A stretch of DNA of 64,000 nt from Microbacteriaceae bacterium. GTDB lineage: Bacteria; Actinomycetota; Actinomycetes; Actinomycetales; Microbacteriaceae. Position numbers and translations under genes: made by a program. The stretch is taken from contig RDDZ01000014.1 in NCBI GenBank assembly GCA_003852775.1, forward strand, positions 1-64,000, given 5' to 3'. The notes under the pieces are model-generated. The model was not told the DNA's origin and ran no database searches. It was given only the letters and a program-made list of their open reading frames with translations. Of the stretch, positions 1 to 64,000 are shown one piece after another; within the stretch, counting starts at the first letter, position 1; every line of letters starts with the position of its first letter.

Positions 1-345
1 TTCGTGTTCGTGACCGACTACGCCACCGGGATCCGGCCGTTCTACCACATGCGCCACGCCGACGACCCGACGCTCACCAACAGCTACGACCTCGTGTTCA
101 ACGGCGTCGAGATCTCCACGGGCGCCCAGCGCGAGCACCGCGTCGACGTGCTCGTCGAGCAGGCGAAGGAGAAGGGCCTCGACCCCGAGGAGCTCGGCTT
201 CTACCTCGACTTCTTCCGCTACGGCGTGCCGCCGCACGGCGGCTTCGGCATGGGCCTCAGCCGCGTCATCATGCTGCTGCTGCACCAGCCCTCGATCCGC
301 GAGGTCACCTACCTGTTCCGCGGACCGAACCGGCTGACGCCGTAA
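1..345 (+). CDS. aspS: aspartyl-tRNA synthetase, C-terminal fragment (5' truncated by window edge)
   Basis: Class II aaRS motif 3 region 'GFGMGLSRVIMLLL', plus 'DLVFNGVEISTGAQREHR'. Confidence 0.93.
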   Translation, partial: FVFVTDYATGIRPFYHMRHADDPTLTNSYDLVFNGVEISTGAQREHRVDVLVEQAKEKGLDPEELGFYLDFFRYGVPPHGGFGMGLSRVIMLLLHQPSIREVTYLFRGPNRLTP

Positions 346-357
346 GACCGTGCCGCG

Positions 358-570
358 CTACGCGGTCTGCGGGTAGCTGGGCTCCTGCAGCACCGTGAGG
401 TCCTCGAGCGTCGCGTGGCCGACCGAGCGCATCACCGCCTGCACCATCGCGACGGCGGAGGCCTTCGCCACGTAGTTGCCGCTCACGGCGACCGTCTGAC
501 CGCTCTCGGAGACGATGCGCCAGAAGTACGGCTGCGTGGGGTTCTTGCTGCGCAGGACCTGGAAGCGCAT
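358..570 (-). CDS. DUF1508/YegP-like small protein
   Basis: 'FQVLRSKNPTQPYFWRIVSESGQTVAVSGNYVAKASA' fits the YegP-type fold; start uncertain (570 or 588). Confidence 0.7.
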   Translation of the reverse strand: MRFQVLRSKNPTQPYFWRIVSESGQTVAVSGNYVAKASAVAMVQAVMRSVGHATLEDLTVLQEPSYPQTA

Positions 571-662
571 GGGTGACTCCTCTGGCACTCGGGGGGTGTG
601 GTGCCTCGCGAGCCTAGACGGAGCGCGGCACCCCCCGCTAGGGGGTCACGGGGCGTGCGGGC

Positions 663-959
663 CTAGAGCTCGTAGTCGACGCAGCTGCGGGCGTCGACGA
701 CCGAGCGGATGAAGCCGGCCGCCTCCTGGTGCTGTGGGTGCATCTGGTACGCGTCGAGGTCGTCGCGCGTCGCGAAGTCGGAGACGAGCACGACGTGCCA
801 GTTCCCCGACGTCTCCCCGACGTCGACGCCCACGTCGATGCGCTCCGCCGCCACGACGCCGCGCAGGGCCTCGAGGCGCTGCTTGATGCCGGCGGCGTCC
901 GCCTCGCGCTGCGCCGCGTCCTCGGCGGCGAGCCGCCACATCACGATGTGCCGGATCAC
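663..959 (-). CDS. Dabb (stress-responsive alpha/beta barrel) domain protein
   Basis: GTG start; 'VIRHIVMWRL...HVVLVSDFATRDDLDAYQMHPQHQ' typical of Dabb family; overlaps the upstream stop by 4 nt. Confidence 0.85.
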   Translation of the reverse strand: MIRHIVMWRLAAEDAAQREADAAGIKQRLEALRGVVAAERIDVGVDVGETSGNWHVVLVSDFATRDDLDAYQMHPQHQEAAGFIRSVVDARSCVDYEL

Positions 960-1213
960 GCCGACGCCTCCCGTTCGTCGAGGGCGCGTCGCAGCCGGTC
1001 GGGGTCGACGCGCCAGATGGTGTGCACCCGGTCGTCGATGAGCACGACGGGGATCTCCTCCGCGTACCGGTCGAGCAGCTCGGGATCCTCGAGGATGTTG
1101 CGCTCCTCGAGCTCGAGCCCGCGCTCCCCCGCCACCTCGAGCACGATCGCACGGGCGTCGTCGCACAGGTGGCATCCGGGCTTGCCGAGGAGGGTCAGAC
1201 GCGGAGCGGGCAC
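956..1213 (-). CDS. glutaredoxin family protein
   Basis: 'LTLLGKPGCHLCDDA' CxxC motif; 85 aa thioredoxin fold. Confidence 0.88.
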   Translation of the reverse strand: MPAPRLTLLGKPGCHLCDDARAIVLEVAGERGLELEERNILEDPELLDRYAEEIPVVLIDDRVHTIWRVDPDRLRRALDEREASA

Positions 1214-1233
1214 ACACCTAGACTATGGGGGTC

Positions 1234-2016
1234 ATGCCCGAGGCTCCTTCACGGTCGAACCCGGACGAGCGCCCCATCATCGCGTTCTTCGACGTCGACA
1301 ACACGCTCATGCACGGCACGAGCGTGTTCCACGTGGGCCGCGAGGCCTGGGCGCGCGGCATCATCGGCTGGCGCGACATCCTGCTCTTCGGCTGGCACCA
1401 GCGCCGCTTCATCAAGGTCGGCGAGAACCACGAGCACATGGGCACCGCCAAGGAGCGGGCGCTCGGCCTCGTCGCCGGGCACACCGAGGAGCAGATCCTC
1501 GAACTCGCCGAGTCGATCTGGGAGCACCGGATCAAGCCGCGCCTGTGGCCGGAGACGGTCACCCTCGCCCACGAGCACCTCGCGAAGGGCCACCAGGTGT
1601 GGCTCGTGTCGGCGACGCCCGTCGAGGTGGGCAGGCTCATCGCCGAGAAGCTCGGGCTCACGGGCGCGCTCGGCACCCGCGCGGAGGCCGTCGACGGCGT
1701 CTACACGGGGCGCCTCGTCGGACCGGTGCTGCACGCCGAGCACAAGGCGGTGCAGGCGCGCGAGCTCGCGGAGAGCCTCGGGGCCGACCTGGAGGCGTCG
1801 TGGGCGTACTCCGACAGCCGCAACGACATCCCGCTGCTCGAGCTCGTCGGCAACCGCGTCGCGGTGAACCCGGATGCGGGCCTCGCCCGCTACGCCGCGG
1901 AGAAGAGGTGGCCCACCATGCGGCTCGACCCCGCGGCCATCAAGGCGCAGCAGCGCCGGGTGCGGAAAGAGGCCAAGCAGGTGGGTCGCGCCGCAAAGAC
2001 GAAGCCCCGGGACTGA
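1234..2016 (+). CDS. HAD-IB family hydrolase (SerB-like)
   Basis: 'AFFDVDNTL', 'VSATP', 'YSDSRNDIPLLELV'; start chosen at the second ATG because GACTAT lies 7 nt upstream (ORF track begins at 1225). Confidence 0.85.
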   Translation: MPEAPSRSNPDERPIIAFFDVDNTLMHGTSVFHVGREAWARGIIGWRDILLFGWHQRRFIKVGENHEHMGTAKERALGLVAGHTEEQILELAESIWEHRIKPRLWPETVTLAHEHLAKGHQVWLVSATPVEVGRLIAEKLGLTGALGTRAEAVDGVYTGRLVGPVLHAEHKAVQARELAESLGADLEASWAYSDSRNDIPLLELVGNRVAVNPDAGLARYAAEKRWPTMRLDPAAIKAQQRRVRKEAKQVGRAAKTKPRD

Positions 2017-2027
2017 ATCCCGGGGCT
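2003..2027. terminator. bidirectional hairpin containing the HAD stop codon in its loop
   Basis: Perfect 10-bp stem AGCCCCGGGA-CTGAA-TCCCGGGGCT; TGA (2014-2016) lies in the 5-nt loop; sits between convergent genes. Confidence 0.75.
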
Positions 2028-2032
2028 GTCGG

Positions 2033-2131
2033 TCACTTCTTGTTGCGGCGCTGGTGACGCGTCTTGCGGAGAAGCTTGCGGTGCTTCTTCTTCGCCATGC
2101 GCTTGCGGCGCTTCTTGATGACGGAACCCAT
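2033..2131 (-). CDS. 30S ribosomal protein bS22 / AURKAIP1-COX24 domain small basic protein
   Basis: 32 aa [32 protein letters not shown]; below the ORF-track cutoff; composition and synteny typical of actinobacterial bS22. Confidence 0.9.
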
Positions 2132-2230
2132 GTTCACCTCATTCAGTTCGATCGACGGACCCACCCGGTCCGAATCGAACCGCGGGAAGCCTAACCGGGA
2201 GAGTCTAACAAACGCGGCGGAGCCGGATTC

Positions 2231-2431
2231 TCAGCCGGCCTGGACGTCGCGGTCGGCGATGCCGACGACCCCCGCCACCGCCGACTCCGGGATGCGGTAC
2301 GAGCGCCCGAAGCGCACCGCCGGCAGCTCGCCGGCGTGCACGAGACGGTACACGGTCATCGTGGAGACGCGCATCATGTCGGCGACCTCCTGAACCGTCA
2401 GGAAGCGCACGTCGGAGAGATCGCGTGCCAT
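2231..2431 (-). CDS. excisionase-type helix-turn-helix DNA-binding protein
   Basis: 'FLTVQEVADMMRVSTMTVYRLVHAGELPAVRFGRSYRIPESAV'; 66 aa. Confidence 0.88.
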   Translation of the reverse strand: MARDLSDVRFLTVQEVADMMRVSTMTVYRLVHAGELPAVRFGRSYRIPESAVAGVVGIADRDVQAG

Positions 2432-2448
2432 GTCCGCCTCGTCGTTCG

Positions 2449-2481
2449 TGTGTGACTGGTGTGGTCTGTGTGACTGGTGTG
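2449..2481. repeat. 15-bp direct repeat pair (period 18) upstream of the HTH gene
   Basis: TGTGTGACTGGTGTG at 2449-2463 and again at 2467-2481. Confidence 0.85.
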
Positions 2482-2563
2482 TCCTCGCACAGAGTAGGGG
2501 GTACAGGGATGCCGTGTCCAGGGAGGGGCGCTCCCGCTCCACGGAACGTGGGACGCTGGAGGC

Positions 2564-3595
2564 ATGAGGCTCCTCGCCGCCTTCCGCGCCTCGCGCCGGC
2601 AGCCGTGGCTGCAGGTCGTGAAGTCGGCGGTCGCGACGGTCCTCGCGTGGCTCGCCGCCGGGTGGCTCATCCCCGGTCCGCTGCCGGTCTTCGCCGCGAT
2701 CGCGGCCCTCCTCGTCGTGCAGCCGAGCGTCAACCAGTCGGTCACGAAGGCGATCGAGCGCACCGTCGGCGTCGTCGCGGGCGTCGTCATCGCATCCGCC
2801 CTCTCCCTCGCCTTCGGCCAGTCCACGTGGGTCGTGCTCGTCGCGGTCGTCGCCGCGCTCGGCGTCGCGTGGGCGCTGCGGATGACGACGGGCACCGCCA
2901 ACCAGGTCGCGATCAGCGCGCTGCTCGTGCTCGCCCTCGGCGCGGCGACCCCCGGGTACGCGGTCGACCGCGTGCTCGAGACGATCGTCGGCGCCGTCAT
3001 CGGCTTCGTCGTCAACCTCGTGTTCGTGCCACCGCTCGCGCTCGACCCCGCCCGCCGCGCGGTGGACGCGCTCGGGGGCGAGGTCGCGGCCTCCCTCGAG
3101 CGGCTCGCGGGCGCGCTCGCCGCGCCTCAGACCCCCGCCCAGCTCGAGGAGCTCATGATCACGGTGCGCCTCATGCGGCCCATGGTGGCGTCGGCGTCGG
3201 ACGCGATCGGCTCGGCCGCCGACTCGCTCACCCTCAACCCGCGCGGGCGCCGCCGACGCGAGGAGCTCGCCCGCCTCGAGGAGACGCTCGCGAAGCTGAG
3301 CCCCATGGTGACGCAGGTGATCGGGATGACGCGGGCGCTCTACGACCGCTACGACGCGACCCTCGTCGACGAGCCGACCGTGCGCGCCATCGGCGAGCAG
3401 CTGCACCGCGCCGCCCACGACGTGCGCCGGGTGATGCGGCGCACCTCCCCCGACCCGGCGTCGCCGCCGACCGAGAGCATCCCCGCGCTCACCTCGCCGC
3501 TCGTGATCGCGGCGCCGTCATCCGGCCACTGGATCCTCGTGGGGTCGCTCCTGGAGGATCTGCGGCGCATCCACGCCACACTCACGGAGGAGTGA
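2564..3595 (+). CDS. FUSC family / aromatic acid exporter-like membrane protein
   Basis: Paired TM segments, 'LLVVQPSVNQSVTKAIERTVGVVAGV' FUSC signature. Confidence 0.78.
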   Translation: MRLLAAFRASRRQPWLQVVKSAVATVLAWLAAGWLIPGPLPVFAAIAALLVVQPSVNQSVTKAIERTVGVVAGVVIASALSLAFGQSTWVVLVAVVAALGVAWALRMTTGTANQVAISALLVLALGAATPGYAVDRVLETIVGAVIGFVVNLVFVPPLALDPARRAVDALGGEVAASLERLAGALAAPQTPAQLEELMITVRLMRPMVASASDAIGSAADSLTLNPRGRRRREELARLEETLAKLSPMVTQVIGMTRALYDRYDATLVDEPTVRAIGEQLHRAAHDVRRVMRRTSPDPASPPTESIPALTSPLVIAAPSSGHWILVGSLLEDLRRIHATLTEE

Positions 3596-3617
3596 GCGCC
3601 CGCGTGGCCGCGGAGCG

Positions 3618-4076
3618 CTACTCGCCCTTGCGGAGCTTCGGCAGCTTCTCGGAGACGCGCTGGCGGGCGCCCTCGATCTTCTCCTGCGCGGTCTCGAACG
3701 CGACGCGCGCGGCATTCGCCGTCTCGGCCGCCGTGCGACCCAGGCGGTCGCCGAACTCGGCGCCGGCCCACGCCGCGTAGACGGTCGTCGCGCCGTTCTC
3801 GTCCTTGCCGACCGTGAAGTCGGTGAACGGCTCGAGCCAGATCTCGACCTCCTCGAGCGGGCTCGCGTCGAGGTGGTAGTAGCGGTGCTGTCCTTCCTCG
3901 CGCACACCCACGAGACCGTGCTCGCGCAGCACCTTGAGGTGCTTCGACACCGTCGGCTGCGCGACGCCCAGCTCGTTCACGAGGTCGCCGACCGCGAGCT
4001 CCCCCCGGCTCTCGAGCAGCTGTCGCAGGATCTCGCGGCGGGTGCCGTCGGCGAGGACGTCGAAGATGTCGGCCAT
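3618..4076 (-). CDS. ArsR family transcriptional regulator
   Basis: 'VLADGTRREILRQLLESRGELAVGDLVNELGVAQPTVSKHLKVLREHGLV' wHTH. Confidence 0.92.
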   Translation of the reverse strand: MADIFDVLADGTRREILRQLLESRGELAVGDLVNELGVAQPTVSKHLKVLREHGLVGVREEGQHRYYHLDASPLEEVEIWLEPFTDFTVGKDENGATTVYAAWAGAEFGDRLGRTAAETANAARVAFETAQEKIEGARQRVSEKLPKLRKGE

Positions 4077-4147
4077 TCCGACAGACTAGCCAGCGCATCC
4101 CGGGAGTACCATGACCCGGATCCGACGAACGGAAGCGAGGAGCACGG

Positions 4148-5575
4148 ATGCGCACCAAGCCGGTGCGGCGCGACCCGCTCACCGCGCGCCTGGCCGATCG
4201 GATCGGCGACTTCGCGACGGTCACGCCCGCGCGCTTCGCGATCCTCGTGTTCGCGATCCTCGTCGCGCTGTTCACGATCCTCTTCTCACTGCCGATCGCC
4301 ACGTCGACGGGCGAGCGGACGTCATTCGTGGACGCCCTCTTCACGGCCGTCTCGGTCATCTGCGTGACGGGCCTGTCGACCGTCGACATGGCCACCCACT
4401 GGTCGCCCTTCGGCCACGTCCTCGTGTTCGTGGGCGTCGAGATCGGCGGCATCGGCGTGCTGACGGTCGCGTCGATCCTCGGCATGGTCGTCAGCCGCAA
4501 GCTCGGCCTGCGGCAGAAGCTCATGGCGGCGGGCGATGCGAACCCGCTCCGCATCCGCCGCGGACCTATCGCCGAGGGGCAGGCCGTACGGCTCGGCGAC
4601 ACCGGCAACCTGCTCATGACGGTGGCGGTGAGCGTCGTCGTGATCGAGCTCGCCGTCGCCGTGCTCATCTTCCCGCGCCTGCTCCTCGCGGGGGTGCCCT
4701 GGTACACGGCGCTGTGGGAGTCGATCTACTTCTCGGCGATGGCGTTCACCAACACGGGCTTCTCCCCCGCACCCGAGGGCATCTCGGACTTCGCGGGCGA
4801 CTGGTGGTTCCTCGGCGCGCTCATGATCGCCACGGTGTTCGGCGCGATCGGCTTCCCCGTGATCTTCGCGCTGCGCAAGAAACTGCGCCACCCGCACCAG
4901 TGGTCGATCCACGTGAAGCTCACGCTCGTCTGGTTCGCCGCCCTCCTCGTCGGGGGCGCCGTCGCCTACCTCGTGCTCGAGTGGGACAACCCGGCGACGA
5001 TGGGGGCGATGGGGGCGGGCGACCGCATCCTCAACAGCCTCTTCATCTCGGTCATGGCGCGCTCGGGCGGCTTCTCGACGATCGACGTGGGGGCGTTGGA
5101 CGAGTCGAGCCTGCTCGTCACCGACATGCTCATGTTCGTGGGCGGGGGCTCCGCCTCGACCGCGGGCGGCATCAAGGTGACGACGCTCGCCATCCTGTTC
5201 CTCGCCGCCTTCGCGGAGGCGCGCGGCAACGACGACATGGAGGCCTACGGCCGCCGCATCCCGCAGGATGTGCTGCGCCTCGCCGTCTCGGTCGTGCTGT
5301 GGGGCGCGACGATCGTCGCGGGCGCGACGATCCTCATCCTCTTCCTCAACGACGACGCCCGGCTGGACTACGTGCTCTTCGACGTCATCAGCGCGTTCGC
5401 GACGTGCGGGCTCACGACGGGGTTCACGCAGAACGCGAACGAGGCGACCCAGCTCGTCATCGCGGCGACGATGTTCTTCGGACGCATCGGTACAGTGACA
5501 CTCGCCGCCGCACTCGCGGCGTCCACCCGGCGGCAGTACTTCCGCCGCCCCGAGGAGAGGCCCATCGTTGGTTGA
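4148..5575 (+). CDS. ktrB: TrkH/KtrB family potassium transporter
   Basis: Repeated pore loops 'VICVTGLSTVD', 'NTGFSPAPEG', 'SGGFSTID', 'TCGLTTGFT'. Confidence 0.92.
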   Translation: MRTKPVRRDPLTARLADRIGDFATVTPARFAILVFAILVALFTILFSLPIATSTGERTSFVDALFTAVSVICVTGLSTVDMATHWSPFGHVLVFVGVEIGGIGVLTVASILGMVVSRKLGLRQKLMAAGDANPLRIRRGPIAEGQAVRLGDTGNLLMTVAVSVVVIELAVAVLIFPRLLLAGVPWYTALWESIYFSAMAFTNTGFSPAPEGISDFAGDWWFLGALMIATVFGAIGFPVIFALRKKLRHPHQWSIHVKLTLVWFAALLVGGAVAYLVLEWDNPATMGAMGAGDRILNSLFISVMARSGGFSTIDVGALDESSLLVTDMLMFVGGGSASTAGGIKVTTLAILFLAAFAEARGNDDMEAYGRRIPQDVLRLAVSVVLWGATIVAGATILILFLNDDARLDYVLFDVISAFATCGLTTGFTQNANEATQLVIAATMFFGRIGTVTLAAALAASTRRQYFRRPEERPIVG

Positions 5576-6236
5576 GAAGATCGCCCACGACGCCCCCGTG
5601 CTCGTGATCGGCCTCGGCCGCTTCGGCGCCGCGACCGCGGGCCAGCTGCAGCGCCTCGACCGCGAGGTGCTCGCCGTCGACGAGGACATGACGCTCGTGC
5701 AGAAGTGGTCGGAGCGAGTCACCCACGCCGTCCAGGCGGATGCGCGCTCGATCGACGCCCTGCGGCAGATCGGCGCGGCCGACTTCCAGATCGCGGTCGT
5801 CGCGGTCGGCAGCTCCATCGAGGCGAGCGTGCTCATCACGGCCAACCTCGTCGACCTCAAGATCCCGCAGATCTGGGCGAAGGCGATCAGCCAGTCGCAC
5901 GGCAAGATCCTCAGCCGCATCGGGGCGAACCATGTCATCTACCCCGAGGCGGAGGCCGGCGAGCGCGTCGCGCACCTCGTGTCGGGCCGCATGATCGACT
6001 TCATCGAGTTCGACGACGGCTTCGCGATCGTGAAGATGTACCCGCCCAAGCCCATCCGCGGTCTCAGCCTCGCGGAGTCGCACGTGCGCCAGCGGTACGG
6101 CATCACCGTCGTAGGGGTGAAGAGCCCCGGCAAGGAGTTCACCTACGCGACCGCGGAGACGGTGATCTCCAACCACGACCTCATCATCGCCTCGGGGTCG
6201 ACGTCCGACCTCGAGAAGTTCGCGGCGCTGCAGTAG
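5568..6236 (+). CDS. ktrA: TrkA/KtrA family potassium uptake regulatory protein (RCK)
   Basis: TTG start, 8-nt overlap with ktrB; 'VLVIGLGRFGAATAGQL' Rossmann motif plus TrkA-C region. Confidence 0.92.
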   Translation: MVEKIAHDAPVLVIGLGRFGAATAGQLQRLDREVLAVDEDMTLVQKWSERVTHAVQADARSIDALRQIGAADFQIAVVAVGSSIEASVLITANLVDLKIPQIWAKAISQSHGKILSRIGANHVIYPEAEAGERVAHLVSGRMIDFIEFDDGFAIVKMYPPKPIRGLSLAESHVRQRYGITVVGVKSPGKEFTYATAETVISNHDLIIASGSTSDLEKFAALQ

Positions 6237-6260
6237 CGCCGCAGGAAGAAAGGAAACACG

Positions 6261-6527
6261 ATGGCCGGTTTCGACCTCGGCGGACTCGGAGACGCGGTCG
6301 GCGGACTGCTCAGCGGAAAGGGCCTCGACGGCAACGCGCTCCAGGGGCTGTGGGAGCAGGTGCAGCCGACGCTCAAGGGTCTCGACACCGACCAGATCCT
6401 CGACACGATCGGCGAGTGGGCGAAGAACCTCAATCTCCCGCTCGTGAAGGACATCCCCGACTCGACGATCGAGGACATCAAGAAGGGCGCCAAGGTGCCC
6501 GTGAAGGACTTCATCAAGGGCCTGTGA
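6261..6527 (+). CDS. hypothetical 88-aa protein
   Basis: Intact ORF 'MAGFDLGGLGDAVGGLLSGKG...' following ktrAB, preceded by AGGAAGAAAGGAAAC; no family recognised. Confidence 0.65.
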   Translation: MAGFDLGGLGDAVGGLLSGKGLDGNALQGLWEQVQPTLKGLDTDQILDTIGEWAKNLNLPLVKDIPDSTIEDIKKGAKVPVKDFIKGL

Positions 6528-6539
6528 CCCGAAGCGGAT

Positions 6540-6568
6540 GAGGGGGCGTCGCGTGGCGGCGCCCCCTC
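6540..6568. terminator. hairpin terminator between convergent genes
   Basis: 9-bp stem GAGGGGGCG / CGCCCCCTC. Confidence 0.75.
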
Positions 6569-6572
6569 GTCG

Positions 6573-7394
6573 TCAGCCGGCGGCGAGCTCCCTCGCGCGT
6601 GCGATCGCGGCCTCCGCGGCGCGCTCGAAGACGTCGGCCAGGCGCGCCTCGTCGAGCACCGCGATGAGGCGCTCGGTCGTGCCCTTGGGGCTCGTCACGC
6701 GACGGCGCAGCTCGGCGGGCTCCTCCCCCGTCGACTCGAGCAGGAGCGCCGAGCCGATGAGCGTCTGCTCGGCCATGAGGCGCGCGTCGTGGCGCGCGAA
6801 GCCGAGCCGTTCGGCGGTCTCGGTGAGCTTCTCGACGAGGAAGTAGACCGTCGCGGGGCCCGAGCCCGAGATCGCCGAGAGCGCGTCGATGCGGTCCTCC
6901 GGCAGCTCGACGACCACGCCGACCGCCTCGAACAGCTCGCGTGCGAGCGCGAGCTCCGCCTCGCCGGCGCGCGACCCCGCGGCGACACCCGTGACGGCGC
7001 GGCGCACGAGCGCGGGGGTGTTCGGCATCGTGCGCACGACCGGGTTCGGCACGACGGCCTCCATCGTCGCGGTCGTGATGCCCGCCGCGACGCTCACGAC
7101 GACGGCCTGCGGGTCGAGGGAGTCGGCCACCTCGCGCAGGGTGTCGACGATCATGGCGGGCTTGACGCCGAGCAGCACGACGCCCGCGCCGTCGACGGCG
7201 GCCGCGTTGGCATCCGCCCGCTCCTCGAGCGCGAACGCCCGCACGCCCTCGGCGCGCCACGCCTCGGCAGAGGCCGCGCCGCGCGTGCTCACGGCGACGG
7301 ATGCGGGGTCGACCCCGGCGGCGATGAGGCCGCGGACGATGGCTCCCGCCATCGAACCGGCACCAAGTACGGCGAGGGGCGGGAGGGTCGTCAT
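6573..7394 (-). CDS. proC: pyrroline-5-carboxylate reductase
   Basis: 'LAVLGAGSMAGAIVRGL', 'VRTMPNTPALV', 'SGSGPATVYFLVE'; start at 7394 favoured because TAGGAT-N7 precedes it. Confidence 0.93.
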   Translation of the reverse strand: MTTLPPLAVLGAGSMAGAIVRGLIAAGVDPASVAVSTRGAASAEAWRAEGVRAFALEERADANAAAVDGAGVVLLGVKPAMIVDTLREVADSLDPQAVVVSVAAGITTATMEAVVPNPVVRTMPNTPALVRRAVTGVAAGSRAGEAELALARELFEAVGVVVELPEDRIDALSAISGSGPATVYFLVEKLTETAERLGFARHDARLMAEQTLIGSALLLESTGEEPAELRRRVTSPKGTTERLIAVLDEARLADVFERAAEAAIARARELAAG

Positions 7395-7401
7395 GGCCCT
7401 C

Positions 7402-7411
7402 ATCCTAGAAT
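7402..7411. promoter_or_regulatory. overlapping divergent -10 boxes (proC / CDF transporter)
   Basis: ATCCTAGAAT: minus TAGGAT-N7-ATG(7394) and plus TAGAAT-N6-ATG(7418) share the central TA. Confidence 0.6.
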
Positions 7412-7417
7412 CGGGGC

Positions 7418-8380
7418 ATGAGCGCGTCCGGCGGTACGAAGGCGATCATCGCGGCATTCCTGGCCAACCTCGGGATCGCGATTACGAAGTTCGTCGCGTG
7501 GTTCTTCTCGGGGTCGAGCTCGATGCTCGCGGAGGGCGTGCACTCGGTGGCCGACTCGGGCAACCAGCTGCTGCTCCTGCTCGGCGGCCGGAAGGCGAAG
7601 AAGGCCGCGGATGCCGAGCATCCGTTCGGCTACGGCCGCGAGCGCTACGTCTACGCGTTCGTCGTCGCGATCATCCTGTTCTCGGTCGGCGGCGTGTTCT
7701 CGATCTACGAGGGCATCGAGAAGCTGACCCACCCGCACCCGCTCGAGAACGCGTGGCTGCCGATCCTCGTGCTGTGCATCGCGATCGTGCTCGAGGGCTT
7801 CTCGCTGCGCACGGCGGTGAAGGAGTCGAACCACGTGCGCGGCAAGCAGAGCTGGGTGCAGTTCGTGCGCCGGGCGAAGCAGCCGGAGCTGCCCGTCGTG
7901 CTGCTCGAGGACGTCGCGGCGCTCCTCGGCCTCGTGCTCGCCCTCACGGGCGTGGGCCTCACGATCATCACCGGCGACAACCTCTGGGACGGCATCGGCA
8001 CGATCGCGATCGGCGTGCTGCTCGTGACCGTCGCCATCATCCTCGGCATCGAGACGAAGAGCCTGCTCATCGGCGAGGGCGCGGAGCCGGAGGTCGTGGC
8101 GAAGATCCTGGCGGCCCTCAACGGCCACCCGCAGGTCGAGGCCGTCATCCACATGAAGACCCTCTACCTCGGGCCGGACGAGCTCATGGTGGCCGCCAAG
8201 ATCGCCGTGCCGAAGGCCGCCCGGGCCGTCGAGATCGCGACCGCGATCGACGCGATCGAGAAGGACGTGCGCGCGGCGGTGCCCGTCGCCCGCGTCATCT
8301 ACCTCGAGCCCGACATCTACGTGGCGCGCGAGGGAGAGCACCCCTCGACCGACGCGATCGTCATCAAGAGCACCGACTGA
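7418..8380 (+). CDS. cation diffusion facilitator (CDF) family transporter
   Basis: 'SMLAEGVHSVADSGNQ', 'HPFGYGRERYVYAFVVAIILFSVGG'. Confidence 0.92.
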   Translation: MSASGGTKAIIAAFLANLGIAITKFVAWFFSGSSSMLAEGVHSVADSGNQLLLLLGGRKAKKAADAEHPFGYGRERYVYAFVVAIILFSVGGVFSIYEGIEKLTHPHPLENAWLPILVLCIAIVLEGFSLRTAVKESNHVRGKQSWVQFVRRAKQPELPVVLLEDVAALLGLVLALTGVGLTIITGDNLWDGIGTIAIGVLLVTVAIILGIETKSLLIGEGAEPEVVAKILAALNGHPQVEAVIHMKTLYLGPDELMVAAKIAVPKAARAVEIATAIDAIEKDVRAAVPVARVIYLEPDIYVAREGEHPSTDAIVIKSTD

Positions 8381-8444
8381 CGTCCGGGTCGCACCGACGC
8401 GCCCCGCCCCCTCCGCAGTACCCCGACAGAACGGATCCCCGTCC

Positions 8445-8801
8445 ATGCAGATCGTCCAGAACATCCTCCTCGCGACCCACGTCTTCGGGCTCGCGATCAT
8501 CGTCGGCCCCTTCATCCTGCAGATGCGCAAGAAGGAGGGCTTCGCCACGGGCCTCATCCTCACCGGCGCGATCATCCAGCTCGTCACGGGCCTGGCGATG
8601 GTCGGCATCGGCGAGGCCGTGCTCGACGACGACTACAACTCGATCAAGATCGCCGTGAAGCTCGGCATCGCGCTCATCGTGCTGGTCGGCGCGATCGGCG
8701 CCCGCGTCGCCGAGAAGAAGGGCAAGCCGGTCACGCCGTGGTTCCACACCGCGGGCGGCATGGCCGCGATCAACATCCTCATCGCCGCCATCTGGCGCTG
8801 A
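8445..8801 (+). CDS. small integral membrane protein
   Basis: 118 aa, about 4 hydrophobic segments; no specific family recognised. Confidence 0.7.
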
Positions 8802-8870
8802 GCCCCGCATTCCGAGGCGCCGCCTCCGTCCCGCAGCGCGGCGACGGGGCGGCGCCTCGTCCGTCTCTTC

Positions 8871-8959
8871 TGAGGTGTCACTTTCGGTCGCGCGGCGGGC
8901 GCCACGGACGACCGAAAGTGACACCCCAGAGAGCTCGCGCGACGGAAAGTGACACCTCA
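8871..8959. repeat. three copies of a 20-nt intergenic repeat (1 direct, 2 inverted)
   Basis: TGAGGTGTCACTTTCGGTCG (8871-8890), near-perfect reverse complements at 8909-8928 and 8940-8959; the last supplies the tadA stop codon. Confidence 0.85.
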
Positions 8960-9427
8960 GAGTTCGGAGGCGCGGGCCTCCTCGAAGAAGCGGGTGAGCA
9001 CGGCGGCGCACTCGCCCTCGAGCACCCCGGGGATCACCTCGGAACGGAACGGCAGACGGCGGTCGCGCAGGAGGTCGTGCACGCTCCCCGAGGCGCCGGC
9101 CTTCTCGTCCCACGCGCCGAACACGACGCGCGGGATCCGCGCCGCGAGTATCGCCCCCGCGCACATGACACACGGCTCGAGCGTCACGACGAGGGTCGTG
9201 TCGTCGAGGTGCCAGTCACCGCGCAGCTCCGCGGCCCGCCGGATGGCGACCACCTCCGCGTGCGCCGTCGGATCGCCGTGCTTCTCGCGCTCATTGCGAC
9301 CATGGGCGAGCACGGTGCCGTCGGCGGCGAGCACGACCGCCCCCACGGGCACGTCGCCCGAGGCGAGAGCGAGCTCCGCCTCGGCCAGTGCGAGGCGCAT
9401 GGCCTCCTCGTGGGCGCTCGTGGGCAT
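8957..9427 (-). CDS. tadA: tRNA-adenosine deaminase
   Basis: '[12 protein letters not shown]' and '[12 protein letters not shown]' zinc deaminase motifs. Confidence 0.93.
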
Positions 9428-9440
9428 AGATTGGAGCCTA
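9427..9440. promoter_or_regulatory. 12-bp divergent promoter region with start codons in an inverted repeat
   Basis: GCATAG-N8-CTATGC contains both ATGs; TAGATT-N7-ATG (upp) and TAGGCT-N7-ATG (tadA) on opposite strands. Confidence 0.6.
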
Positions 9441-10072
9441 TGCGAGTGCACGTCGCCGACCATCCGCTCATCACCCACAAGCTCACCGTCCTGCGGGATG
9501 AGCGCACCCCGTCGCCGGTGTTCCGAGCGCTCGCGGAAGAGCTCGTGACGCTGCTCGCGTACGAGGCGACGCGCAACGTGCGCACCACCGAGGTCACCGT
9601 CAAGACCCCCGTCGCCGAGACCACCGGTCTCGCGATCGCCACCCCGCGCCCGCTCGTCGTGCCCATCCTGCGCGCCGGTCTCGGGATGCTCGAGGGCATG
9701 GTCAAGCTCGTCCCGACCGCCGAGGTCGGCTTCCTCGGCATGGTGCGCGACGAGGAGACCCTCCAGCCCACGACCTACGCGGAGCGGCTGCCCGACGACC
9801 TGTCGAACCGCCAGTGCTTCGTGCTCGACCCCATGCTCGCGACGGGCGGCTCGCTCGGCGCGGCGATCGAGTTCCTCTTCGAGCGCGGCGCCGTCGACGT
9901 CACCGCCGTGTGCCTCATCGCCGCCCCCGAGGGCCTCGAGCACGTGCGCAGGATGACGGAGGGCCGCGAGGTCACGATCGTCATCGGCGCGCTCGACGAG
10001 AAGCTCAACGAGAAGGGCTACATCGTGCCGGGCCTCGGCGACGCGGGCGACCGCCTCTACGGCCTGGTCTGA
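9440..10072 (+). CDS. upp: uracil phosphoribosyltransferase
   Basis: '[13 protein letters not shown]', '[16 protein letters not shown]'. Confidence 0.95.
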
Positions 10073-10079
10073 TTCTTCT

Positions 10080-10136
10080 GCGCCGCGATAGTCCGCGGCG
10101 CCGGCCGTCTCCGACCACGAGCGCGGTCGCGGCCGG
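10080..10136. terminator. tandem hairpins downstream of upp
   Basis: GCGCCGCG-N6-CGCGGCGC, then CCGGCCG...CGGCCGG with an internal CGACC/GGTCG stem. Confidence 0.6.
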
Positions 10137-10231
10137 AAACGACTGCCGATATGGCCACTGTCCTGCGGCGACATCCGCGGCGTCGGGTGCGTGGCAGCCG
10201 TTTCATTCTGTTACGACGCTTTTCGTCGCAG

Positions 10232-10268
10232 TTGACACATGGCGTAACGGTCGCCCAAACTCGTGGGC
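10232..10268 (+). promoter_or_regulatory. predicted promoter for a leaderless leader-peptide ORF
   Basis: TTGACA (10232-10237) - N18 - CAAACT (10256-10261) - N7 - ATG (10269). Confidence 0.6.
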
Positions 10269-10370
10269 ATGACCGTTCACGCGCGCCCCACGACCTCCTT
10301 CGAGGCCCTCGGGAACGCCGGCATGATGATGCCGGTGCGCGCTGGTCTGTGTTGTCGAATGTGCGCTTGA
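10269..10370 (+). CDS. candidate Cys-rich leader peptide (33 aa)
   Basis: MTVHARPTTSFEALGNAGMMMPVRAGLCCRMCA*, with TGT TGT CGA ATG TGC near the stop; perfectly placed for leaderless initiation. Confidence 0.55.
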   Translation: MTVHARPTTSFEALGNAGMMMPVRAGLCCRMCA

Positions 10371-10398
10371 GCCGCCCCATCGCCCGAGTTACCCACCG

Positions 10399-11250
10399 AT
10401 GGTGAACTCCCCGGCATCCGGCTCCGACAGCCCGGATGGCGCTTCCCACTCCGACAGCACCCGGCCCGCCGCCCCTTCTGACACCGCGGCCGCCGACACC
10501 TCGCAAGGATTCGACGACATGTCTCTCGCCACCCTCGACACCCTCCGTCCCCCGACCCGCCCCTACCCCGTTCCCCGCGCCACCGAGCGCGAGCAGCAGG
10601 CCGCACAGGCCCAGGCCGACCGGCCCCGCATCCGCGCCGTGCCCGAGGGCACCGAGGCCCGCGGCTTCGCGCTCTACGTGGGCGTCGACGAGCTGAAGGC
10701 CGCCACCTCGGGCGTCTCGCTCCCCCAGCTCGTCGAGGCGCTCAAGCGCACGGTCGCCGAGCTCGTGCCGGATGCCGAGACCTACGCGGCCGTCGCGCTC
10801 GCTCCGCGCGGCGCGGGCGGTCGCGATGTGGAGGTCGTGCGCCTGGCCCTGCAGGACCCGGCCGCCCTCGCCAAGCACCGCCAGAGCGCGGAGCCCGCGG
10901 AGGCGCCCGAGCCCAAGGGCGGCGTCGTCATCGACATCTCCCGCAAGCGCGTCCAGCTCGACGGCGAGGTCGCTCCGCTCACCTACAAGGAGTTCGAGCT
11001 GCTGCAGTTCCTCGTGCTCCGCGAGGGCCGCACGATCGAGCGCGCCGAGATCATCGCGACGCTGTGGGCCGACGGCGGCGACGACGTGCCGAACGAGCGC
11101 ACGATCGACGTGCACGTGCGTCGGCTGCGCTCGAAGCTCGGCGCCTACGAGGACATCGTGCGCACCGTGCGCGGTTCGGGTTACCGTTTCGACCGCCACG
11201 CGGACGTCACCATCCGATGGGCCTCGACTCCCTCGCCCGACGTCTTCTGA
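10399..11250 (+). CDS. OmpR/PhoB-type winged-helix regulator with non-receiver N-terminal domain (paralogue 1)
   Basis: 'LTYKEFELLQFLVLREGRTIERAEI...RTIDVHVRRLRSKLGAYEDIVRTVRGSGYRF'; N-domain 'RGFALYVGVDE...'; start could be 10399 or 10519. Confidence 0.85.
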   Translation: MVNSPASGSDSPDGASHSDSTRPAAPSDTAAADTSQGFDDMSLATLDTLRPPTRPYPVPRATEREQQAAQAQADRPRIRAVPEGTEARGFALYVGVDELKAATSGVSLPQLVEALKRTVAELVPDAETYAAVALAPRGAGGRDVEVVRLALQDPAALAKHRQSAEPAEAPEPKGGVVIDISRKRVQLDGEVAPLTYKEFELLQFLVLREGRTIERAEIIATLWADGGDDVPNERTIDVHVRRLRSKLGAYEDIVRTVRGSGYRFDRHADVTIRWASTPSPDVF

Positions 11251-11392
11251 GCAGCACGGCGGTCCGCCTCGCGACACCGCCGGATCCGAGCGCTCCTCGG
11301 GACCTTCGTCCGTTCCCCTCCGCCCCGCGTCGGCGTAGCGTCGAGGCGTCGACGGCGAGATGCGCCGCCGCGCCGATGGAGGAGTGAACACG

Positions 11393-12481
11393 ATGAAGGC
11401 TGCGCGCTACTACGGGCCGCGAGACGTGCGGATCGAGGAGGTTCCGGAGCCGGAGCTGCGCCCCGGCGCGGTCGCGATCGACGTCGCGTTCTGCGGCATC
11501 TGCGGGAGCGACCTGCACGAGTACCTGGACGGGCCGATCTTCGTGCCGCCGAAGGGGCACCCGCATCCGCTCTCCCACGAGGAGGAGCCGGTGACCCTCG
11601 GCCACGAGTTCTCGGGGATCGTCTCCGCCGTGGGCGAGGGCGTGACGAAGGTGACACCCGGGGAGTCGGTCGTCGTGGAGCCGTACTTCGTGTGCGGCGA
11701 GTGCGCCCAGTGCCGGGCGGGCAGCTACCACCTGTGCGACAAGATGGGCTTCATCGGCCTCTCGGGCGGGGGCGGGGGGCTCAGCCCCAAGATCGTCGTC
11801 GACGAGCGCTGGGTGCATCCGGTCGGCGACATCCCGCTCGACCAGGCGGCGCTCATCGAGCCGCTCGCCGTCGGACACCACGCCTTCGTGCGCTCGGGGG
11901 CGAAGGCCGGCGACGTGGCCCTCGTGGGCGGCGCGGGCCCCATCGGGCTGCTGCTCGCGGCCGTGCTGAAGGCCGAGGGCGTGACCGTGATCATGTCGGA
12001 GCTGAGCGAGGCGCGGAAGCAGAAGGCGCGCGAGACGAAGGTCGCCGACCACGTCATCGACCCGAGCCAGGAGGACCTCATCGCCCGGGTGAGGGAGCTC
12101 ACGGGCGGGGTCGGCGCGGATGTCGCGTTCGAGTGCACGAGCGTCAACGCCGTCCTCGACCAGCTCTTCGACGCCGTGAAGCCCGCGGGCGTCATCGTGA
12201 ACGTCTCGATCTGGGGGCACCCGGCGACGATCGACATGCAGAAGCTCGTGCTCAAGGAGATCGATCTGCGCGGCACGATCGCCTACGTGAACGACCACCC
12301 CGCGACGATCAAGCTCGTGCAGGAGGGCAAGATCGATCTCGCCCCGTTCATCACGGCGCGCATCCCGCTCGACCGGCTCGTCGAGGACGGCTTTGACACG
12401 CTCATCCACCGCAACGAGACGGCCGTCAAGATCCTCGTCGAGGAGCCCGCGGGGGTCGCGGCGCTCGCGAAGCAGGGCTGA
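11393..12481 (+). CDS. zinc-dependent alcohol dehydrogenase, (R,R)-butanediol dehydrogenase-like
   Basis: 'FCGICGSDLHEY', 'LGHEFSGIV', 'CGECAQCRAGSYHLC', 'GGAGPIGLLLA'. Confidence 0.88.
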   Translation: MKAARYYGPRDVRIEEVPEPELRPGAVAIDVAFCGICGSDLHEYLDGPIFVPPKGHPHPLSHEEEPVTLGHEFSGIVSAVGEGVTKVTPGESVVVEPYFVCGECAQCRAGSYHLCDKMGFIGLSGGGGGLSPKIVVDERWVHPVGDIPLDQAALIEPLAVGHHAFVRSGAKAGDVALVGGAGPIGLLLAAVLKAEGVTVIMSELSEARKQKARETKVADHVIDPSQEDLIARVRELTGGVGADVAFECTSVNAVLDQLFDAVKPAGVIVNVSIWGHPATIDMQKLVLKEIDLRGTIAYVNDHPATIKLVQEGKIDLAPFITARIPLDRLVEDGFDTLIHRNETAVKILVEEPAGVAALAKQG

Positions 12482-12491
12482 CGGGAGCCGT

Positions 12492-13346
12492 TCACCGCCG
12501 GGCGGGGAGCTGCCCGGCGGCGATCCCGACGAGCACGAGCGCGATCCCGAGCCCCTGCGCGAGTGCGAGGGTCTCGCCGCCCGCGAGCACGCCGAGCAGG
12601 ACGCCCGTGACGGGGTTGAGCAGGCCGATGACGCCGACGACGCCGGCACTCAGCCGCTGGAGGCCGGAGAACCAGGCGACGTTGGCGAGCGCCGTGCCGA
12701 CAAGGGTCACGAAGGCGAGGCCGGCCCATCCGGTGGCGTCGAGCACGGGCGGGGCGCCCTCCACGAGCAGGGCGGCGACGAGCAGCAGTCCGCCGCCGAA
12801 CAGCAGCTGCCACGCGCTCGCCGTGATCGGCGTCGCGGTGCCTCCCCACCGCCGCGTGAGGACGTAGCCGAGCGAGGAGGCGACGAGTCCGGCCACGGAG
12901 GCGGCGACGCCCCATCCGTCGATCTCGCCTAGTCCGCCCCCGACGAGGAGCAGCACGCCCAGGATGCCGATGACGGCTCCCGCGATGACGCGCAGCGCCG
13001 GCCGCTGGCCGAGGAGCGCCCACGCGAAGGCGGCGAGCACGAGCGGCGACGCCGCCATGATCGACGACGCGACGCTCGTCGGCAGCAGCTGCGCAGCGAT
13101 GTAGATGAGCAGGAAGAAGCCGCCGACGTTGAGCACGCCGAGGAGCGCCGTGCGGCCCCACTCGCGCGCGCCCTGCGGATGCGAGCGCGCGATCGCGAGC
13201 AGCACGAGGCCCGCGGGGAAGGCGCGCAGGGCCGAGCCCCACAGCGGGCTGTCGGCGGGGAGGGTGTGCTGCGTCACGAAGTAGGTCGCTCCCCACGCCA
13301 TGGGGGCGATCGCGGTGACGAGCGCGGCGCGCCAGTTGACTTCCAT
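12492..13346 (-). CDS. EamA/DMT family transporter
   Basis: About 10 TM segments in two EamA repeats. Confidence 0.88.
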   Translation of the reverse strand: MEVNWRAALVTAIAPMAWGATYFVTQHTLPADSPLWGSALRAFPAGLVLLAIARSHPQGAREWGRTALLGVLNVGGFFLLIYIAAQLLPTSVASSIMAASPLVLAAFAWALLGQRPALRVIAGAVIGILGVLLLVGGGLGEIDGWGVAASVAGLVASSLGYVLTRRWGGTATPITASAWQLLFGGGLLLVAALLVEGAPPVLDATGWAGLAFVTLVGTALANVAWFSGLQRLSAGVVGVIGLLNPVTGVLLGVLAGGETLALAQGLGIALVLVGIAAGQLPARR

Positions 13347-13386
13347 GGAAGATAAAATACTTGCAGTAGAAGATACTATTCCCGCA
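13346..13386. promoter_or_regulatory. AT-rich divergent promoter/operator (EamA / MarR)
   Basis: minus TATTTT-N7-ATG(13346); plus TACTAT-N6-ATG(13386); palindrome TACTTGCAGTA between. Confidence 0.6.
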
Positions 13387-13886
13387 TGGCCCGGGATCAC
13401 GTCGATGGCATCCAGGACCAGTGGCGCGCCGAGCGCCCAGACCTCGACCCCTCACCCCAGGGAATCATCGGCCGCATCCACCGCCTCGGCGGCCACCTGC
13501 ACGAGGAGCTCGTAGCCGTCTACCGCGAGCACGGGCTCGGCGAGGGCGACTTCGATGTGCTCGCGTCGCTGCGCCGCACGGGCGAGCCGTTCGAGCTTCC
13601 CGCGGGGCAGCTCGCCGAGCACACCATGGTCACGACGGGCGGCATGACGAAGCGCCTCGACCGCCTCGAGCAGGCCGGGCTGCTCGAGCGCCGCATCGAC
13701 GCGGATGACGCGCGCGTGCGCCGCGTGCGTCTCACCGAGCGCGGGCGCGAGGTCATCGACGCCGCCTTCGGCGACCACATGCGCAACGAGGCGCGCCTGC
13801 TCGCCGAGCTGCCGACATCCGACCGACTCGCGCTCGAGCGCATCTTGCGGGACTGGCTCGTCCGCATCGAGGGCGCCGTCGACTGA
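13386..13886 (+). CDS. MarR family transcriptional regulator
   Basis: 'LAEHTMVTTGGMTKRLDRLEQAGLLERRIDADDARVRRVRLTERGREV'. Confidence 0.93.
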   Translation: MARDHVDGIQDQWRAERPDLDPSPQGIIGRIHRLGGHLHEELVAVYREHGLGEGDFDVLASLRRTGEPFELPAGQLAEHTMVTTGGMTKRLDRLEQAGLLERRIDADDARVRRVRLTERGREVIDAAFGDHMRNEARLLAELPTSDRLALERILRDWLVRIEGAVD

Positions 13887-14053
13887 CGTGTATCAGGGCG
13901 CCCCGCCGCCCCTCCTCCCCTGTGCGGACGAACGCCCGCCGGCGGCACCTCCGGCCGCCGCATCCGTTCCGCGGCGGCCGCCCGACGCGCAAGCGCCCGC
14001 CCGCACCCCCGAGCGCGGCGCCGACGAGACCGACGACCAGCATGCCGCCCCGT

Positions 14054-14770
14054 TCATGCGGCGGCGGCCCGCTCGATCGCGGAGCGGATGCCGGGGGTGG
14101 CGCGCAGCGAGCCGTCTCGGTCGACGGTCAGCACGTCGACGTCCTCGCGCGCGCAGATCTCGTCGAGCGTGCGCTCGCCGCCGGCCACGATCGCGGTCGC
14201 GAGCACGTCGGCCGTGACGATGTCGTCGGCCACCACGCTCACCTGCAGGTAGGGGCTGCGGGGCAGGTCGGCCCGCGTCCAGATGTGGTTGCCGCGCTCC
14301 GCCGAGCCGCTCGTCGCGAGCGCCCGGCGACCGGGCGTCGGGCGGAGCGCCGTAAGCATCCGGTCGCGCGCCGCGGGGTCGACGATGCCGAGCGCGTCGG
14401 GAGGCCCGCCGGCAGACCACACGAGGTCGCCGCCGACGCCGAGCACCCAGCCGCCCTCCGTCTCGCCCTCGAGCACCCGCACGGCATGCCGCATCGCCCG
14501 CGCCTTCACGACGCCCGAGAGGTCGAGCAGCCCGTCGGGGCGGTGCGCGGTGAAGGCGCCGTCGGTGCGGGAGCGCCACACGGTCGCCTCGAGGTAGGCC
14601 TCCCGGAGCGGGGCGCTCGCGTCCGCCAGCGCGAGAGAGCCGCGGGCGATGCGCGAGAGCTCCGAGTCGGGGCGGAAGAGCGAGAACCGCGCGTCGGCAT
14701 CGGCGAGCGCCTCCCGCACCGCGGCGAGCACCGCACCGCCGATCGCCCGCTCCGTCGCGAGCGACGCCAC
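14054..14770 (-). pseudogene. apbE: FAD:protein FMN transferase (ApbE), 5'-truncated
   Basis: 'DARFSLFRPDSELSRIA', 'DLSGVVKARAM', 'GVGGDLVW', 'VVADDIVTADVLATA'; N-terminus begins at 'VASL' directly at a response-regulator junction. Confidence 0.75.
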
Positions 14771-15360
14771 AGGTAGCGCACGTACTGGTCGACGACGTTC
14801 GGGTCGATGTGCCGGGTGGTTCCCCACACTTCGCCGAGGATCGTGGCCCGGGTGAGGTCTTCGCCCGCGTGCACCGCGAACAGCCGCGCGAGGGCGAACT
14901 CGCGCGCGCTCAGCGCGACGGGCTCCCCCGCCACGCGGGCCCGCAGGCTCGCCCCGTCGAGCTCGAGCCGCCCCACCGTCACGACGACCTTCGGCTCCTG
15001 CGTCTCCCGCCGCACGAGGGCCCGGATGCGCGCACTCAGCTCGGCGAACGCGAACGGCTTCACGAGGTAGTCGTCGGCTCCCGAGTCGAGCCCCTGCACC
15101 CGGTCCTCGATCGCGTCGCGCGCGGTCAGGAGCAGCACGGGCAGGCGCACGCCGCGCATCCGCAGCTGCCGACAGAACTCGAAGCCGTCGAGCCCCGGGA
15201 GCATCACGTCGACCGCCGCCGCGAAGCCGCCGTCGACCGCGGCCATGAGACCCGCGGTGCCGTCGTGCGCCTCGATGACCTCGTAGCCCTCCTCACGCAA
15301 CCCGCGCGTCAGCAGTCGGGCCATCTCCGGGTCGTCTTCGACGACCAGTACGCGCGGCAT
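14771..15360 (-). pseudogene. OmpR-family response regulator, 3'-truncated
   Basis: 'MPRVLVVEDDPEMARLL', 'LLLTARDAIEDRVQGLDSGADDYLVKPF', wHTH to 'DPNVVDQYVRYL'; terminal recognition helix/wing replaced by out-of-frame apbE sequence. Confidence 0.8.
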
Positions 15361-15361
15361 C

Positions 15362-16078
15362 TCAGACGACCCCGGTGGTGCCGAGCAGCCAGCCGACCCC
15401 GAAGGTGACGGCGAGCGCGAGCGCACCCCCGACCACGACCCGCGTGACGGTGCGACGCACCGAGGCGCCACCGATGCGCGCGCTCAGCGTGCCCGTGAGG
15501 GCGAGCGCCACGAGCACCGCGACGAAGGTGCCGGCGATGCGGATGGGCTCCGGCAGCAGCAGGATCGTGAGGAACGGCAGCAGCGCGCCCACGGTGAAGG
15601 CGGCGGCCGAGGCCCAGGCCGCCGTCCACGGGCTCGCCACGTCGTCCTGATCGAGGTGCAGCTCGGCCTCGAGGTGGGCCGCGAGCGCGTCGTGCGCGGT
15701 GAGCTCCTCGGCCACACGACGTGCTGTCTCGGGCGAGAGGCCCTTCGCGGCGTAGATACCCGCGAGCTCCTCGAGCTCGGCCTCGGGCATCGTCGCGAGC
15801 TCCGTGCGCTCCTTCGCGATGAGCGCGTGGGTCGTGTCGCGGGAGCTGCTGACCGACACGTACTCGCCGAGCGCCATCGAGATGGCTCCTCCGATGAGGG
15901 CCGCGGCGCCCGCGGACAGGATGGCGGGGACCGCGGTGGTGGCGCCCGCGACACCGACGACGACCGCGGCCACGGAGACGATGCCGTCGTTCGCGCCGAG
16001 CACGCCCGCGCGCAGCCAGTTGAGGCGCGAGGCGACGCCGCCGACGTGGGGTTCCTGGGCGTGGGCGTAGCTGCTCAT
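15362..16078 (-). CDS. VIT1/CCC1 family transporter
   Basis: 'LRAGVLGANDGIVSVAAVVVGVAGA', 'GAISMALGEYVSVSSSRDT'. Confidence 0.92.
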   Translation of the reverse strand: MSSYAHAQEPHVGGVASRLNWLRAGVLGANDGIVSVAAVVVGVAGATTAVPAILSAGAAALIGGAISMALGEYVSVSSSRDTTHALIAKERTELATMPEAELEELAGIYAAKGLSPETARRVAEELTAHDALAAHLEAELHLDQDDVASPWTAAWASAAAFTVGALLPFLTILLLPEPIRIAGTFVAVLVALALTGTLSARIGGASVRRTVTRVVVGGALALAVTFGVGWLLGTTGVV

Positions 16079-16158
16079 GCGCTCAGCCAAGCACTCCACG
16101 TGGCGCTCGGCGAGGTCCGAAGGTCCTCCGAGCGAACTCGCAGAAAAAATAACGCTTT

Positions 16159-16178
16159 GGTAACTAGACATCGTTACC
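16159..16178. promoter_or_regulatory. inverted repeat upstream of the VIT1 gene
   Basis: GGTAAC-N8-GTTACC in a low-GC promoter region. Confidence 0.5.
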
Positions 16179-16324
16179 TTCTCGTTATACATTCAGATTG
16201 CTTGATTCGTTTGCTGTGGCGGACCAAGCGGAATGTGATTGCAGGACACTCTTGGTGCAAGGGAGAGGGTCGGCCGCTCGCCTCTGCGGCCGGCCCTCAA
16301 TCACGTTGACGACCGCCCGCGACA

Positions 16325-16364
16325 GGCCTCGAGACGCGTCGCTTCGCGGCGCTCCTCGACCACC
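16325..16364. repeat. REP-like palindromic intergenic element (copy 1)
   Basis: GGCCTCGAGACGCGTCGCTTCGCGGCGCTCCTCGACCACC. Confidence 0.8.
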
Positions 16365-16396
16365 TCGGGGGCCGGCGCGATGAATAGGCTGGACGG

Positions 16397-16837
16397 GTGA
16401 GCGAGAGCGCAGACGCGGTCGCCGCCTGGGAGGCCCTCTACCGGGCGCAGGTCGCGGTGCTCCGGCACCTGCGCACCGAGTTCCCCGCCGACGAGGTGAC
16501 CTTCACCGAGTACGACGTGCTCTTCAACTTGTACCGGCAGCCCGACCGCTCGCTCCGCATCCGCGACCTCAACAAGCACCTGCTGCTGAGCCAGCCGAGC
16601 GTGAGCCGTCTGCTCGACCGCCTCGCCGCGCGAGACCTCGTCGCGAAGCGCCGCGACCCGGATGACGCGCGCGGCACCATCGTGGCGCTCACCGACCACG
16701 GCCTCGAGGTGTTCCGCCGCGTCGGCCTGCAGCACGCCCGCGCCATCGTCGCGCGGATGTCGGTGCTGAGCCACGAGGAGCAGCTGCAGCTGACCGAGCT
16801 CACCGATCGCCTGCGGGCGGGCGCGGCGCCCGGCTGA
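16397..16837 (+). CDS. MarR family transcriptional regulator
   Basis: 'LNKHLLLSQPSVSRLLDRLAARDLVAKRRDPDDARGTIVALTDHG'; GTG start with TAGGCT-N6 upstream. Confidence 0.9.
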   Translation: MSESADAVAAWEALYRAQVAVLRHLRTEFPADEVTFTEYDVLFNLYRQPDRSLRIRDLNKHLLLSQPSVSRLLDRLAARDLVAKRRDPDDARGTIVALTDHGLEVFRRVGLQHARAIVARMSVLSHEEQLQLTELTDRLRAGAAPG

Positions 16838-18192
16838 TGCGGTCCGGCGCGACGCTCGTCTGGTTCCGCGACGACCTCCGGGTCGCCGACCACCCCGCCC
16901 TGCTCGCGGCGGTCGAGCGAGGCGCCCCCGTCGTCGCCGCCTATGTGCTCGACGAGCACGGCGACGGCGTGCGAGCCCCCGGCGGTGCGGCTCGCTGGTG
17001 GCTGCACCACTCGCTCGCGGCGCTCCGTGAGGAGCTCGCCGCGCTCGGCATCCCGCTCGTGCTGCGGCGCGGGCTCGCGGCCGAGCTCGTGCCGCAGCTC
17101 GTCGTCGACACGGGCGCCGACACCGTGCTGTGGAACCGCCGCTACGGCCCCGCCCGGGCGATCGACGCCGAGCTCAAGGCGCGGATGCGGGAGGCCGGCA
17201 CCGAGGTGCGCTCGTTCCCCGGCGACGTGCTCGCCGAGCCTCAGGAGCTCGCCACGGCATCCGGCACCCCGTACCGCGTGTTCACGCCGTTCTGGAACGC
17301 CCTGCGCGGCCGCCCGATCCCGCCGCCCCTGCCGGCGCCGGATGCGGTGGGCAGCCCCGCGGAGCCGGTCGCGGGCGACGCGCTCGACGACTGGGGCCTG
17401 CTCCCCCGCCGCCCCGACTGGGCGGGCGGCCTGCGGGCGACGTGGACACCCGGCGAGGCGGCGGGGCTCGAGCGGCTCGAGGAGTTCGCCGCCGAGCTCG
17501 ACGGCTACGCGGACCGCGACCTGCCCGCCGTCGACGCGACGTCGCGCCTGAGTCCGCGGCTGCGCTGGGGCGAGCTGTCGCCCCGCCAGGTGTGGCACCG
17601 CATCCGTCGCGAGGGTGGGCCCGAGGCGGAGGGTTTCCTGCGCGAGCTCGGGTGGCGCGACTTCTTCCGCCACACCCTCTTCCACGACGCGCGCCTCGCG
17701 ACACGCAACCTGCGGCCGCAGTTCGACCGCTTCCCGTGGGCCGAGCCCCACCCCGCCGAGCTCGACGCGTGGCGCTACGGACGTACGGGCATCCCGTTCG
17801 TCGACGCGGGTATGCGCGAGCTATGGGCGACCGGCACGATGCACAATCGCGTGCGCATGTCGGCCGCGAGCCTGCTCGTCAAGAACCTGCTGGTCGACTG
17901 GCGCGTGGGCGAGGCGTGGTTCTGGGACACCCTCGTCGACGCCGACGAGGCCTCCAACCCCGGCAACTGGCAGTGGGTCGCGGGCTCCGGGCTGGACGCG
18001 GCCCCCTACTTCCGCGTCTTCAACCCCGAGCGGCAGGCGGCCCGCTTCGACCCCGACGGCGCGTACGTGCGCCACTGGGTGCCGGAGCTCGGCACGGATA
18101 CCTACCCGGCGCCGATCGTCGACCTCGCGGCGTCGCGCGAGCGGGCGCTCGCGGCGTACGAATCACTAGGTGGTCGAGGAGCGCCGCCGTAG
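16837..18192 (+). CDS. phr: deoxyribodipyrimidine photolyase / cryptochrome family
   Basis: 'LVWFRDDLRVADHPALLAAVERG', 'GELSPRQVWHRI', 'WATGTMHNRVRMSAASLLVKNL'. Confidence 0.93.
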   Translation: MRSGATLVWFRDDLRVADHPALLAAVERGAPVVAAYVLDEHGDGVRAPGGAARWWLHHSLAALREELAALGIPLVLRRGLAAELVPQLVVDTGADTVLWNRRYGPARAIDAELKARMREAGTEVRSFPGDVLAEPQELATASGTPYRVFTPFWNALRGRPIPPPLPAPDAVGSPAEPVAGDALDDWGLLPRRPDWAGGLRATWTPGEAAGLERLEEFAAELDGYADRDLPAVDATSRLSPRLRWGELSPRQVWHRIRREGGPEAEGFLRELGWRDFFRHTLFHDARLATRNLRPQFDRFPWAEPHPAELDAWRYGRTGIPFVDAGMRELWATGTMHNRVRMSAASLLVKNLLVDWRVGEAWFWDTLVDADEASNPGNWQWVAGSGLDAAPYFRVFNPERQAARFDPDGAYVRHWVPELGTDTYPAPIVDLAASRERALAAYESLGGRGAPP

Positions 18193-18340
18193 GCGACGCG
18201 TCTCGAGACCACCGCGAGGTGATCACTCGGTGAGTGGTCTCGAGACGCGTCCGCTTCGCGGGCGCTCCTCGACCACCTGGTGAGGCAGCGGGCGCTCCTC
18301 GACCACCGGGCGTCGCTACGCGGGCCGGGCGCCGCTACGC
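18169..18340. repeat. cluster of REP-like palindromes (copies 2, 3 and a partial) between convergent genes
   Basis: GGTGGTCGAGGAGCGCCGCCGTAGGCGACGCGTCTCGAGACCACC (18169-18213), GTGGTCTCGAGACGCGTCCGCTTCGCGGGCGCTCCTCGACCACC (to 18277), partial repeats to about 18340. Confidence 0.85.
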
Positions 18341-19234
18341 GGGCCGGCCGCCGATCGCGGTGACGGCCTGCGCCGCCACGTGCACGGCGGCGGATGCGGC
18401 GGCGACGGGATCACCCGCGCGCAGCCACGAGGCGATGAAGCCCGCGATGAACGCGTCGCCCGCACCCGTCGGGTCGACGGCGTCGACCGCGGGCGCCGGC
18501 ACGGCGACGGGCTCGGCGCCGTCCGCGACCACGAGCACGCCCTGGACGCCGCGCGTGAGCGCCACCACCGGGAACGTCGCGCCGAGCGTCCGCGCCGCAT
18601 CCGCGGGATCGGCGACGCCCGTCAGCAGCCGCGCCTCCTCGGCGCTCAGGAACACGGCACGCGCACCCTCGATCGCCGACAGGAAGCGCTCGGCCCCGAA
18701 ATCGGAGATGAACCCGATCGAACCGGGGTTGACCGACACCGGCACCCCGGCATCCGCTGCCCGCGCGAGCACCTCGCGCGTGCCCTCGAGGCCGAAGCCG
18801 TCGACGACGCTGTAGCCGCTCACATGCAGGAGCGCCGCATCCGCGAGCAGCCCCTCGGTGACGGATGCCGCCCGCAGCAGCGAGTTCGCCCCGCGGTCGG
18901 TGAGCATCGAGCGGTCGTGGCCCTGCACGAGGATCACGATCGCGCCGGTCGTCGCCTCGGGCTCGACCTGCAGGTGCGGGGTGACGCCCGCGGCGGTCAG
19001 CTCGGCGGCGTGTGCCGCCGCGTCGTGCCCGCCGACCGCCGCGACGAAGTCGACCGCCGCGCCCTGCGACGCGAGCCACACGGCCGTGTTGGCAGCCGAC
19101 CCGCCCGAGGTGTTCCGGATGGTCGCCGTCGTGTCGGTGTCGGCGCGGATGGCCTCGCGCGGCACGACGACGATGTCGTTGATTAGGTCGCCGACGATGA
19201 CGACCCGGTCGCGGCTCACGGCCAGGCGACTCAC
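18335..19234 (-). CDS. psuK: PfkB family kinase, probable pseudouridine kinase
   Basis: 'DPTGAGDAFIAGF' PfkB motif; GTG start overlaps the psuG stop by 4 nt. Confidence 0.82.
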   Translation of the reverse strand: MSRLAVSRDRVVIVGDLINDIVVVPREAIRADTDTTATIRNTSGGSAANTAVWLASQGAAVDFVAAVGGHDAAAHAAELTAAGVTPHLQVEPEATTGAIVILVQGHDRSMLTDRGANSLLRAASVTEGLLADAALLHVSGYSVVDGFGLEGTREVLARAADAGVPVSVNPGSIGFISDFGAERFLSAIEGARAVFLSAEEARLLTGVADPADAARTLGATFPVVALTRGVQGVLVVADGAEPVAVPAPAVDAVDPTGAGDAFIAGFIASWLRAGDPVAAASAAVHVAAQAVTAIGGRPA

Positions 19235-20151
19235 GGCCGCGGCGCGCGCTTCGCCCAGGCGGTCGCGACATCCGCCGCGACACGCACGTTGTTGCGCGCG
19301 AGGTCGAGGTTGACCTCGAGGCTCTTGCCGCCCGACTCCTCGACGATGAACCCGAGCAGGAACGGCGTGACGGCCTTGCCGCGCACGCCGGCCTCCTCCG
19401 CGGCGGCGAACGCGGTCGCGAGCACGCGGTCGTGCTCGGCCGGGTCCCACTGCTGCTCGAGGGGGATGGGGTTGGCGAGCACGATGCCGCTTCTCGACCC
19501 GAACGCGTCGCGGGCCGCCATGACGGCCGCCACCTCATCCGCGGAGTCGACCTTCCAGTCGAGCTCGTAGCCCGACTCGCGCAGCCAGAACGCGGGGAAC
19601 GCGGTCGTGCCGTAGCCGATGACGGGCACGGAGAGCGTCTCGAGGCGCTCGAGGGTGCCGGGGATGTCGAGCACGCTCTTGACGCCCGCCGACACGACCG
19701 TGACGGGCGAGCTCGCGAGCGTCGTGAGGTCGGCCGACTCGTCGAAGGTCTCGGATGCGCCGCGGTGCACGCCGCCCAGGCCGCCGGTCGCGAAGACGCG
19801 CACCCCGGCGAGGCCCGCGAGGTAGGCCGTCGCGGCGACGGTGGTGGCGCCCGAGCGGCCGAGCGCGGCGAGGATCGGGAGGTCGCGCACCGACGCCTTC
19901 GCGAGGTCCTCCTCGGCGATGCGGCGCACGCCATCCGCGTCGAGCCCGATCTGCGGCACGCCGTCGAGCACGGCGATCGTCGCAGGCGTCACGCCCTTCT
20001 CGCGCAGGAGCTCCTCGAACTCGATCGCGGCCTCGTGGTTGCGCGGGCGCGGGAGGCCGTGGCTGATGATCGTGGACTCGAGGGCGACGACGGGTCGGCC
20101 GTCGGCGAGGGCTGCTTCGACCTCGCGGGAGAGCTGGAAGGCGGTGGTCAT
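19231..20151 (-). CDS. psuG: pseudouridine-5'-phosphate glycosidase
   Basis: 'VALESTIISHGLPRPRN', 'FATGGLGGVHRGA', 'GVKSVLDIPGTLE'. Confidence 0.93.
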   Translation of the reverse strand: MTTAFQLSREVEAALADGRPVVALESTIISHGLPRPRNHEAAIEFEELLREKGVTPATIAVLDGVPQIGLDADGVRRIAEEDLAKASVRDLPILAALGRSGATTVAATAYLAGLAGVRVFATGGLGGVHRGASETFDESADLTTLASSPVTVVSAGVKSVLDIPGTLERLETLSVPVIGYGTTAFPAFWLRESGYELDWKVDSADEVAAVMAARDAFGSRSGIVLANPIPLEQQWDPAEHDRVLATAFAAAEEAGVRGKAVTPFLLGFIVEESGGKSLEVNLDLARNNVRVAADVATAWAKRAPRP

Positions 20152-21854
20152 CCCTCCACGCTAGTGGGCACCGCGGGCACCACCTTGCCGGGGTTGAAGT
20201 TGTCGCCCGGGTCGACCGCCCCGAAGAGGCCGCGCATGACCGCGACGCCCTCGGGCGAGATGTCCTGCTCGATCCACGGCGAGTGCTCGACGCCCACGCC
20301 GTGGTGGTGCGAGATGGTGCCGCCGTGGTCGACGAACGCCTGCTGGATGGCGCTCTTCACGACGTCGTACTCGCCGAGCGGGTCGTCGCCGAAGACGAAC
20401 GCGAAGGTGAAGTAGAGGCACGCACCCGAGTGGTACGAGTGCGAGAGATGGCACATGATCCACCCCTTCGTGCCGATCTCGTCGTACGCGCGCTCGGCCG
20501 CGGCGACGACGCCGTTGTAGAGCGGCAGCAGCTTCGACCACGGGGCCGCCGTCTCCGACACGTCGCCCGCCGCCCCCCGGTCGAGCAGGAAATCGCGCAG
20601 GTAGGGGGTGTCGAACTTCTTCTGGTCGTAGAGCACGCCGGGGCCCGTGCCGACGCCCATGCCGCCGTGCGCCTTCACGATGCGGCCCACGAGCTTCTTC
20701 TGCCGCGCGACGTGCTCGCGCGAGCCCTCGAAGCCGATGAACGAGAGGCAGATCTCGTCGAGCTTCCAGCCCTTCGAGCGCATGAGCGAGGGCAGCACCT
20801 TCTCCGCGAGGAGCGCATCCACGCCGTGGCGCTCCTTGCTCGTCGCCATCGAGAAGCCGGTCTCGCGGGAGTCGGAGACGCGCGTGATGATGGGGGTCGC
20901 ATCCGATTCGGAGATCGCCTGCATCGCCTTCAGGCCCGCCTCCCAGTTCGGGAAGAAGTAGGCCTGGATCTCGCGCTGCTCGGGCACGCGGTGCACCTGC
21001 GCCGTGATCTCGGTGATGACGCCGAGGCGCCCCTCCGAGCCGACGATCATCTCGCGCACGCTCGGCCCCGTCGACGCGGACGGGATGGCCGGGATCACGA
21101 GCACGCCGTCGCGCCCGTCGCGCGAGGGCCGCACGACGCGCACCCCGCGCACGATCTGCGCGATGTCGCCGTACTTGTCGGACTGCATGCCCGAGGAGCG
21201 GGTGGCCGCCCAGCCGCCGATCGTCGAGTGCGTGAAGCTGTCGGGGAAGTGGCCGATCGTCCAGCCCTGCGCGGCGAGCTGCGCCTCGAGGTGCGGGCCG
21301 AGCGCGCCGGCCTCGATGCGCGCGAGCCCCGAGTCGGCGTCGATCTCGAGCACGCGGTTCATGCGGCCCATGTCGAGCGACACGACCGTGCGGCTCTCGC
21401 CCGGGATCGGTTCGAGGCTGCCCGCGATGTTGCTGCCGCCGCCGAACGGGATGAGCACCGCGTTCTCGGCGACCGCCGCGTCGACGACCCGCTGCACCTC
21501 GGCCTCGTCGGCCGGGTACACGACGACGTCGACCGCGCGCTTGATGCGGTTGGACCGGATGCGCACGAGGTCGCGCAGGCTCTTGCCGTAGGTGTGCACG
21601 ACGCGCTCCATGGCATCCGTCGTCACGTGGTCCTCCCCGACGATGCCCGCGAGCGCCGCGGTGAACTCGGGCCGCACGGCCGGCTCGGCGACGTCGATGT
21701 CGTCGAAGGCGGGGGGTTCCGCCTTCTGCGCCGTCGAGAGGTCGAGGCCGACCGCCTGGAGCACGAACGGCGCGAAGCCGGGCTTATCCTCGTGGTGGAA
21801 CCCGACGCCCTCGACGCCCCAGCCCCACCACTTCATGTGCTCGACTGCGGTCAC
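20148..21854 (-). CDS. FAD-binding oxidase, alkyldihydroxyacetonephosphate synthase (AGPS)-like
   Basis: N-terminal 'MKWWGWG', FAD motif 'AVLIPFGGGSNIAGSL', C-terminal 'HGGTISHHHGVG' His triad typical of AGPS. Confidence 0.85.
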   Translation of the reverse strand: MTAVEHMKWWGWGVEGVGFHHEDKPGFAPFVLQAVGLDLSTAQKAEPPAFDDIDVAEPAVRPEFTAALAGIVGEDHVTTDAMERVVHTYGKSLRDLVRIRSNRIKRAVDVVVYPADEAEVQRVVDAAVAENAVLIPFGGGSNIAGSLEPIPGESRTVVSLDMGRMNRVLEIDADSGLARIEAGALGPHLEAQLAAQGWTIGHFPDSFTHSTIGGWAATRSSGMQSDKYGDIAQIVRGVRVVRPSRDGRDGVLVIPAIPSASTGPSVREMIVGSEGRLGVITEITAQVHRVPEQREIQAYFFPNWEAGLKAMQAISESDATPIITRVSDSRETGFSMATSKERHGVDALLAEKVLPSLMRSKGWKLDEICLSFIGFEGSREHVARQKKLVGRIVKAHGGMGVGTGPGVLYDQKKFDTPYLRDFLLDRGAAGDVSETAAPWSKLLPLYNGVVAAAERAYDEIGTKGWIMCHLSHSYHSGACLYFTFAFVFGDDPLGEYDVVKSAIQQAFVDHGGTISHHHGVGVEHSPWIEQDISPEGVAVMRGLFGAVDPGDNFNPGKVVPAVPTSVEG

Positions 21855-22603
21855 TGTCTCTCTCCTTCGGGCGACGGATGCGAGTCGGGCTCAGGCCGCG
21901 ACGCGCTCAGGATACGGGGTGCGTACGCGTCGTGCAGCCGTGCGATGCGGTCTCGGATGCGCGCCGTGAAGGCCACCGCGGACTCCCCCGGCTCGGGGCG
22001 CATGGGCTCGCTGAACACGACGCCGACGGGCAGTCGGCCGGGCTTGGGCCAGCTGCTGCCCCGCGGATGCGCGATGCCGGCGCCGACGAGGGCGACGGGG
22101 ACGACGGGGACGTCCGCGGCGATCGCGAGGGCTGCTGCACCCTGCTTGAAGTGGCCCATCTCGCCCGTCTTGGAGCGCGTGCCCTCGGGGAAGACGAGCA
22201 GCGGGACGCCGCGGTCGAGCAGCGTCTTCGCCGAGACGCTCTTGGGGTTCACGCCGTTGCGGTCGACGGGGAACGCGTTGAAGAAGAGCGCCGTGAGGAC
22301 ACGGCGCCACCATACGTGGAAGAAGTAGTCGGCCGCGGCGCCCGCGGCGAGGTAGCGCGCGAGACGCCGCGGCAGGGCTCCGAGGATGAGGGGCGCGTCG
22401 AGGTGGCTCGAGTGGTTGGCCACCACGACGAAGGCCGTCGGCAGGTCGCGCAGCCGTCGACGCCCGACGACGGCGACCCGCACGACCGACCAGGTCACCG
22501 GTTTGAGGATCCCGCGCTGCGCCACGAAGCGCGCCGCGGCGAGGGTCCTCGAGGTGAACCTGTCGCGCCGCGCGGCCGGGGGGTCCGCGGTGCTCGACAC
22601 CAT
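21851..22603 (-). CDS. lysophospholipid acyltransferase (PlsC family)
   Basis: 'VVANHSSHLDAPLI' HX4D and 'LLVFPEGTRSKTG' motifs. Confidence 0.92.
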   Translation of the reverse strand: MVSSTADPPAARRDRFTSRTLAAARFVAQRGILKPVTWSVVRVAVVGRRRLRDLPTAFVVVANHSSHLDAPLILGALPRRLARYLAAGAAADYFFHVWWRRVLTALFFNAFPVDRNGVNPKSVSAKTLLDRGVPLLVFPEGTRSKTGEMGHFKQGAAALAIAADVPVVPVALVGAGIAHPRGSSWPKPGRLPVGVVFSEPMRPEPGESAVAFTARIRDRIARLHDAYAPRILSASRPEPDSHPSPEGERQ

Positions 22604-22642
22604 GGGGACAGGGTAGACCGCGAGGATTCCCCAGGTGCGATG

Positions 22643-23416
22643 TCAGTGCGTCGAGTGGCGGGTCCCCGAGAGCTTGCGCGACACCCAGCGCACGGTGCGC
22701 ATCGGCAGGTGCCGCAGCAGCCAGGTGAGGAAGCGGTAGCGCAGGGTCGGGAGCGAGATCGCGCGACCCTTCTCGGCATCCTTGAGGCACGTCGCCACGA
22801 GGTCGTCGGCGTTCAGCCAGAGCCACGACGGGATCGCCGACTTGCGGATCTCGGCGCGGTCGTGGAACTCGGTGTGCACCCAGCCGGGCAGGAGCGCCGT
22901 GACGGTGACGCCCGTGCCGTGCAGGGCGTTCGAGAGGCTCTCGCTGTAGACGCGCATCCACGCCTTGATGGCCGCGTAGAGGCCCATCGAGGTGTAGCCG
23001 GCGACGCTCGCGACGTTGATGATCGTGCCGTGGCCGCGCTCGCGCATCCCCGGGACGGCGGCCGCCGAGAGCACGAGCGGCGCCTGCATCATCACCTGGA
23101 TGGCGTCAGCCGCCTCGTCGAGGTCGGGGTCGGAGAGCTTCGTCTTCATGCCGTAGCCGGCGTTGTTGACGAGCAGCTCGATCGGATGCGCGGCATCCGC
23201 GAGCCGGTCGGCCACGCGCCGCACGTCGTCGGGCTTCCCGAGGTCGGCGACGAGCACCTCGACCTCGCGGCCCGACGCGCGCAGCTCGGCGGCCATCTCC
23301 GCGAGGCGCGGGGCGGTGCGGGCCACGAGCACGAGGTCGTAGCCGCGGGCCGCGAGGGCGCGGGCGAACGCGGCGCCGATGCCGGCGGTACCGCCGGTGA
23401 CGAGAGCGTGTGGCAT
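22643..23416 (-). CDS. SDR family NAD(P)-dependent oxidoreductase
   Basis: 'VTGGTAGIGAAFA', 'NNAGYG', 'YAAIKAW'. Confidence 0.92.
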   Translation of the reverse strand: MPHALVTGGTAGIGAAFARALAARGYDLVLVARTAPRLAEMAAELRASGREVEVLVADLGKPDDVRRVADRLADAAHPIELLVNNAGYGMKTKLSDPDLDEAADAIQVMMQAPLVLSAAAVPGMRERGHGTIINVASVAGYTSMGLYAAIKAWMRVYSESLSNALHGTGVTVTALLPGWVHTEFHDRAEIRKSAIPSWLWLNADDLVATCLKDAEKGRAISLPTLRYRFLTWLLRHLPMRTVRWVSRKLSGTRHSTH

Positions 23417-23488
23417 GGGCCTTACGATACGGTCATCGAGGCGTCCTCACCGTGCGAGGGCGCCCGTCAGGAAGGTCCCCCCGCCACC

Positions 23489-24295
23489 ATGACCAACCGA
23501 GCCTCCGCGACCACGGAGTCCTTCGACGTGCGCGAGTACGCTCGCACGGCGCAGGGCAGCCACCGCGGCGAGATCGACGTCGAGACCCTCGCGCGCACGG
23601 GCCTGCCGTGCGACGCCGTGCGCCTCATCCGCGTGCTGCGCGACCTCGAGCGCGGCACCCTCGACCGGATGCGCAACCTCCTCGTGACGGCGACCCACAA
23701 GGATGCGCGGGTCACCGCGTTCCTGGCGACGTGGGCGTTCGAGAAGTACTGGATCGCCGACGCGCTCGACGCCGTGCTCGACGCGGTGGGCGCCGACACC
23801 TCGCCGCTCACGGGGCCGCCGCGCCGCACGGCCGCCGAGCGCGCCGAGCGCCGGGGGCCCATCCGCCGCGCCCTCGCCGGCAACATCGCGGGCGCGGACA
23901 TCGTGGCCGGCCACATGACGACGGGGCTCGTCGACGAGCTCATCACCCAGGCCGCCTACCGCCGCCTCGGCGACGCGGCCGCCGTGCTGTCGTCGCTCGT
24001 GTCGACCCTCGTCGCGGTGAAGGACCGCCACATCGCCTTCCTCGCCGAGGAAGCCGAGCACAAGCTCGCCGCCTCGGCCCGCGCCGTCCGCCTCGCCCGC
24101 AAGGAGATCGCGCGCGCCGCGTGGCCGATCGGCGCCGCGAGCATCCCCGCCGCCGACCGCTCCTTCTTCGAGGCGTACGTGTTCGGGCAGCCGGGCGGGC
24201 GGGCGGCGGCCGCGCGGATCGGCGAAGGGCTCGCGGCGCTCCCCGGCATGGGCGCCGCATCCGGGGCCACCGTCGTCGCGAGGCTCGTGCCGTGA
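23489..24295 (+). CDS. ferritin-like fold protein with degenerate diiron site (paralogue of 26638-27432)
   Basis: Manual alignment with the downstream ferritin-like protein: 'FLATWAFEKYWIADALDAVL' vs 'FMTMWNREEFWHGEALAAVL'. Confidence 0.75.
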   Translation: MTNRASATTESFDVREYARTAQGSHRGEIDVETLARTGLPCDAVRLIRVLRDLERGTLDRMRNLLVTATHKDARVTAFLATWAFEKYWIADALDAVLDAVGADTSPLTGPPRRTAAERAERRGPIRRALAGNIAGADIVAGHMTTGLVDELITQAAYRRLGDAAAVLSSLVSTLVAVKDRHIAFLAEEAEHKLAASARAVRLARKEIARAAWPIGAASIPAADRSFFEAYVFGQPGGRAAAARIGEGLAALPGMGAASGATVVARLVP

Positions 24296-26619
24296 CGCCG
24301 AAGCGCGCGAAGACGGAGCTCGGCGAGGCCCACGTCTTCCTCACCGGGGCGACGGGCTTCGTGGGCCAGGCCGTGCTCGAGCGCCTGCTGTCGAGCCACC
24401 CCGGCACGACGATCTCGCTGCTCGTGCGCACGAAGGGCTCGGCGGGCGGCGACGACCGCCTGCGCAACCTGCTGCGCAAGCCCGTGTTCCGTGCGTGGCG
24501 CGAGCAGGTCGGCGAGGAGGGCGTCGAGGCGGCCGCGTGCGACCGCATCCGGATCGTCGAGGGCGGCCTCGGCTCGGTGCCGCCGCTGCCCGACGACATC
24601 GACGTCGTCATCCACTCCGCGTCGACGGTGTCGTTCGACCCTCCCATCGACCAGGCGTTCGACACCAACGTCGGCGGGGCGGTGCGGCTCTACGAGGCGC
24701 TGCGCGCGTCCGGCTCCACGCCGCACGTCGTGCACGTGTCGACGTGCTACGTGGGCGGCCTGCGCAAGGGCGTCGTACCGGAGGCGCGCCTCGAGCACGC
24801 GATCGACTGGCGCGCCGAGTACGCGGCCGCGACGTCGGCCCGCGAGCGCATCGAGCTGCTCTCGCGCCACCCGGACAAGCTGCGCGAGTTCATGGACCGC
24901 GCCCGCGCCGAGCACGGCAAGGAGGGGCCGCAGGCGGTCGCCCGCGCGAGCGAGGAGGCGCGCATCGAGTGGGTCACGAAGGCGCTCGTCGACGCCGGCC
25001 GCACGCGCGCCGAGTCGCTCGGCTGGACCGACGTCTACACGCTCACGAAGGCGTTCGCCGAGCGGGCCGCCGAGGAGCTCTGGGCGGGCACAGGCGGCAG
25101 CCTCTCGGTCGTGCGACCGGCGATCATCGAGTCGGCGCTGCGGCATCCGTTCCCGGGCTGGATCGACGGGTTCAAGGTCGCCGACCCGCTCATCCTCGCC
25201 TACGGGCGCGGGCTGCTACCCGAGTTCCCGGGGCTTCCCGACAGCGTGCTCGACCTCATCCCGGTCGACTACGTCGTCAACGCGATCCTCGCGGCGGCCG
25301 CGAATCCGCCGAAGACTGAGCCCGAGTACTTCCACGTGAGCTCGGGCGCCTCGAACCCGCTGCCGTTCCACCGGATGTTCGAGAACGTGCACGCGTACTT
25401 CACGGCGAACCCGATGCCGTCGCCCCGCGGCGGCGAGGTGCGCGTGCCGACGTGGCGCTTCCCGGGAGGCCGCAAGGTCGAGCGGGCGCTCGCACGATCG
25501 CGCACCCGCCTCGAGCGCCGCGAGCGCTGGCTGAACCGGATGCCGTCGACCGCCCGCACGCGCGCCCGGCTCGCCGAGCTCGGCACGAAGCGCAGCGACC
25601 TCGAGACCCTCGAGAACTTCGCCGAGCTCTACCGGGCCTACGTGCAGACCGAGATCATCTTCGACGACGCCAACACGCGGGCCCTGCACGCGGCGATCCC
25701 GACGAGGCTCCAGACCGACCGCGGCTTCGACCTCGCCGCGATCGACTGGGAGGACTACCTGCAGAAGGTGCACTTCCCGGCGATCACGACGCTCACGCGC
25801 GCCTTCGCGCGGCGCCCCGAGGGTTCGCCCTCACCCGAGGGCCGTCCCGCCGTCGAACTGCCCGAGCGCACGGATGTCGTGGCCGTCTTCGACCTCGAGG
25901 GCACGGTCGTCGACACGAACCTCGTGAAGCAGTACCTGTGGGTGCGCTCGTCGGGGTGGGGCTGGGCGGCGTGGCCGGCATCCGTCGTGGCGATCCTCAC
26001 GCGGCTGCCCGCCTACCTGCGGGCCGAGCGGCGCGACCGCGGGGAGTTCATCCGCACGTTCCTCCGCCGCTACGAGGGGATGAGCCAGGCGCGCCTCGAG
26101 CGAACCGTCGACGGAGGTTACGCCGACACGATGCTCGGCCGCACCGCCACCGCCGCGCTCGAGCGGGCCGCCGCCCACCGCGCCGCGGGCCACCGGACCG
26201 TGCTCGTCACCGGGTCGATCGGCACGCTCGCCGAACCCGTCGCCGCCGCGTTCGACGAGGTCGTCGCGGGCGCCATGCACGTGCGCGACGGTCAGCTCAC
26301 GGGCTACCTCGCGCGCCCGCCGCTCGTCGACGAGGCTCGCGCCAACTGGCTGCGGCAGTACGCCGAGCGCGGCGGCTACGACCTCTCCGCCTCCTACGGG
26401 TACGGCGACAGCCACGCCGACCTCGTGTGGCTCGAACTGCTCGGCCACCCCCACGCCGTCAACCCCGACCACCGGCTCGCCCGCGAGGCGGGGCGTCGGC
26501 GGTGGCGGATCGAGACCTGGAAGCCTGGCTCGCGCGCCGCGAACCGTGCTTTGATGGCGTCGAGCACCGCCGCATCCGCATCCGCCCCCGCGCACGAGGA
26601 AGGAGCGGACGGGGGCTGA
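24292..26619 (+). CDS. bifunctional fatty acyl-CoA reductase (NAD-binding_4) - HAD-IB hydrolase fusion
   Basis: 'VFLTGATGFVGQAVLERLL', 'HVSTCYVGG', 'YTLTKAFAE' FAR motifs; C-terminal 'AVFDLEGTVVDTNLVKQYL' and 'GYGDSHADLVWLELLG' HAD motifs. Confidence 0.88.
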   Translation: MTPKRAKTELGEAHVFLTGATGFVGQAVLERLLSSHPGTTISLLVRTKGSAGGDDRLRNLLRKPVFRAWREQVGEEGVEAAACDRIRIVEGGLGSVPPLPDDIDVVIHSASTVSFDPPIDQAFDTNVGGAVRLYEALRASGSTPHVVHVSTCYVGGLRKGVVPEARLEHAIDWRAEYAAATSARERIELLSRHPDKLREFMDRARAEHGKEGPQAVARASEEARIEWVTKALVDAGRTRAESLGWTDVYTLTKAFAERAAEELWAGTGGSLSVVRPAIIESALRHPFPGWIDGFKVADPLILAYGRGLLPEFPGLPDSVLDLIPVDYVVNAILAAAANPPKTEPEYFHVSSGASNPLPFHRMFENVHAYFTANPMPSPRGGEVRVPTWRFPGGRKVERALARSRTRLERRERWLNRMPSTARTRARLAELGTKRSDLETLENFAELYRAYVQTEIIFDDANTRALHAAIPTRLQTDRGFDLAAIDWEDYLQKVHFPAITTLTRAFARRPEGSPSPEGRPAVELPERTDVVAVFDLEGTVVDTNLVKQYLWVRSSGWGWAAWPASVVAILTRLPAYLRAERRDRGEFIRTFLRRYEGMSQARLERTVDGGYADTMLGRTATAALERAAAHRAAGHRTVLVTGSIGTLAEPVAAAFDEVVAGAMHVRDGQLTGYLARPPLVDEARANWLRQYAERGGYDLSASYGYGDSHADLVWLELLGHPHAVNPDHRLAREAGRRRWRIETWKPGSRAANRALMASSTAASASAPAHEEGADGG

Positions 26620-26637
26620 GCCTCCGCCCGGACAGCC

Positions 26638-27432
26638 ATGGCCTTCGACATCGACAGGTACACGACGAACTCCGCCGCCGTCGCGTGGGCCGACCTCGAC
26701 TTCGACGTCTTCGACGAGCACCCGCTGCCCGAGAGCACGCTGCGCACCCTGCGCTACATGTGCGACATCGAGTACCACACGACCTGCTACCTGCGGGACC
26801 TGCTCACGACCCCCTCGCACAACGAACCCGAGGTGGGCGCGTTCATGACGATGTGGAACCGCGAGGAGTTCTGGCACGGCGAGGCGCTCGCGGCCGTGCT
26901 CGCGAAGCACGGCGTCACCGTCGACTACGACGTGCTCAAGGCCACCCGCCTCAAGCTCGGCTGGAAAGACCGCCTCGACCCCGTCAAGCAGTCGATCATG
27001 GGCGGGCTCGTCGGGAACGACTTCGTCGCCGTGCACATGGCGTGGGGAGCCGCGAACGAGTGGTCGGCGAACGCCGCCTACCTGCGCATGGCCGAGCTCG
27101 AGGGCAACCCCGTGCTCGCCGAGCTGCTCAAGCGGATCGCGAAGCAGGAGACCCGGCACGTCGCCTTCTACGCGTCGCAGGCCCGCGACCGGCTGAAGGA
27201 CTCGAAGAAGGCGCAGAAGCTCGCGCGCTTCGCCCTCTCGCGCTTCTGGGGACCGGTCGGCTCCGGTGTCCAGGACGAGGCAGAGGTGACCCACGTCATG
27301 AACCACCTCTTCGCCGGTCCCGAGGGCCGCAAGCTCGTGCGCGACGTCGACTCGCACATCGCGAAGCTGCCCGGCCTCGCCGGCCTCACGATCGTCGAGG
27401 ACTCGCTCGAGAAGCGGGGCATCGCGGCGTGA
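26638..27432 (+). CDS. ferritin-like diiron protein
   Basis: E (DIEYHT), ExxH (EFWH), E (ANEWS), ExxH (ETRH) carboxylate-His ligand pattern. Confidence 0.8.
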   Translation: MAFDIDRYTTNSAAVAWADLDFDVFDEHPLPESTLRTLRYMCDIEYHTTCYLRDLLTTPSHNEPEVGAFMTMWNREEFWHGEALAAVLAKHGVTVDYDVLKATRLKLGWKDRLDPVKQSIMGGLVGNDFVAVHMAWGAANEWSANAAYLRMAELEGNPVLAELLKRIAKQETRHVAFYASQARDRLKDSKKAQKLARFALSRFWGPVGSGVQDEAEVTHVMNHLFAGPEGRKLVRDVDSHIAKLPGLAGLTIVEDSLEKRGIAA

Positions 27433-28097
27433 GCGTCCGTGTGCCCGGCGCGGCGGCATCCGCCTCGCTCCGATCCCCGCTGCTCTGGCTCGACGTCGCC
27501 CTCTACCTGCTGCTGCCGCTCGTCGGCCTGCTGTGGTGGGGGTGGGACTGGCGGCCCGTCGTGCTGCTCTACTGGCTCGAGAACGTGACGATCGGCGGCG
27601 TCACCTTCATCGCGCTGCGGCGCCGCGCCGCGGCGGGCGGCGAGGGGCCGGGCGGCTTCCCGTCCTCGTTCTTCCTCATGCACTACGGCATCTTCACGTT
27701 CGTGCACGGCGTGTTCGTGATCGTGCTGATCCTGCTCGCCCCCGTCATCACGGGCTCCGAGTCCGCACCGTTCGACGCGCTCTGGCTCGTGCTCGCGTGG
27801 CTCGTCGCGACGGGGCTCGCCTGGTACTCCGCGTCGCGGTCCGATCCGCCGCCGCGCGCCGGGGTGGGACGCGCCTACGGACGCGTGATCGTGCTGCACG
27901 TCGTCGTGCTCGGCGCCGTGTGGCTCATCGAGGCGCTCGGCCTCCCCGCCATCGTCGCGATCGTGCTCGTCGTGCTGCACGCGATCGTCGACATCGTGGC
28001 ACTCGTGCTCGGATCCCTCGTCGGCGGCGGGCGCTACCGGTGGGTACCGACCGGCACGACGTCCTGGCGGCTCGAGCGCGTGCCCGACGAGGGCTGA
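27429..28097 (+). CDS. DUF6498-like polytopic membrane protein
   Basis: 'VVLLYWLENVTIGGVTFI'; about 5-6 TM; GTG start overlaps upstream TGA. Confidence 0.7.
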   Translation: MSVRVPGAAASASLRSPLLWLDVALYLLLPLVGLLWWGWDWRPVVLLYWLENVTIGGVTFIALRRRAAAGGEGPGGFPSSFFLMHYGIFTFVHGVFVIVLILLAPVITGSESAPFDALWLVLAWLVATGLAWYSASRSDPPPRAGVGRAYGRVIVLHVVVLGAVWLIEALGLPAIVAIVLVVLHAIVDIVALVLGSLVGGGRYRWVPTGTTSWRLERVPDEG

Positions 28098-28128
28098 CCC
28101 CGGCAGAGCCGGCCCCGCATCCGTCGGA

Positions 28129-28317
28129 TCACTCGGGTTCGTCGGCCGGCGGGACGGGCGAGTCGCCCTCCGCCTCGACGATGTCTTCGAGGGTCTCCCG
28201 GTCGGAGGTGCCCTGCCCCGCGAGGCTGTTCTCGATGTCCTCGGACTGGCCGCTGTTCACGACGTCGTGCGTCGCCGCCGAGTCGCCGGACTGGTTGCCG
28301 CTCGCATTCGTTCCCAT
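28129..28317 (-). CDS. hypothetical acidic 62-aa protein
   Basis: Short intact ORF 'MGTNASGNQSGDSAATHDVV...'. Confidence 0.5.
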   Translation of the reverse strand: MGTNASGNQSGDSAATHDVVNSGQSEDIENSLAGQGTSDRETLEDIVEAEGDSPVPPADEPE

Positions 28318-28381
28318 GCCACGAGCATCCTCTTCACAGCACCAGGGGTCCACGGGGTTGACTCCGTGACACCATGAATGC

Positions 28382-28930
28382 ATGAGCCCCCCTCACCCCC
28401 CGACCAAGGAGGCCATCCGCGCCGCCGCCGCGAAGCTCTTCCCCGTGCACGGCTACATCGGTACGTCGGTGCGCGACATCGCGGGCGAGGCGGGCGTCGA
28501 TCCGGCCCTCGTCATCCGCAACTTCGGCTCCAAGGAGGAGCTCTTCCTCGAGACCATGCGCCTCGACGACGAGCTCGGCCCGCTGTTCGACGGCCCGATC
28601 GAGGAGCTCGGCGAGACCTTCGTCGAGTACATGGTCGACACCACGGACCGGCTGCGCGGCATGTTCCTCGCGCTCGTCCGCGCGAGCGAGTCCGACGGCG
28701 TCGTGCCCCGCCTGCGCGAGATGCACGACACCGCGTTCGTGCTCCCCCTGCAGGAGCGGCTCGAGGGACCGGATGCCGAGCTGCGCGCGCGACTCGCCGC
28801 CGCCCTCGTGGGCGGCCTGCTCTACAGCATGTGGGTCGTGCAGGACACCCACCTCCTGCAGGCCGATCGCTCCGACCTCGTGAAGCGCTACGGCGCCCTC
28901 GTACAGCAGCTCCTGACGCCGCCGAGTTAG
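28382..28930 (+). CDS. TetR family transcriptional regulator
   Basis: 'IRAAAAKLFPVHGYIGTSVRDIAGEAGVDPALVIRNFGSKEELFLE'. Confidence 0.93.
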   Translation: MSPPHPPTKEAIRAAAAKLFPVHGYIGTSVRDIAGEAGVDPALVIRNFGSKEELFLETMRLDDELGPLFDGPIEELGETFVEYMVDTTDRLRGMFLALVRASESDGVVPRLREMHDTAFVLPLQERLEGPDAELRARLAAALVGGLLYSMWVVQDTHLLQADRSDLVKRYGALVQQLLTPPS

Positions 28931-28961
28931 CCGCGGGATCCCGCTCCCGCTGAGCGCAGGA

Positions 28962-29033
28962 AGGCAGGAGGCTCCGCGCCGCGGGAGCGTCGGCGTGCGT
29001 TCGACGCCGCGGCGCGAAGGGGGTCTCCTGCCT
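28962..29033. terminator. long two-tier hairpin between convergent genes
   Basis: AGGCAGGAG/CTCCTGCCT outer and CGCGCCGCGG/CCGCGGCGCG inner stems. Confidence 0.7.
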
Positions 29034-29085
29034 CCCTGGGGTGGGGGGGTGTGGGATGGATCGGGAACCGGATGAGATCGCCGGC

Positions 29086-29639
29086 TCAGGCGGCGACGAG
29101 CGCCTCCCGCAGTCCGTCGAGCACCCGGTCGAACACCTCGTCGACCGAGCCGACAGCGTCGAGCTCGACGACGCGCCCGCGGTAGTGCGCGAGGAGCGCC
29201 TCCTCGGCCGCTCGGAACCCGGCGATCCGCGTGGCGACGACCCCGGGGGTGTCGTCCTCGCGCTCGCGGGCCGCGAGGCGGGTCGTGAGCTCGGCATCCG
29301 GGACGTCGAAGTGGAGAGCCACGTCGACCTCGGCCGCGCGGGCCCGGAGGAAGCGGTCGAGCATCCTCGCCTGCGCGATCGAGCGCGGGAAGCCGTCGAG
29401 CACGAAGCCGTCGGTGTGCGACTCGATCGCCTGCTCGACGATGCCGACCACGAGGTGGTCGGGCACCAGCCGGCCGCTGTCGACGTACTCCCGCGCACGC
29501 TCGCCGAGCGGCGAGCCCGACGCGATGTGGTCGCGCAGCAGGTCGCCCACGATGACGCGGGGAACCGAGAGGCGCTCCGCGATCAGGCGGCCCTGTGTGC
29601 CCTTGCCCGCACCGGGAGGGCCGACGAGCACGATGCGCA

Positions 29640-29640
<1 letters not shown>
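29086..29640 (-). CDS. adenylate kinase family nucleotide kinase (short LID)
   Basis: 'GPPGAGKGTQGRLIAERL', 'GFVLDGFPRSIAQA', 'REREDDTPGVV'; ATGA overlap with aceB. Confidence 0.88.
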
Positions 29641-31298
<1,658 letters not shown>

Positions 31299-31319
31299 GG
31301 GTTCTGTCTCTCTGTGAGT

Positions 31320-31433
31320 CGATCGGCGGGAGAAGCCGTGACCCGGCGGGAGTTGTTGCTCCCGCCGGGTGCTGGGTTCACCGCCCGGTGCGGGAGCAGC
31401 TCCCGCCGACGGTGCGGTTGCTCCCGCCGATCG
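31320..31433. repeat. nested inverted-repeat element in the aceA-aceB intergenic region
   Basis: Outer 13-bp stem CGATCGGCGGGAG/CTCCCGCCGATCG enclosing hairpins 31341-31370 (12 bp) and 31390-31406 (7 bp). Confidence 0.88.
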
Positions 31434-31439
31434 GACGGG

Positions 31440-32756
31440 TCAGTGGAACTGGTCGGCCTCGGTGGAGCCCACGAGGGCGAGGGTGGCCGAGTCGGGGTTC
31501 AGGGCGGTGGCGATCCGGTCGAAGTAGCCGGTGCCGACCTCGCGCTGGTGCTTAGTGGCGGTGTAGCCCGAGGCCTCGGAGGCGAACTCCGCCTCCTGCA
31601 GCTCGACGTACGCCGTCATGTGGCGCTTCGAGTAGTCCTTCGCGAGCTCGAACATCCCGTGGTTGAGGGAGTGGAAGCCGGCGAGGGTGATGAACTGGAA
31701 CGCGTAGCCCATGGCGCTCAGCTCGCGCTGGAACTTGGCGATCTGGTCGTCATCGAGGTGGCGCTTCCAGTTGAAGCTCGGCGAGCAGTTGTAGGCGAGC
31801 TTCTGGTCGGGGAACTCCGAGTGGATCGACTCGGCGAAGCGGCGCGCGAGCTCGAGGTCGGGCTCGGCCGACTCGACCCAGAGGAGGTCGGCGTACGGCG
31901 CGTAGGCGTGACCGCGGGCGAGCACCGGCTCGATGCCGTTCTGCACCTCGTAGAAGCCCTCGGCGGTGCGCTCGCCCGTGAGGAACTCGCGGTCGCGCTC
32001 GTCGTGGTCGCTCGTCAGCAGGGTCGCGGCGAGCGCGTCGGTGCGGGCGATGATGACGCTCGGCACGCCCGCGACGTCGGCCGCGAGCCGGGCCGCGTTG
32101 AGGGTGCGGATGTGCTGGCTCGTCGGCACGAGCACCTTGCCGCCCATGTGACCGCACTTCTTCTCGCTCGCGAGCTGGTCCTCCCAGTGCACGCCCGCGG
32201 CGCCGGCCTGGATCATCTGGTGCATGAGCTCGTAGGCGTTGAGCGGGCCGCCGAAGCCGGCCTCGGCGTCGGCGACGATCGGCGCCATCCAGTCGCGCGA
32301 GGTGCTGCCGGTCTCCGCGTACTCGATCTGCGCGGCGCGCTGGAGGGCGTTGTTGATGCGGCGCACGACGGCGGGCACCGAGTTGGCCGGGTAGAGGCTC
32401 TGGTCGGGGTAGGTCTGGCCGGAGAGGTTGGCGTCGGCGGCGACCTGCCAGCCCGAGAGGTAGATGGCCTCGAGACCCGCGCGCACCTGCTGCACGGCCT
32501 GGTTGCCGGTGAGGGCGCCGAGGGCGGCGATCCAGTGCTCGGGGTTCTCGGAGTTGGCCTGGATCGACTCCCAGAGGCGCTCGGCTCCGCGGCGGGCGAG
32601 CGTGGCGTCCTCGCGGACCGGACCCCGCAGGGCGACGACGTCCTCGGCCGTGTAGTCGCGGCGGATGCCGCTCCAGCGCGGGTCGGCGGCCCACTCGGCC
32701 TCGAGCTCGGCTGCGGTCTGGGTCTGGTCGCCGGGACGGGCGGGGGTGGTGCTCAT
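31440..32756 (-). CDS. aceA: isocitrate lyase
   Basis: '[19 protein letters not shown]', '[19 protein letters not shown]', '[15 protein letters not shown]'. Confidence 0.96.
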
Positions 32757-32902
32757 GGGGTCGTTCCTTCCGATTCGATCCGCGGGATGCGGTGCGTGTG
32801 TTCGATGGTGCGCCCCCTGCAAGCGGGTTTCTCGCCCGATCTCGTCCGAAATTCCCAGCTTTTTCTGTTGATCAGAAGAAGCGGGCCTGCGAGCATCGAT
32901 CC

Positions 32903-34363
32903 ATGACCAGCGCAGCCGTCGCGGCGACCGACGATGAGGACGTGCTCGACTCCCTGACCATCGGACGCCGCATCCGTCAGCTCCGCCTCGACCGGGGCAT
33001 GACGCTCGAAGCGCTCGCGAGCGAGCTCGGACGCGCGATCTCGCAGGTGTCGCTCATCGAGAACGGCAAGCGCGAGCTCAAGCTCAGCGAGCTGCAGAAG
33101 CTCGCCCGCATCCTCGGGACGACCGTCGACGACCTGCTCACCCAGGAGCCCCCGTCGAAGCGCGCGGCTCTCGAGATCGCCCTCGAGCGCGCGCAGCGCG
33201 GACCTCTCTTCCAGAGCCTCGGTCTCGGACCGCTGCCCATCCGCAAGTCGCTGAGCGACGAGGCGATCGAGACGATCCTCGCCCTGCACGACGAGCTCGG
33301 CCGGCTGCACCGCGAGCGCGCCGCGACACCCGAGGAGGCCCGCCGCGCCAACACCGAGCTGCGCCGCGAGCAGCGCAAGCGCGGCAACCACTTCCCCGAG
33401 CTCGAGGCGACCGCGGCCGAGCTGCTGAAGGCCGTCGGTCACGAGGGCGGCCCGCTCTCGCAGCGCCTCGCCTCCGAGCTCGCCCGGCACCTCGGCTTCA
33501 CGCTGCACTACGTGCGCGACCTGCCGTCGTCGACGCGGTCGGTCACGGATCACGCGAACGGGCGCATCTACCTTCCCGTGCGGCAGACGTCCGACCCGCG
33601 CAGCGCCCTCCTGCAGGCGCTCGCGGCGCACGTGCTCGGCAAGCAGGAGCCGCGCGACTACGCGGAGCTGCTGCAGCAGCGCGTCGAGACGAACTACCTC
33701 GCGGGCGCGCTCCTCATCCCCGAGAAGAGCGCCGTCGAGTTCCTGAGCGCCGCCAAGGCGAAACGCGAGCTCTCCGTCGAGGACCTGCGGGACGCGTTCG
33801 CGGTCACCTACGAGACGGCGGCGCACCGCTTCACGAACCTCGCGACGGAGCACCTCGGCATCCCGGTGCACTTCCTCAAGGTGCACGAGTCGGGGGCGAT
33901 CTCGAAGGCCTACGAGAACGACGGCGCGTACTTCCCGACGGATGCCCTCGGGGCGGTCGAGGGGCAGATCGTGTGCCGCTACTGGTCAGCCCGGCAAGTG
34001 TTCGACGTCGAGGACCGCTTCAGCCCGTACCACCAGTACACCGACAAGCCGAACGGCACCTACTGGTGCACGTCGAGCATCCAGTCGACCGCGAACGGCT
34101 CGTTCTCGGTGAGCGTGGGCACGCCGTTCGTGCACGTGAAGTGGTTCCGCGGCCGCGACACCCCCGTGCGCCGCTCCTCGACGTGCCCCGACCCGTCGTG
34201 CTGCCGCAAGCCCCCCGCCGAGCTCGCCGAGCGCTGGCAGGACGCGGCGTGGCCGAGCGCGCGACTGCACTCGTCGCTGCTCGCCGCGATGCCGTCGGGC
34301 ACCTTCACGGGCGTCGACCTCACCGAGGTGTACGAGTTCCTCGAGGCGCACGCCCCGGAGTAG
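32903..34363 (+). CDS. XRE family regulator with short-chain fatty acyl regulator domain, RamB-like
   Basis: '[39 protein letters not shown]', ImmA/IrrE-like central region and Cys-rich C-terminus; divergent from aceA. Confidence 0.88.
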
Positions 34364-34404
34364 CCGCGTCGCCGCGCACCTCGCGGCGGCGGGAGGATGG
34401 AGGG

Positions 34405-35355
34405 GTGAGCCTCTTCGCGCTGCAGCCCATGACGCTCGCCGGCCGGCCCGAGCTGGGGTTCGCCGCCGCGACCGGCACGTTCTCGATCCTGTACGCGGGT
34501 GGCCGCCGCACGGTCGAGCGGGCGCGCGTCCTGCCGTTCGTCGCCGCCGGGCTGTCCCTCTGCGCGGCGCTCGGCGCTCTCGCGGGAGCGGGCGGGACCT
34601 GGGCCGTCGCGGTCGGCACGGTCGCGATCGCGCTGCTCGGAGCGAGCACCGCCTACGCGTGGTCGCTCGGACCGCCGGGACCGCTCTTCTTCGTGCTCGT
34701 GTTCGGGCTCACGGCCTACGTCACCTCGACGACGCCGATGGCGCCGCTCGAGTTCGTGCTCGCGGTCGTCGCGGGCTGCGTGTTCTCGTTCGCGATCGCG
34801 ATGACGCCGCTCGTGCTGCCCCGGGTCCGCGCCGCCTCGGCCCGGCCGCTGCGGGAGCTGCTGCCGGGTCCGCGGCTCGACGGCCCCGCGCGCCTCCTGC
34901 TCGCGCGCGCCGCGATCGTCGCCGTCGCAGGTGTCGGCATCGGCCTCGTGCTCGACCCGGCGCGCGGCTACTGGATCGTGGGCGCGGGCCTCGCCGTCGT
35001 GGGCGTCGCGGCCGACCGCCGTGCGGCGTTCTCCCGCGGGCTGCACCGGATGGCGGGGACGCTCGTCGGGGCGGGCGCCTACTCGCTGCTCGCGCTGCTC
35101 CACCCCGCGGGCCTGTGGCTCGCCGTCCTGCTCGGGGTGCTGCAGTTCGCGATCGAGCTCGTGGTCGTGCGCAACTACGCCCTCGCCCTCGTGTTCATCA
35201 CGCCGCTCGTGCTGCTGCTCACCGGGGCCGCGACGGGCGACCTGGGTTCGGCATCCGCCGCGCTCGAGCGCATCGTCGACACCTTCGCGGGGGCGCTGCT
35301 CGGCGCGGTCACGGGCGTGCTGCACCCGCGCGCCGGGCGTTCCGCCTCGGCGTGA
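34405..35355 (+). CDS. FUSC family membrane protein (second in window)
   Basis: Two sets of TM helices, 'FAAATGTFSILYAG', 'ALVFITPLVLLL'. Confidence 0.75.
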   Translation: MSLFALQPMTLAGRPELGFAAATGTFSILYAGGRRTVERARVLPFVAAGLSLCAALGALAGAGGTWAVAVGTVAIALLGASTAYAWSLGPPGPLFFVLVFGLTAYVTSTTPMAPLEFVLAVVAGCVFSFAIAMTPLVLPRVRAASARPLRELLPGPRLDGPARLLLARAAIVAVAGVGIGLVLDPARGYWIVGAGLAVVGVAADRRAAFSRGLHRMAGTLVGAGAYSLLALLHPAGLWLAVLLGVLQFAIELVVVRNYALALVFITPLVLLLTGAATGDLGSASAALERIVDTFAGALLGAVTGVLHPRAGRSASA

Positions 35356-35357
35356 GC

Positions 35358-35588
35358 TCAGTCGACGGCCGCGTCGACGGATGCGTCGGGCACCCATCGG
35401 AGCACGTCGCCGGGCTGGCATTCCAGCACGCGGCACACGGCGTCGAGCGTCGTGAAGCGCACGGCCTTGGCGCGGCCGTTCTTGAGCACCGCGACGTTCG
35501 CGGGCGTGATGCCCACGGCATCCGCGAACTCGGCGACCGACATGCGTCGCGCGGCGAGCAGCACGTCGATGTCGACAATGATCGCCAT
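35358..35588 (-). CDS. XRE/Cro-type HTH regulator
   Basis: 'LLAARRMSVAEFADAVGITPANVAVLKNGRAKAVRFTTLDAVCRVLECQPGDVL'. Confidence 0.9.
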   Translation of the reverse strand: MAIIVDIDVLLAARRMSVAEFADAVGITPANVAVLKNGRAKAVRFTTLDAVCRVLECQPGDVLRWVPDASVDAAVD

Positions 35589-35908
35589 CAAACCACCTCC
35601 GCGAGCTCGCTCTGCAGCTCCGTCGCGCTGCGGAGCAGGCTGCGCATGACGACCATGAGCGCGGCGAACGCCGCGGTCGCGAGCACGACGGTGCCGGCGA
35701 GCACGATGATGCCGGGGGCGTCGAGGCGCGGCTCGACGACGAGGTAGAGGTGGCCGGCGATCGTGCTCGAGACGACCACGGCGGCGACGCCCGCCCCGAT
35801 GATGACGTCGACCCAGCGGAACGCGCGGACGCTGAAGATCGAGCCGCGGCGCACCATCGACAGGAGCACCCAGACGGCGACGAGGACGACCTGGGCGCAC
35901 GCGACCAA
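35588..35908 (-). CDS. DUF2975-like membrane protein, apparently N-terminally truncated
   Basis: 'VLLSMVRRGSIFSVRAFRWVDVIIGAGV'; partner of the XRE gene; only a TTG start is available and TGA lies just upstream. Confidence 0.65.
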   Translation of the reverse strand: MVACAQVVLVAVWVLLSMVRRGSIFSVRAFRWVDVIIGAGVAAVVVSSTIAGHLYLVVEPRLDAPGIIVLAGTVVLATAAFAALMVVMRSLLRSATELQSELAEVV

Positions 35909-35957
35909 CGCGATCGCCGCGATCGCGTAGTTTTCTCTCGTTAATCAATAGGTGGGA

Positions 35958-36161
35958 TTACGCGGTCGCGTCCTCCGGCCCATCCGGCTCCTCCGGGGAG
36001 TCGGGCGCCTCGGTGCGCGGCGCAGCCGCGCGACGCTGCTCGGGCGTGATGATCGGGATCGACGTCGTCGGGGGCCGCAGGTGGCGGCTCCTCTCCTTCG
36101 CGCTCAGCTCTCCGGGCTCGACCATGCGACCGCCCGCGGGGCGGTCCTTCTCGACGGGCAT
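35958..36161 (-). CDS. hypothetical 67-aa protein
   Basis: Intact ORF in tandem with 36164-36736. Confidence 0.5.
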   Translation of the reverse strand: MPVEKDRPAGGRMVEPGELSAKERSRHLRPPTTSIPIITPEQRRAAAPRTEAPDSPEEPDGPEDATA

Positions 36162-36163
36162 GG

Positions 36164-36736
36164 CTAGAAGGCGCGGTCGCCGAGCAGCGGCGGCTGCCCA
36201 CCGTGCTCGTCGGGCGCGTCGGGCGCGAAGGGGGCGGGCTCGGGCGGGGTCGGCGGTCCGGGCTCGGGGGGCGTCACGTCGGGGCCACCGGGCGCTTCCG
36301 GGCCGGGGTCGCCGGGCGTCGCGGGCGGCGGAGCGATGGAGGCCTCCTCGCCGTCGAGCACCTCGCCCTCCGGCTCCGCGGGCTCGCCGTCGGTCGTCGG
36401 CATGTCCTGGCTGTCGAACTGGCCGTCGGGCGCATCCGTCTCATCGACGTCCTCGCCGAGCTCCGAGCGGCCGCTGAGCCCGGCGACAGCGGGCACGTCG
36501 GCCGACGAGGGCGCATCCGGGGCGCTCGCGACCTCGGCGTCGGTGGTCAGCTCCGGCTCGTCCGGCCCGTCGGTCGCCGCCTCGCCGATGAGGCGGCCGT
36601 CCGGCCCGATGTCGTCGCCCGTCACGTGCTCGTGGTGCGGGTGCCCCACGACGTAGCCGTCGTCGTCGAAGTGCTGCGGGGTGACCTCGGTGCTCTCGTC
36701 GAGCGAGTGGTCTTGGATCCTGCGGGTGTCGCTCAT
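36164..36736 (-). CDS. hypothetical acidic Pro-rich low-complexity protein
   Basis: 190 aa, Asp/Glu/Pro-rich, no TM. Confidence 0.6.
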   Translation of the reverse strand: MSDTRRIQDHSLDESTEVTPQHFDDDGYVVGHPHHEHVTGDDIGPDGRLIGEAATDGPDEPELTTDAEVASAPDAPSSADVPAVAGLSGRSELGEDVDETDAPDGQFDSQDMPTTDGEPAEPEGEVLDGEEASIAPPPATPGDPGPEAPGGPDVTPPEPGPPTPPEPAPFAPDAPDEHGGQPPLLGDRAF

Positions 36737-36831
36737 GTCGACTCCTCTCCACATCCCAGTGGACGCCTCGATCCCGCGACACGCAATAGGGGTGACTTTC
36801 AGGTTCGCGGGGGTTAGCATCCCGCGGCCGG

Positions 36832-37716
36832 CTACGCCTCCGCGTCGGGACGGATGCCGGCGAGCGCGACCCCGAGACGCGCGGCGCCGTCGAGGTGCGC
36901 GAGCAGCGCGTCGCTCGCCTCGAGCGTCGAGAGCACGCGGCCGTGGCCCGCTTCGCGCACGACCACGAGCCGCGCTCCCGTGGTCGCCTCGGCGAGCGCG
37001 ATCGACTCGTCGAGGGGCAGCTCGCGGTCGCGGTCGCCGTGCACGACGAGCAGCGGCGCGCCCGCGAGCGGATGCGCGACGGCGTCGTAGCGTGCGGCCG
37101 CACTCGCGGCGGTCTCGCCGACACGCGCGAGGAAGCGGCGCTCGAAGTCGGCGCGCGTCGCGGCATCGAGGCCGAGACGCCGGGCGAACTCGCCGAGGAA
37201 CGCCTGCGGGCGCCCGGCTCCCGCGATTGCGACCACGGCATCCGTCTCGAGCCCGTGCCGCACGGCGGTGAGTGCCGCAAGGGCGCCGAACGAGTGGCCG
37301 ACGAGCCCTGCGAACCGTCCGTGGCGGCGCTGCAGCTCGTCGAGGACGGCGAGCCAGTCGCGGATGTCGACGGGCCCGCCCCGCGAGTCGCCGTGTGCGG
37401 GCGCGTCGAACGCGAGCACGCGGTAGCCGGCGGCCCGCAGCGGTGGCACGAGCGGCGCGAACTGCGCGGCGCGACCCCGCCATCCGTGCACGAGCACGAC
37501 GAGCGGGCCCGCCTCGCCCCACGCCGACACGACGACGCGACGGCCGCCCACGACGATCGCCTCGCGGCGCGCGTCGGCGTCGATCGCGGCCCACCGTGCG
37601 GGTACGCGCAGGCGGGGCCGGGTCGAGAAGAACAGGCGATAGGCGACGGCGCCGCCGAGGCGCGGGGAGACGGCGGATGCGGCGCGCACCCCGGTGGCGA
37701 TCGTCGTCGCGGGCAT
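36832..37716 (-). CDS. alpha/beta hydrolase
   Basis: 'VLVHGWRGRAAQF', 'GLVGHSFGALAAL', 'LLVVHGDRDRELPLDES'. Confidence 0.9.
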   Translation of the reverse strand: MPATTIATGVRAASAVSPRLGGAVAYRLFFSTRPRLRVPARWAAIDADARREAIVVGGRRVVVSAWGEAGPLVVLVHGWRGRAAQFAPLVPPLRAAGYRVLAFDAPAHGDSRGGPVDIRDWLAVLDELQRRHGRFAGLVGHSFGALAALTAVRHGLETDAVVAIAGAGRPQAFLGEFARRLGLDAATRADFERRFLARVGETAASAAARYDAVAHPLAGAPLLVVHGDRDRELPLDESIALAEATTGARLVVVREAGHGRVLSTLEASDALLAHLDGAARLGVALAGIRPDAEA

Positions 37717-37736
37717 GGCTTCCTCCGGAATCAATA

Positions 37737-37789
37737 CGAACGGTCGTTCCGAATGTGTGACTGAACTGTACATCCCGAACGGTCGTTCG
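37737..37789. promoter_or_regulatory. paired TetR-type operators in a divergent promoter
   Basis: CGAACGGTCGTTCC (37737-37750) and perfect CGAACGGTCGTTCG (37776-37789), 39 bp apart. Confidence 0.75.
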
Positions 37790-37801
37790 TAAACTGTCGG
37801 C

Positions 37802-38455
37802 ATGACGATCGCAACCGACGGACGCCGCGCCCGCGGCGACGCCTCGCGGCGCGCGGTGCTCGAGCAGGCCACCCAGCTCGCCTCCGTCGAGGGCCTCGAC
37901 GGTGTCACGATCGGCGCCCTCGCGACCGCGACCGGCCGCGGCAAGTCGAGCATCGCGACGCTCTTCGGCGACAAGGAGCGCCTGCAGCTCGCGACGATCG
38001 ACGCGGCCGCCGAGGTCTACCGCGCGGCCGTCATCGAGCCCTCACGCTCCCTCCCCCGCGGCACACGCCGCGTCGCGACCCTCCTGCGGGCCTCGCTCGA
38101 CTACTCGCGCGAGCGCGTCTTCGCGGGCGGCTGCTTCTTCATGGCCGTCGCCGCGGACCTCGACTCGAAGACGGGCCCCGCGGCGGATGCTGTGCGGGCG
38201 TGGATGCGCGGCTGGAACGGCTACGTCGAGAGCCAACTGCGCTTCGCGATCGACGCGGGCGAGCTCGACGCCGCCACCGACCCGGAGCAGCTCGCCTTCG
38301 AACTGCTCGCCCTCGTCGAGACCTCGAACGCGCGCTCGCTGCTCTATCGCGACGAGCGTCCGTACGCCCTCGCCGCATCCGCCGTCCGCGAGCGGCTGCT
38401 CGTCGCGGGCGCCGACCCGGACGACCTCACGCCCCTCGGGCCATCTACCTCGTGA
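37802..38455 (+). CDS. TetR family transcriptional regulator
   Basis: 'VLEQATQLASVEGLDGVTIGALATATGRGKSSIATLFGDKERLQLATI'. Confidence 0.9.
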   Translation: MTIATDGRRARGDASRRAVLEQATQLASVEGLDGVTIGALATATGRGKSSIATLFGDKERLQLATIDAAAEVYRAAVIEPSRSLPRGTRRVATLLRASLDYSRERVFAGGCFFMAVAADLDSKTGPAADAVRAWMRGWNGYVESQLRFAIDAGELDAATDPEQLAFELLALVETSNARSLLYRDERPYALAASAVRERLLVAGADPDDLTPLGPSTS

Positions 38456-39629
38456 GGATGAGCGCGTCGCCCTGACCACCACCGCCGCACAGGGCGACGG
38501 CCGCCGAGCCGGAGCCCCGGCGCGCGAGCTCGTGCACGGCGTGCACGACGAGGCGGTTGCCGGATGCGCCGATCGGGTGGCCGAGGGCGATCCCGCCGCC
38601 GTGGATGTTGACGACGTCGTCGGAGAGGCCGAGCTCGGCCTGCGAGCGCACGACGACCGCGCCGAAGGCCTCGTTGATCTCGACGAGGTCGAGGTCGGCG
38701 GGCGCGATGCCCTGCTTCTCGCACGCGCGCGCGATCGCACGGGCGGGCTGCGCGTGGAGCGAGTTGTCGGGTCCGGCGACCTGACCGGAGGCCCCGACGG
38801 TCGCGAGCACGCTCCAGCCCTCCGCCTCGGCCCGCTCGCGCGTCGTGAGCACGACGGCGGAGGCGCCGTCGGAGATCTGCGAGGCGTTGCCGGCGGTGAT
38901 CGTGCCGCCCTCCGCGAACGCGGGCCGCAGGCGCGCGAGCGTCTCGACGGTCGTGTCGGGGCGCACCCCCTCGTCCGCCGTCACGAGCACGCGGTCGCCC
39001 TTGCGCTGCGGGATCTCGACGGGGACGATCTCGGCCTCGAACACGCCCGCGGCCTGAGCCGCGGCGGCGCGCTGGTGCGAGCGGGCGGCGACGGCGTCCT
39101 GGGCCTCGCGCGTGACCCCGAAGTCCGCGTTGCGGCGCTCCGTCGACGCGCCCATGCTGTCGTGCTCGAAGGCGTCGGTGAGGCCGTCGTAGGCCATGTG
39201 GTCGAGCACCTCGACGGTGCCGTACGACCAACCCTCGCGCGAACCCATGAGCAGGTGCGGCGCGCGCGTCATCGACTCCATGCCCGCGGCGACCACGACG
39301 GTCGCGTCGCCCGTGCGCAGCATCCGCGCGCCGTCGATGATCGCGGTGAGGCCCGAGAGGCACACCTTGTTGACGGACCCGGCGTGCACGTCCCAGCCGA
39401 TGCCCGCCCCGATCGCGGCCTGGCGGGCGGGGTTCTGACCGGCGCCGGCCGCGAGCACCTGCCCGACGAGCACGGCGTCGACGGCGGATGCCGGGATGCC
39501 GCCGCGCTCGAGGGCGCCGCGGATCGCGGTCGAGCCGAGCTGCACGGCGGTGAGCGCGGAGAGCGCCCCCTTGAGGCGGCCCTGCGGCGTGCGCGCCGCC
39601 GCGACGATGACGACGTCCTGCGCGCTCAT
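38445..39629 (-). CDS. acetyl-CoA C-acyltransferase (thiolase)
   Basis: '[19 protein letters not shown]', 'NEAFGAVVV', '[18 protein letters not shown]'. Confidence 0.95.
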
Positions 39630-40282
39630 CGCACGGCCTCCGCGAGCTCGGGCGCCACGGTGAGCGGCGGCTCGGTGGCGGCGATCACCTCGTCGACGGT
39701 CACGCCGGGCGCCGTCTCCACGAGCACGAGCCCGTCGGGCGTCACGTCGATGACGGCGAGGTCGGTGATGATGCGGTCGACGACGCCGCGGCCCGTGAGC
39801 GGCAGCGAGCACTCGTCCACGATCTTGGCCGAGCCGTCCTTCGCGACGTGCTCCATGAGCACGATGACGCGCGCGGCGCCGTGCACGAGGTCCATCGCGC
39901 CGCCGGGACCCTTCACCATCTTCCCGGGGATCATCCAGTTGGCGAGGTCGCCGCGGGCCGACACCTGCATGGCACCGAGGATCGCCGCATCGATCTTGCC
40001 GCCGCGGATCATGCCGAAGCTCAGCGCGGAGTCGAAGAAGGAGGCGCCGGGGAGCACCGTGACGGTCTCCTTACCGGCGTTGATGAGGTCGGGGTCGACG
40101 GCGTCCTCGCTCGGGTAGGGTCCGACGCCGAGGATGCCGTTCTCCGACTGCAGCACGACGGTGACCCCGTCGGGCACGTGGTTCGGCACGAGCGTCGGCA
40201 GGCCGATGCCGAGGTTCACGTAGGAGCCGTCGGCGAGCTCGCGGGCCGCCCGGGCGGCCATCTCGTCACGCGTGAGCGCCAT
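39626..40282 (-). CDS. 3-oxoacid CoA-transferase subunit B
   Basis: '[37 protein letters not shown]'. Confidence 0.94.
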
Positions 40283-40287
40283 CCGCG

Positions 40288-41067
40288 TCACTTCCCTTCC
40301 GTCGCGGCGGCGACCGTGCGCCGCTCGATGCGCTTCTCGATATCCGTACCCACCTCGACGACGCGGTGCACGTACACGCCGGGCAGGTGGATGCTGTCGG
40401 GGTCGAGCTCGCCGGGCTCGACGAGCCGCTCGACCTGAGCGATGCAGATGCGCCCCGCCATCGCGGCGAGCGGGTTGAAGTTGCGGGCCGCCTTGTTGAA
40501 CAGGAGGTTGCCGTGGCGGTCGCCGACCGCGGCGTGCACGAGGGCGAAGTCGGTGACGATCGCCTCCTCGAGCACGTACTCGCGCGGGGTGCCGTCGACG
40601 GCGAAGGTGCGCACGTCCTTGACGGGCGAGGCGACCGCGATGCCGCCGTTCCCGTCGTAGCGGCGGGGCAGTCCGCCCTCGGCGACCTGGGTGCCGACGC
40701 CGGTCTGTGTGAAGAACGCGGCGATGCCGGACCCGCCCGCGCGCAGCTTCTCGGCGAGCGTGCCCTGGGGTGTCAGCTCCAGCTCCAGCTCGCCCGAGAG
40801 GAACTGCCGCTCGAACTCCTTGTTCTCGCCGACGTACGACGAGGTCATCTTCCGGATGCGCTGGGCCTGCAGCAGGATGCCGAGGCCCCAGTCGTCGACG
40901 CCGCAGTTGTTGGACACGATCGACAGGTCCTTCGTGCCCTGTGCGTAGAGCGCCTCGATGAGGGCCATGGGGTTGCCGGAGAGCCCGAAGCCCCCCACCG
41001 CGAGCGAGGCGCCGTCCGGGATGTCGGCCACCGCCTCCGCCGCGCTCGCGATCCGCTTGTCGATCAT
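40288..41067 (-). CDS. 3-oxoacid CoA-transferase subunit A
   Basis: '[23 protein letters not shown]', '[25 protein letters not shown]'. Confidence 0.94.
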
Positions 41068-41149
41068 CGTCGATCCTCCGCCGTCGGTTCCGTCGCTGGG
41101 TGCCGCCATCCTCCGGCCGCCGCGGGGTCGACGGGAAACCGCGGCTTGC

Positions 41150-41188
41150 GATGTGGAATCGGATGCGCGTAGCGTCCACATCGTGGAC
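41150..41188. promoter_or_regulatory. IclR-type operator region
   Basis: GATGTGGA...TCCACATC and palindrome GTCCACATCGTGGAC (41174-41188) overlapping the annotated GTG. Confidence 0.6.
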
Positions 41189-42013
41189 GTTTCGGAGGTG
41201 CCGGTGTCCACATCGGCACGCAGCACGAGCAGCTCCGGCGGGGGCACGCAGGCCGTCGACCGGGCCGCGCAGCTGCTCAAGCTCGTCGCGCGCACGGCCG
41301 ACGGGGCCCGGGTGTCCGAGCTCGCGGCGGCGGCGTCGCTCACGCGCCCGACCGCCCACCGACTGCTCGCGGCCCTCCGGCGGGAGGGGCTCGTCGACCG
41401 CGACGAGGAGACGGGCCTGTGGGTCCCCGGCCCCGAGCTCTACCTCATGGGCACCGCGGCGGCCGCCCGCTACGACGTCGCCGACCTCGCGCGCGACATC
41501 GTGCGCTCGCTCGCGGCCGTCACCGAGGAGAGCGCCTTCTTCTCGGTGCGTCAAGGAGACGAGACCGTGTGCCTCGTGCGCGAGGACGGCAGCTTCCCCA
41601 TCCGCTCGTTCGTGCTCTCGGAGGGCGTGCGGTTCCCCCTCGGCGTCGCCTCGGCGGGGCTCGCGATCCTCGCCTTCCTGCCGCCGGACGAGATCGACGC
41701 CTACTTCGCGCGGCATCCGGAGCTTCCCGAGCGCTGGGGTGCCGCCCACGGGGAGAGGCGCCTGCGCGCCCGGCTCGCCGAGACGCAGGAACGCGGCTAC
41801 GCGCTCAACCCGGGGCTCATCGTCGAGGGCAGCTACGGGCTCGGTGCCGCCGTGTTCACCCGCACCGGCCACCCGCAGTGGGCGCTGAGCCTCACGGGGG
41901 TCGAGTTCCGTTTCGCGCCCGAGCGCGTCGAGAAGCTCGGCCGCATCCTGCTCTCGCACGCCCACCAGCTCACGGCTCGCATCGCGTCGAGCGGCCGCGG
42001 CGCCTGGCGCTGA
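41183..42013 (+). CDS. IclR family transcriptional regulator
   Basis: '[51 protein letters not shown]'; start may be at 41204. Confidence 0.93.
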
Positions 42014-42042
42014 GCGCGACCGGCGTCCGCGAGAATGGCCGG

Positions 42043-42828
42043 ATGACGACCGACGCCGACCGCCCCGTCCGGCCCGCCCTCTGGGCGCTCATCGGTGTCG
42101 GCGCCTTCACGGGTCTCGTCTCGGGGATGTTCGGGGTCGGTGGCGGCGTCGTCGTCGTGCCCGCTCTCGTCGCGCTCGGCATCGCGCAGAAGCGCGCCTC
42201 CGCCACCTCGCTCGTCGCCCTCCTGCCGATCTCCGCCGCAGGCGCGACGACCTACGCGATCAGCGGGCAGGTCGACGTCGTCGCGGCGCTGCTGCTCGCC
42301 GTCGGCAGCGTCGTGGGGTCGCCGATCGGCGTGCGCATCCTGCACCGGCTGCCGCAGCGCGTGCTCCCGTGGAACTTCGTGGGCTTCGTCGCGCTCGTGG
42401 TCGTCGGCCTGCTGCTCGTGCCGCCGTCGCGCGAGGGCGTGGTCGTGATCACGTGGGGGTCGGCCGCGGCGCTCATCGGCATCGGACTGCTCGCCGGTAT
42501 CCTGTCGGGCCTCGTCGGCGTCGGCGGGGGTGTCGTCGCCGTGCCGGGGCTCGAGCTGCTCGTGGGCGCGGGCGACCTCGTGGCCCGGGGCACCTCGCTG
42601 TTCATGCTGATCCCGACGACGATCGTCGGCATCCTGAGCCACCGCCGGCACCTCCAGGTCGACCTGCGCTCGGGGCTCGTGATCGGCCTCGCCGCGGTGC
42701 TCGTCGCACCGCTCGGGGCGTTCCTCGCGCGGCTCGTGGACCCCTTCGTCGGCTCGGTGCTGTTCGCGGTGTTCCTCGTCGGGGTGTGCGTCGTCGTCGT
42801 GGTGCGACAGCGGCCGAAGCAGGGCTGA
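42043..42828 (+). CDS. TauE/SafE family sulfite exporter-like transporter
   Basis: Two repeats of '[19 protein letters not shown]' / '[19 protein letters not shown]'. Confidence 0.92.
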
Positions 42829-42853
42829 CGCGCCCGGCGGCGCTTTGGAAAGT

Positions 42854-42870
42854 GTTACGATCTAGGTAAC
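42854..42870. promoter_or_regulatory. candidate TA operator
   Basis: GTTAC-GATCTAG-GTAAC just upstream of the toxin start; ATCTAGG also occurs as a direct repeat. Confidence 0.55.
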
Positions 42871-42878
42871 ATCTAGGG

Positions 42879-43175
42879 ATGGAGTTGCGATATGCTGGCC
42901 GCGACCTGGAGAAGGTCTGCACAGACGCGCGTCTGATGCAGCGACGACTTGGGGTCGACGTGGCGAAGGCACTCCAGCGTCGAATCAAGGAGCTTGAGTA
43001 CGTCCAGGAGATGGACGATCTGCTCCGGGGCACCGGCAAGTGGGAACAGCTGACGGCTGATCGCGCAGGCCAGTGGTCCGCCCGACTATCAGCTAACTGG
43101 CGATTGATCGTTACTCCTGACGGGAACGATCAATCAGTACTGGTCGTGGAAATCGTTGACTACCACCGGAAATGA
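42879..43175 (+). CDS. higB: HigB-like RelE-superfamily toxin
   Basis: 'LQRRIKELEYVQEMDDLLRGTGKWEQLTADRAGQWSARLSANWRLIV...EIVDYHRK'. Confidence 0.85.
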   Translation: MELRYAGRDLEKVCTDARLMQRRLGVDVAKALQRRIKELEYVQEMDDLLRGTGKWEQLTADRAGQWSARLSANWRLIVTPDGNDQSVLVVEIVDYHRK

Positions 43176-43197
43176 TCGACTAGAGGGAGGGGCCGCA

Positions 43198-44256
43198 ATG
43201 TCGACGCCAACGAACTACGTAGTCCCCACCGGCGAGTTCATCACCGAGTGGATGGACGACGAGGGTATTAACGCCGCGGAACTCGCGCGTCGCTTGGGAA
43301 CGTCACGCAAGCACATCAGCGAGTTGCTCAGTGGGAAGGCGCCGCTATCGCACGAGATGGCACTCAATCTCGAGCGGGTCACGGGCGTGTCGGCGCGGAT
43401 CTGGAACCTTTACGAGACGGGTTACCGCTCAGATCTTGCTCGCCGATCGTCAGATGTGCAGCTTGAATCACAGTACGAGCGGGCCGCCGAGTTTCCCCTG
43501 AATTACCTCCGCAAGTATCGCTTCATCACCGCCGACCCGCGCGACCGGGCAGGCACCGTCCGGCAACTGCTAAGCCTTCTCGGCGTTGCCGACTTCGATG
43601 CTTTCTGGACCACCTGGCAGAAGGGGAGCGTCGCCTACCGCCGGTCGGCCGCCGCCCGCGAGCATGTCCCCGCCCTCGCCACGTGGCTTGCGATCGCGGA
43701 AAACCAAGCGGATGAACTGGGCGAAGCACCCCGGTTCAATCGCGACGGGCTGCAGCAACGACTCTCCGATCTTCGCGCGCTCACGGCGCACGAAGACCCA
43801 GTCGTGGCCGTAGAAATCGCTGTGGAGCGTCTGCGCGACGTAGGCGTCATTCTTTGCTTCGTTCCCGCCGTCCCCGGACTGGGTATCCATGGGGCCACTC
43901 GTTGGATCGACGGACGCCCGCTTATCCAACTCTCACTGCTATGGAAGACCGACGACCAACTTTGGTTCACCCTCTTCCACGAGTTGGGCCATGTGTTGCT
44001 CCACGGCGACAAGGAGCTGTACGTCAACGGCGAACACACCACAGCGGAGGACGAAGCGAATACCTGGGCCTCGGACCTACTGATTCCTCCAGCGATCGCC
44101 GCAGAACTGCCCCGCGGGCGTAACACCGCTGCCGTGCGGGCGATTGCCGAGAGGCTGGGAATCGCCCCCAGTATCGTCCTCGGACGCATTCAGAGGGAGA
44201 CGCGCGATTATGCGTGGGGGAAGGACCTCCAGCGAAAGCTCGAATGGAAGGTTTGA
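43198..44256 (+). CDS. higA: HigA-type XRE antitoxin fused to ImmA/IrrE (M78) metallopeptidase
   Basis: N-terminal 'LARRLGTSRKHISELLSGKAPLSHEMALNLERVTGVSARIWN', C-terminal 'FHELGHVLLHGDKE' HExxH. Confidence 0.88.
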   Translation: MSTPTNYVVPTGEFITEWMDDEGINAAELARRLGTSRKHISELLSGKAPLSHEMALNLERVTGVSARIWNLYETGYRSDLARRSSDVQLESQYERAAEFPLNYLRKYRFITADPRDRAGTVRQLLSLLGVADFDAFWTTWQKGSVAYRRSAAAREHVPALATWLAIAENQADELGEAPRFNRDGLQQRLSDLRALTAHEDPVVAVEIAVERLRDVGVILCFVPAVPGLGIHGATRWIDGRPLIQLSLLWKTDDQLWFTLFHELGHVLLHGDKELYVNGEHTTAEDEANTWASDLLIPPAIAAELPRGRNTAAVRAIAERLGIAPSIVLGRIQRETRDYAWGKDLQRKLEWKV

Positions 44257-44331
44257 CACTCAGCCTCGTCTGAGTCCAATAGACGGTGGCCGCTTCAGGC
44301 ACTCGCAGATTGTGCTCCGAAACAGCACGGG

Positions 44332-44991
44332 CTATGCGCCGGTCTCGGAGTGCGGCGCGTGCACCGGTTTCGACTCGCTCGACCCGCGCTGCCGCAGGTA
44401 CACGGCCGCACCCGCGAGCACGGCGACCACCATGAACTCGCTCTGCCAGTTCTGGAACGACTCGAACCAGAACTGCGAGGTGCCGAGGTACTCGAGCGGC
44501 GTCACACCGGGGAGGCCGTGCTGGGCCTGCTCCTCGCTGTAGGCCCCCGCGCCCGAGACGGCATGGGTCGCGAACGAGCCGATGAACAGCACGGCGAAGA
44601 GCAGGAGCAGCGAGTTCTCGTAGAGCACGAGCACCCAGCCGCCGCGACGCATCGGCCACGGGGCATCCGGGTCGTCGCGATGCCCGCGCGGATCCTCGTC
44701 CTGCGGGGCCGGCTTCCCGATCGGCTTCGACTCGGACGACCCCTTCTGGAACAGGACGATCGTGAGCGCCACGTACGACGCCATCTGAAGGAACTCGCTC
44801 TCCCAGTTCTCGGAGACCGCCTCCCAGAAGTCGCCCGACGCGAGGTAGGCGCCCAGACCCTCCGGGGCGACACCGTGCGTGATCGCCTCCTCGTTGGCGA
44901 CCTGCCACCCCGTGAGCGTCATCCCCACGAGGAAGATCGCGAAGAGCGCCGCGTTGACGAGCACCAGGCCGTGATGCCGGACCCAGGTCAT
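44332..44991 (-). CDS. DUF6766-like membrane protein with internal duplication
   Basis: Two homologous halves ending 'FQKGSSESKP' and 'RQRGSSESKP'. Confidence 0.75.
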   Translation of the reverse strand: MTWVRHHGLVLVNAALFAIFLVGMTLTGWQVANEEAITHGVAPEGLGAYLASGDFWEAVSENWESEFLQMASYVALTIVLFQKGSSESKPIGKPAPQDEDPRGHRDDPDAPWPMRRGGWVLVLYENSLLLLFAVLFIGSFATHAVSGAGAYSEEQAQHGLPGVTPLEYLGTSQFWFESFQNWQSEFMVVAVLAGAAVYLRQRGSSESKPVHAPHSETGA

Positions 44992-45084
44992 GAGCACCTC
45001 TCTCCGGTGCCCCGACGCTATGCCCGAGCGTGCGGCGCAGCACGGGGCTTGACGGCGCGCCGATGCGGGACTACCGCTTGGGGG

Positions 45085-45294
45085 ATGGCCGACGAACCGA
45101 AGCAGCTGACCGACCCCGAGGAGCGCGAGGAGCAGCTGACGCGTGCGCCCAAGTCAGACCCCGAGGACGCGGCGCCCCGAGTCGAGCTCTCGCCGGGCAC
45201 GGGCGGGGCGGCGCGCATCGACGTCGCCGATACGGCGGTCGTGCGTCCGGGCAAGCCGGACGAGGACGTCGAGGACGCCGCGTCGGACGGCTGA
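45085..45294 (+). CDS. hypothetical acidic small protein
   Basis: 69 aa ORF. Confidence 0.5.
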   Translation: MADEPKQLTDPEEREEQLTRAPKSDPEDAAPRVELSPGTGGAARIDVADTAVVRPGKPDEDVEDAASDG

Positions 45295-45332
45295 CGCGCC
45301 GGACGGATGCCGCACCCGTCTAGCCTCGAGAC

Positions 45333-45728
45333 ATGCCCCTCGCCTCCGGCCCCGGCTTCCCCGTCGCGCTCGTCGTCGCGGCGGCGCTGCTCGCGCTCGT
45401 CGTCGTGGCAGGGGTCGTCGTGTCGCGCATCCGCCGCACGCAGGCCGCGGTACCGCCCGCGACCGCCGACACGGCCGGCCCCGCGCCCGCCCCGGAACCG
45501 GAGCCCGAGGCACCCGTCGACGGCGCACCCGCGCGCCCCGACCCGCGCGCGCCCGGCACGGTCTGGGGCCTGCACGTGCCCGGCACCCCCGTGCAGCGCA
45601 TGGCGAAGTCGCTCGCCGTCGGGTTCGCGATGATCGACCCCGAGGAGACCTCGCGCGTGGTGCACTCGGCCGACGACGGCGCCAACTGGTGGGTGCTGCC
45701 GCGGGAGCGGTGGGGCGAGGACGTCTAG
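45333..45728 (+). CDS. hypothetical single-pass membrane protein
   Basis: N-terminal TM; TAGCCT-N6-ATG leaderless-type promoter. Confidence 0.6.
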   Translation: MPLASGPGFPVALVVAAALLALVVVAGVVVSRIRRTQAAVPPATADTAGPAPAPEPEPEAPVDGAPARPDPRAPGTVWGLHVPGTPVQRMAKSLAVGFAMIDPEETSRVVHSADDGANWWVLPRERWGEDV

Positions 45729-45752
45729 CGCTCGCACGCGAACGGGAAAGGC

Positions 45753-45775
45753 CCGATCAGAACTCGTCTGATCGG
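45753..45775. terminator. hairpin between 45333-45728 and the tRNA 3' end
   Basis: CCGATCAG-N7-CTGATCGG. Confidence 0.65.
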
Positions 45776-45784
45776 ACCTCGCTG

Positions 45785-45857
45785 TGCGCCCGGAGGGACT
45801 CGAACCCCCAACCTTCTGATCCGTAGTCAGATGCTCTATCCATTGAGCTACGGGCGC
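45785..45857 (-). tRNA. tRNA-Arg(ACG)
   Basis: GCGCCCGTAGCTCAATGGATAGAGCATCTGACTACGGATCAGAAGGTTGGGGGTTCGAGTCCCTCCGGGCGCA; cloverleaf with anticodon loop CTACGGA. Confidence 0.96.
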
Positions 45858-45952
45858 ATGTCGACGCGAAAAGTCAACCTGACGACTATATCAGGGCGAC
45901 GAGGGTGCGCGTGACACGCGTCCGCGGTCGTGCGGGCGCCGGGTCCTCGGTG

Positions 45953-46078
45953 TCAGCCGTCCCCGTCGATCGCCGCCGTCGGATCGAACGGCACCTCGTA
46001 CTCGTCCCACTGCATCCCGAACTCGTGGAACCGGTCGGAGTCGGTCAGGAGGCCGACCTCCGTCTCGTCTTCTCTCAT
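45953..46078 (-). CDS. candidate 41-aa acidic protein
   Basis: MREDETEVGLLTDSDRFHEFGMQWDEYEVPFDPTAAIDGDG*, below ORF-track cutoff. Confidence 0.45.
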   Translation of the reverse strand: MREDETEVGLLTDSDRFHEFGMQWDEYEVPFDPTAAIDGDG

Positions 46079-46188
46079 CGCTCATCACCCCTTCCTCTGA
46101 ATCGTGCGTGGGGGGCGCGCGACACAGCAGGGGATTGACAGCGCGGCGAGCGCGTGCTCATCGCGCGTCGGACGGATGCGACACCTGA

Positions 46189-46238
46189 CGTCACAGGGCG
46201 TCGCACGGTGTCGCACACCGTCGCACAACGTCACCTCG
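46189..46238. repeat. five 10-bp iterated direct repeats upstream of wHTH paralogue 2
   Basis: CGTCACAGGG CGTCGCACGG TGTCGCACAC CGTCGCACAA CGTCACCTCG. Confidence 0.8.
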
Positions 46239-46330
46239 ATGGCCGGCAGCCCGGCTTCCGGTTCAGACTCGACAGGAGGCGACCGGCCCGACCCGCGGCC
46301 GGACGCGCGCGCGAGAGGAGGAGGTCGACC

Positions 46331-46978
46331 GTGTCCGCGGAGTACGTCACGATCCCCTGGGAGGGTGCGGCCGGGGCGAGGACCCCGGTGACGCCGCCGC
46401 GAGGTCTCGGGCTGCGCGGCTTCGGCATCTACGTCGGCATCGACGAGCGGGCGGCGGATGCTGCCGGGGTCGACATCGGGGCGCTCGTGGGCGACGTGCA
46501 GCGCGCCATCACTGAGATCCCCGGCGCGGAGACCTTCGCCTCCGTCGTGCTCGCCCCGGAGGGCGACCGCGAGCCGTCGCTCGACGTCGTGCGCACGGCC
46601 CTCGGCGAGCCGTCGCTGGGGCACGCCCCCGCACGCGCCGTCACCCGCGACCAGGGCGTCGTCGTCGACCTCGCGCGGCACCGCGTGAGCGTCGACGGGC
46701 GCGTGGTCTCACTGAGCTTCCGCGAGCACGCCCTGCTCACGTTCCTCGTGCAGCACCAGGGCGAGGTGCACGACCGGCAGCGCCTGCTCTCGGCGCTCGT
46801 CGGCGAGACCGACGGCGACCCGATCAGCGAGCGCACGATCGACGTCTACCTGCAGCGGCTGCGCCGCCGCCTGCACCCCTACGGCGATGTCGTGCGCACG
46901 GTACGGGGCCGCGGCTACCGGCTCGACCCGCATCCGGACGTCACCGTCGTGCGGCCGCTCGTCGGCGCCGCGGGCTAG
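46331..46978 (+). CDS. OmpR/PhoB-type winged-helix regulator with non-receiver N-domain (paralogue 2)
   Basis: 'RGFGIYVGIDERAADAAGVDIGALV' parallels paralogue 1; C-terminal wHTH 'RTIDVYLQRLRRRLHPYGDVVRTVRGRGYRLDP'. Confidence 0.85.
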   Translation: MSAEYVTIPWEGAAGARTPVTPPRGLGLRGFGIYVGIDERAADAAGVDIGALVGDVQRAITEIPGAETFASVVLAPEGDREPSLDVVRTALGEPSLGHAPARAVTRDQGVVVDLARHRVSVDGRVVSLSFREHALLTFLVQHQGEVHDRQRLLSALVGETDGDPISERTIDVYLQRLRRRLHPYGDVVRTVRGRGYRLDPHPDVTVVRPLVGAAG

Positions 46979-48375
46979 CCGAAGCGGAGCGGCGCGAGCG
47001 GCACGTCGAGGTTGGCGCCGCCGCGGTACCGCGCCCCCAGGTGCGACTCGGGGAGGCGGGCGCCACCGCCGAAGAGGGTCTCCCGCAGGGTACGGGGCTC
47101 GTCGGGGCGCTCGTCGAGCCGCCCGCGCCGACGCAGCTCCGGCACGACGAGCTCCGCGAAGTCGCGGGCCGTGTCGAACGAGTGGTACTGGCGCAGGTTG
47201 ATGCCGTCGACCCCGTCCTCGTCGAGCCAGCGCTCGATCTCGTCCACCACGACCGACGGCGTGCCCGCCACGAAGTACCGCCCCTCGCGCTGCGTGCGCA
47301 GCGACTCGAGCACGACACCGACCGTCGCGCCCGGGTCGAGGTACGGCACCGCCGACGCGGGCAGCCCCGCCTGCGCGAGCGCCTCACCGATCGTCAGTTC
47401 CCGCGGCAGCGCGGGCAGGTCGAGCGGGAAGCCCGAGTGGGCCAGGATGCCGTCGACGCTCGTGCGCTCCTGGTACAGCCGCCAGCGGTCGGCGGCCTCC
47501 TCCTCGGTGCGCCCGACGACGACCCCCGCCTGCACGATGAAGCGCAGTTCGCCGCCGTCGCGCCCGTGGCGACCGGCGGCCTCCCGCATCCGCTGCGCGT
47601 TCTGGCGGAAGTCCTCGGCCGAGCGCCCGCCCGTGAAGACGAGCTCGGCGTGCCGCCCCGCGAACTCGATGCCCGCGGGCGACCCCGTGGCCTGGTAGAG
47701 CACGGGCGTGCGCTGCGGCGACGGCGAGGCGAGGTGCGGCCCGGCGACGCGGAAGTGCTCGCCGACGTGGTCGACGTAGCGCACCTTCGACGGGTCGGCG
47801 TAGACGCCCGCGTCGCGGTCGGCGACGACGGCGTCGTCGTCCCAGGAGCCCTCCCACAGCTTGTAGACGACGTCGAGGAACTCGTCGGCGATCTCGTAGC
47901 GGCGGTCGTGCGGGATCTCGTCCTCGAGTCCGAAGTTGCGGGCCGCGTTCGGCAGGTACGAGGTGACGATGTTCCAGCCGACCCGGCCGCGCGTGAGGTG
48001 GTCGAGCGTCGACATGCGCCGCGCGAACGAGAACGGCGGCTCGTAGCTCGTCGAGAACGTCGCCCCGAACCCGAGGTGCTTCGTGACCGCCGCCATCGCG
48101 GGGATCACCAGCAGAGGGTCGTTCGACGGGATCTGCAGCCCCTCGCGGATGGCGGTCTCGGGCCCGCCGCGGAACGTGTCGTAGGCGCCCACGACGTCCG
48201 CGAGGAAGACCCCGTGGAAGCCGCCCTCCTCGAGCAGCTGCGCGAGTTCGATCCAGTACTCGATCTGCTCGAAGCGGTGCCGGTTGTTGCCCGGCAGGGT
48301 CCACAGGCCGTGGGTGATGTGGCTCACCGTGTTCATCTCGAACAGGTTCAGGATGAGCTTCTTCTTCTCGGGCAC
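46975..48375 (-). CDS. LLM class flavin-dependent monooxygenase, NtaA/SnaA/DszA type
   Basis: 'HGLWTLPGNNRHRFEQIEYWIELAQLLEEGGFHGVFLADVVG', 'GRVGWNIVTSYLPNAARNFG'. Confidence 0.92.
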   Translation of the reverse strand: MPEKKKLILNLFEMNTVSHITHGLWTLPGNNRHRFEQIEYWIELAQLLEEGGFHGVFLADVVGAYDTFRGGPETAIREGLQIPSNDPLLVIPAMAAVTKHLGFGATFSTSYEPPFSFARRMSTLDHLTRGRVGWNIVTSYLPNAARNFGLEDEIPHDRRYEIADEFLDVVYKLWEGSWDDDAVVADRDAGVYADPSKVRYVDHVGEHFRVAGPHLASPSPQRTPVLYQATGSPAGIEFAGRHAELVFTGGRSAEDFRQNAQRMREAAGRHGRDGGELRFIVQAGVVVGRTEEEAADRWRLYQERTSVDGILAHSGFPLDLPALPRELTIGEALAQAGLPASAVPYLDPGATVGVVLESLRTQREGRYFVAGTPSVVVDEIERWLDEDGVDGINLRQYHSFDTARDFAELVVPELRRRGRLDERPDEPRTLRETLFGGGARLPESHLGARYRGGANLDVPLAPLRFG

Positions 48376-48383
48376 GCTGCTCC

Positions 48384-49565
48384 TCAGCTGGTCTCGCCGT
48401 TCGTCCACCACGACACGACGGGCGTGCCGTTGACGAGGTGGTCGCCGATGATGCGCGCCTTGTAGCGCGCGGGGTTGTGGGATGCCACGGTGCGGGCGTT
48501 CCGCCAGTGGCGGTCGAGGGCGAGCGAGGCGCCGACGGCGGATGCGCCGCCCACCTCGAAGAGCTCGGTCGCTGCCCGCAGCACGTTCGGCAGCACGACG
48601 AGCTGAGCGCGCGCGGTCGCGAGGTCGGCACGCGCGACGAGCTCCTCCCGCTCCGACGCCGGTGCGCCCGCGAGGGCTGCATCGCTCGCCGCCTGCAGGG
48701 CGTCGACGGCGACGGCGAGCGCCGCATCCGCGGCGAAGGACGCCGCCGACAGCTCGCCCACGACCTCCTGCACGATCGGGTCCTCGCGTGGGGTTCGGGC
48801 GGTCGCGTGCGAGTAGCCGCGCGTGCGCTCGCGCACGTAGCCGGCCGCGTCGTCGACGACGGCGCGGCCGATGCCGGCGACGGTCGCGAGCAGCACGAGC
48901 TGCACGAACGCTCCCCCGTGCCCGGGCGCCTCGTCGCGCTCCACGACGTCGAGCTCGTCGACGCGCACGCCCTCGAACACCGTCGTGCCCGAGCCCGTGA
49001 GGCGCTGGCCGAAGCCGTCCCAGTCGTCGATGCGCTCGAGCCCCTCGGCATCCGTGCGCACGAGCACGCTCACCGGCTCCCCGTCGCGGTCGGCGAGCAC
49101 CGACACGAGGTCGGCGTAGAGGGTTCCCGTGCTGTAGAACTTGCGCCCGTCGAGGCGGAGGTCGTCGCCGTCGCGCGTGATCCGCGTGGCGTAGCTGCCG
49201 ACCTTCGCGGGGCCCTTCTCGAAGGTCGCGTTCCCGTGGATGGCGCCGTCGGCGAGGAGCCGGAGCCGCCGCGTGCGGGTGGGCGAGTCGGGCGCGTGGC
49301 GGGTGCGGTCGATGAAGGAGAAGTGCGAGCGGAACAGCTGGGCGAGGTTCGGGTCTCGGCGGGCGAGCTCGGCGAGCAGCTCGAAGAGCTCGCGCTGGTC
49401 GGCGCCGTCTCCCCCGAACTCGCGCGGCAGGCTCACGCGCGTGAACCCGGCCTCACGCAGCCGCTCGACCTCGGCGAACGGCAGCCGGCGCTCCCTCTCG
49501 CGCGCCACGGCATCCGCACCGACCTCGTCGAAGACGGGGGCGAAGCGCTCGACGAGGCGGCTCAT
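48384..49565 (-). CDS. acyl-CoA dehydrogenase-fold SfnB/DszC-like oxidoreductase (1)
   Basis: 'GNATFEKGPAKVGSYATRITRDGDDLRLDGRKFYSTGTLYAD', 'DDWDGFGQRLTGSGTTVFEGV'. Confidence 0.88.
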   Translation of the reverse strand: MSRLVERFAPVFDEVGADAVARERERRLPFAEVERLREAGFTRVSLPREFGGDGADQRELFELLAELARRDPNLAQLFRSHFSFIDRTRHAPDSPTRTRRLRLLADGAIHGNATFEKGPAKVGSYATRITRDGDDLRLDGRKFYSTGTLYADLVSVLADRDGEPVSVLVRTDAEGLERIDDWDGFGQRLTGSGTTVFEGVRVDELDVVERDEAPGHGGAFVQLVLLATVAGIGRAVVDDAAGYVRERTRGYSHATARTPREDPIVQEVVGELSAASFAADAALAVAVDALQAASDAALAGAPASEREELVARADLATARAQLVVLPNVLRAATELFEVGGASAVGASLALDRHWRNARTVASHNPARYKARIIGDHLVNGTPVVSWWTNGETS

Positions 49566-50557
49566 CCGGCCACCGCCGTCCGGCGCTCGCGCCCCTGCGA
49601 GATGTCGTCGACGTGCCGTGCGCGATCCCCCTCGACGAGGCCCGCGAGCGGTTCGAGCGCCGCGAGCGCGGCGGCGCTCAGCCGCACGTCGACCGCCGCG
49701 AGGTTCTCGTCGACGCGCTCGGGGCGGCGCGTGCTCGGGATCGGGACGACGGGGATGCCGTGCGCGCGCCCGCGCTCGGCGAGCCACGCAAGGGCGAGCT
49801 GCGCGGGCGTCACGCCCTCGCGCTCCGCGAGCGCGCGCACCGTCTCGCCGACGCGTGCGTTGACGGCGAGACGCTCGGGGTCGAAGCGCGGGAAGTTGCG
49901 CCGCAGGTCGCCCTCCGGCAGCTCGGTGACGGGCGCCGCGAGGGACCCGCGCCCGAGCGGGGAGTAGGCGACGAAGCCGACGCCGAGGCGGGCTGCGGTC
50001 GGCACCACACGCGCCTCCACGTCGCGGCTCCAGATCGACCACTCCGACTGCACGGCGGTGATGGGGTGCACCGCGTGGGCCCGCTCGAGCTCGTCCGCAG
50101 TCACCTCCGAGAGGCCGATGCGGTCGACGATCCCCTCGCGCACGAGCTCCGCGAGCGCGCCGACCGTCTCCTCGATCGGCACGCGCGGATCGACGCGGTG
50201 GTAGTAGTACAGGTCGATGCGGTCGACGCCGAGCCGACCGAGGCTCGCCGTCGCCGCCTCGCGCACGTACGCGGGGTCGCCGCGGAACCGCGGTCCGCCG
50301 GGCTCCGGGTCGTGCACGAAGCCGAACTTGGTCGCGAGCACGACCTCGTCGCGCCGTTCCCGCAGCAGCCGCCCCACGAGCCGCTCGTTCGAGCCGCGGC
50401 CGTAGACGTCGGCGGTGTCGATGAGGCGGATGCCCGCGTCGACCGCGTGGTGCAGTGTCGCGAGGGCGGCGTCCTGGTCGGTCGGCCCGTAGACCTCGGC
50501 GAGCGCCATGCCGCCGAAGCCCTGCGCGCCGACCTCGAGCCCTGCGAGCGCGGTCAT
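49562..50557 (-). CDS. aldo/keto reductase
   Basis: 'RLIDTADVYGRGSNERLVGRLL', 'VAYSPLGRGSLAAPV'. Confidence 0.93.
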   Translation of the reverse strand: MTALAGLEVGAQGFGGMALAEVYGPTDQDAALATLHHAVDAGIRLIDTADVYGRGSNERLVGRLLRERRDEVVLATKFGFVHDPEPGGPRFRGDPAYVREAATASLGRLGVDRIDLYYYHRVDPRVPIEETVGALAELVREGIVDRIGLSEVTADELERAHAVHPITAVQSEWSIWSRDVEARVVPTAARLGVGFVAYSPLGRGSLAAPVTELPEGDLRRNFPRFDPERLAVNARVGETVRALAEREGVTPAQLALAWLAERGRAHGIPVVPIPSTRRPERVDENLAAVDVRLSAAALAALEPLAGLVEGDRARHVDDISQGRERRTAVAG

Positions 50558-51708
50558 GCGCCGGGAGCCTTCCACTCGGGCAGCGTCCCCGTGAGCGCAT
50601 GCTGGCCGAGGGCGCGCGTGCGCTGGATGACGGGGTTGTGCGACGCGATCGTGCGGACGTTGCGCCAGTGCCGGTCGAGCCCGCGGTCGACGGCGAGAGC
50701 GGATGCGCCGCCCACCTCGAACAGGCGCGTCGCCGCCTCGAGCACGAGGCGCGGCACGACCTCCTGCAGGCGGAACACGTCGAACTGGAGGCGCTGCAGC
50801 TCGTCCGCGTCGGCGCCGGAGTCGACCGCGTCGCCGAGCTCGCGCGCGACCGAGAGCACGAGCCGCCGGGCGGTGCTCGCGGCGACGCTCAACTCGCCGA
50901 CGACGAGCTGCACGAGCGGGTCCTCGCGCGGGAGGGTCTCGCCCGCGAAGCCGAAGGTCCGGCGGCGCGGGACGACGAACGCGATCGTGTCGTCGAGCGC
51001 GCGCTGCGCGATCCCCGCGACGACCGCCACGAGACTCAGCTGGAAGACCGAGCCGAGCAGGTGCCAGCGGGCCGCGTCCGTGTCGGAGGCGACCACGTCG
51101 TCCGGATCGACGGGCACGCGCTCGAAGACGGTCGTGCCGCTGCCGGTGAGGGGCTGGCCGAAGCCGTCCCAGTCGTCGATCGAGCGCACGCCGTCGTGGT
51201 GCGCGGTCACCGTCACGGCGACCCGCTCGTCGCCGTCGAGCGCCGCGAGGTGGATCCAGTCGGCGTAGATGCTGCCGGTCGTGTAGTACTTCGTGCCGCT
51301 CAGCACGAGGGTGTCGCCCTCGCGCTCAAGGCGCGTGCCGAGGCGCGCCGTCTCCTGGCGCTCCGACTGCGCGTTGCCCACGAACTGGCCGGCGACGACG
51401 CGCTCGTACCAGCGGGAGGGGGCGGCATCCCCCTGCGCGCGCAGCGCCTCGACGAACGCGACGTGACCGCGCCACACGTGGCCGAGGCTCGCATCCGCCG
51501 CCGAGAGGTCCACGAGGTGCGCGAAGAGCTGCTCAAGCGGGACGTCGGCACCTCCGTGCGCGGCGGGCACGCGCAGGGCGCCGAAGCCGAACGCGCGCAG
51601 CTCGGCGAGCTCGGCGTGGAGCAGACGCCGCTCGCGCTCGCGCTCGACAGCGCCCGGGGCGACCCGGGCGAGGAACTGCGCGAAAGTCTCCGGGGAGAAC
51701 GCGGTCAA
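50554..51708 (-). CDS. acyl-CoA dehydrogenase-fold SfnB/DszC-like oxidoreductase (2)
   Basis: 'LVLSGTKYYTTGSIYADWIHLAALDGDERVAV', 'DDWDGFGQPLTGSGTTVFERV'; TTG start overlapping the metI stop. Confidence 0.85.
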   Translation of the reverse strand: MTAFSPETFAQFLARVAPGAVERERERRLLHAELAELRAFGFGALRVPAAHGGADVPLEQLFAHLVDLSAADASLGHVWRGHVAFVEALRAQGDAAPSRWYERVVAGQFVGNAQSERQETARLGTRLEREGDTLVLSGTKYYTTGSIYADWIHLAALDGDERVAVTVTAHHDGVRSIDDWDGFGQPLTGSGTTVFERVPVDPDDVVASDTDAARWHLLGSVFQLSLVAVVAGIAQRALDDTIAFVVPRRRTFGFAGETLPREDPLVQLVVGELSVAASTARRLVLSVARELGDAVDSGADADELQRLQFDVFRLQEVVPRLVLEAATRLFEVGGASALAVDRGLDRHWRNVRTIASHNPVIQRTRALGQHALTGTLPEWKAPGA

Positions 51709-52367
51709 TGCATCACCTTCCGTGCGATCCGGTTGCCGGCCGCCTGCACGAGCTGCACGATCACGACGAGCGCGAGCACGACGACGAGGATCACGGTGTA
51801 GTCGAATCGCGCCCAGCCGTACTGGAGCGCGAGGTTGCCGAGGCCGCCGCCGCCGATCGCGCCGGCGACGGCGCTCGCGTCGATGAGGGCCACGAGGATG
51901 TAGGTGAGGCCCAGCACGAGCGGGCCGAGCTGCTCGGGGATCACGATCGTGAAGAGCACCCGCAGCGGGCTCGCTCCCATCGCCGTGCCGGCCTCGACGG
52001 CACCGGGGTTCACGGCGACGAGGTTCGACTCGATCACGCGCGCGATCGCGACGCTCGCGACGATCGCGAGCGGGAACGACGCGGCGAGCGGGCCGAGGCT
52101 CGTGCCGTAGATGAGGCGCGTGAGCCCCACGACGGCGATCGCGACGATGATGAACGGCACGGGCCGCACGAAGTTGATGATCGCGTTGAGCACCGTGAAT
52201 ACGACGCGGTTCTCGAGGAGGTTGCCCGGGCGCGACGCGTAGAGCCACAGGGCGATGAGCACCCCCACGGCGCCCGCGACGCCGAAGGAGACGCCGACCA
52301 TGAGGCCCGTCTCTCCGAGCGCCTTGAGGAACCGCGGCAGGAACGCCGCGAGGTCGAACTCACGCAT
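51705..52367 (-). CDS. metI: MetI-type ABC transporter permease
   Basis: 'VNPGAVEAGTAMGASPLRVLFTIVIPEQLGPLVLG' EAA loop. Confidence 0.93.
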   Translation of the reverse strand: MREFDLAAFLPRFLKALGETGLMVGVSFGVAGAVGVLIALWLYASRPGNLLENRVVFTVLNAIINFVRPVPFIIVAIAVVGLTRLIYGTSLGPLAASFPLAIVASVAIARVIESNLVAVNPGAVEAGTAMGASPLRVLFTIVIPEQLGPLVLGLTYILVALIDASAVAGAIGGGGLGNLALQYGWARFDYTVILVVVLALVVIVQLVQAAGNRIARKVMH

Positions 52368-53388
52368 GGGCGACCTCCCGCACAGCCGTGATCGAGCGCA
52401 GGTCGTGGATCGCGGCATCGACTGCGTCGTCGTCGCCGAGCAGCTCGACCGTGAGGCTGCCGAAGAGCCGCGACTGCAGCTCGTCGACGCCGCCGTAGAC
52501 GACGTTGAAGTCGACGTCGTGGGTGCGGGCGACGCGGGAGAGGAACGGGTCGTTCGACTCGCGGTTCTCCACGTGGATCTGCACGATGCGCCCGCGGTGC
52601 ACGGCCCGGATGCTCTCGAGCGTCGCGGCGGACGGCTCGTGGTGCAGCACCGACGAGACGAAGCGCCGCGTCGTGGGGTTCTGCGGGTTCGAGAAGACGT
52701 CGTAGACCGTGCCGTGCTCGACGACCCGGCCGCTGTCCATGACGGCGACCCGGTTGGCGATCTGGCGGATCACGTCGATCTCGTGCGTGACGAGCAGGAT
52801 CGTGACGAGGTACTCCTCGTTGACACGCTGCAGCAGCTCGAGCACCTCTCCCGTCGTCTCGGGGTCGAGGGCGCTCGTCGACTCGTCGGAGATCAGGATG
52901 TCGGGGCGCGTCGCGAGGGCGCGCGCGATGCCGACGCGCTGCTTCTGCCCGCCCGAGAGCTGCGAGGGGTAGGCGAGGGCCTTGTCGGTGAGGCCCACGA
53001 AGTCGAGCAGCTCCTCGACGCGGTCGAGCACCGCATCCTTGCCGAGGCCCGAGAGGGCCAGCGGGTAGGCGATATTGCCGTAGACGGTGCGCGAGGCGAG
53101 CAGGTTGAACTGCTGGAAGATCATCCCGATCCCGCGCCGCGCCTTCCACAGCGCGGGACCGGTGAGCGACGAGATCTCGCGCCCGTCGACGACCACACGG
53201 CCGCTCGTCGGACGTTCGAGCGCATTCACGGTGCGCAGCAGCGTCGACTTCCCGGCGCCGGAGTACCCGACGATGCCGAAGATGTCGCCGCGCCCGACCT
53301 CGAGGTCGACGGAGCGCAGCGCCTCGACGCGGCGCCCGTCGACCTCGAAGCTCTTCGAGACGTTCTCGAACGAGATGGCCGTGCTCAT
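52360..53388 (-). CDS. metN: MetN-type ABC transporter ATPase
   Basis: Walker A 'GYSGAGKSTLLR', signature 'LSGGQKQRVGIARAL', C-terminal NIL domain. Confidence 0.94.
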   Translation of the reverse strand: MSTAISFENVSKSFEVDGRRVEALRSVDLEVGRGDIFGIVGYSGAGKSTLLRTVNALERPTSGRVVVDGREISSLTGPALWKARRGIGMIFQQFNLLASRTVYGNIAYPLALSGLGKDAVLDRVEELLDFVGLTDKALAYPSQLSGGQKQRVGIARALATRPDILISDESTSALDPETTGEVLELLQRVNEEYLVTILLVTHEIDVIRQIANRVAVMDSGRVVEHGTVYDVFSNPQNPTTRRFVSSVLHHEPSAATLESIRAVHRGRIVQIHVENRESNDPFLSRVARTHDVDFNVVYGGVDELQSRLFGSLTVELLGDDDAVDAAIHDLRSITAVREVAHA

Positions 53389-54392
53389 GGCTGCTTGTTC
53401 GCCTCGGCCGACTTCTGCAGCTGTGCGAGCTTGTCGCGGAGCGTCTCGACCGGCACCTTCACGAGCACGCTGTTGCCGAAGTTCTCCTCCAGCAGGGCCT
53501 CGGCGACGCGCGGGTCTGCGTAGACCTTCTCGAGGATCTTCCACGCCGGGTTGTCGACGTTGTCGGCTCGCGTCGCGACGACGTTCACGTACGGCAGGTT
53601 CTGCTCCGCGAGCGAGTCGTCGAGGTAGAGCGCCGACTCCTTGGTGACGCCCTGGCTCGGGTCGAAGTACGAGGTGCCGACCACGACGGCCGAGAGGCTC
53701 GGGTCGTCGAACTGCTGCGGGATGGTGCGGGCGCCGATCTCGACGAACTCGAGGCCGCGCGGGTTCGAGGTGACGTCGTCGGTGCTCGGGAAGTCGCCCG
53801 CGTCGTCGGCGAGCTCGATGAGGCCCGCCGCGGCGAGGATGTTGAGCGCGCGTCCGCCGTTCGACGGGTCGTCGGGGATGGCGATGCGGCCGCCCTCGGG
53901 GATCTCGTCGAGCGAGTCGTGGCTCGCCGAGAAGACGCCCCACTGGGTGATGACGGTCGAGAACACGGGCGCGAGGTCTGCCCCGTTCTCGGCGTTGAAC
54001 GCCGAGAGGTACAGGATGTGCTGGAACGCGTTGGCGTCGACGGTGCCGGCCACGAGCTCGGTGTTGGGGAGCACCCAGTCCTCGGTGTTCACCCACTCGA
54101 TCTCGAGGCCCTGCTCGGCGGCGACCTCCTTGATGGCGTCCTGGAAGGCGGAGTCCTCGGAGACGGCGATCCGGACCTTGATGGGCTCGGCGGCCGTTCC
54201 GCCGGCGTCGCCGTCGGCCTCGGCGCGCTGACCGCCGAGCGACGTGCCGAGCACGACGCCGCCGACCACGAGCACGGCCGCCACGATCGCCGCGATCACG
54301 CCGATGAGGATGTTGCGCTTCTTCTTGCTGCTCGCCTCGACGGCGGAGCGGAGGTCGCTCGTGGCCTCGGGCGTCGACTTCTGATCGGACAC
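53385..54392 (-). CDS. metQ: MetQ/NLPA family substrate-binding protein
   Basis: 'AEQGLEIEWVNTEDWVLPNTELVAGTVDANAFQHILYL', 'RIAIPDDPSNGGRALNILAAAGLIEL'; N-terminal TM without obvious lipobox. Confidence 0.92.
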   Translation of the reverse strand: MSDQKSTPEATSDLRSAVEASSKKKRNILIGVIAAIVAAVLVVGGVVLGTSLGGQRAEADGDAGGTAAEPIKVRIAVSEDSAFQDAIKEVAAEQGLEIEWVNTEDWVLPNTELVAGTVDANAFQHILYLSAFNAENGADLAPVFSTVITQWGVFSASHDSLDEIPEGGRIAIPDDPSNGGRALNILAAAGLIELADDAGDFPSTDDVTSNPRGLEFVEIGARTIPQQFDDPSLSAVVVGTSYFDPSQGVTKESALYLDDSLAEQNLPYVNVVATRADNVDNPAWKILEKVYADPRVAEALLEENFGNSVLVKVPVETLRDKLAQLQKSAEANKQP

Positions 54393-54609
54393 GGTGTCGC
54401 CTTTCGTGCTGGTGGTCCACAGGTGCGGGAGCGCCCATTGAACGCACGGTCGCCCCGCCGCGGCAAACGCGTCGTGTCACATTCGCGCCGGTCGCGTCAC
54501 GGTGTGTGACGAGTTGTCGCCGAGCGCCTCACGACGTAACCGACAAGGGCCGCGACGCGCCGATCACCGTCGTTGACCCGACCCGGCGGTTGCCGACAGA
54601 GTGGCGGCT

Positions 54610-55539
54610 ATGGACCTCGAGCGGGTCGACGTCGACCTCCGTTCCGCCACCCGAACCGCACCCACCGCCGACCCGACGAAGCCGGCCGTGCGCCGCGCGG
54701 CGGGTGTCGCGCTGTCGGTCATGCCGGTCAAGCGCGCCCGCGGGGTGCGCGTGCGCACGCTGCGCGCGGGGGCCGCGAAGGTGCGCCTGTACCAGCCTCC
54801 CGCGCAGCGCACGGATGCGGCCCTCCTCTGGATCCACGGCGGCGGCCTCGTGCTCGGCAACCCCCGGCAGGACGAGCGGCTCGTGAGCGAGACGGCCGCG
54901 GCGCTCGGGATGACCGTCGTGTCGGCGTACTACCGGCTCGCGCCCGAGCATCCGTTCCCCGCAGCGTTGCAGGACATCCACGCCGCGTGGCAGTGGCTGC
55001 AGGCGCACGCCCCGTCGTTGGGCGTCGACCCGCGACGCGTCGTCGTGGGTGGGGAGAGCGCGGGCGGCGGGCTCGCGGCGAGCGTCGTGCAGCTCCTGCA
55101 CGACACGGGCGCGCATCCGCTCGGGCAGTGGCTGTTCTGCCCGATGCTCGACGACCGCACGGCGGCGCGCACCGAGCTCGACGCGCTCGACCACTTCGTG
55201 TGGAACAACGTGCTCAACCGCTTCGGTTGGAGCTCCTACCTCGGGCGGCCGCCCGGCTCGTACGAGGTGCCGGCCTACGCCGTCGCCGCGCGGCGGCCCG
55301 ACCTCGCCGGGCTCCCGCCCGCGTGGATCTGCGTGGGCGACATCGAGCTCTTCCACGACGAGGACGTCGAGTACGCCCGGCGCCTCGAGCAGGCGGGCGT
55401 CCCCGTGACGCTCGACGTCACGGCGGGGACGCCGCACGCCTTCGAGAACTGGGCCGCCGACACGGCGCCCGCCCGGATGCTCGTGCGCCGTGCGCAGGCG
55501 TGGCTGGGCGAGCTCGTGGGGGTCGTGCCGGGGGGTTGA
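54610..55539 (+). CDS. alpha/beta hydrolase fold-3 esterase (HSL family)
   Basis: 'LLWIHGGGLVLGNPRQDE', 'VVVGGESAGGGLAAS'. Confidence 0.92.
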   Translation: MDLERVDVDLRSATRTAPTADPTKPAVRRAAGVALSVMPVKRARGVRVRTLRAGAAKVRLYQPPAQRTDAALLWIHGGGLVLGNPRQDERLVSETAAALGMTVVSAYYRLAPEHPFPAALQDIHAAWQWLQAHAPSLGVDPRRVVVGGESAGGGLAASVVQLLHDTGAHPLGQWLFCPMLDDRTAARTELDALDHFVWNNVLNRFGWSSYLGRPPGSYEVPAYAVAARRPDLAGLPPAWICVGDIELFHDEDVEYARRLEQAGVPVTLDVTAGTPHAFENWAADTAPARMLVRRAQAWLGELVGVVPGG

Positions 55540-55610
55540 GCGGGGGCTGGTCTCGACACGCGCCTGCGGCGCTACTCGACCAGCGATGGAGCGAGCGAGC
55601 CGCTCAACCC
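55533..55610. repeat. nested inverted repeat carrying both convergent stop codons
   Basis: GGGTTGAGCGG/CCGCTCAACCC outer arms enclose REP-like CTGGTCTCGACACGCGCCTGCGGCGCTACTCGACCAG. Confidence 0.85.
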
Positions 55611-56506
55611 GCTGTGGCGACGAGCTTGCGCAGGGGGTGCTCGGGGGCGAGGCGCGCGAGCGCGACGGCCCCGTCGATGCCCGTGCCGTGCGGAGCCTCG
55701 AATCGGGCGGTCGGGTGCACGGCGAGCACGGCCTCCTCGAACGCCGCGCGCACGTGGGCTCCGCGGAGCACGCCGCCGATCGCGCTCACGAACGGCGAGG
55801 TCTCGACGCCGACGCGGCGCAGGGCGGTCACGGCGGAGAGGGCGAGCTCCTCCCCCGCCTCACGGCAGATGCGGGCGGCCACGGGGTCCGTGTCCGCGTG
55901 CTCGGCGACGGCGCGCGCGAAGGATGCGACGACGCTCACGCGCGCGGGGTCGGACTGGAGCAGCACGTAGGCGTCCTCGAGGTCGGGCCAGTGCTCGCGC
56001 ACGACCGCGGTGAGCGAGGTGGCGGGACCACGGCCGTCGTGGGCCCGCATGACGGCGTCGAGCGCCTGCCTGCCCAGCCAGAAGCCGCTGCCGGCGTCTC
56101 CCATGAGGTAGCCCCAGCCGTCGACGCGCGCGACCCCCGCGGGGCCGACGGCGAACACGATCGAGCCCGTGCCGCTCGCGACGACGACGCCCGGCAGCTC
56201 GCCGAGGGTGCCGAGGTAGGAGGTCACCGAGTCGTGGGCGAGCAGCACGCGCGAGTCCCACGGCAGGAGGTCGCGGAGCGCGGACGCGTCGTGCTCGAGG
56301 CTCGTGAGGCCGGAGGCGCCTGCCGCCACCACGTCGATCGGCACCTCCCCCGCGACGGTGCGCGCGGCATCCGCGAGCTGCGGCAGGAGCGGCTGGTCGG
56401 TGCGCACCCCCGGGAGCACGCGCTCGACCGGCTCGGCGCCGGGACGCTCGAGACGCAGCTTGATGCCCGTCTGCCCCGCGTCGATCGCGAGCAGCACCTC
56501 GTCCAC
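55604..56506 (-). CDS. BadF/BadG/BcrA/BcrD-type ATPase, N-acetylglucosamine kinase-like
   Basis: 'LLAIDAGQTGIKLRL', 'VVASGTGSIVFAVG', 'GDAGSGFWLG'. Confidence 0.9.
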   Translation of the reverse strand: MDEVLLAIDAGQTGIKLRLERPGAEPVERVLPGVRTDQPLLPQLADAARTVAGEVPIDVVAAGASGLTSLEHDASALRDLLPWDSRVLLAHDSVTSYLGTLGELPGVVVASGTGSIVFAVGPAGVARVDGWGYLMGDAGSGFWLGRQALDAVMRAHDGRGPATSLTAVVREHWPDLEDAYVLLQSDPARVSVVASFARAVAEHADTDPVAARICREAGEELALSAVTALRRVGVETSPFVSAIGGVLRGAHVRAAFEEAVLAVHPTARFEAPHGTGIDGAVALARLAPEHPLRKLVATAG

Positions 56507-56508
56507 AA

Positions 56509-57507
56509 CTACCCCTCCGTGCTCCAGTCGCGGTAGCGGGCCGCCATGAGCTCGCCCGCCGGCTTGCCGAACGGGCAGTAGTCGTCGTTCGCCACCGCGT
56601 CCTGCTCAGGGTACAAGCGGGCCGGCCAGTCCCACAGCATGAGCCCGCGCACCCAGGGCCGCGCGCGCACGGCGTCGAACATCGCCTCGTAGTAGCGCAG
56701 CTGCTCCGCGCCCGAGGGCTCGCCCGGCAGCGCCCAGTCGTTGGGCCGTGCCGCCGAGCCGGTGCGCGAGGGGCAGCCCGCCTCCATGAAGAAGAACGGC
56801 TTGCCCGATGCCGCGACGACCGCCTCGATGCGGTCGAGCTGCGATTCCCATCCGTCGATCGGGTAGTAGCCGCTCGACGAGATCACGTCGACGGCGTCCC
56901 ACCACGTGACGCGATCCTCCTGGTACTTGTCGCAGTTGTAGGTGACGAGCCCCGAGTAAACCTCGCGCACCCCCGCGATGAGGGCGCGCCACTCGGCCTC
57001 CCGCGAGTCGGAGCGCACCATCTCGCACCCGACGCACAGCATCGCGCAGCCCTCGGCCTCGGCGATGCGCGCCGCGTGCAGGATGAACCGCCGGTATGAC
57101 GCGAACCACTCCGTCCAGCTCGGCTCGCCGGGAACGTCCCAGTCGAAGAAGCCGATGTGCGCGCGCCACGTGCCGTCGGCGACGTTCACGACGGGCTTGA
57201 GGCACACCCGCAGCCCGAGCGAGTGGGCCGCGCGGATGGCGCCGACGATCTCGTCGTCGCCCACCTGCGGCCCGCGCTCGAAGGGGATGTCGGTCGAGAA
57301 CGCCGTGGCCTGCTCGGTCGCGTAGGCGATGGCCGTCCACGTGACACCGTGCTCGGCCATGCGGCGCATCGACTCCGCGGCCTCGGGAGTCGCCCACGTG
57401 CCGCACGTGCCGACCCAGCCCCACGTCATGCCGCACACGGGGTCACCGGCGATGCGCAGGGTCTCGAGCGCGCTCGACGCTTCGCCGCTCACCGGGGCCC
57501 CGCTCAC
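56509..57507 (-). CDS. TIM-barrel glycoside hydrolase, GH113-like
   Basis: 'CLKPVVNVADGTWRAHIGF', 'CVGCEMVRSDSREAEWR', 'FFFMEAGCPSRTGSA', 'LMLWDWPA'. Confidence 0.8.
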   Translation of the reverse strand: MSGAPVSGEASSALETLRIAGDPVCGMTWGWVGTCGTWATPEAAESMRRMAEHGVTWTAIAYATEQATAFSTDIPFERGPQVGDDEIVGAIRAAHSLGLRVCLKPVVNVADGTWRAHIGFFDWDVPGEPSWTEWFASYRRFILHAARIAEAEGCAMLCVGCEMVRSDSREAEWRALIAGVREVYSGLVTYNCDKYQEDRVTWWDAVDVISSSGYYPIDGWESQLDRIEAVVAASGKPFFFMEAGCPSRTGSAARPNDWALPGEPSGAEQLRYYEAMFDAVRARPWVRGLMLWDWPARLYPEQDAVANDDYCPFGKPAGELMAARYRDWSTEG

Positions 57508-59990
57508 CGGACCACCAGCTCGTTGCCCGAGCGCAGTACGCGCGGGTCGGCGAACGCGGATGCCGCAGCGCCCCCCGCGCCCCGCACGTGGAAGGTGTGC
57601 GCCTCCCCCGGCAGCAGCGTCACGAGTCCCGAGTCGACCGTCGCATCCGGGTGCACCTTGTCGACGAGCAGCGTGACGTCGCGCAGCAGCGTCTCGGCCA
57701 CGACCGTCACGAGCAGCTCGTCGGACTCGCCGCCGAACGCCGTGCGCACCTCGAACCGCGCCACCGGCAGCGCAGACTCCCGCGGCCGGGTGCCGAACGA
57801 GAGCCCCCGCACACCGTCGAGAGACGCGACGAGCAGCTCGGATGCCGGGTCGCCGAATGCGGCAACGGCATCCGGCAGCTCCACAGTCGCGCTCGACCAC
57901 GGCGCGACCGACACCGGCACCGAGACCTCGGCGAGCACCGCGCCGTCGTACCCGCGGCGCGCGAGCACGAGCGAGCCCTCCCACGCATCCGCGGTGTCGT
58001 TCGAGACCACCGCCGCGAGCGCCGCGCCGCGCGGCTGGATCGTCACGACCCGGGGGGCGAAGGCGTTCTTGAGCGCGAAGTAGAGCGGCTTCTCACGACC
58101 GTCGCCGTCGATCGCCGCCCACGAGGTCACCGGCCAGCAGTCGTTGAGCTGCCACACGACGGCACCCGAGGTGCGCGGCGCGTGCGAGCGAAAGTGCTCG
58201 AGCGCGAAGCCGACCGCGTTCGCCTGGCCCAGCTGCATCGCCCAGTGCCAGGCGTCCATGTCGCGCGGCACGCGGTAGTGCGGCAGCAGCCCGTCGACGA
58301 GCTTCTGGTTGCCCTCGATCGCCTTCTGGTGCACGAGCATGCCGGGCGACTCGGGGGTGAGCGGGTCATCGCTGAGCGCGCGCGTCAGGGTCGTCCAGGC
58401 GGGCGGGCCCTGCCATCCGAACTCCGCGACGAAGCGCGGCGTGTGCTCGCGGTAGGTCTCCCAGCCCCGCCGGTTCCACTGCTCCCACAGGTGCGTCGAG
58501 CCGCTCGTCTCGTCGTTCGGATGCTGGTCGCGGTCCGGGCTGAACGGGCTGCCGGGCGCGTAGGGCACGTGCGGCGCGAGCTCGGCGACGACCGCCGGCA
58601 GCTCGTCGTAGTAGTAGAGCTCGCCCCACGTCGCACCGTCGAGTCGGGTCTCCCAGCCCCAGTCGACGCGGCCCCACAGGTTCTCGTTGTTGCCCGTGAG
58701 CAGCGCGAGCGAAGCGTGGTGGGCGATGCGCGCGACGTTGTCGCGGGCCTCCGCCTCGACCTCCGAGCGGATGGGCTCCTCCTCCGGGTAGGCCGCGCAG
58801 GCGAAGAGGAAGTCCTGCCAGGTGAGGAGCCCCAGCTCGTCGGCGAGGTCGTAGAACGCGTCGTCCTCGTAGATGCCGCCGCCCCACACGCGCACGAGGT
58901 TGACGCCCGCCGCGGCCGCCTGGCGCAGGCGGCGCTCGTAGCGGGCGCGGTCGACGCGCGGGAAGAGGGCGTCATCCGGGATCCAGTTGACGCCCTTGAC
59001 CCAGACGGGGCGTTCGTTGACGACGAGCTGGAAGGGTCGTCCGTCGGCGTCGGGCTCGGTGTCCCAGCGGAGGGTGCGGAAGCCGACGCGGCGCGAGGTC
59101 TCGTCGAGCAGCTCGCCGCCGTCCGTCCGACGCAGCCGCACCGCGACGTCGGAGAGCGGCTGCGCGCCGTGGCCGACCGGCCACCAACGCTCGACCGCCT
59201 CGAGCTCGACCCGCAGCGACGCCTCCGAGGCGCCGGGGCCGATCGCCGCCCGCGCGACCGCGACCCCGCCGTCCGGAAGCGCGACCTCGAGCTCCACCTC
59301 GAGCCCGGCGTCCGAGGCGCGCGCGACCGAGACCTCGGCCGTCACGACCCCGCCCTCGCCGACCGCCGCGGCCGCGACGCGCGCCTCCGCGATCCGCGCG
59401 GTCGACCACGCCTCGAGCCGCACCGAGCGCCAGACGCCGCTCGTGAACGTCGCGATGCCCCAGTCCCAGCCGAAGTTGCACGCCGACTTGCGGATCGCTT
59501 CGAACGGCATCGGGTAGGGCCGCGGGCGCGGGCCGAGCGCGAGACTCTGCTCGTTCGCGTAGCGCACGGGGCTGCGGAACCGGATGCGCAGCTCGCTTCC
59601 GCCGGCACGCACGAGCCCCGTCACGTCGAAGCGGTAGCGCCGGTGCTGGTTCGCCGTCTCGCCGAGCACGCGCCCGTCGAGCGTGACCGTCGCGACCGTG
59701 TCGAGCCCGTCGAACGCGAGCTCGAGCCGGTCGGCCGCGAGCTCGGCATCCGTCGCCTCGAGCCGCAGCGCGTACTCCCAGTCGACGAGCCCGATCCACG
59801 CGAGCGCCGACTCGTTGTCGTCGAGGTAGGGATCGGGGATGAGGCCCGCGTCGAGGAGCGCCTGGTGCACGACACCCGGCACGACCGCCGGCACACCGGC
59901 ATCCGCCAGTCGCGCATCGACGAGGGCCTCCGGCACGGGCCCACCCGCCGCGCGCACCGTCCACCCGGTGTGCAGCTCGCGCGCCGTCAC
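57504..59990 (-). CDS. GH2 beta-mannosidase
   Basis: 'VNWIPDDALFPRV', 'NLVRVWGGGIYEDDAFYDLADELGLLTWQDFLFACAAYP', 'NENLWGRVDWGWE', 'EFGWQGPP'. Confidence 0.93.
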   Translation of the reverse strand: MTARELHTGWTVRAAGGPVPEALVDARLADAGVPAVVPGVVHQALLDAGLIPDPYLDDNESALAWIGLVDWEYALRLEATDAELAADRLELAFDGLDTVATVTLDGRVLGETANQHRRYRFDVTGLVRAGGSELRIRFRSPVRYANEQSLALGPRPRPYPMPFEAIRKSACNFGWDWGIATFTSGVWRSVRLEAWSTARIAEARVAAAAVGEGGVVTAEVSVARASDAGLEVELEVALPDGGVAVARAAIGPGASEASLRVELEAVERWWPVGHGAQPLSDVAVRLRRTDGGELLDETSRRVGFRTLRWDTEPDADGRPFQLVVNERPVWVKGVNWIPDDALFPRVDRARYERRLRQAAAAGVNLVRVWGGGIYEDDAFYDLADELGLLTWQDFLFACAAYPEEEPIRSEVEAEARDNVARIAHHASLALLTGNNENLWGRVDWGWETRLDGATWGELYYYDELPAVVAELAPHVPYAPGSPFSPDRDQHPNDETSGSTHLWEQWNRRGWETYREHTPRFVAEFGWQGPPAWTTLTRALSDDPLTPESPGMLVHQKAIEGNQKLVDGLLPHYRVPRDMDAWHWAMQLGQANAVGFALEHFRSHAPRTSGAVVWQLNDCWPVTSWAAIDGDGREKPLYFALKNAFAPRVVTIQPRGAALAAVVSNDTADAWEGSLVLARRGYDGAVLAEVSVPVSVAPWSSATVELPDAVAAFGDPASELLVASLDGVRGLSFGTRPRESALPVARFEVRTAFGGESDELLVTVVAETLLRDVTLLVDKVHPDATVDSGLVTLLPGEAHTFHVRGAGGAAASAFADPRVLRSGNELVVR

Positions 59991-60835
59991 TTGACCGCCC
60001 CCGTCGCGAGACCGCGGTAGATGAAGCGCTGCAGCAGCACGAACGCGATGAGCGTCGGCACGATCACGAGCACGGTGCCCGCAGCGATCGTCTCCCAGTG
60101 GGCGCCGAACGGGCCCTTGAACCGGAACAGCGAGGTGGAGATCACGCCCTCCGACGGCCAGTAGAGGAACGGGAGGTAGAACTCGTTGTAGATGGCGATG
60201 CCCTTCACGATGACGACCGTCGCGATCGCCGGCCGCAGGAGCGGCAGGATCACGCGCCAGTAGATGGTCCAGCGGTTGGCGCCGTCGAGCATCGCGGCCT
60301 CGTCGATGGAGGTCGGGATCGACTGCATGAACTGGATGAAGATGTAGATGGAGACGATGTCGGTCCCCATGAACAGCAGGATGAGCGCCGCCATCGAGTT
60401 GTAGAGGCCGAGCCCGTTGATGATCTGGAAGGTCGCGACCTGGCTCGTGACCCCCGGGATGAGCGTCGCGATGAGGAACAGCGCGACGACGAGCCTCTTG
60501 CCGCGGAACTGGAACCTGTCGATCGCGTAGGCCGCCATGGTGCCGATGACGATCGTTCCCGCGAGCGAGAAGAGCAGGATGATCGTCGTGTTGAGGAAGC
60601 CCTCGACCATGCCGCCCTTGTTGAACGCCTCGATGTAGTTGTCGAGGTTGAACCAGTTGGCCGGCAGGTCGAACGGACCCGTCTGCCCGAACTCGCTCGA
60701 CGTCTTGAAGCTCGCGATGAAGAGCACCGACAGCGGGATGAGCGTCACGAGCGCGCCGATGACGAGCGAGACGTACTTGACGGTTCCGGATGCCGCGGCC
60801 GCCGCGCGGTACCGCGTGGGGTGGGTCGTGGTCAT
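59987..60835 (-). CDS. carbohydrate ABC transporter permease (MalG type)
   Basis: 'IPTSIDEAAMLDGANRWTIYWRVILPLLRPAIATV'. Confidence 0.94.
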   Translation of the reverse strand: MTTTHPTRYRAAAAASGTVKYVSLVIGALVTLIPLSVLFIASFKTSSEFGQTGPFDLPANWFNLDNYIEAFNKGGMVEGFLNTTIILLFSLAGTIVIGTMAAYAIDRFQFRGKRLVVALFLIATLIPGVTSQVATFQIINGLGLYNSMAALILLFMGTDIVSIYIFIQFMQSIPTSIDEAAMLDGANRWTIYWRVILPLLRPAIATVVIVKGIAIYNEFYLPFLYWPSEGVISTSLFRFKGPFGAHWETIAAGTVLVIVPTLIAFVLLQRFIYRGLATGAVK

Positions 60836-61776
60836 GTGAGGTCGACCTTCTCGTCGGGGAAGAGCTTGCGCTGCACGAAGGTGACGACGAGCACGATCGC
60901 GAGCAGCACGATGGCCATGGCCGAGGCGAGCCCGACCTGCCGGAAGTTGAACGCCGTCTGCAGCGTCTGGATGACGAAGGTGGAGGTGCCGTTGGCGCCG
61001 CCCGTCATGATGAACGGGATCTCGAACACCGAGAGACTGCCGGCGATCGCGAGGATGAAGCTCAGCCCGATGATGCGCCGGATGCCGGGGAAGGTGAGCG
61101 CCCAGAACTGCTGCCAGCGGTTGGCGCCGTCGATCTCGGCGGCCTCGTAGAGCTCGCCGGGGATCGACTGGATCGCTCCGAGGAAGAGCACGAAGTTGAG
61201 CCCCGTGTAGCGCCACACGCTCGTCGCGGCGAGCGAGTAGTTGGCGATCGCGGGATCGCCGAGCCACTTGGGCGGGTCGGCGAGGCCGAACCACCCGAGC
61301 ACGGTGTCGAGCGTGCCGCCCGGCTGGAACAGGTAGAGGAACACGAACCCGATCGCGACGCCGTTGATGAGGTACGGGAAGAACAGGATGCCGCGGAACA
61401 GGTTCGAGAACCGAGTGCGGTAGCTCAGCAGCGCCGCGAAGTAGAGCGCGATCCCCATCTGCAGGAACGAGCCCGCGAAGTAGTAGAGGCTCACGCCGAA
61501 GACGGCGAAGATCTGCGGGTTGGTGAACACCTCGACGTAGTTGTCGACGCCGACGAACTCCTTCTCGAGGTCGAGGCCGTCCCAGTCGGTGAGCGAGTAC
61601 CAGAGCATGTTCGCGGCGGGCAGGTAGGTGAGCAGCAGGAGCAGCCCGACCGCCGCGAGGAGGAACAGGTAGGGCGTGAGACGGGCCACGGCCCCCCGCC
61701 CGGCGGGGACCCCGGAGGGCCCCCGCCGGCCGCGACGCCGAGGCGTGCGGGGAGGTGTGCTGGTGATCGCGACCAT
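60832..61776 (-). CDS. carbohydrate ABC transporter permease (MalF type)
   Basis: 'IPGELYEAAEIDGANRWQQFWALTFPGIRRII'. Confidence 0.94.
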   Translation of the reverse strand: MVAITSTPPRTPRRRGRRGPSGVPAGRGAVARLTPYLFLLAAVGLLLLLTYLPAANMLWYSLTDWDGLDLEKEFVGVDNYVEVFTNPQIFAVFGVSLYYFAGSFLQMGIALYFAALLSYRTRFSNLFRGILFFPYLINGVAIGFVFLYLFQPGGTLDTVLGWFGLADPPKWLGDPAIANYSLAATSVWRYTGLNFVLFLGAIQSIPGELYEAAEIDGANRWQQFWALTFPGIRRIIGLSFILAIAGSLSVFEIPFIMTGGANGTSTFVIQTLQTAFNFRQVGLASAMAIVLLAIVLVVTFVQRKLFPDEKVDLT

Positions 61777-63098
61777 CAGCCCTGCTCGGCGCGCGACTCC
61801 GCCCACCGCGCGTTGAGCTCCGCGATGTAGGAGTCGAAGTCGCCGTCGGCGGCACCGCGTGCGATGTCGACGAGCTTCTGCCGGTAGATGTTGCCCCAGA
61901 TGTCGATCTGGGCGCCGTCCGCGATGTTGTTGAAGAGGGCCTCCTCGCCGGCCGGGGCGGGGGTGAGCTCGATGAGCTCGACGCCTTCCTCGGTGAGCCC
62001 GGCGAGGTTGTCGGGCAGGTCCTTCGACAGCAGCGGCGAGACCATGCCCTGCGTGTCGGTGAACCCGGAGTCCTCGATGAGGAAGTCGATCCACGCCTTG
62101 GCGGCCGCCTTCACCTTCGAGTGCTTGTTGATGCCGAGGTTGTAGTCGCCGCCGACGACCGCGTACTGCGTGCCGTCGGGCGCGGTGGCCGGGAAGGTCA
62201 TGTAGCCGACGACCTCGGGGTCGATGCCGTTGTCGCTCGCGGCGGCCTGCATCTGCGAGATCGCCCACGAGCCGAGCGCCATCGTCCCGATCTTGCCGGT
62301 CGCGAAGTCGACCTTCGACTGCTCCCAGTTCGTCGTGAGCGGGTCGGCCTCGGTGTAGCCGCCGGCGACGAGGTCGTAGATGAGCTTGTCGATCGTGTAG
62401 ATGTCGCTGCCCGGGGTCCAGGGCTCGTCGTCCTTCGTCATGGCGTTCTGCGCATCCGGGTCTCCCGTGATGGCGCCGATGTTGCTCGACCACTGGCTGA
62501 GCGGCCATCCGTCCTTGTAGTTCGTGTAGTACGGGATGGCGTCGGTGCTGTCGGCGATGGCCTTCATCGCCGCGAGGAACTCCTCGGACGTCTTCGGCAC
62601 CTCGGTGACGCCGGCGGCCTCGAAGACGTCCTTGTTGTAGATGAGGCCGTTGGCGTTGCCGCCGAGCGCGATGCCGTACTGCACGCCCTCGTAGCTCTTC
62701 GGCGCGAGGAAGCGGTAGTCGGCCGCGAGGTCGTCGGTCTCGCCGAGCGGCTCGAAGAAGTCCGCGAACTGGTCGGGCAGCACGCTGTTCGGGATGCCGA
62801 GCACGTCGCCGTAGTTCGTGGTGGAGAGGCGCGTGCGCAGCTCGCCCTCGTAGTCGGTGATGCCCTCGAACGTGACCGTCGCATCCGGGTACTTCTCGTG
62901 GAACTGGGCTGCGTACTCCTCGAAGGTGCCGTCCTGGATGAGGTCGGTGCGCCAGGTGACGAAGGTCACCTCGCCCTTCACGTCGCCGTCGATGGTGTTG
63001 TTCGCGTCGTCGCCTCCGCCGCTCGAGCACGACGTGAGCAGCAGTGCCGCCGTCGCCGCGCCCGCGACAAGGCCGATGATCGCGTTGCGTGATGCCAT
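61776..63098 (-). CDS. extracellular sugar-binding lipoprotein
   Basis: Lipobox 'ALLLTSCSSGGG', family 1 SBP features. Confidence 0.93.
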   Translation of the reverse strand: MASRNAIIGLVAGAATAALLLTSCSSGGGDDANNTIDGDVKGEVTFVTWRTDLIQDGTFEEYAAQFHEKYPDATVTFEGITDYEGELRTRLSTTNYGDVLGIPNSVLPDQFADFFEPLGETDDLAADYRFLAPKSYEGVQYGIALGGNANGLIYNKDVFEAAGVTEVPKTSEEFLAAMKAIADSTDAIPYYTNYKDGWPLSQWSSNIGAITGDPDAQNAMTKDDEPWTPGSDIYTIDKLIYDLVAGGYTEADPLTTNWEQSKVDFATGKIGTMALGSWAISQMQAAASDNGIDPEVVGYMTFPATAPDGTQYAVVGGDYNLGINKHSKVKAAAKAWIDFLIEDSGFTDTQGMVSPLLSKDLPDNLAGLTEEGVELIELTPAPAGEEALFNNIADGAQIDIWGNIYRQKLVDIARGAADGDFDSYIAELNARWAESRAEQG

Positions 63099-63185
63099 GC
63101 GAATACTCCCTTGTATCGGACCCCGTGGTGCATCGACGCGAGGGGGGATCCCGCGTCGATGGGGGATGCTCGGGAGCGTATGAAC

Positions 63186-63211
63186 TAAAGCGCTTTAAGT
63201 AAAGCGCTTTA
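63186..63211. promoter_or_regulatory. tandem LacI-family operators
   Basis: Two perfect TAAAGCGCTTTA palindromes separated by AG. Confidence 0.85.
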
Positions 63212-63219
63212 TCGATCTG

Positions 63220-64000
63220 TTATCGCGGGCCGGTCGAGCCGCGGACGACGAGCGACGGCGAGGAGTCGAGGAACGCGGCCGGGGCGGAGCCCGCGACGAC
63301 GTCGAAGAGGCGGCGCGCGACGTGGGAGCCGAAGGCCACGACGTCGTGACTCAGGGCCGTGAGCTTCGGGAGGGTGTGCTCGCACAGCACCGAGTCGTCC
63401 CACGCGATGATCGAGAGGTCGGACGGCACCCCGAGCCCGAGCTCCATCGCGACCGTGAGGCCCGCGACCGCCATGACGTCGTTGTCGTAGATGAGCGCCG
63501 TCGGCGGCTCGGGGGCGGTGAGCGCCTCGCGCGTCACGCGCTCGCCGAGCACGGGCGTGTAGTCGGTGCGGAGCACGATCGGCTCGATCCCGAGCGCCCG
63601 CGTCTCGTCGAGGAACGCGTCGTCCCGGATGCGCGTGTGGGCGAGCGCCTCGAGCCCCGCGACGCGCGCGATGCGGCGGTGGCCGAGCCCCGCGAGGTGA
63701 CGCACGGCCTCGCGCATCGAGGCCGCGTCATCCGTCCAGACGCTCGTGAGGCCGCCCGCGACGCTCGGGTCGCCCACGACGACCGCCGGCAGGCCCGCCT
63801 CGGCCGCGAACGCGGCGCGCGGGTCGTCGACCGTGAGGTCGGTGAGCACGACGCCGTCGACGCGGCGCGTGCGGTGCCACTTCCGAAGCGTCTCGAGCGC
63901 GTCGTCGTTCGAGCCGACGACCTGAAGCAGGAGGCTGAAGCCGCGCTTCGACAGCTCGATCTCGAGCCCGGCGAAGAACTCCATGTAGAACGACTCGACG
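63220..64000 (-). CDS. LacI family transcriptional regulator, C-terminal part (5' end outside window)
   Basis: 'GVVLTDLTVDDPRAAFAAEAGLPAVVVGD', 'DDAASMREAVRHLAGLGHRRIARV'. Confidence 0.92.
   Translation of the reverse strand, partial: VESFYMEFFAGLEIELSKRGFSLLLQVVGSNDDALETLRKWHRTRRVDGVVLTDLTVDDPRAAFAAEAGLPAVVVGDPSVAGGLTSVWTDDAASMREAVRHLAGLGHRRIARVAGLEALAHTRIRDDAFLDETRALGIEPIVLRTDYTPVLGERVTREALTAPEPPTALIYDNDVMAVAGLTVAMELGLGVPSDLSIIAWDDSVLCEHTLPKLTALSHDVVAFGSHVARRLFDVVAGSAPAAFLDSSPSLVVRGSTGPR

Follow-up and report, generated by a model that had tools for sequence, protein, structure and literature searches.

A divergent gene cluster in the window (the whole 64,000-nucleotide stretch of Microbacteriaceae DNA that was analyzed) probably encodes an actinobacterial aerobic pathway for alkyl-ether lipids. 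What the sequence itself shows is the enzyme classes, catalytic residues, conserved co-localization, joint transfer to Streptomyces and the absence of CarF. An ether-lipid pathway had been proposed in an earlier note on this DNA, and it was supported here by the residues and phylogeny of an alkylglycerone-phosphate synthase (AGPS)-type enzyme, by a fatty acyl reductase (FAR) of the alcohol-forming type and by the strong conservation and horizontal movement of the cluster. The fuller scheme, in which glycerol ether lipids are made aerobically by the logic of animal peroxisomes and a pair of ferritin-like proteins (FER1 and FER2) forms the vinyl ether, has in our judgment an even chance of being correct.

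All seven open reading frames of 20148-28097 were open at the coordinates that the earlier note had named, and the start of the FAR-HAD fusion was corrected to 24292. The minus-strand arm consists of the AGPS-type FAD enzyme (568 aa; 20148..21854; PF01565 and PF02913), a PlsC-type acyltransferase (21851..22603; PF01553, E 1.8e-22; motifs NHSSHLD and FPEGTRS) and a short-chain dehydrogenase/reductase (SDR; 22643..23416; PF00106, E 3.1e-41; YxxxK). It diverges from a plus-strand arm of FER1 (23489..24295), the FAR-HAD fusion (24292..26619; PF07993, E 9.1e-45; PF03015; PF12710, E 2.3e-28) and FER2 (26638..27432), the two arms together spanning 20148-27432 and being separated by a gene-free divergent promoter region of 72 bases (23417..23488). 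Overlaps of 4 bases join AGPS to PlsC, FER1 to FAR-HAD, and FER2 to a plus-strand gene for a DUF6498 membrane protein (27429..28097; PF20108, E 3.6e-33). Pfam upheld the domain calls (FAD_binding_4 and FAD-oxidase_C, Acyltransferase, adh_short, NAD_binding_4 with Sterile and HAD, and DUF6498), with weak Rubrerythrin/FA_desaturase_2 matches for the ferritin-like class. The membrane protein had been counted as a cluster member but proved to be a local addition, absent beside the cluster in relatives; both the DUF6498 and the TetR genes were ruled out as conserved parts by synteny.

The window protein was identified from its sequence as an AGPS-type enzyme. Its closest PDB matches were Dictyostelium ADPS (2uuu, E 5.6e-114) and mammalian AGPS (4bby, 1.4e-82), and the best match outside AGPS was a D-lactate dehydrogenase (3.5e-23). 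All seven catalytic residues that were checked are kept, with T211, R325, R420, Y481 and H516-518 corresponding to T309, R419, R515, Y578 and H615-617 of mammalian AGPS, and they were present in every AGPS row printed, including Dictyostelium and guinea pig. The MKWWGWG and SHHHGVG motifs that the earlier note had pointed out are both there and are largely conserved among 60 homologues. That note would have given up its reading had the protein grouped with glycolate/lactate oxidases; it groups with eukaryotic AGPS, and the AGPS family was split from glycolate-oxidase-like rows at 99% SH-aLRT in a tree in which one long-branched oxidase row (L120) is misplaced. A glycolate oxidase was rejected on PDB scores, residues and tree.

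The PlsC-type protein (PDB match 5kym PlsC, E 8e-16) is a candidate DHAP or alkyl-G3P acyltransferase, with a likeness to AGPAT enzymes that equals its likeness to GNPAT. The SDR is a candidate alkyl/acyl-DHAP reductase, a step assigned from gene position. The FAR-HAD fusion is composed of a fatty acyl reductase (aa ~10-500) and a HAD-type phosphatase (aa ~531-714, FDLEGT motif). Its FAR part matched the fatty acyl-CoA reductase 7eoz across aa 10-499 (E 1.2e-48), and the Sterile domain (PF03015) scored below the Pfam cut-off (27.0 vs 35.4). The motifs TGxTGFxG, YTxTK, FDxExT, VTG and GYGD were conserved across 67 sequences, the window YxxxK being YTLTK, and an alcohol-forming type of FAR is supported.

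FER1 and FER2 are paralogues (28% identity). Both had been put forward as diiron proteins, which held for FER2 and failed for FER1. All six diiron ligands of FER2 (E45, E77, H80, E141, E171 and H174) are present and invariant, and in the AF2 model (pLDDT 89.4) E45, E77/H80, E141 and E171/H174 each lie on a separate long helix. FER1 (AF2 pLDDT 93.7; no Pfam match on its own) holds K86, I89 and K178 at ligand positions, a loss conserved among FER1 homologues, and therefore only FER2 of the pair can be a normal diiron enzyme; two active diiron enzymes were ruled out. With one metal site lost and the other kept, the pair looks like a dead/active heteromer. The best Foldseek match of FER2 was 1za0 DesA2, followed by plant acyl-ACP desaturases, a remote likeness (TM ~0.57) with R2lox and ribonucleotide reductase R2 close behind. 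FER2 shares a four-helix diiron fold and E/ExxH/E/ExxH ligands with the soluble acyl-ACP desaturases of PF03405 (DesA2, castor desaturase), but identity is ~14-20% and FER2 is adjoined by an obligate metal-free paralogue, a kind of partner that is not known for that family. A weak PF03405 match was found in 52 of 78 FER proteins scanned, and FER2 scored 19.7 bits, under the gathering score of 22.7. It was not filed as a PF03405 member, though it may work like a soluble acyl-ACP desaturase. The suggestion that the diiron proteins act on fatty aldehydes, as aldehyde-deformylating oxygenases (ADO) do, lost ground: no ADO Pfam family matched at E 0.1 and the ADO-like 6d9f ranked 43 in Foldseek, and this alkane route was rejected as unsupported.

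The earlier note had called for a check of conservation in relatives, which was run. Of 80 named loci located through FER2, 61 have all six genes of the divergon in unchanged order and strand. The loci lie mostly in Microbacteriaceae and also in Streptomyces and Phytoactinopolyspora (~24 named genera), and the median SDR-FER1 gap in the 61 intact ones was 106 bases. Hosts of the block include many soil and cold-water actinobacteria. In nearly all loci, FAR-HAD is flanked by FER1 and FER2 within a single operon and travels with them, and in two rearranged loci (L048 and L104) the AGPS-PlsC pair is displaced yet still adjoins the FER genes. Family-wide counts were taken from an unbiased draw of 200 Microbacteriaceae genomes, in which AGPS was present in 55, FER2 in 60 and both in 53 (Fisher p ~5e-38, uncorrected for kinship). 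Because of the 61 intact loci and this co-occurrence, co-localization is well beyond chance. The two AGPS-only genomes were 85% and 77% complete, and one had FER1 beside AGPS. In the trees, Streptomyces copies of both arms nest among Microbacteriaceae; on sequence grounds, the cluster moves horizontally and was transferred jointly to Streptomyces. Agromyces, Leifsonia, Glaciibacter and one further genome keep FER1-FER2 and lack this AGPS and FAR-HAD. Their clade nests inside the cluster-bearing tree; these lone FER pairs were therefore rejected as a family of their own, and FER1-FER2 must serve some purpose even where alkyl ethers are not made locally. This clade is the main evidence against the proposed pathway. 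Homologues of FER2 (40-49% identical) also occur singly, with no AGPS next door, in other families of actinobacteria.

Dimethyl acetals (DMAs) are a signature of plasmalogens. To our knowledge, they have been on record in aerobic actinobacteria since 2000 (~25 years) with no gene attached. The cluster was present in one Subtercola MAG and two Agreia genomes. Among other members of these genera than the cluster-bearing genomes, iso/anteiso DMAs were reported in four of four Subtercola species compared and a small amount of iso-15:0 DMA in Agreia (PMC5945732). Beyond these genera, the open DMA literature covered, which takes in a minority of species descriptions, reported no further Microbacteriaceae and, outside the family, Kineococcus. 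For Kineococcus, the MIDI system is said to mistake DMA for C14:0 2-OH. The C14:0 2-OH reported for Frondihabitans may be a misread anteiso-C15:0 DMA, and this genus was dropped as a DMA-negative control because of that possible misreading. PF10520 (CarF/PEDS1) was absent from all 200 Microbacteriaceae genomes and from all 24 named cluster genomes, whereas an identical search detected it in 12 of 297 Actinomycetota. PF09989 (DUF2229), which we take to mark anaerobic plasmalogen reductases of the 2-hydroxyacyl-CoA dehydratase type, was absent from the window's own genome and from the 24 named cluster genomes, Agreia and Subtercola included (controls positive), and was found in 1 of 80 family genomes. 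The plasmalogen idea of the earlier note became more likely because of the reported Subtercola/Agreia DMAs and the absent CarF and Pls markers; what the FER pair catalyzes is a proposal.

In the scheme that we infer, branched acyl thioesters would be reduced by FAR to fatty alcohols, and the PlsC-type protein would place an acyl group onto DHAP (or, later, onto alkyl-G3P). On acyl-DHAP, AGPS would then put the fatty alcohol in the place of the acyl group, the SDR would reduce the resulting alkyl-DHAP to 1-O-alkyl-G3P, and the HAD domain would take a phosphate off an intermediate. Finally, a FER1-FER2 heteromer with its diiron site on FER2 and FER1 as metal-free partner would use O2 and a reductase to desaturate the alkyl chain at C1-C2, filling the CarF/PEDS1 role without kinship to CarF/PEDS1. 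The reaction order, the heteromer, the PlsC, SDR and HAD roles and, above all, the FER2 regiochemistry are proposed on this basis. That the pair is a non-CarF alkenyl-ether (vinyl-ether) desaturase we hold possible, just short of an even chance. A shade more tentatively, FER1/FER2 may be a second, unrelated class of O2-dependent plasmalogen desaturase, a heteromer of soluble ferritin-like subunits of which one is dead, belonging to a mobile pathway (AGPS, FAR-HAD and FER1/FER2) that explains the DMAs of Subtercola and Agreia, and perhaps those of further aerobic actinobacteria.

It is conceivable, though unlikely, that only saturated 1-O-alkyl ether lipids are made, that FER1/FER2 desaturate acyl/alkyl chains internally (for instance in cold adaptation) and that the Subtercola DMAs come from another enzyme. 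The acyl-ACP-desaturase-like character of FER2, the clade that keeps the FER pair without AGPS and FAR, and the single FER2 relatives without an adjoining AGPS would all fit. However, FAR-HAD is held between the two FER genes and moves with them, AGPS without FER2 is almost never seen within the family, and the PF10520 and PF09989 searches found no other known vinyl-ether enzyme in cluster genomes.

We consider it improbable that FER1/FER2 oxidize the free alcohol, aldehyde or acyl chain before AGPS acts (by hydroxylation, aldehyde formation or chain shortening), giving a chain-modified ether lipid. The operon that the FER genes share with FAR and the R2lox-like and ADO-like folds among structural matches are consistent with this, whereas the low ADO rank, the lack of ADO Pfam matches and retention of FER1/FER2 where FAR-HAD is absent argue against it. 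Very improbable is an AGPS-like oxidase within a cluster whose product is a wax ester, a fatty alcohol or some uncommon neutral lipid. Proteins that resemble AGPS and carry these residues are common in Actinomycetota (84 of 397 genomes), where their part in ether lipids is putative, and FAR with an acyltransferase suits wax esters too; yet PDB scores put AGPS ahead of every oxidase by tens of orders of magnitude, the catalytic residues and tree separation stand, and the block has no wax synthase.

Aerobic bacterial plasmalogens are usually held to be confined to myxobacteria (PMC9131029). The cluster is a concrete candidate for an entire aerobic actinobacterial plasmalogen route, offers a candidate vinyl-ether-forming enzyme without CarF/PEDS1 kinship and could account for the plasmalogen signatures of aerobic actinobacteria. 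If the vinyl-ether reading is true, the O2-dependent step arose at least twice in evolution, AGPS phylogeny informs the origin of the animal pathway, and chemotaxonomists could tell from a genome whether plasmalogens are to be expected, and could look again at "2-hydroxy" fatty acids for possible DMAs.

The animal peroxisomal pathway (FAR1, GNPAT, AGPS, alkyl-DHAP reductase and PEDS1/TMEM189) shares with the cluster the FAR, acyltransferase, AGPS and SDR classes, the AGPS active-site residues and an O2-activating metal enzyme as last-step candidate. In the cluster, by contrast, FAR is joined to a HAD phosphatase, a short PlsC-like protein stands for the acyltransferase, the desaturase candidate is a pair of soluble ferritin-like proteins rather than a PF10520 membrane protein, and all genes lie in one divergon. 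Anaerobic PlsA/PlsR have the same product class, plasmalogen, but reduce a diacyl lipid without O2. Myxococcus xanthus, also aerobic, has shown plasmalogens and carries the ether-lipid genes MXAN_1676-1674, elbA-E and carF; AGPS is a minor and ElbD the main contributor, and CarF forms the vinyl ether (PMC9131029). Its AGPS (MXAN_1676), FAR domain, HAD gene (elbB), acyltransferase domain and NAD-dependent reductases have counterparts here, whereas Microbacteriaceae lack CarF and the block lacks an ElbD-like fusion. On a contig from elsewhere (L211), AGPS and FAR diverge from a true PF10520 gene; this is the layout of the present cluster but with CarF in the place of FER, and it speaks for the proposed role of the FER pair.

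The window belongs to contig C38 in a Microbacteriaceae genome of 2.79 Mb, to which Protaetiibacter and Homoserinibacter are closest. The cluster's minus-strand arm comprises AGPS (20148-21854), PlsC (21851-22603) and SDR (22643-23416), and the plus-strand arm, beginning 72 bases away, comprises FER1 (23489-24295), the reductase-phosphatase fusion FAR-HAD (24292-26619) and FER2 (26638-27432). Inside an arm, adjacent genes share 4 bases or are separated by gaps of a few tens of bases. The DUF6498 membrane protein gene (27429-28097, plus strand), followed by a TetR gene, had been included in the earlier note and is not a member of the conserved block. No published account of the cluster was found in the literature searched.

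The cluster is real, conserved and horizontally mobile. Scanning named genomes with FER2 yielded 80 loci, a set conditioned on FER2, of which 61 held the six genes in the same order and strand within 12.5 kb. These came from some 24 named genera, including Agreia, Subtercola, Salinibacterium, Rhodoglobus, Herbiconiux, Plantibacter, Galbitalea, Streptomyces and Phytoactinopolyspora. In 200 Microbacteriaceae genomes drawn evenly and independently of FER2, FER2 was detected in 60, AGPS (E < 1e-100) in 55 and both in 53 (Fisher p = 5e-38, uncorrected for kinship). Among the seven FER2-only genomes, one (G107) was cut at a contig end and the other six are genuine. For both arms, the Streptomyces sequences branch within Microbacteriaceae, so the block has been transferred as a unit. 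In a Subtercola MAG locus (L113:7549-11968), FAR-HAD is separated from FER2 by genes for a LarA-type (Lar_N) protein and an additional PlsC, and downstream of FER2 comes a diacylglycerol kinase-type gene.

Against solved structures, the AGPS protein matched Dictyostelium ADPS (E = 5.6e-114) and mammalian AGPS (E ~1e-82) before D-lactate dehydrogenase (3.5e-23); no oxidase is as close to it as the AGPS enzymes of known structure. The known mammalian catalytic residues (T309, R419, R515, Y578 and H615-617) align with T211, R325, R420, Y481 and H516-518; this set was kept in all aligned AGPS rows and, as a set, not in oxidases. In the tree, a 99% branch set the glycolate-oxidase-like rows, except for one misplaced, long-branched oxidase row, apart from the AGPS of the cluster, the two eukaryotic AGPS and further AGPS-like proteins from actinobacteria. 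Together, E-values, residues and branch reject the grouping with glycolate/lactate oxidases that had been raised as the alternative. Given that AGPS-like proteins (34-41% identity) are common in Actinomycetota (84/397 genomes), with an ether-lipid role not established for them here, the residues by themselves would not prove ether synthesis. Two loci of group f42 (L204, L205) encode an AGPS 57-60% identical to the window's, adjoining a PlsC-like gene; FER2 was not found in their genomes, and this version possibly makes saturated ethers only.

The FAR part aligned full-length with a solved fatty acyl-CoA reductase (E = 1.2e-48). In the HAD part, FDxExT, VTG and GYGD motifs were kept in 67 sequences. 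The first motif is FDLEGT (aa 531-536) rather than the usual DxD; active enolase-phosphatase E1 has a DxEGT first motif, which makes phosphatase activity plausible. PlsC and SDR are ordinary representatives of their superfamilies, and their putative pathway steps were assigned by analogy.

Both ferritin-like paralogues had been described as diiron proteins. This holds for FER2, in which E45, E77, H80, E141, E171 and H174 are invariant (81 sequences), but not for FER1, in which three of these six positions are replaced by conserved K86, I89 and K178. FER1 accompanied strong FER2 in 60/60 genomes of the family sample, and we infer that an active subunit and a metal-free one pair as a heteromer. 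The AlphaFold models were confident (pLDDT 89 for FER2, 94 for FER1). The best structural neighbors of FER2 were M. tuberculosis DesA2 and plant acyl-ACP desaturases, a remote likeness with R2lox-type oxidases ranking close behind; 52 FER alignment members had a weak PF03405 match. In two loci of genus g17 (L129, L130), FER1-FER2 lies several kb from the AGPS-PlsC-SDR/FAR-HAD divergon and acts as a separate module.

Dimethyl acetals (DMA), a plasmalogen signature, are reported from all four Subtercola species compared (iso-16:0 up to 17%, anteiso-15:0 up to 11%) and from Agreia (iso-15:0 up to 4%) (PMC5945732). The cluster was present in one Subtercola MAG and two Agreia genomes. The aerobic actinobacterium Kineococcus rubinsiae has anteiso-15:0 DMA, misread by the MIDI system as C14:0 2-OH; its authors described this as initially surprising and as a sign of plasmalogens (PMC7472656). 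In reviews, myxobacteria stand as the exceptional case among aerobes, with CarF known from myxobacteria and Leptospira only (PMC9131029). No member of the CarF family (PF10520) was found in the 200 Microbacteriaceae or 24 cluster genomes, the same search being positive elsewhere in the phylum, and the anaerobic-route marker DUF2229 was absent from the 24 cluster genomes. Alkyl-ether enzymes, a genus-level vinyl-ether signature and no known vinyl-ether enzyme together make FER1/FER2 the candidate for the vacant place. Against this, Agromyces, Leifsonia and Glaciibacter have adjacent FER1-FER2 and neither cluster-type AGPS nor FAR-HAD. In a quick tree, their FER2 fall into a single clade inside the FER2 of cluster-bearing genomes. 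This suggests that the ether arm was lost, but it shows that the pair retained there has another use or another substrate. Lone FER2 relatives also occur in other families, AGPS not adjoining.

On account of these pairs and lone relatives, alkyl-ether synthesis is judged the probable function of the cluster, and a vinyl-ether desaturase role for FER1/FER2 a serious but tentative possibility. Of the ether-lipid/plasmalogen pathway first proposed, the alkyl-ether part is supported by AGPS residues and tree and by conservation, and the vinyl-ether step, with neither CarF nor DUF2229 present, is kept as a candidate. The cluster is a new version of the aerobic, AGPS-type route to ether lipids and contributes a candidate for a new class of desaturase.

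One actinobacterial family (f18) had PF10520 lipid desaturase genes in 11 genomes and, in the same phylum sample, gave no AGPS match at E 1e-45. On a short contig (C68) of an actinobacterial MAG (G343), an AGPS fragment and FAR diverge from a PF10520 gene (L211:2903-6065); the layout is shared with the cluster, CarF standing where the FER genes are. The contig is perhaps a contaminant because its GC is 0.62 versus 0.74 on another contig of the same bin, and the locus is possibly a further CarF-type plasmalogen locus.
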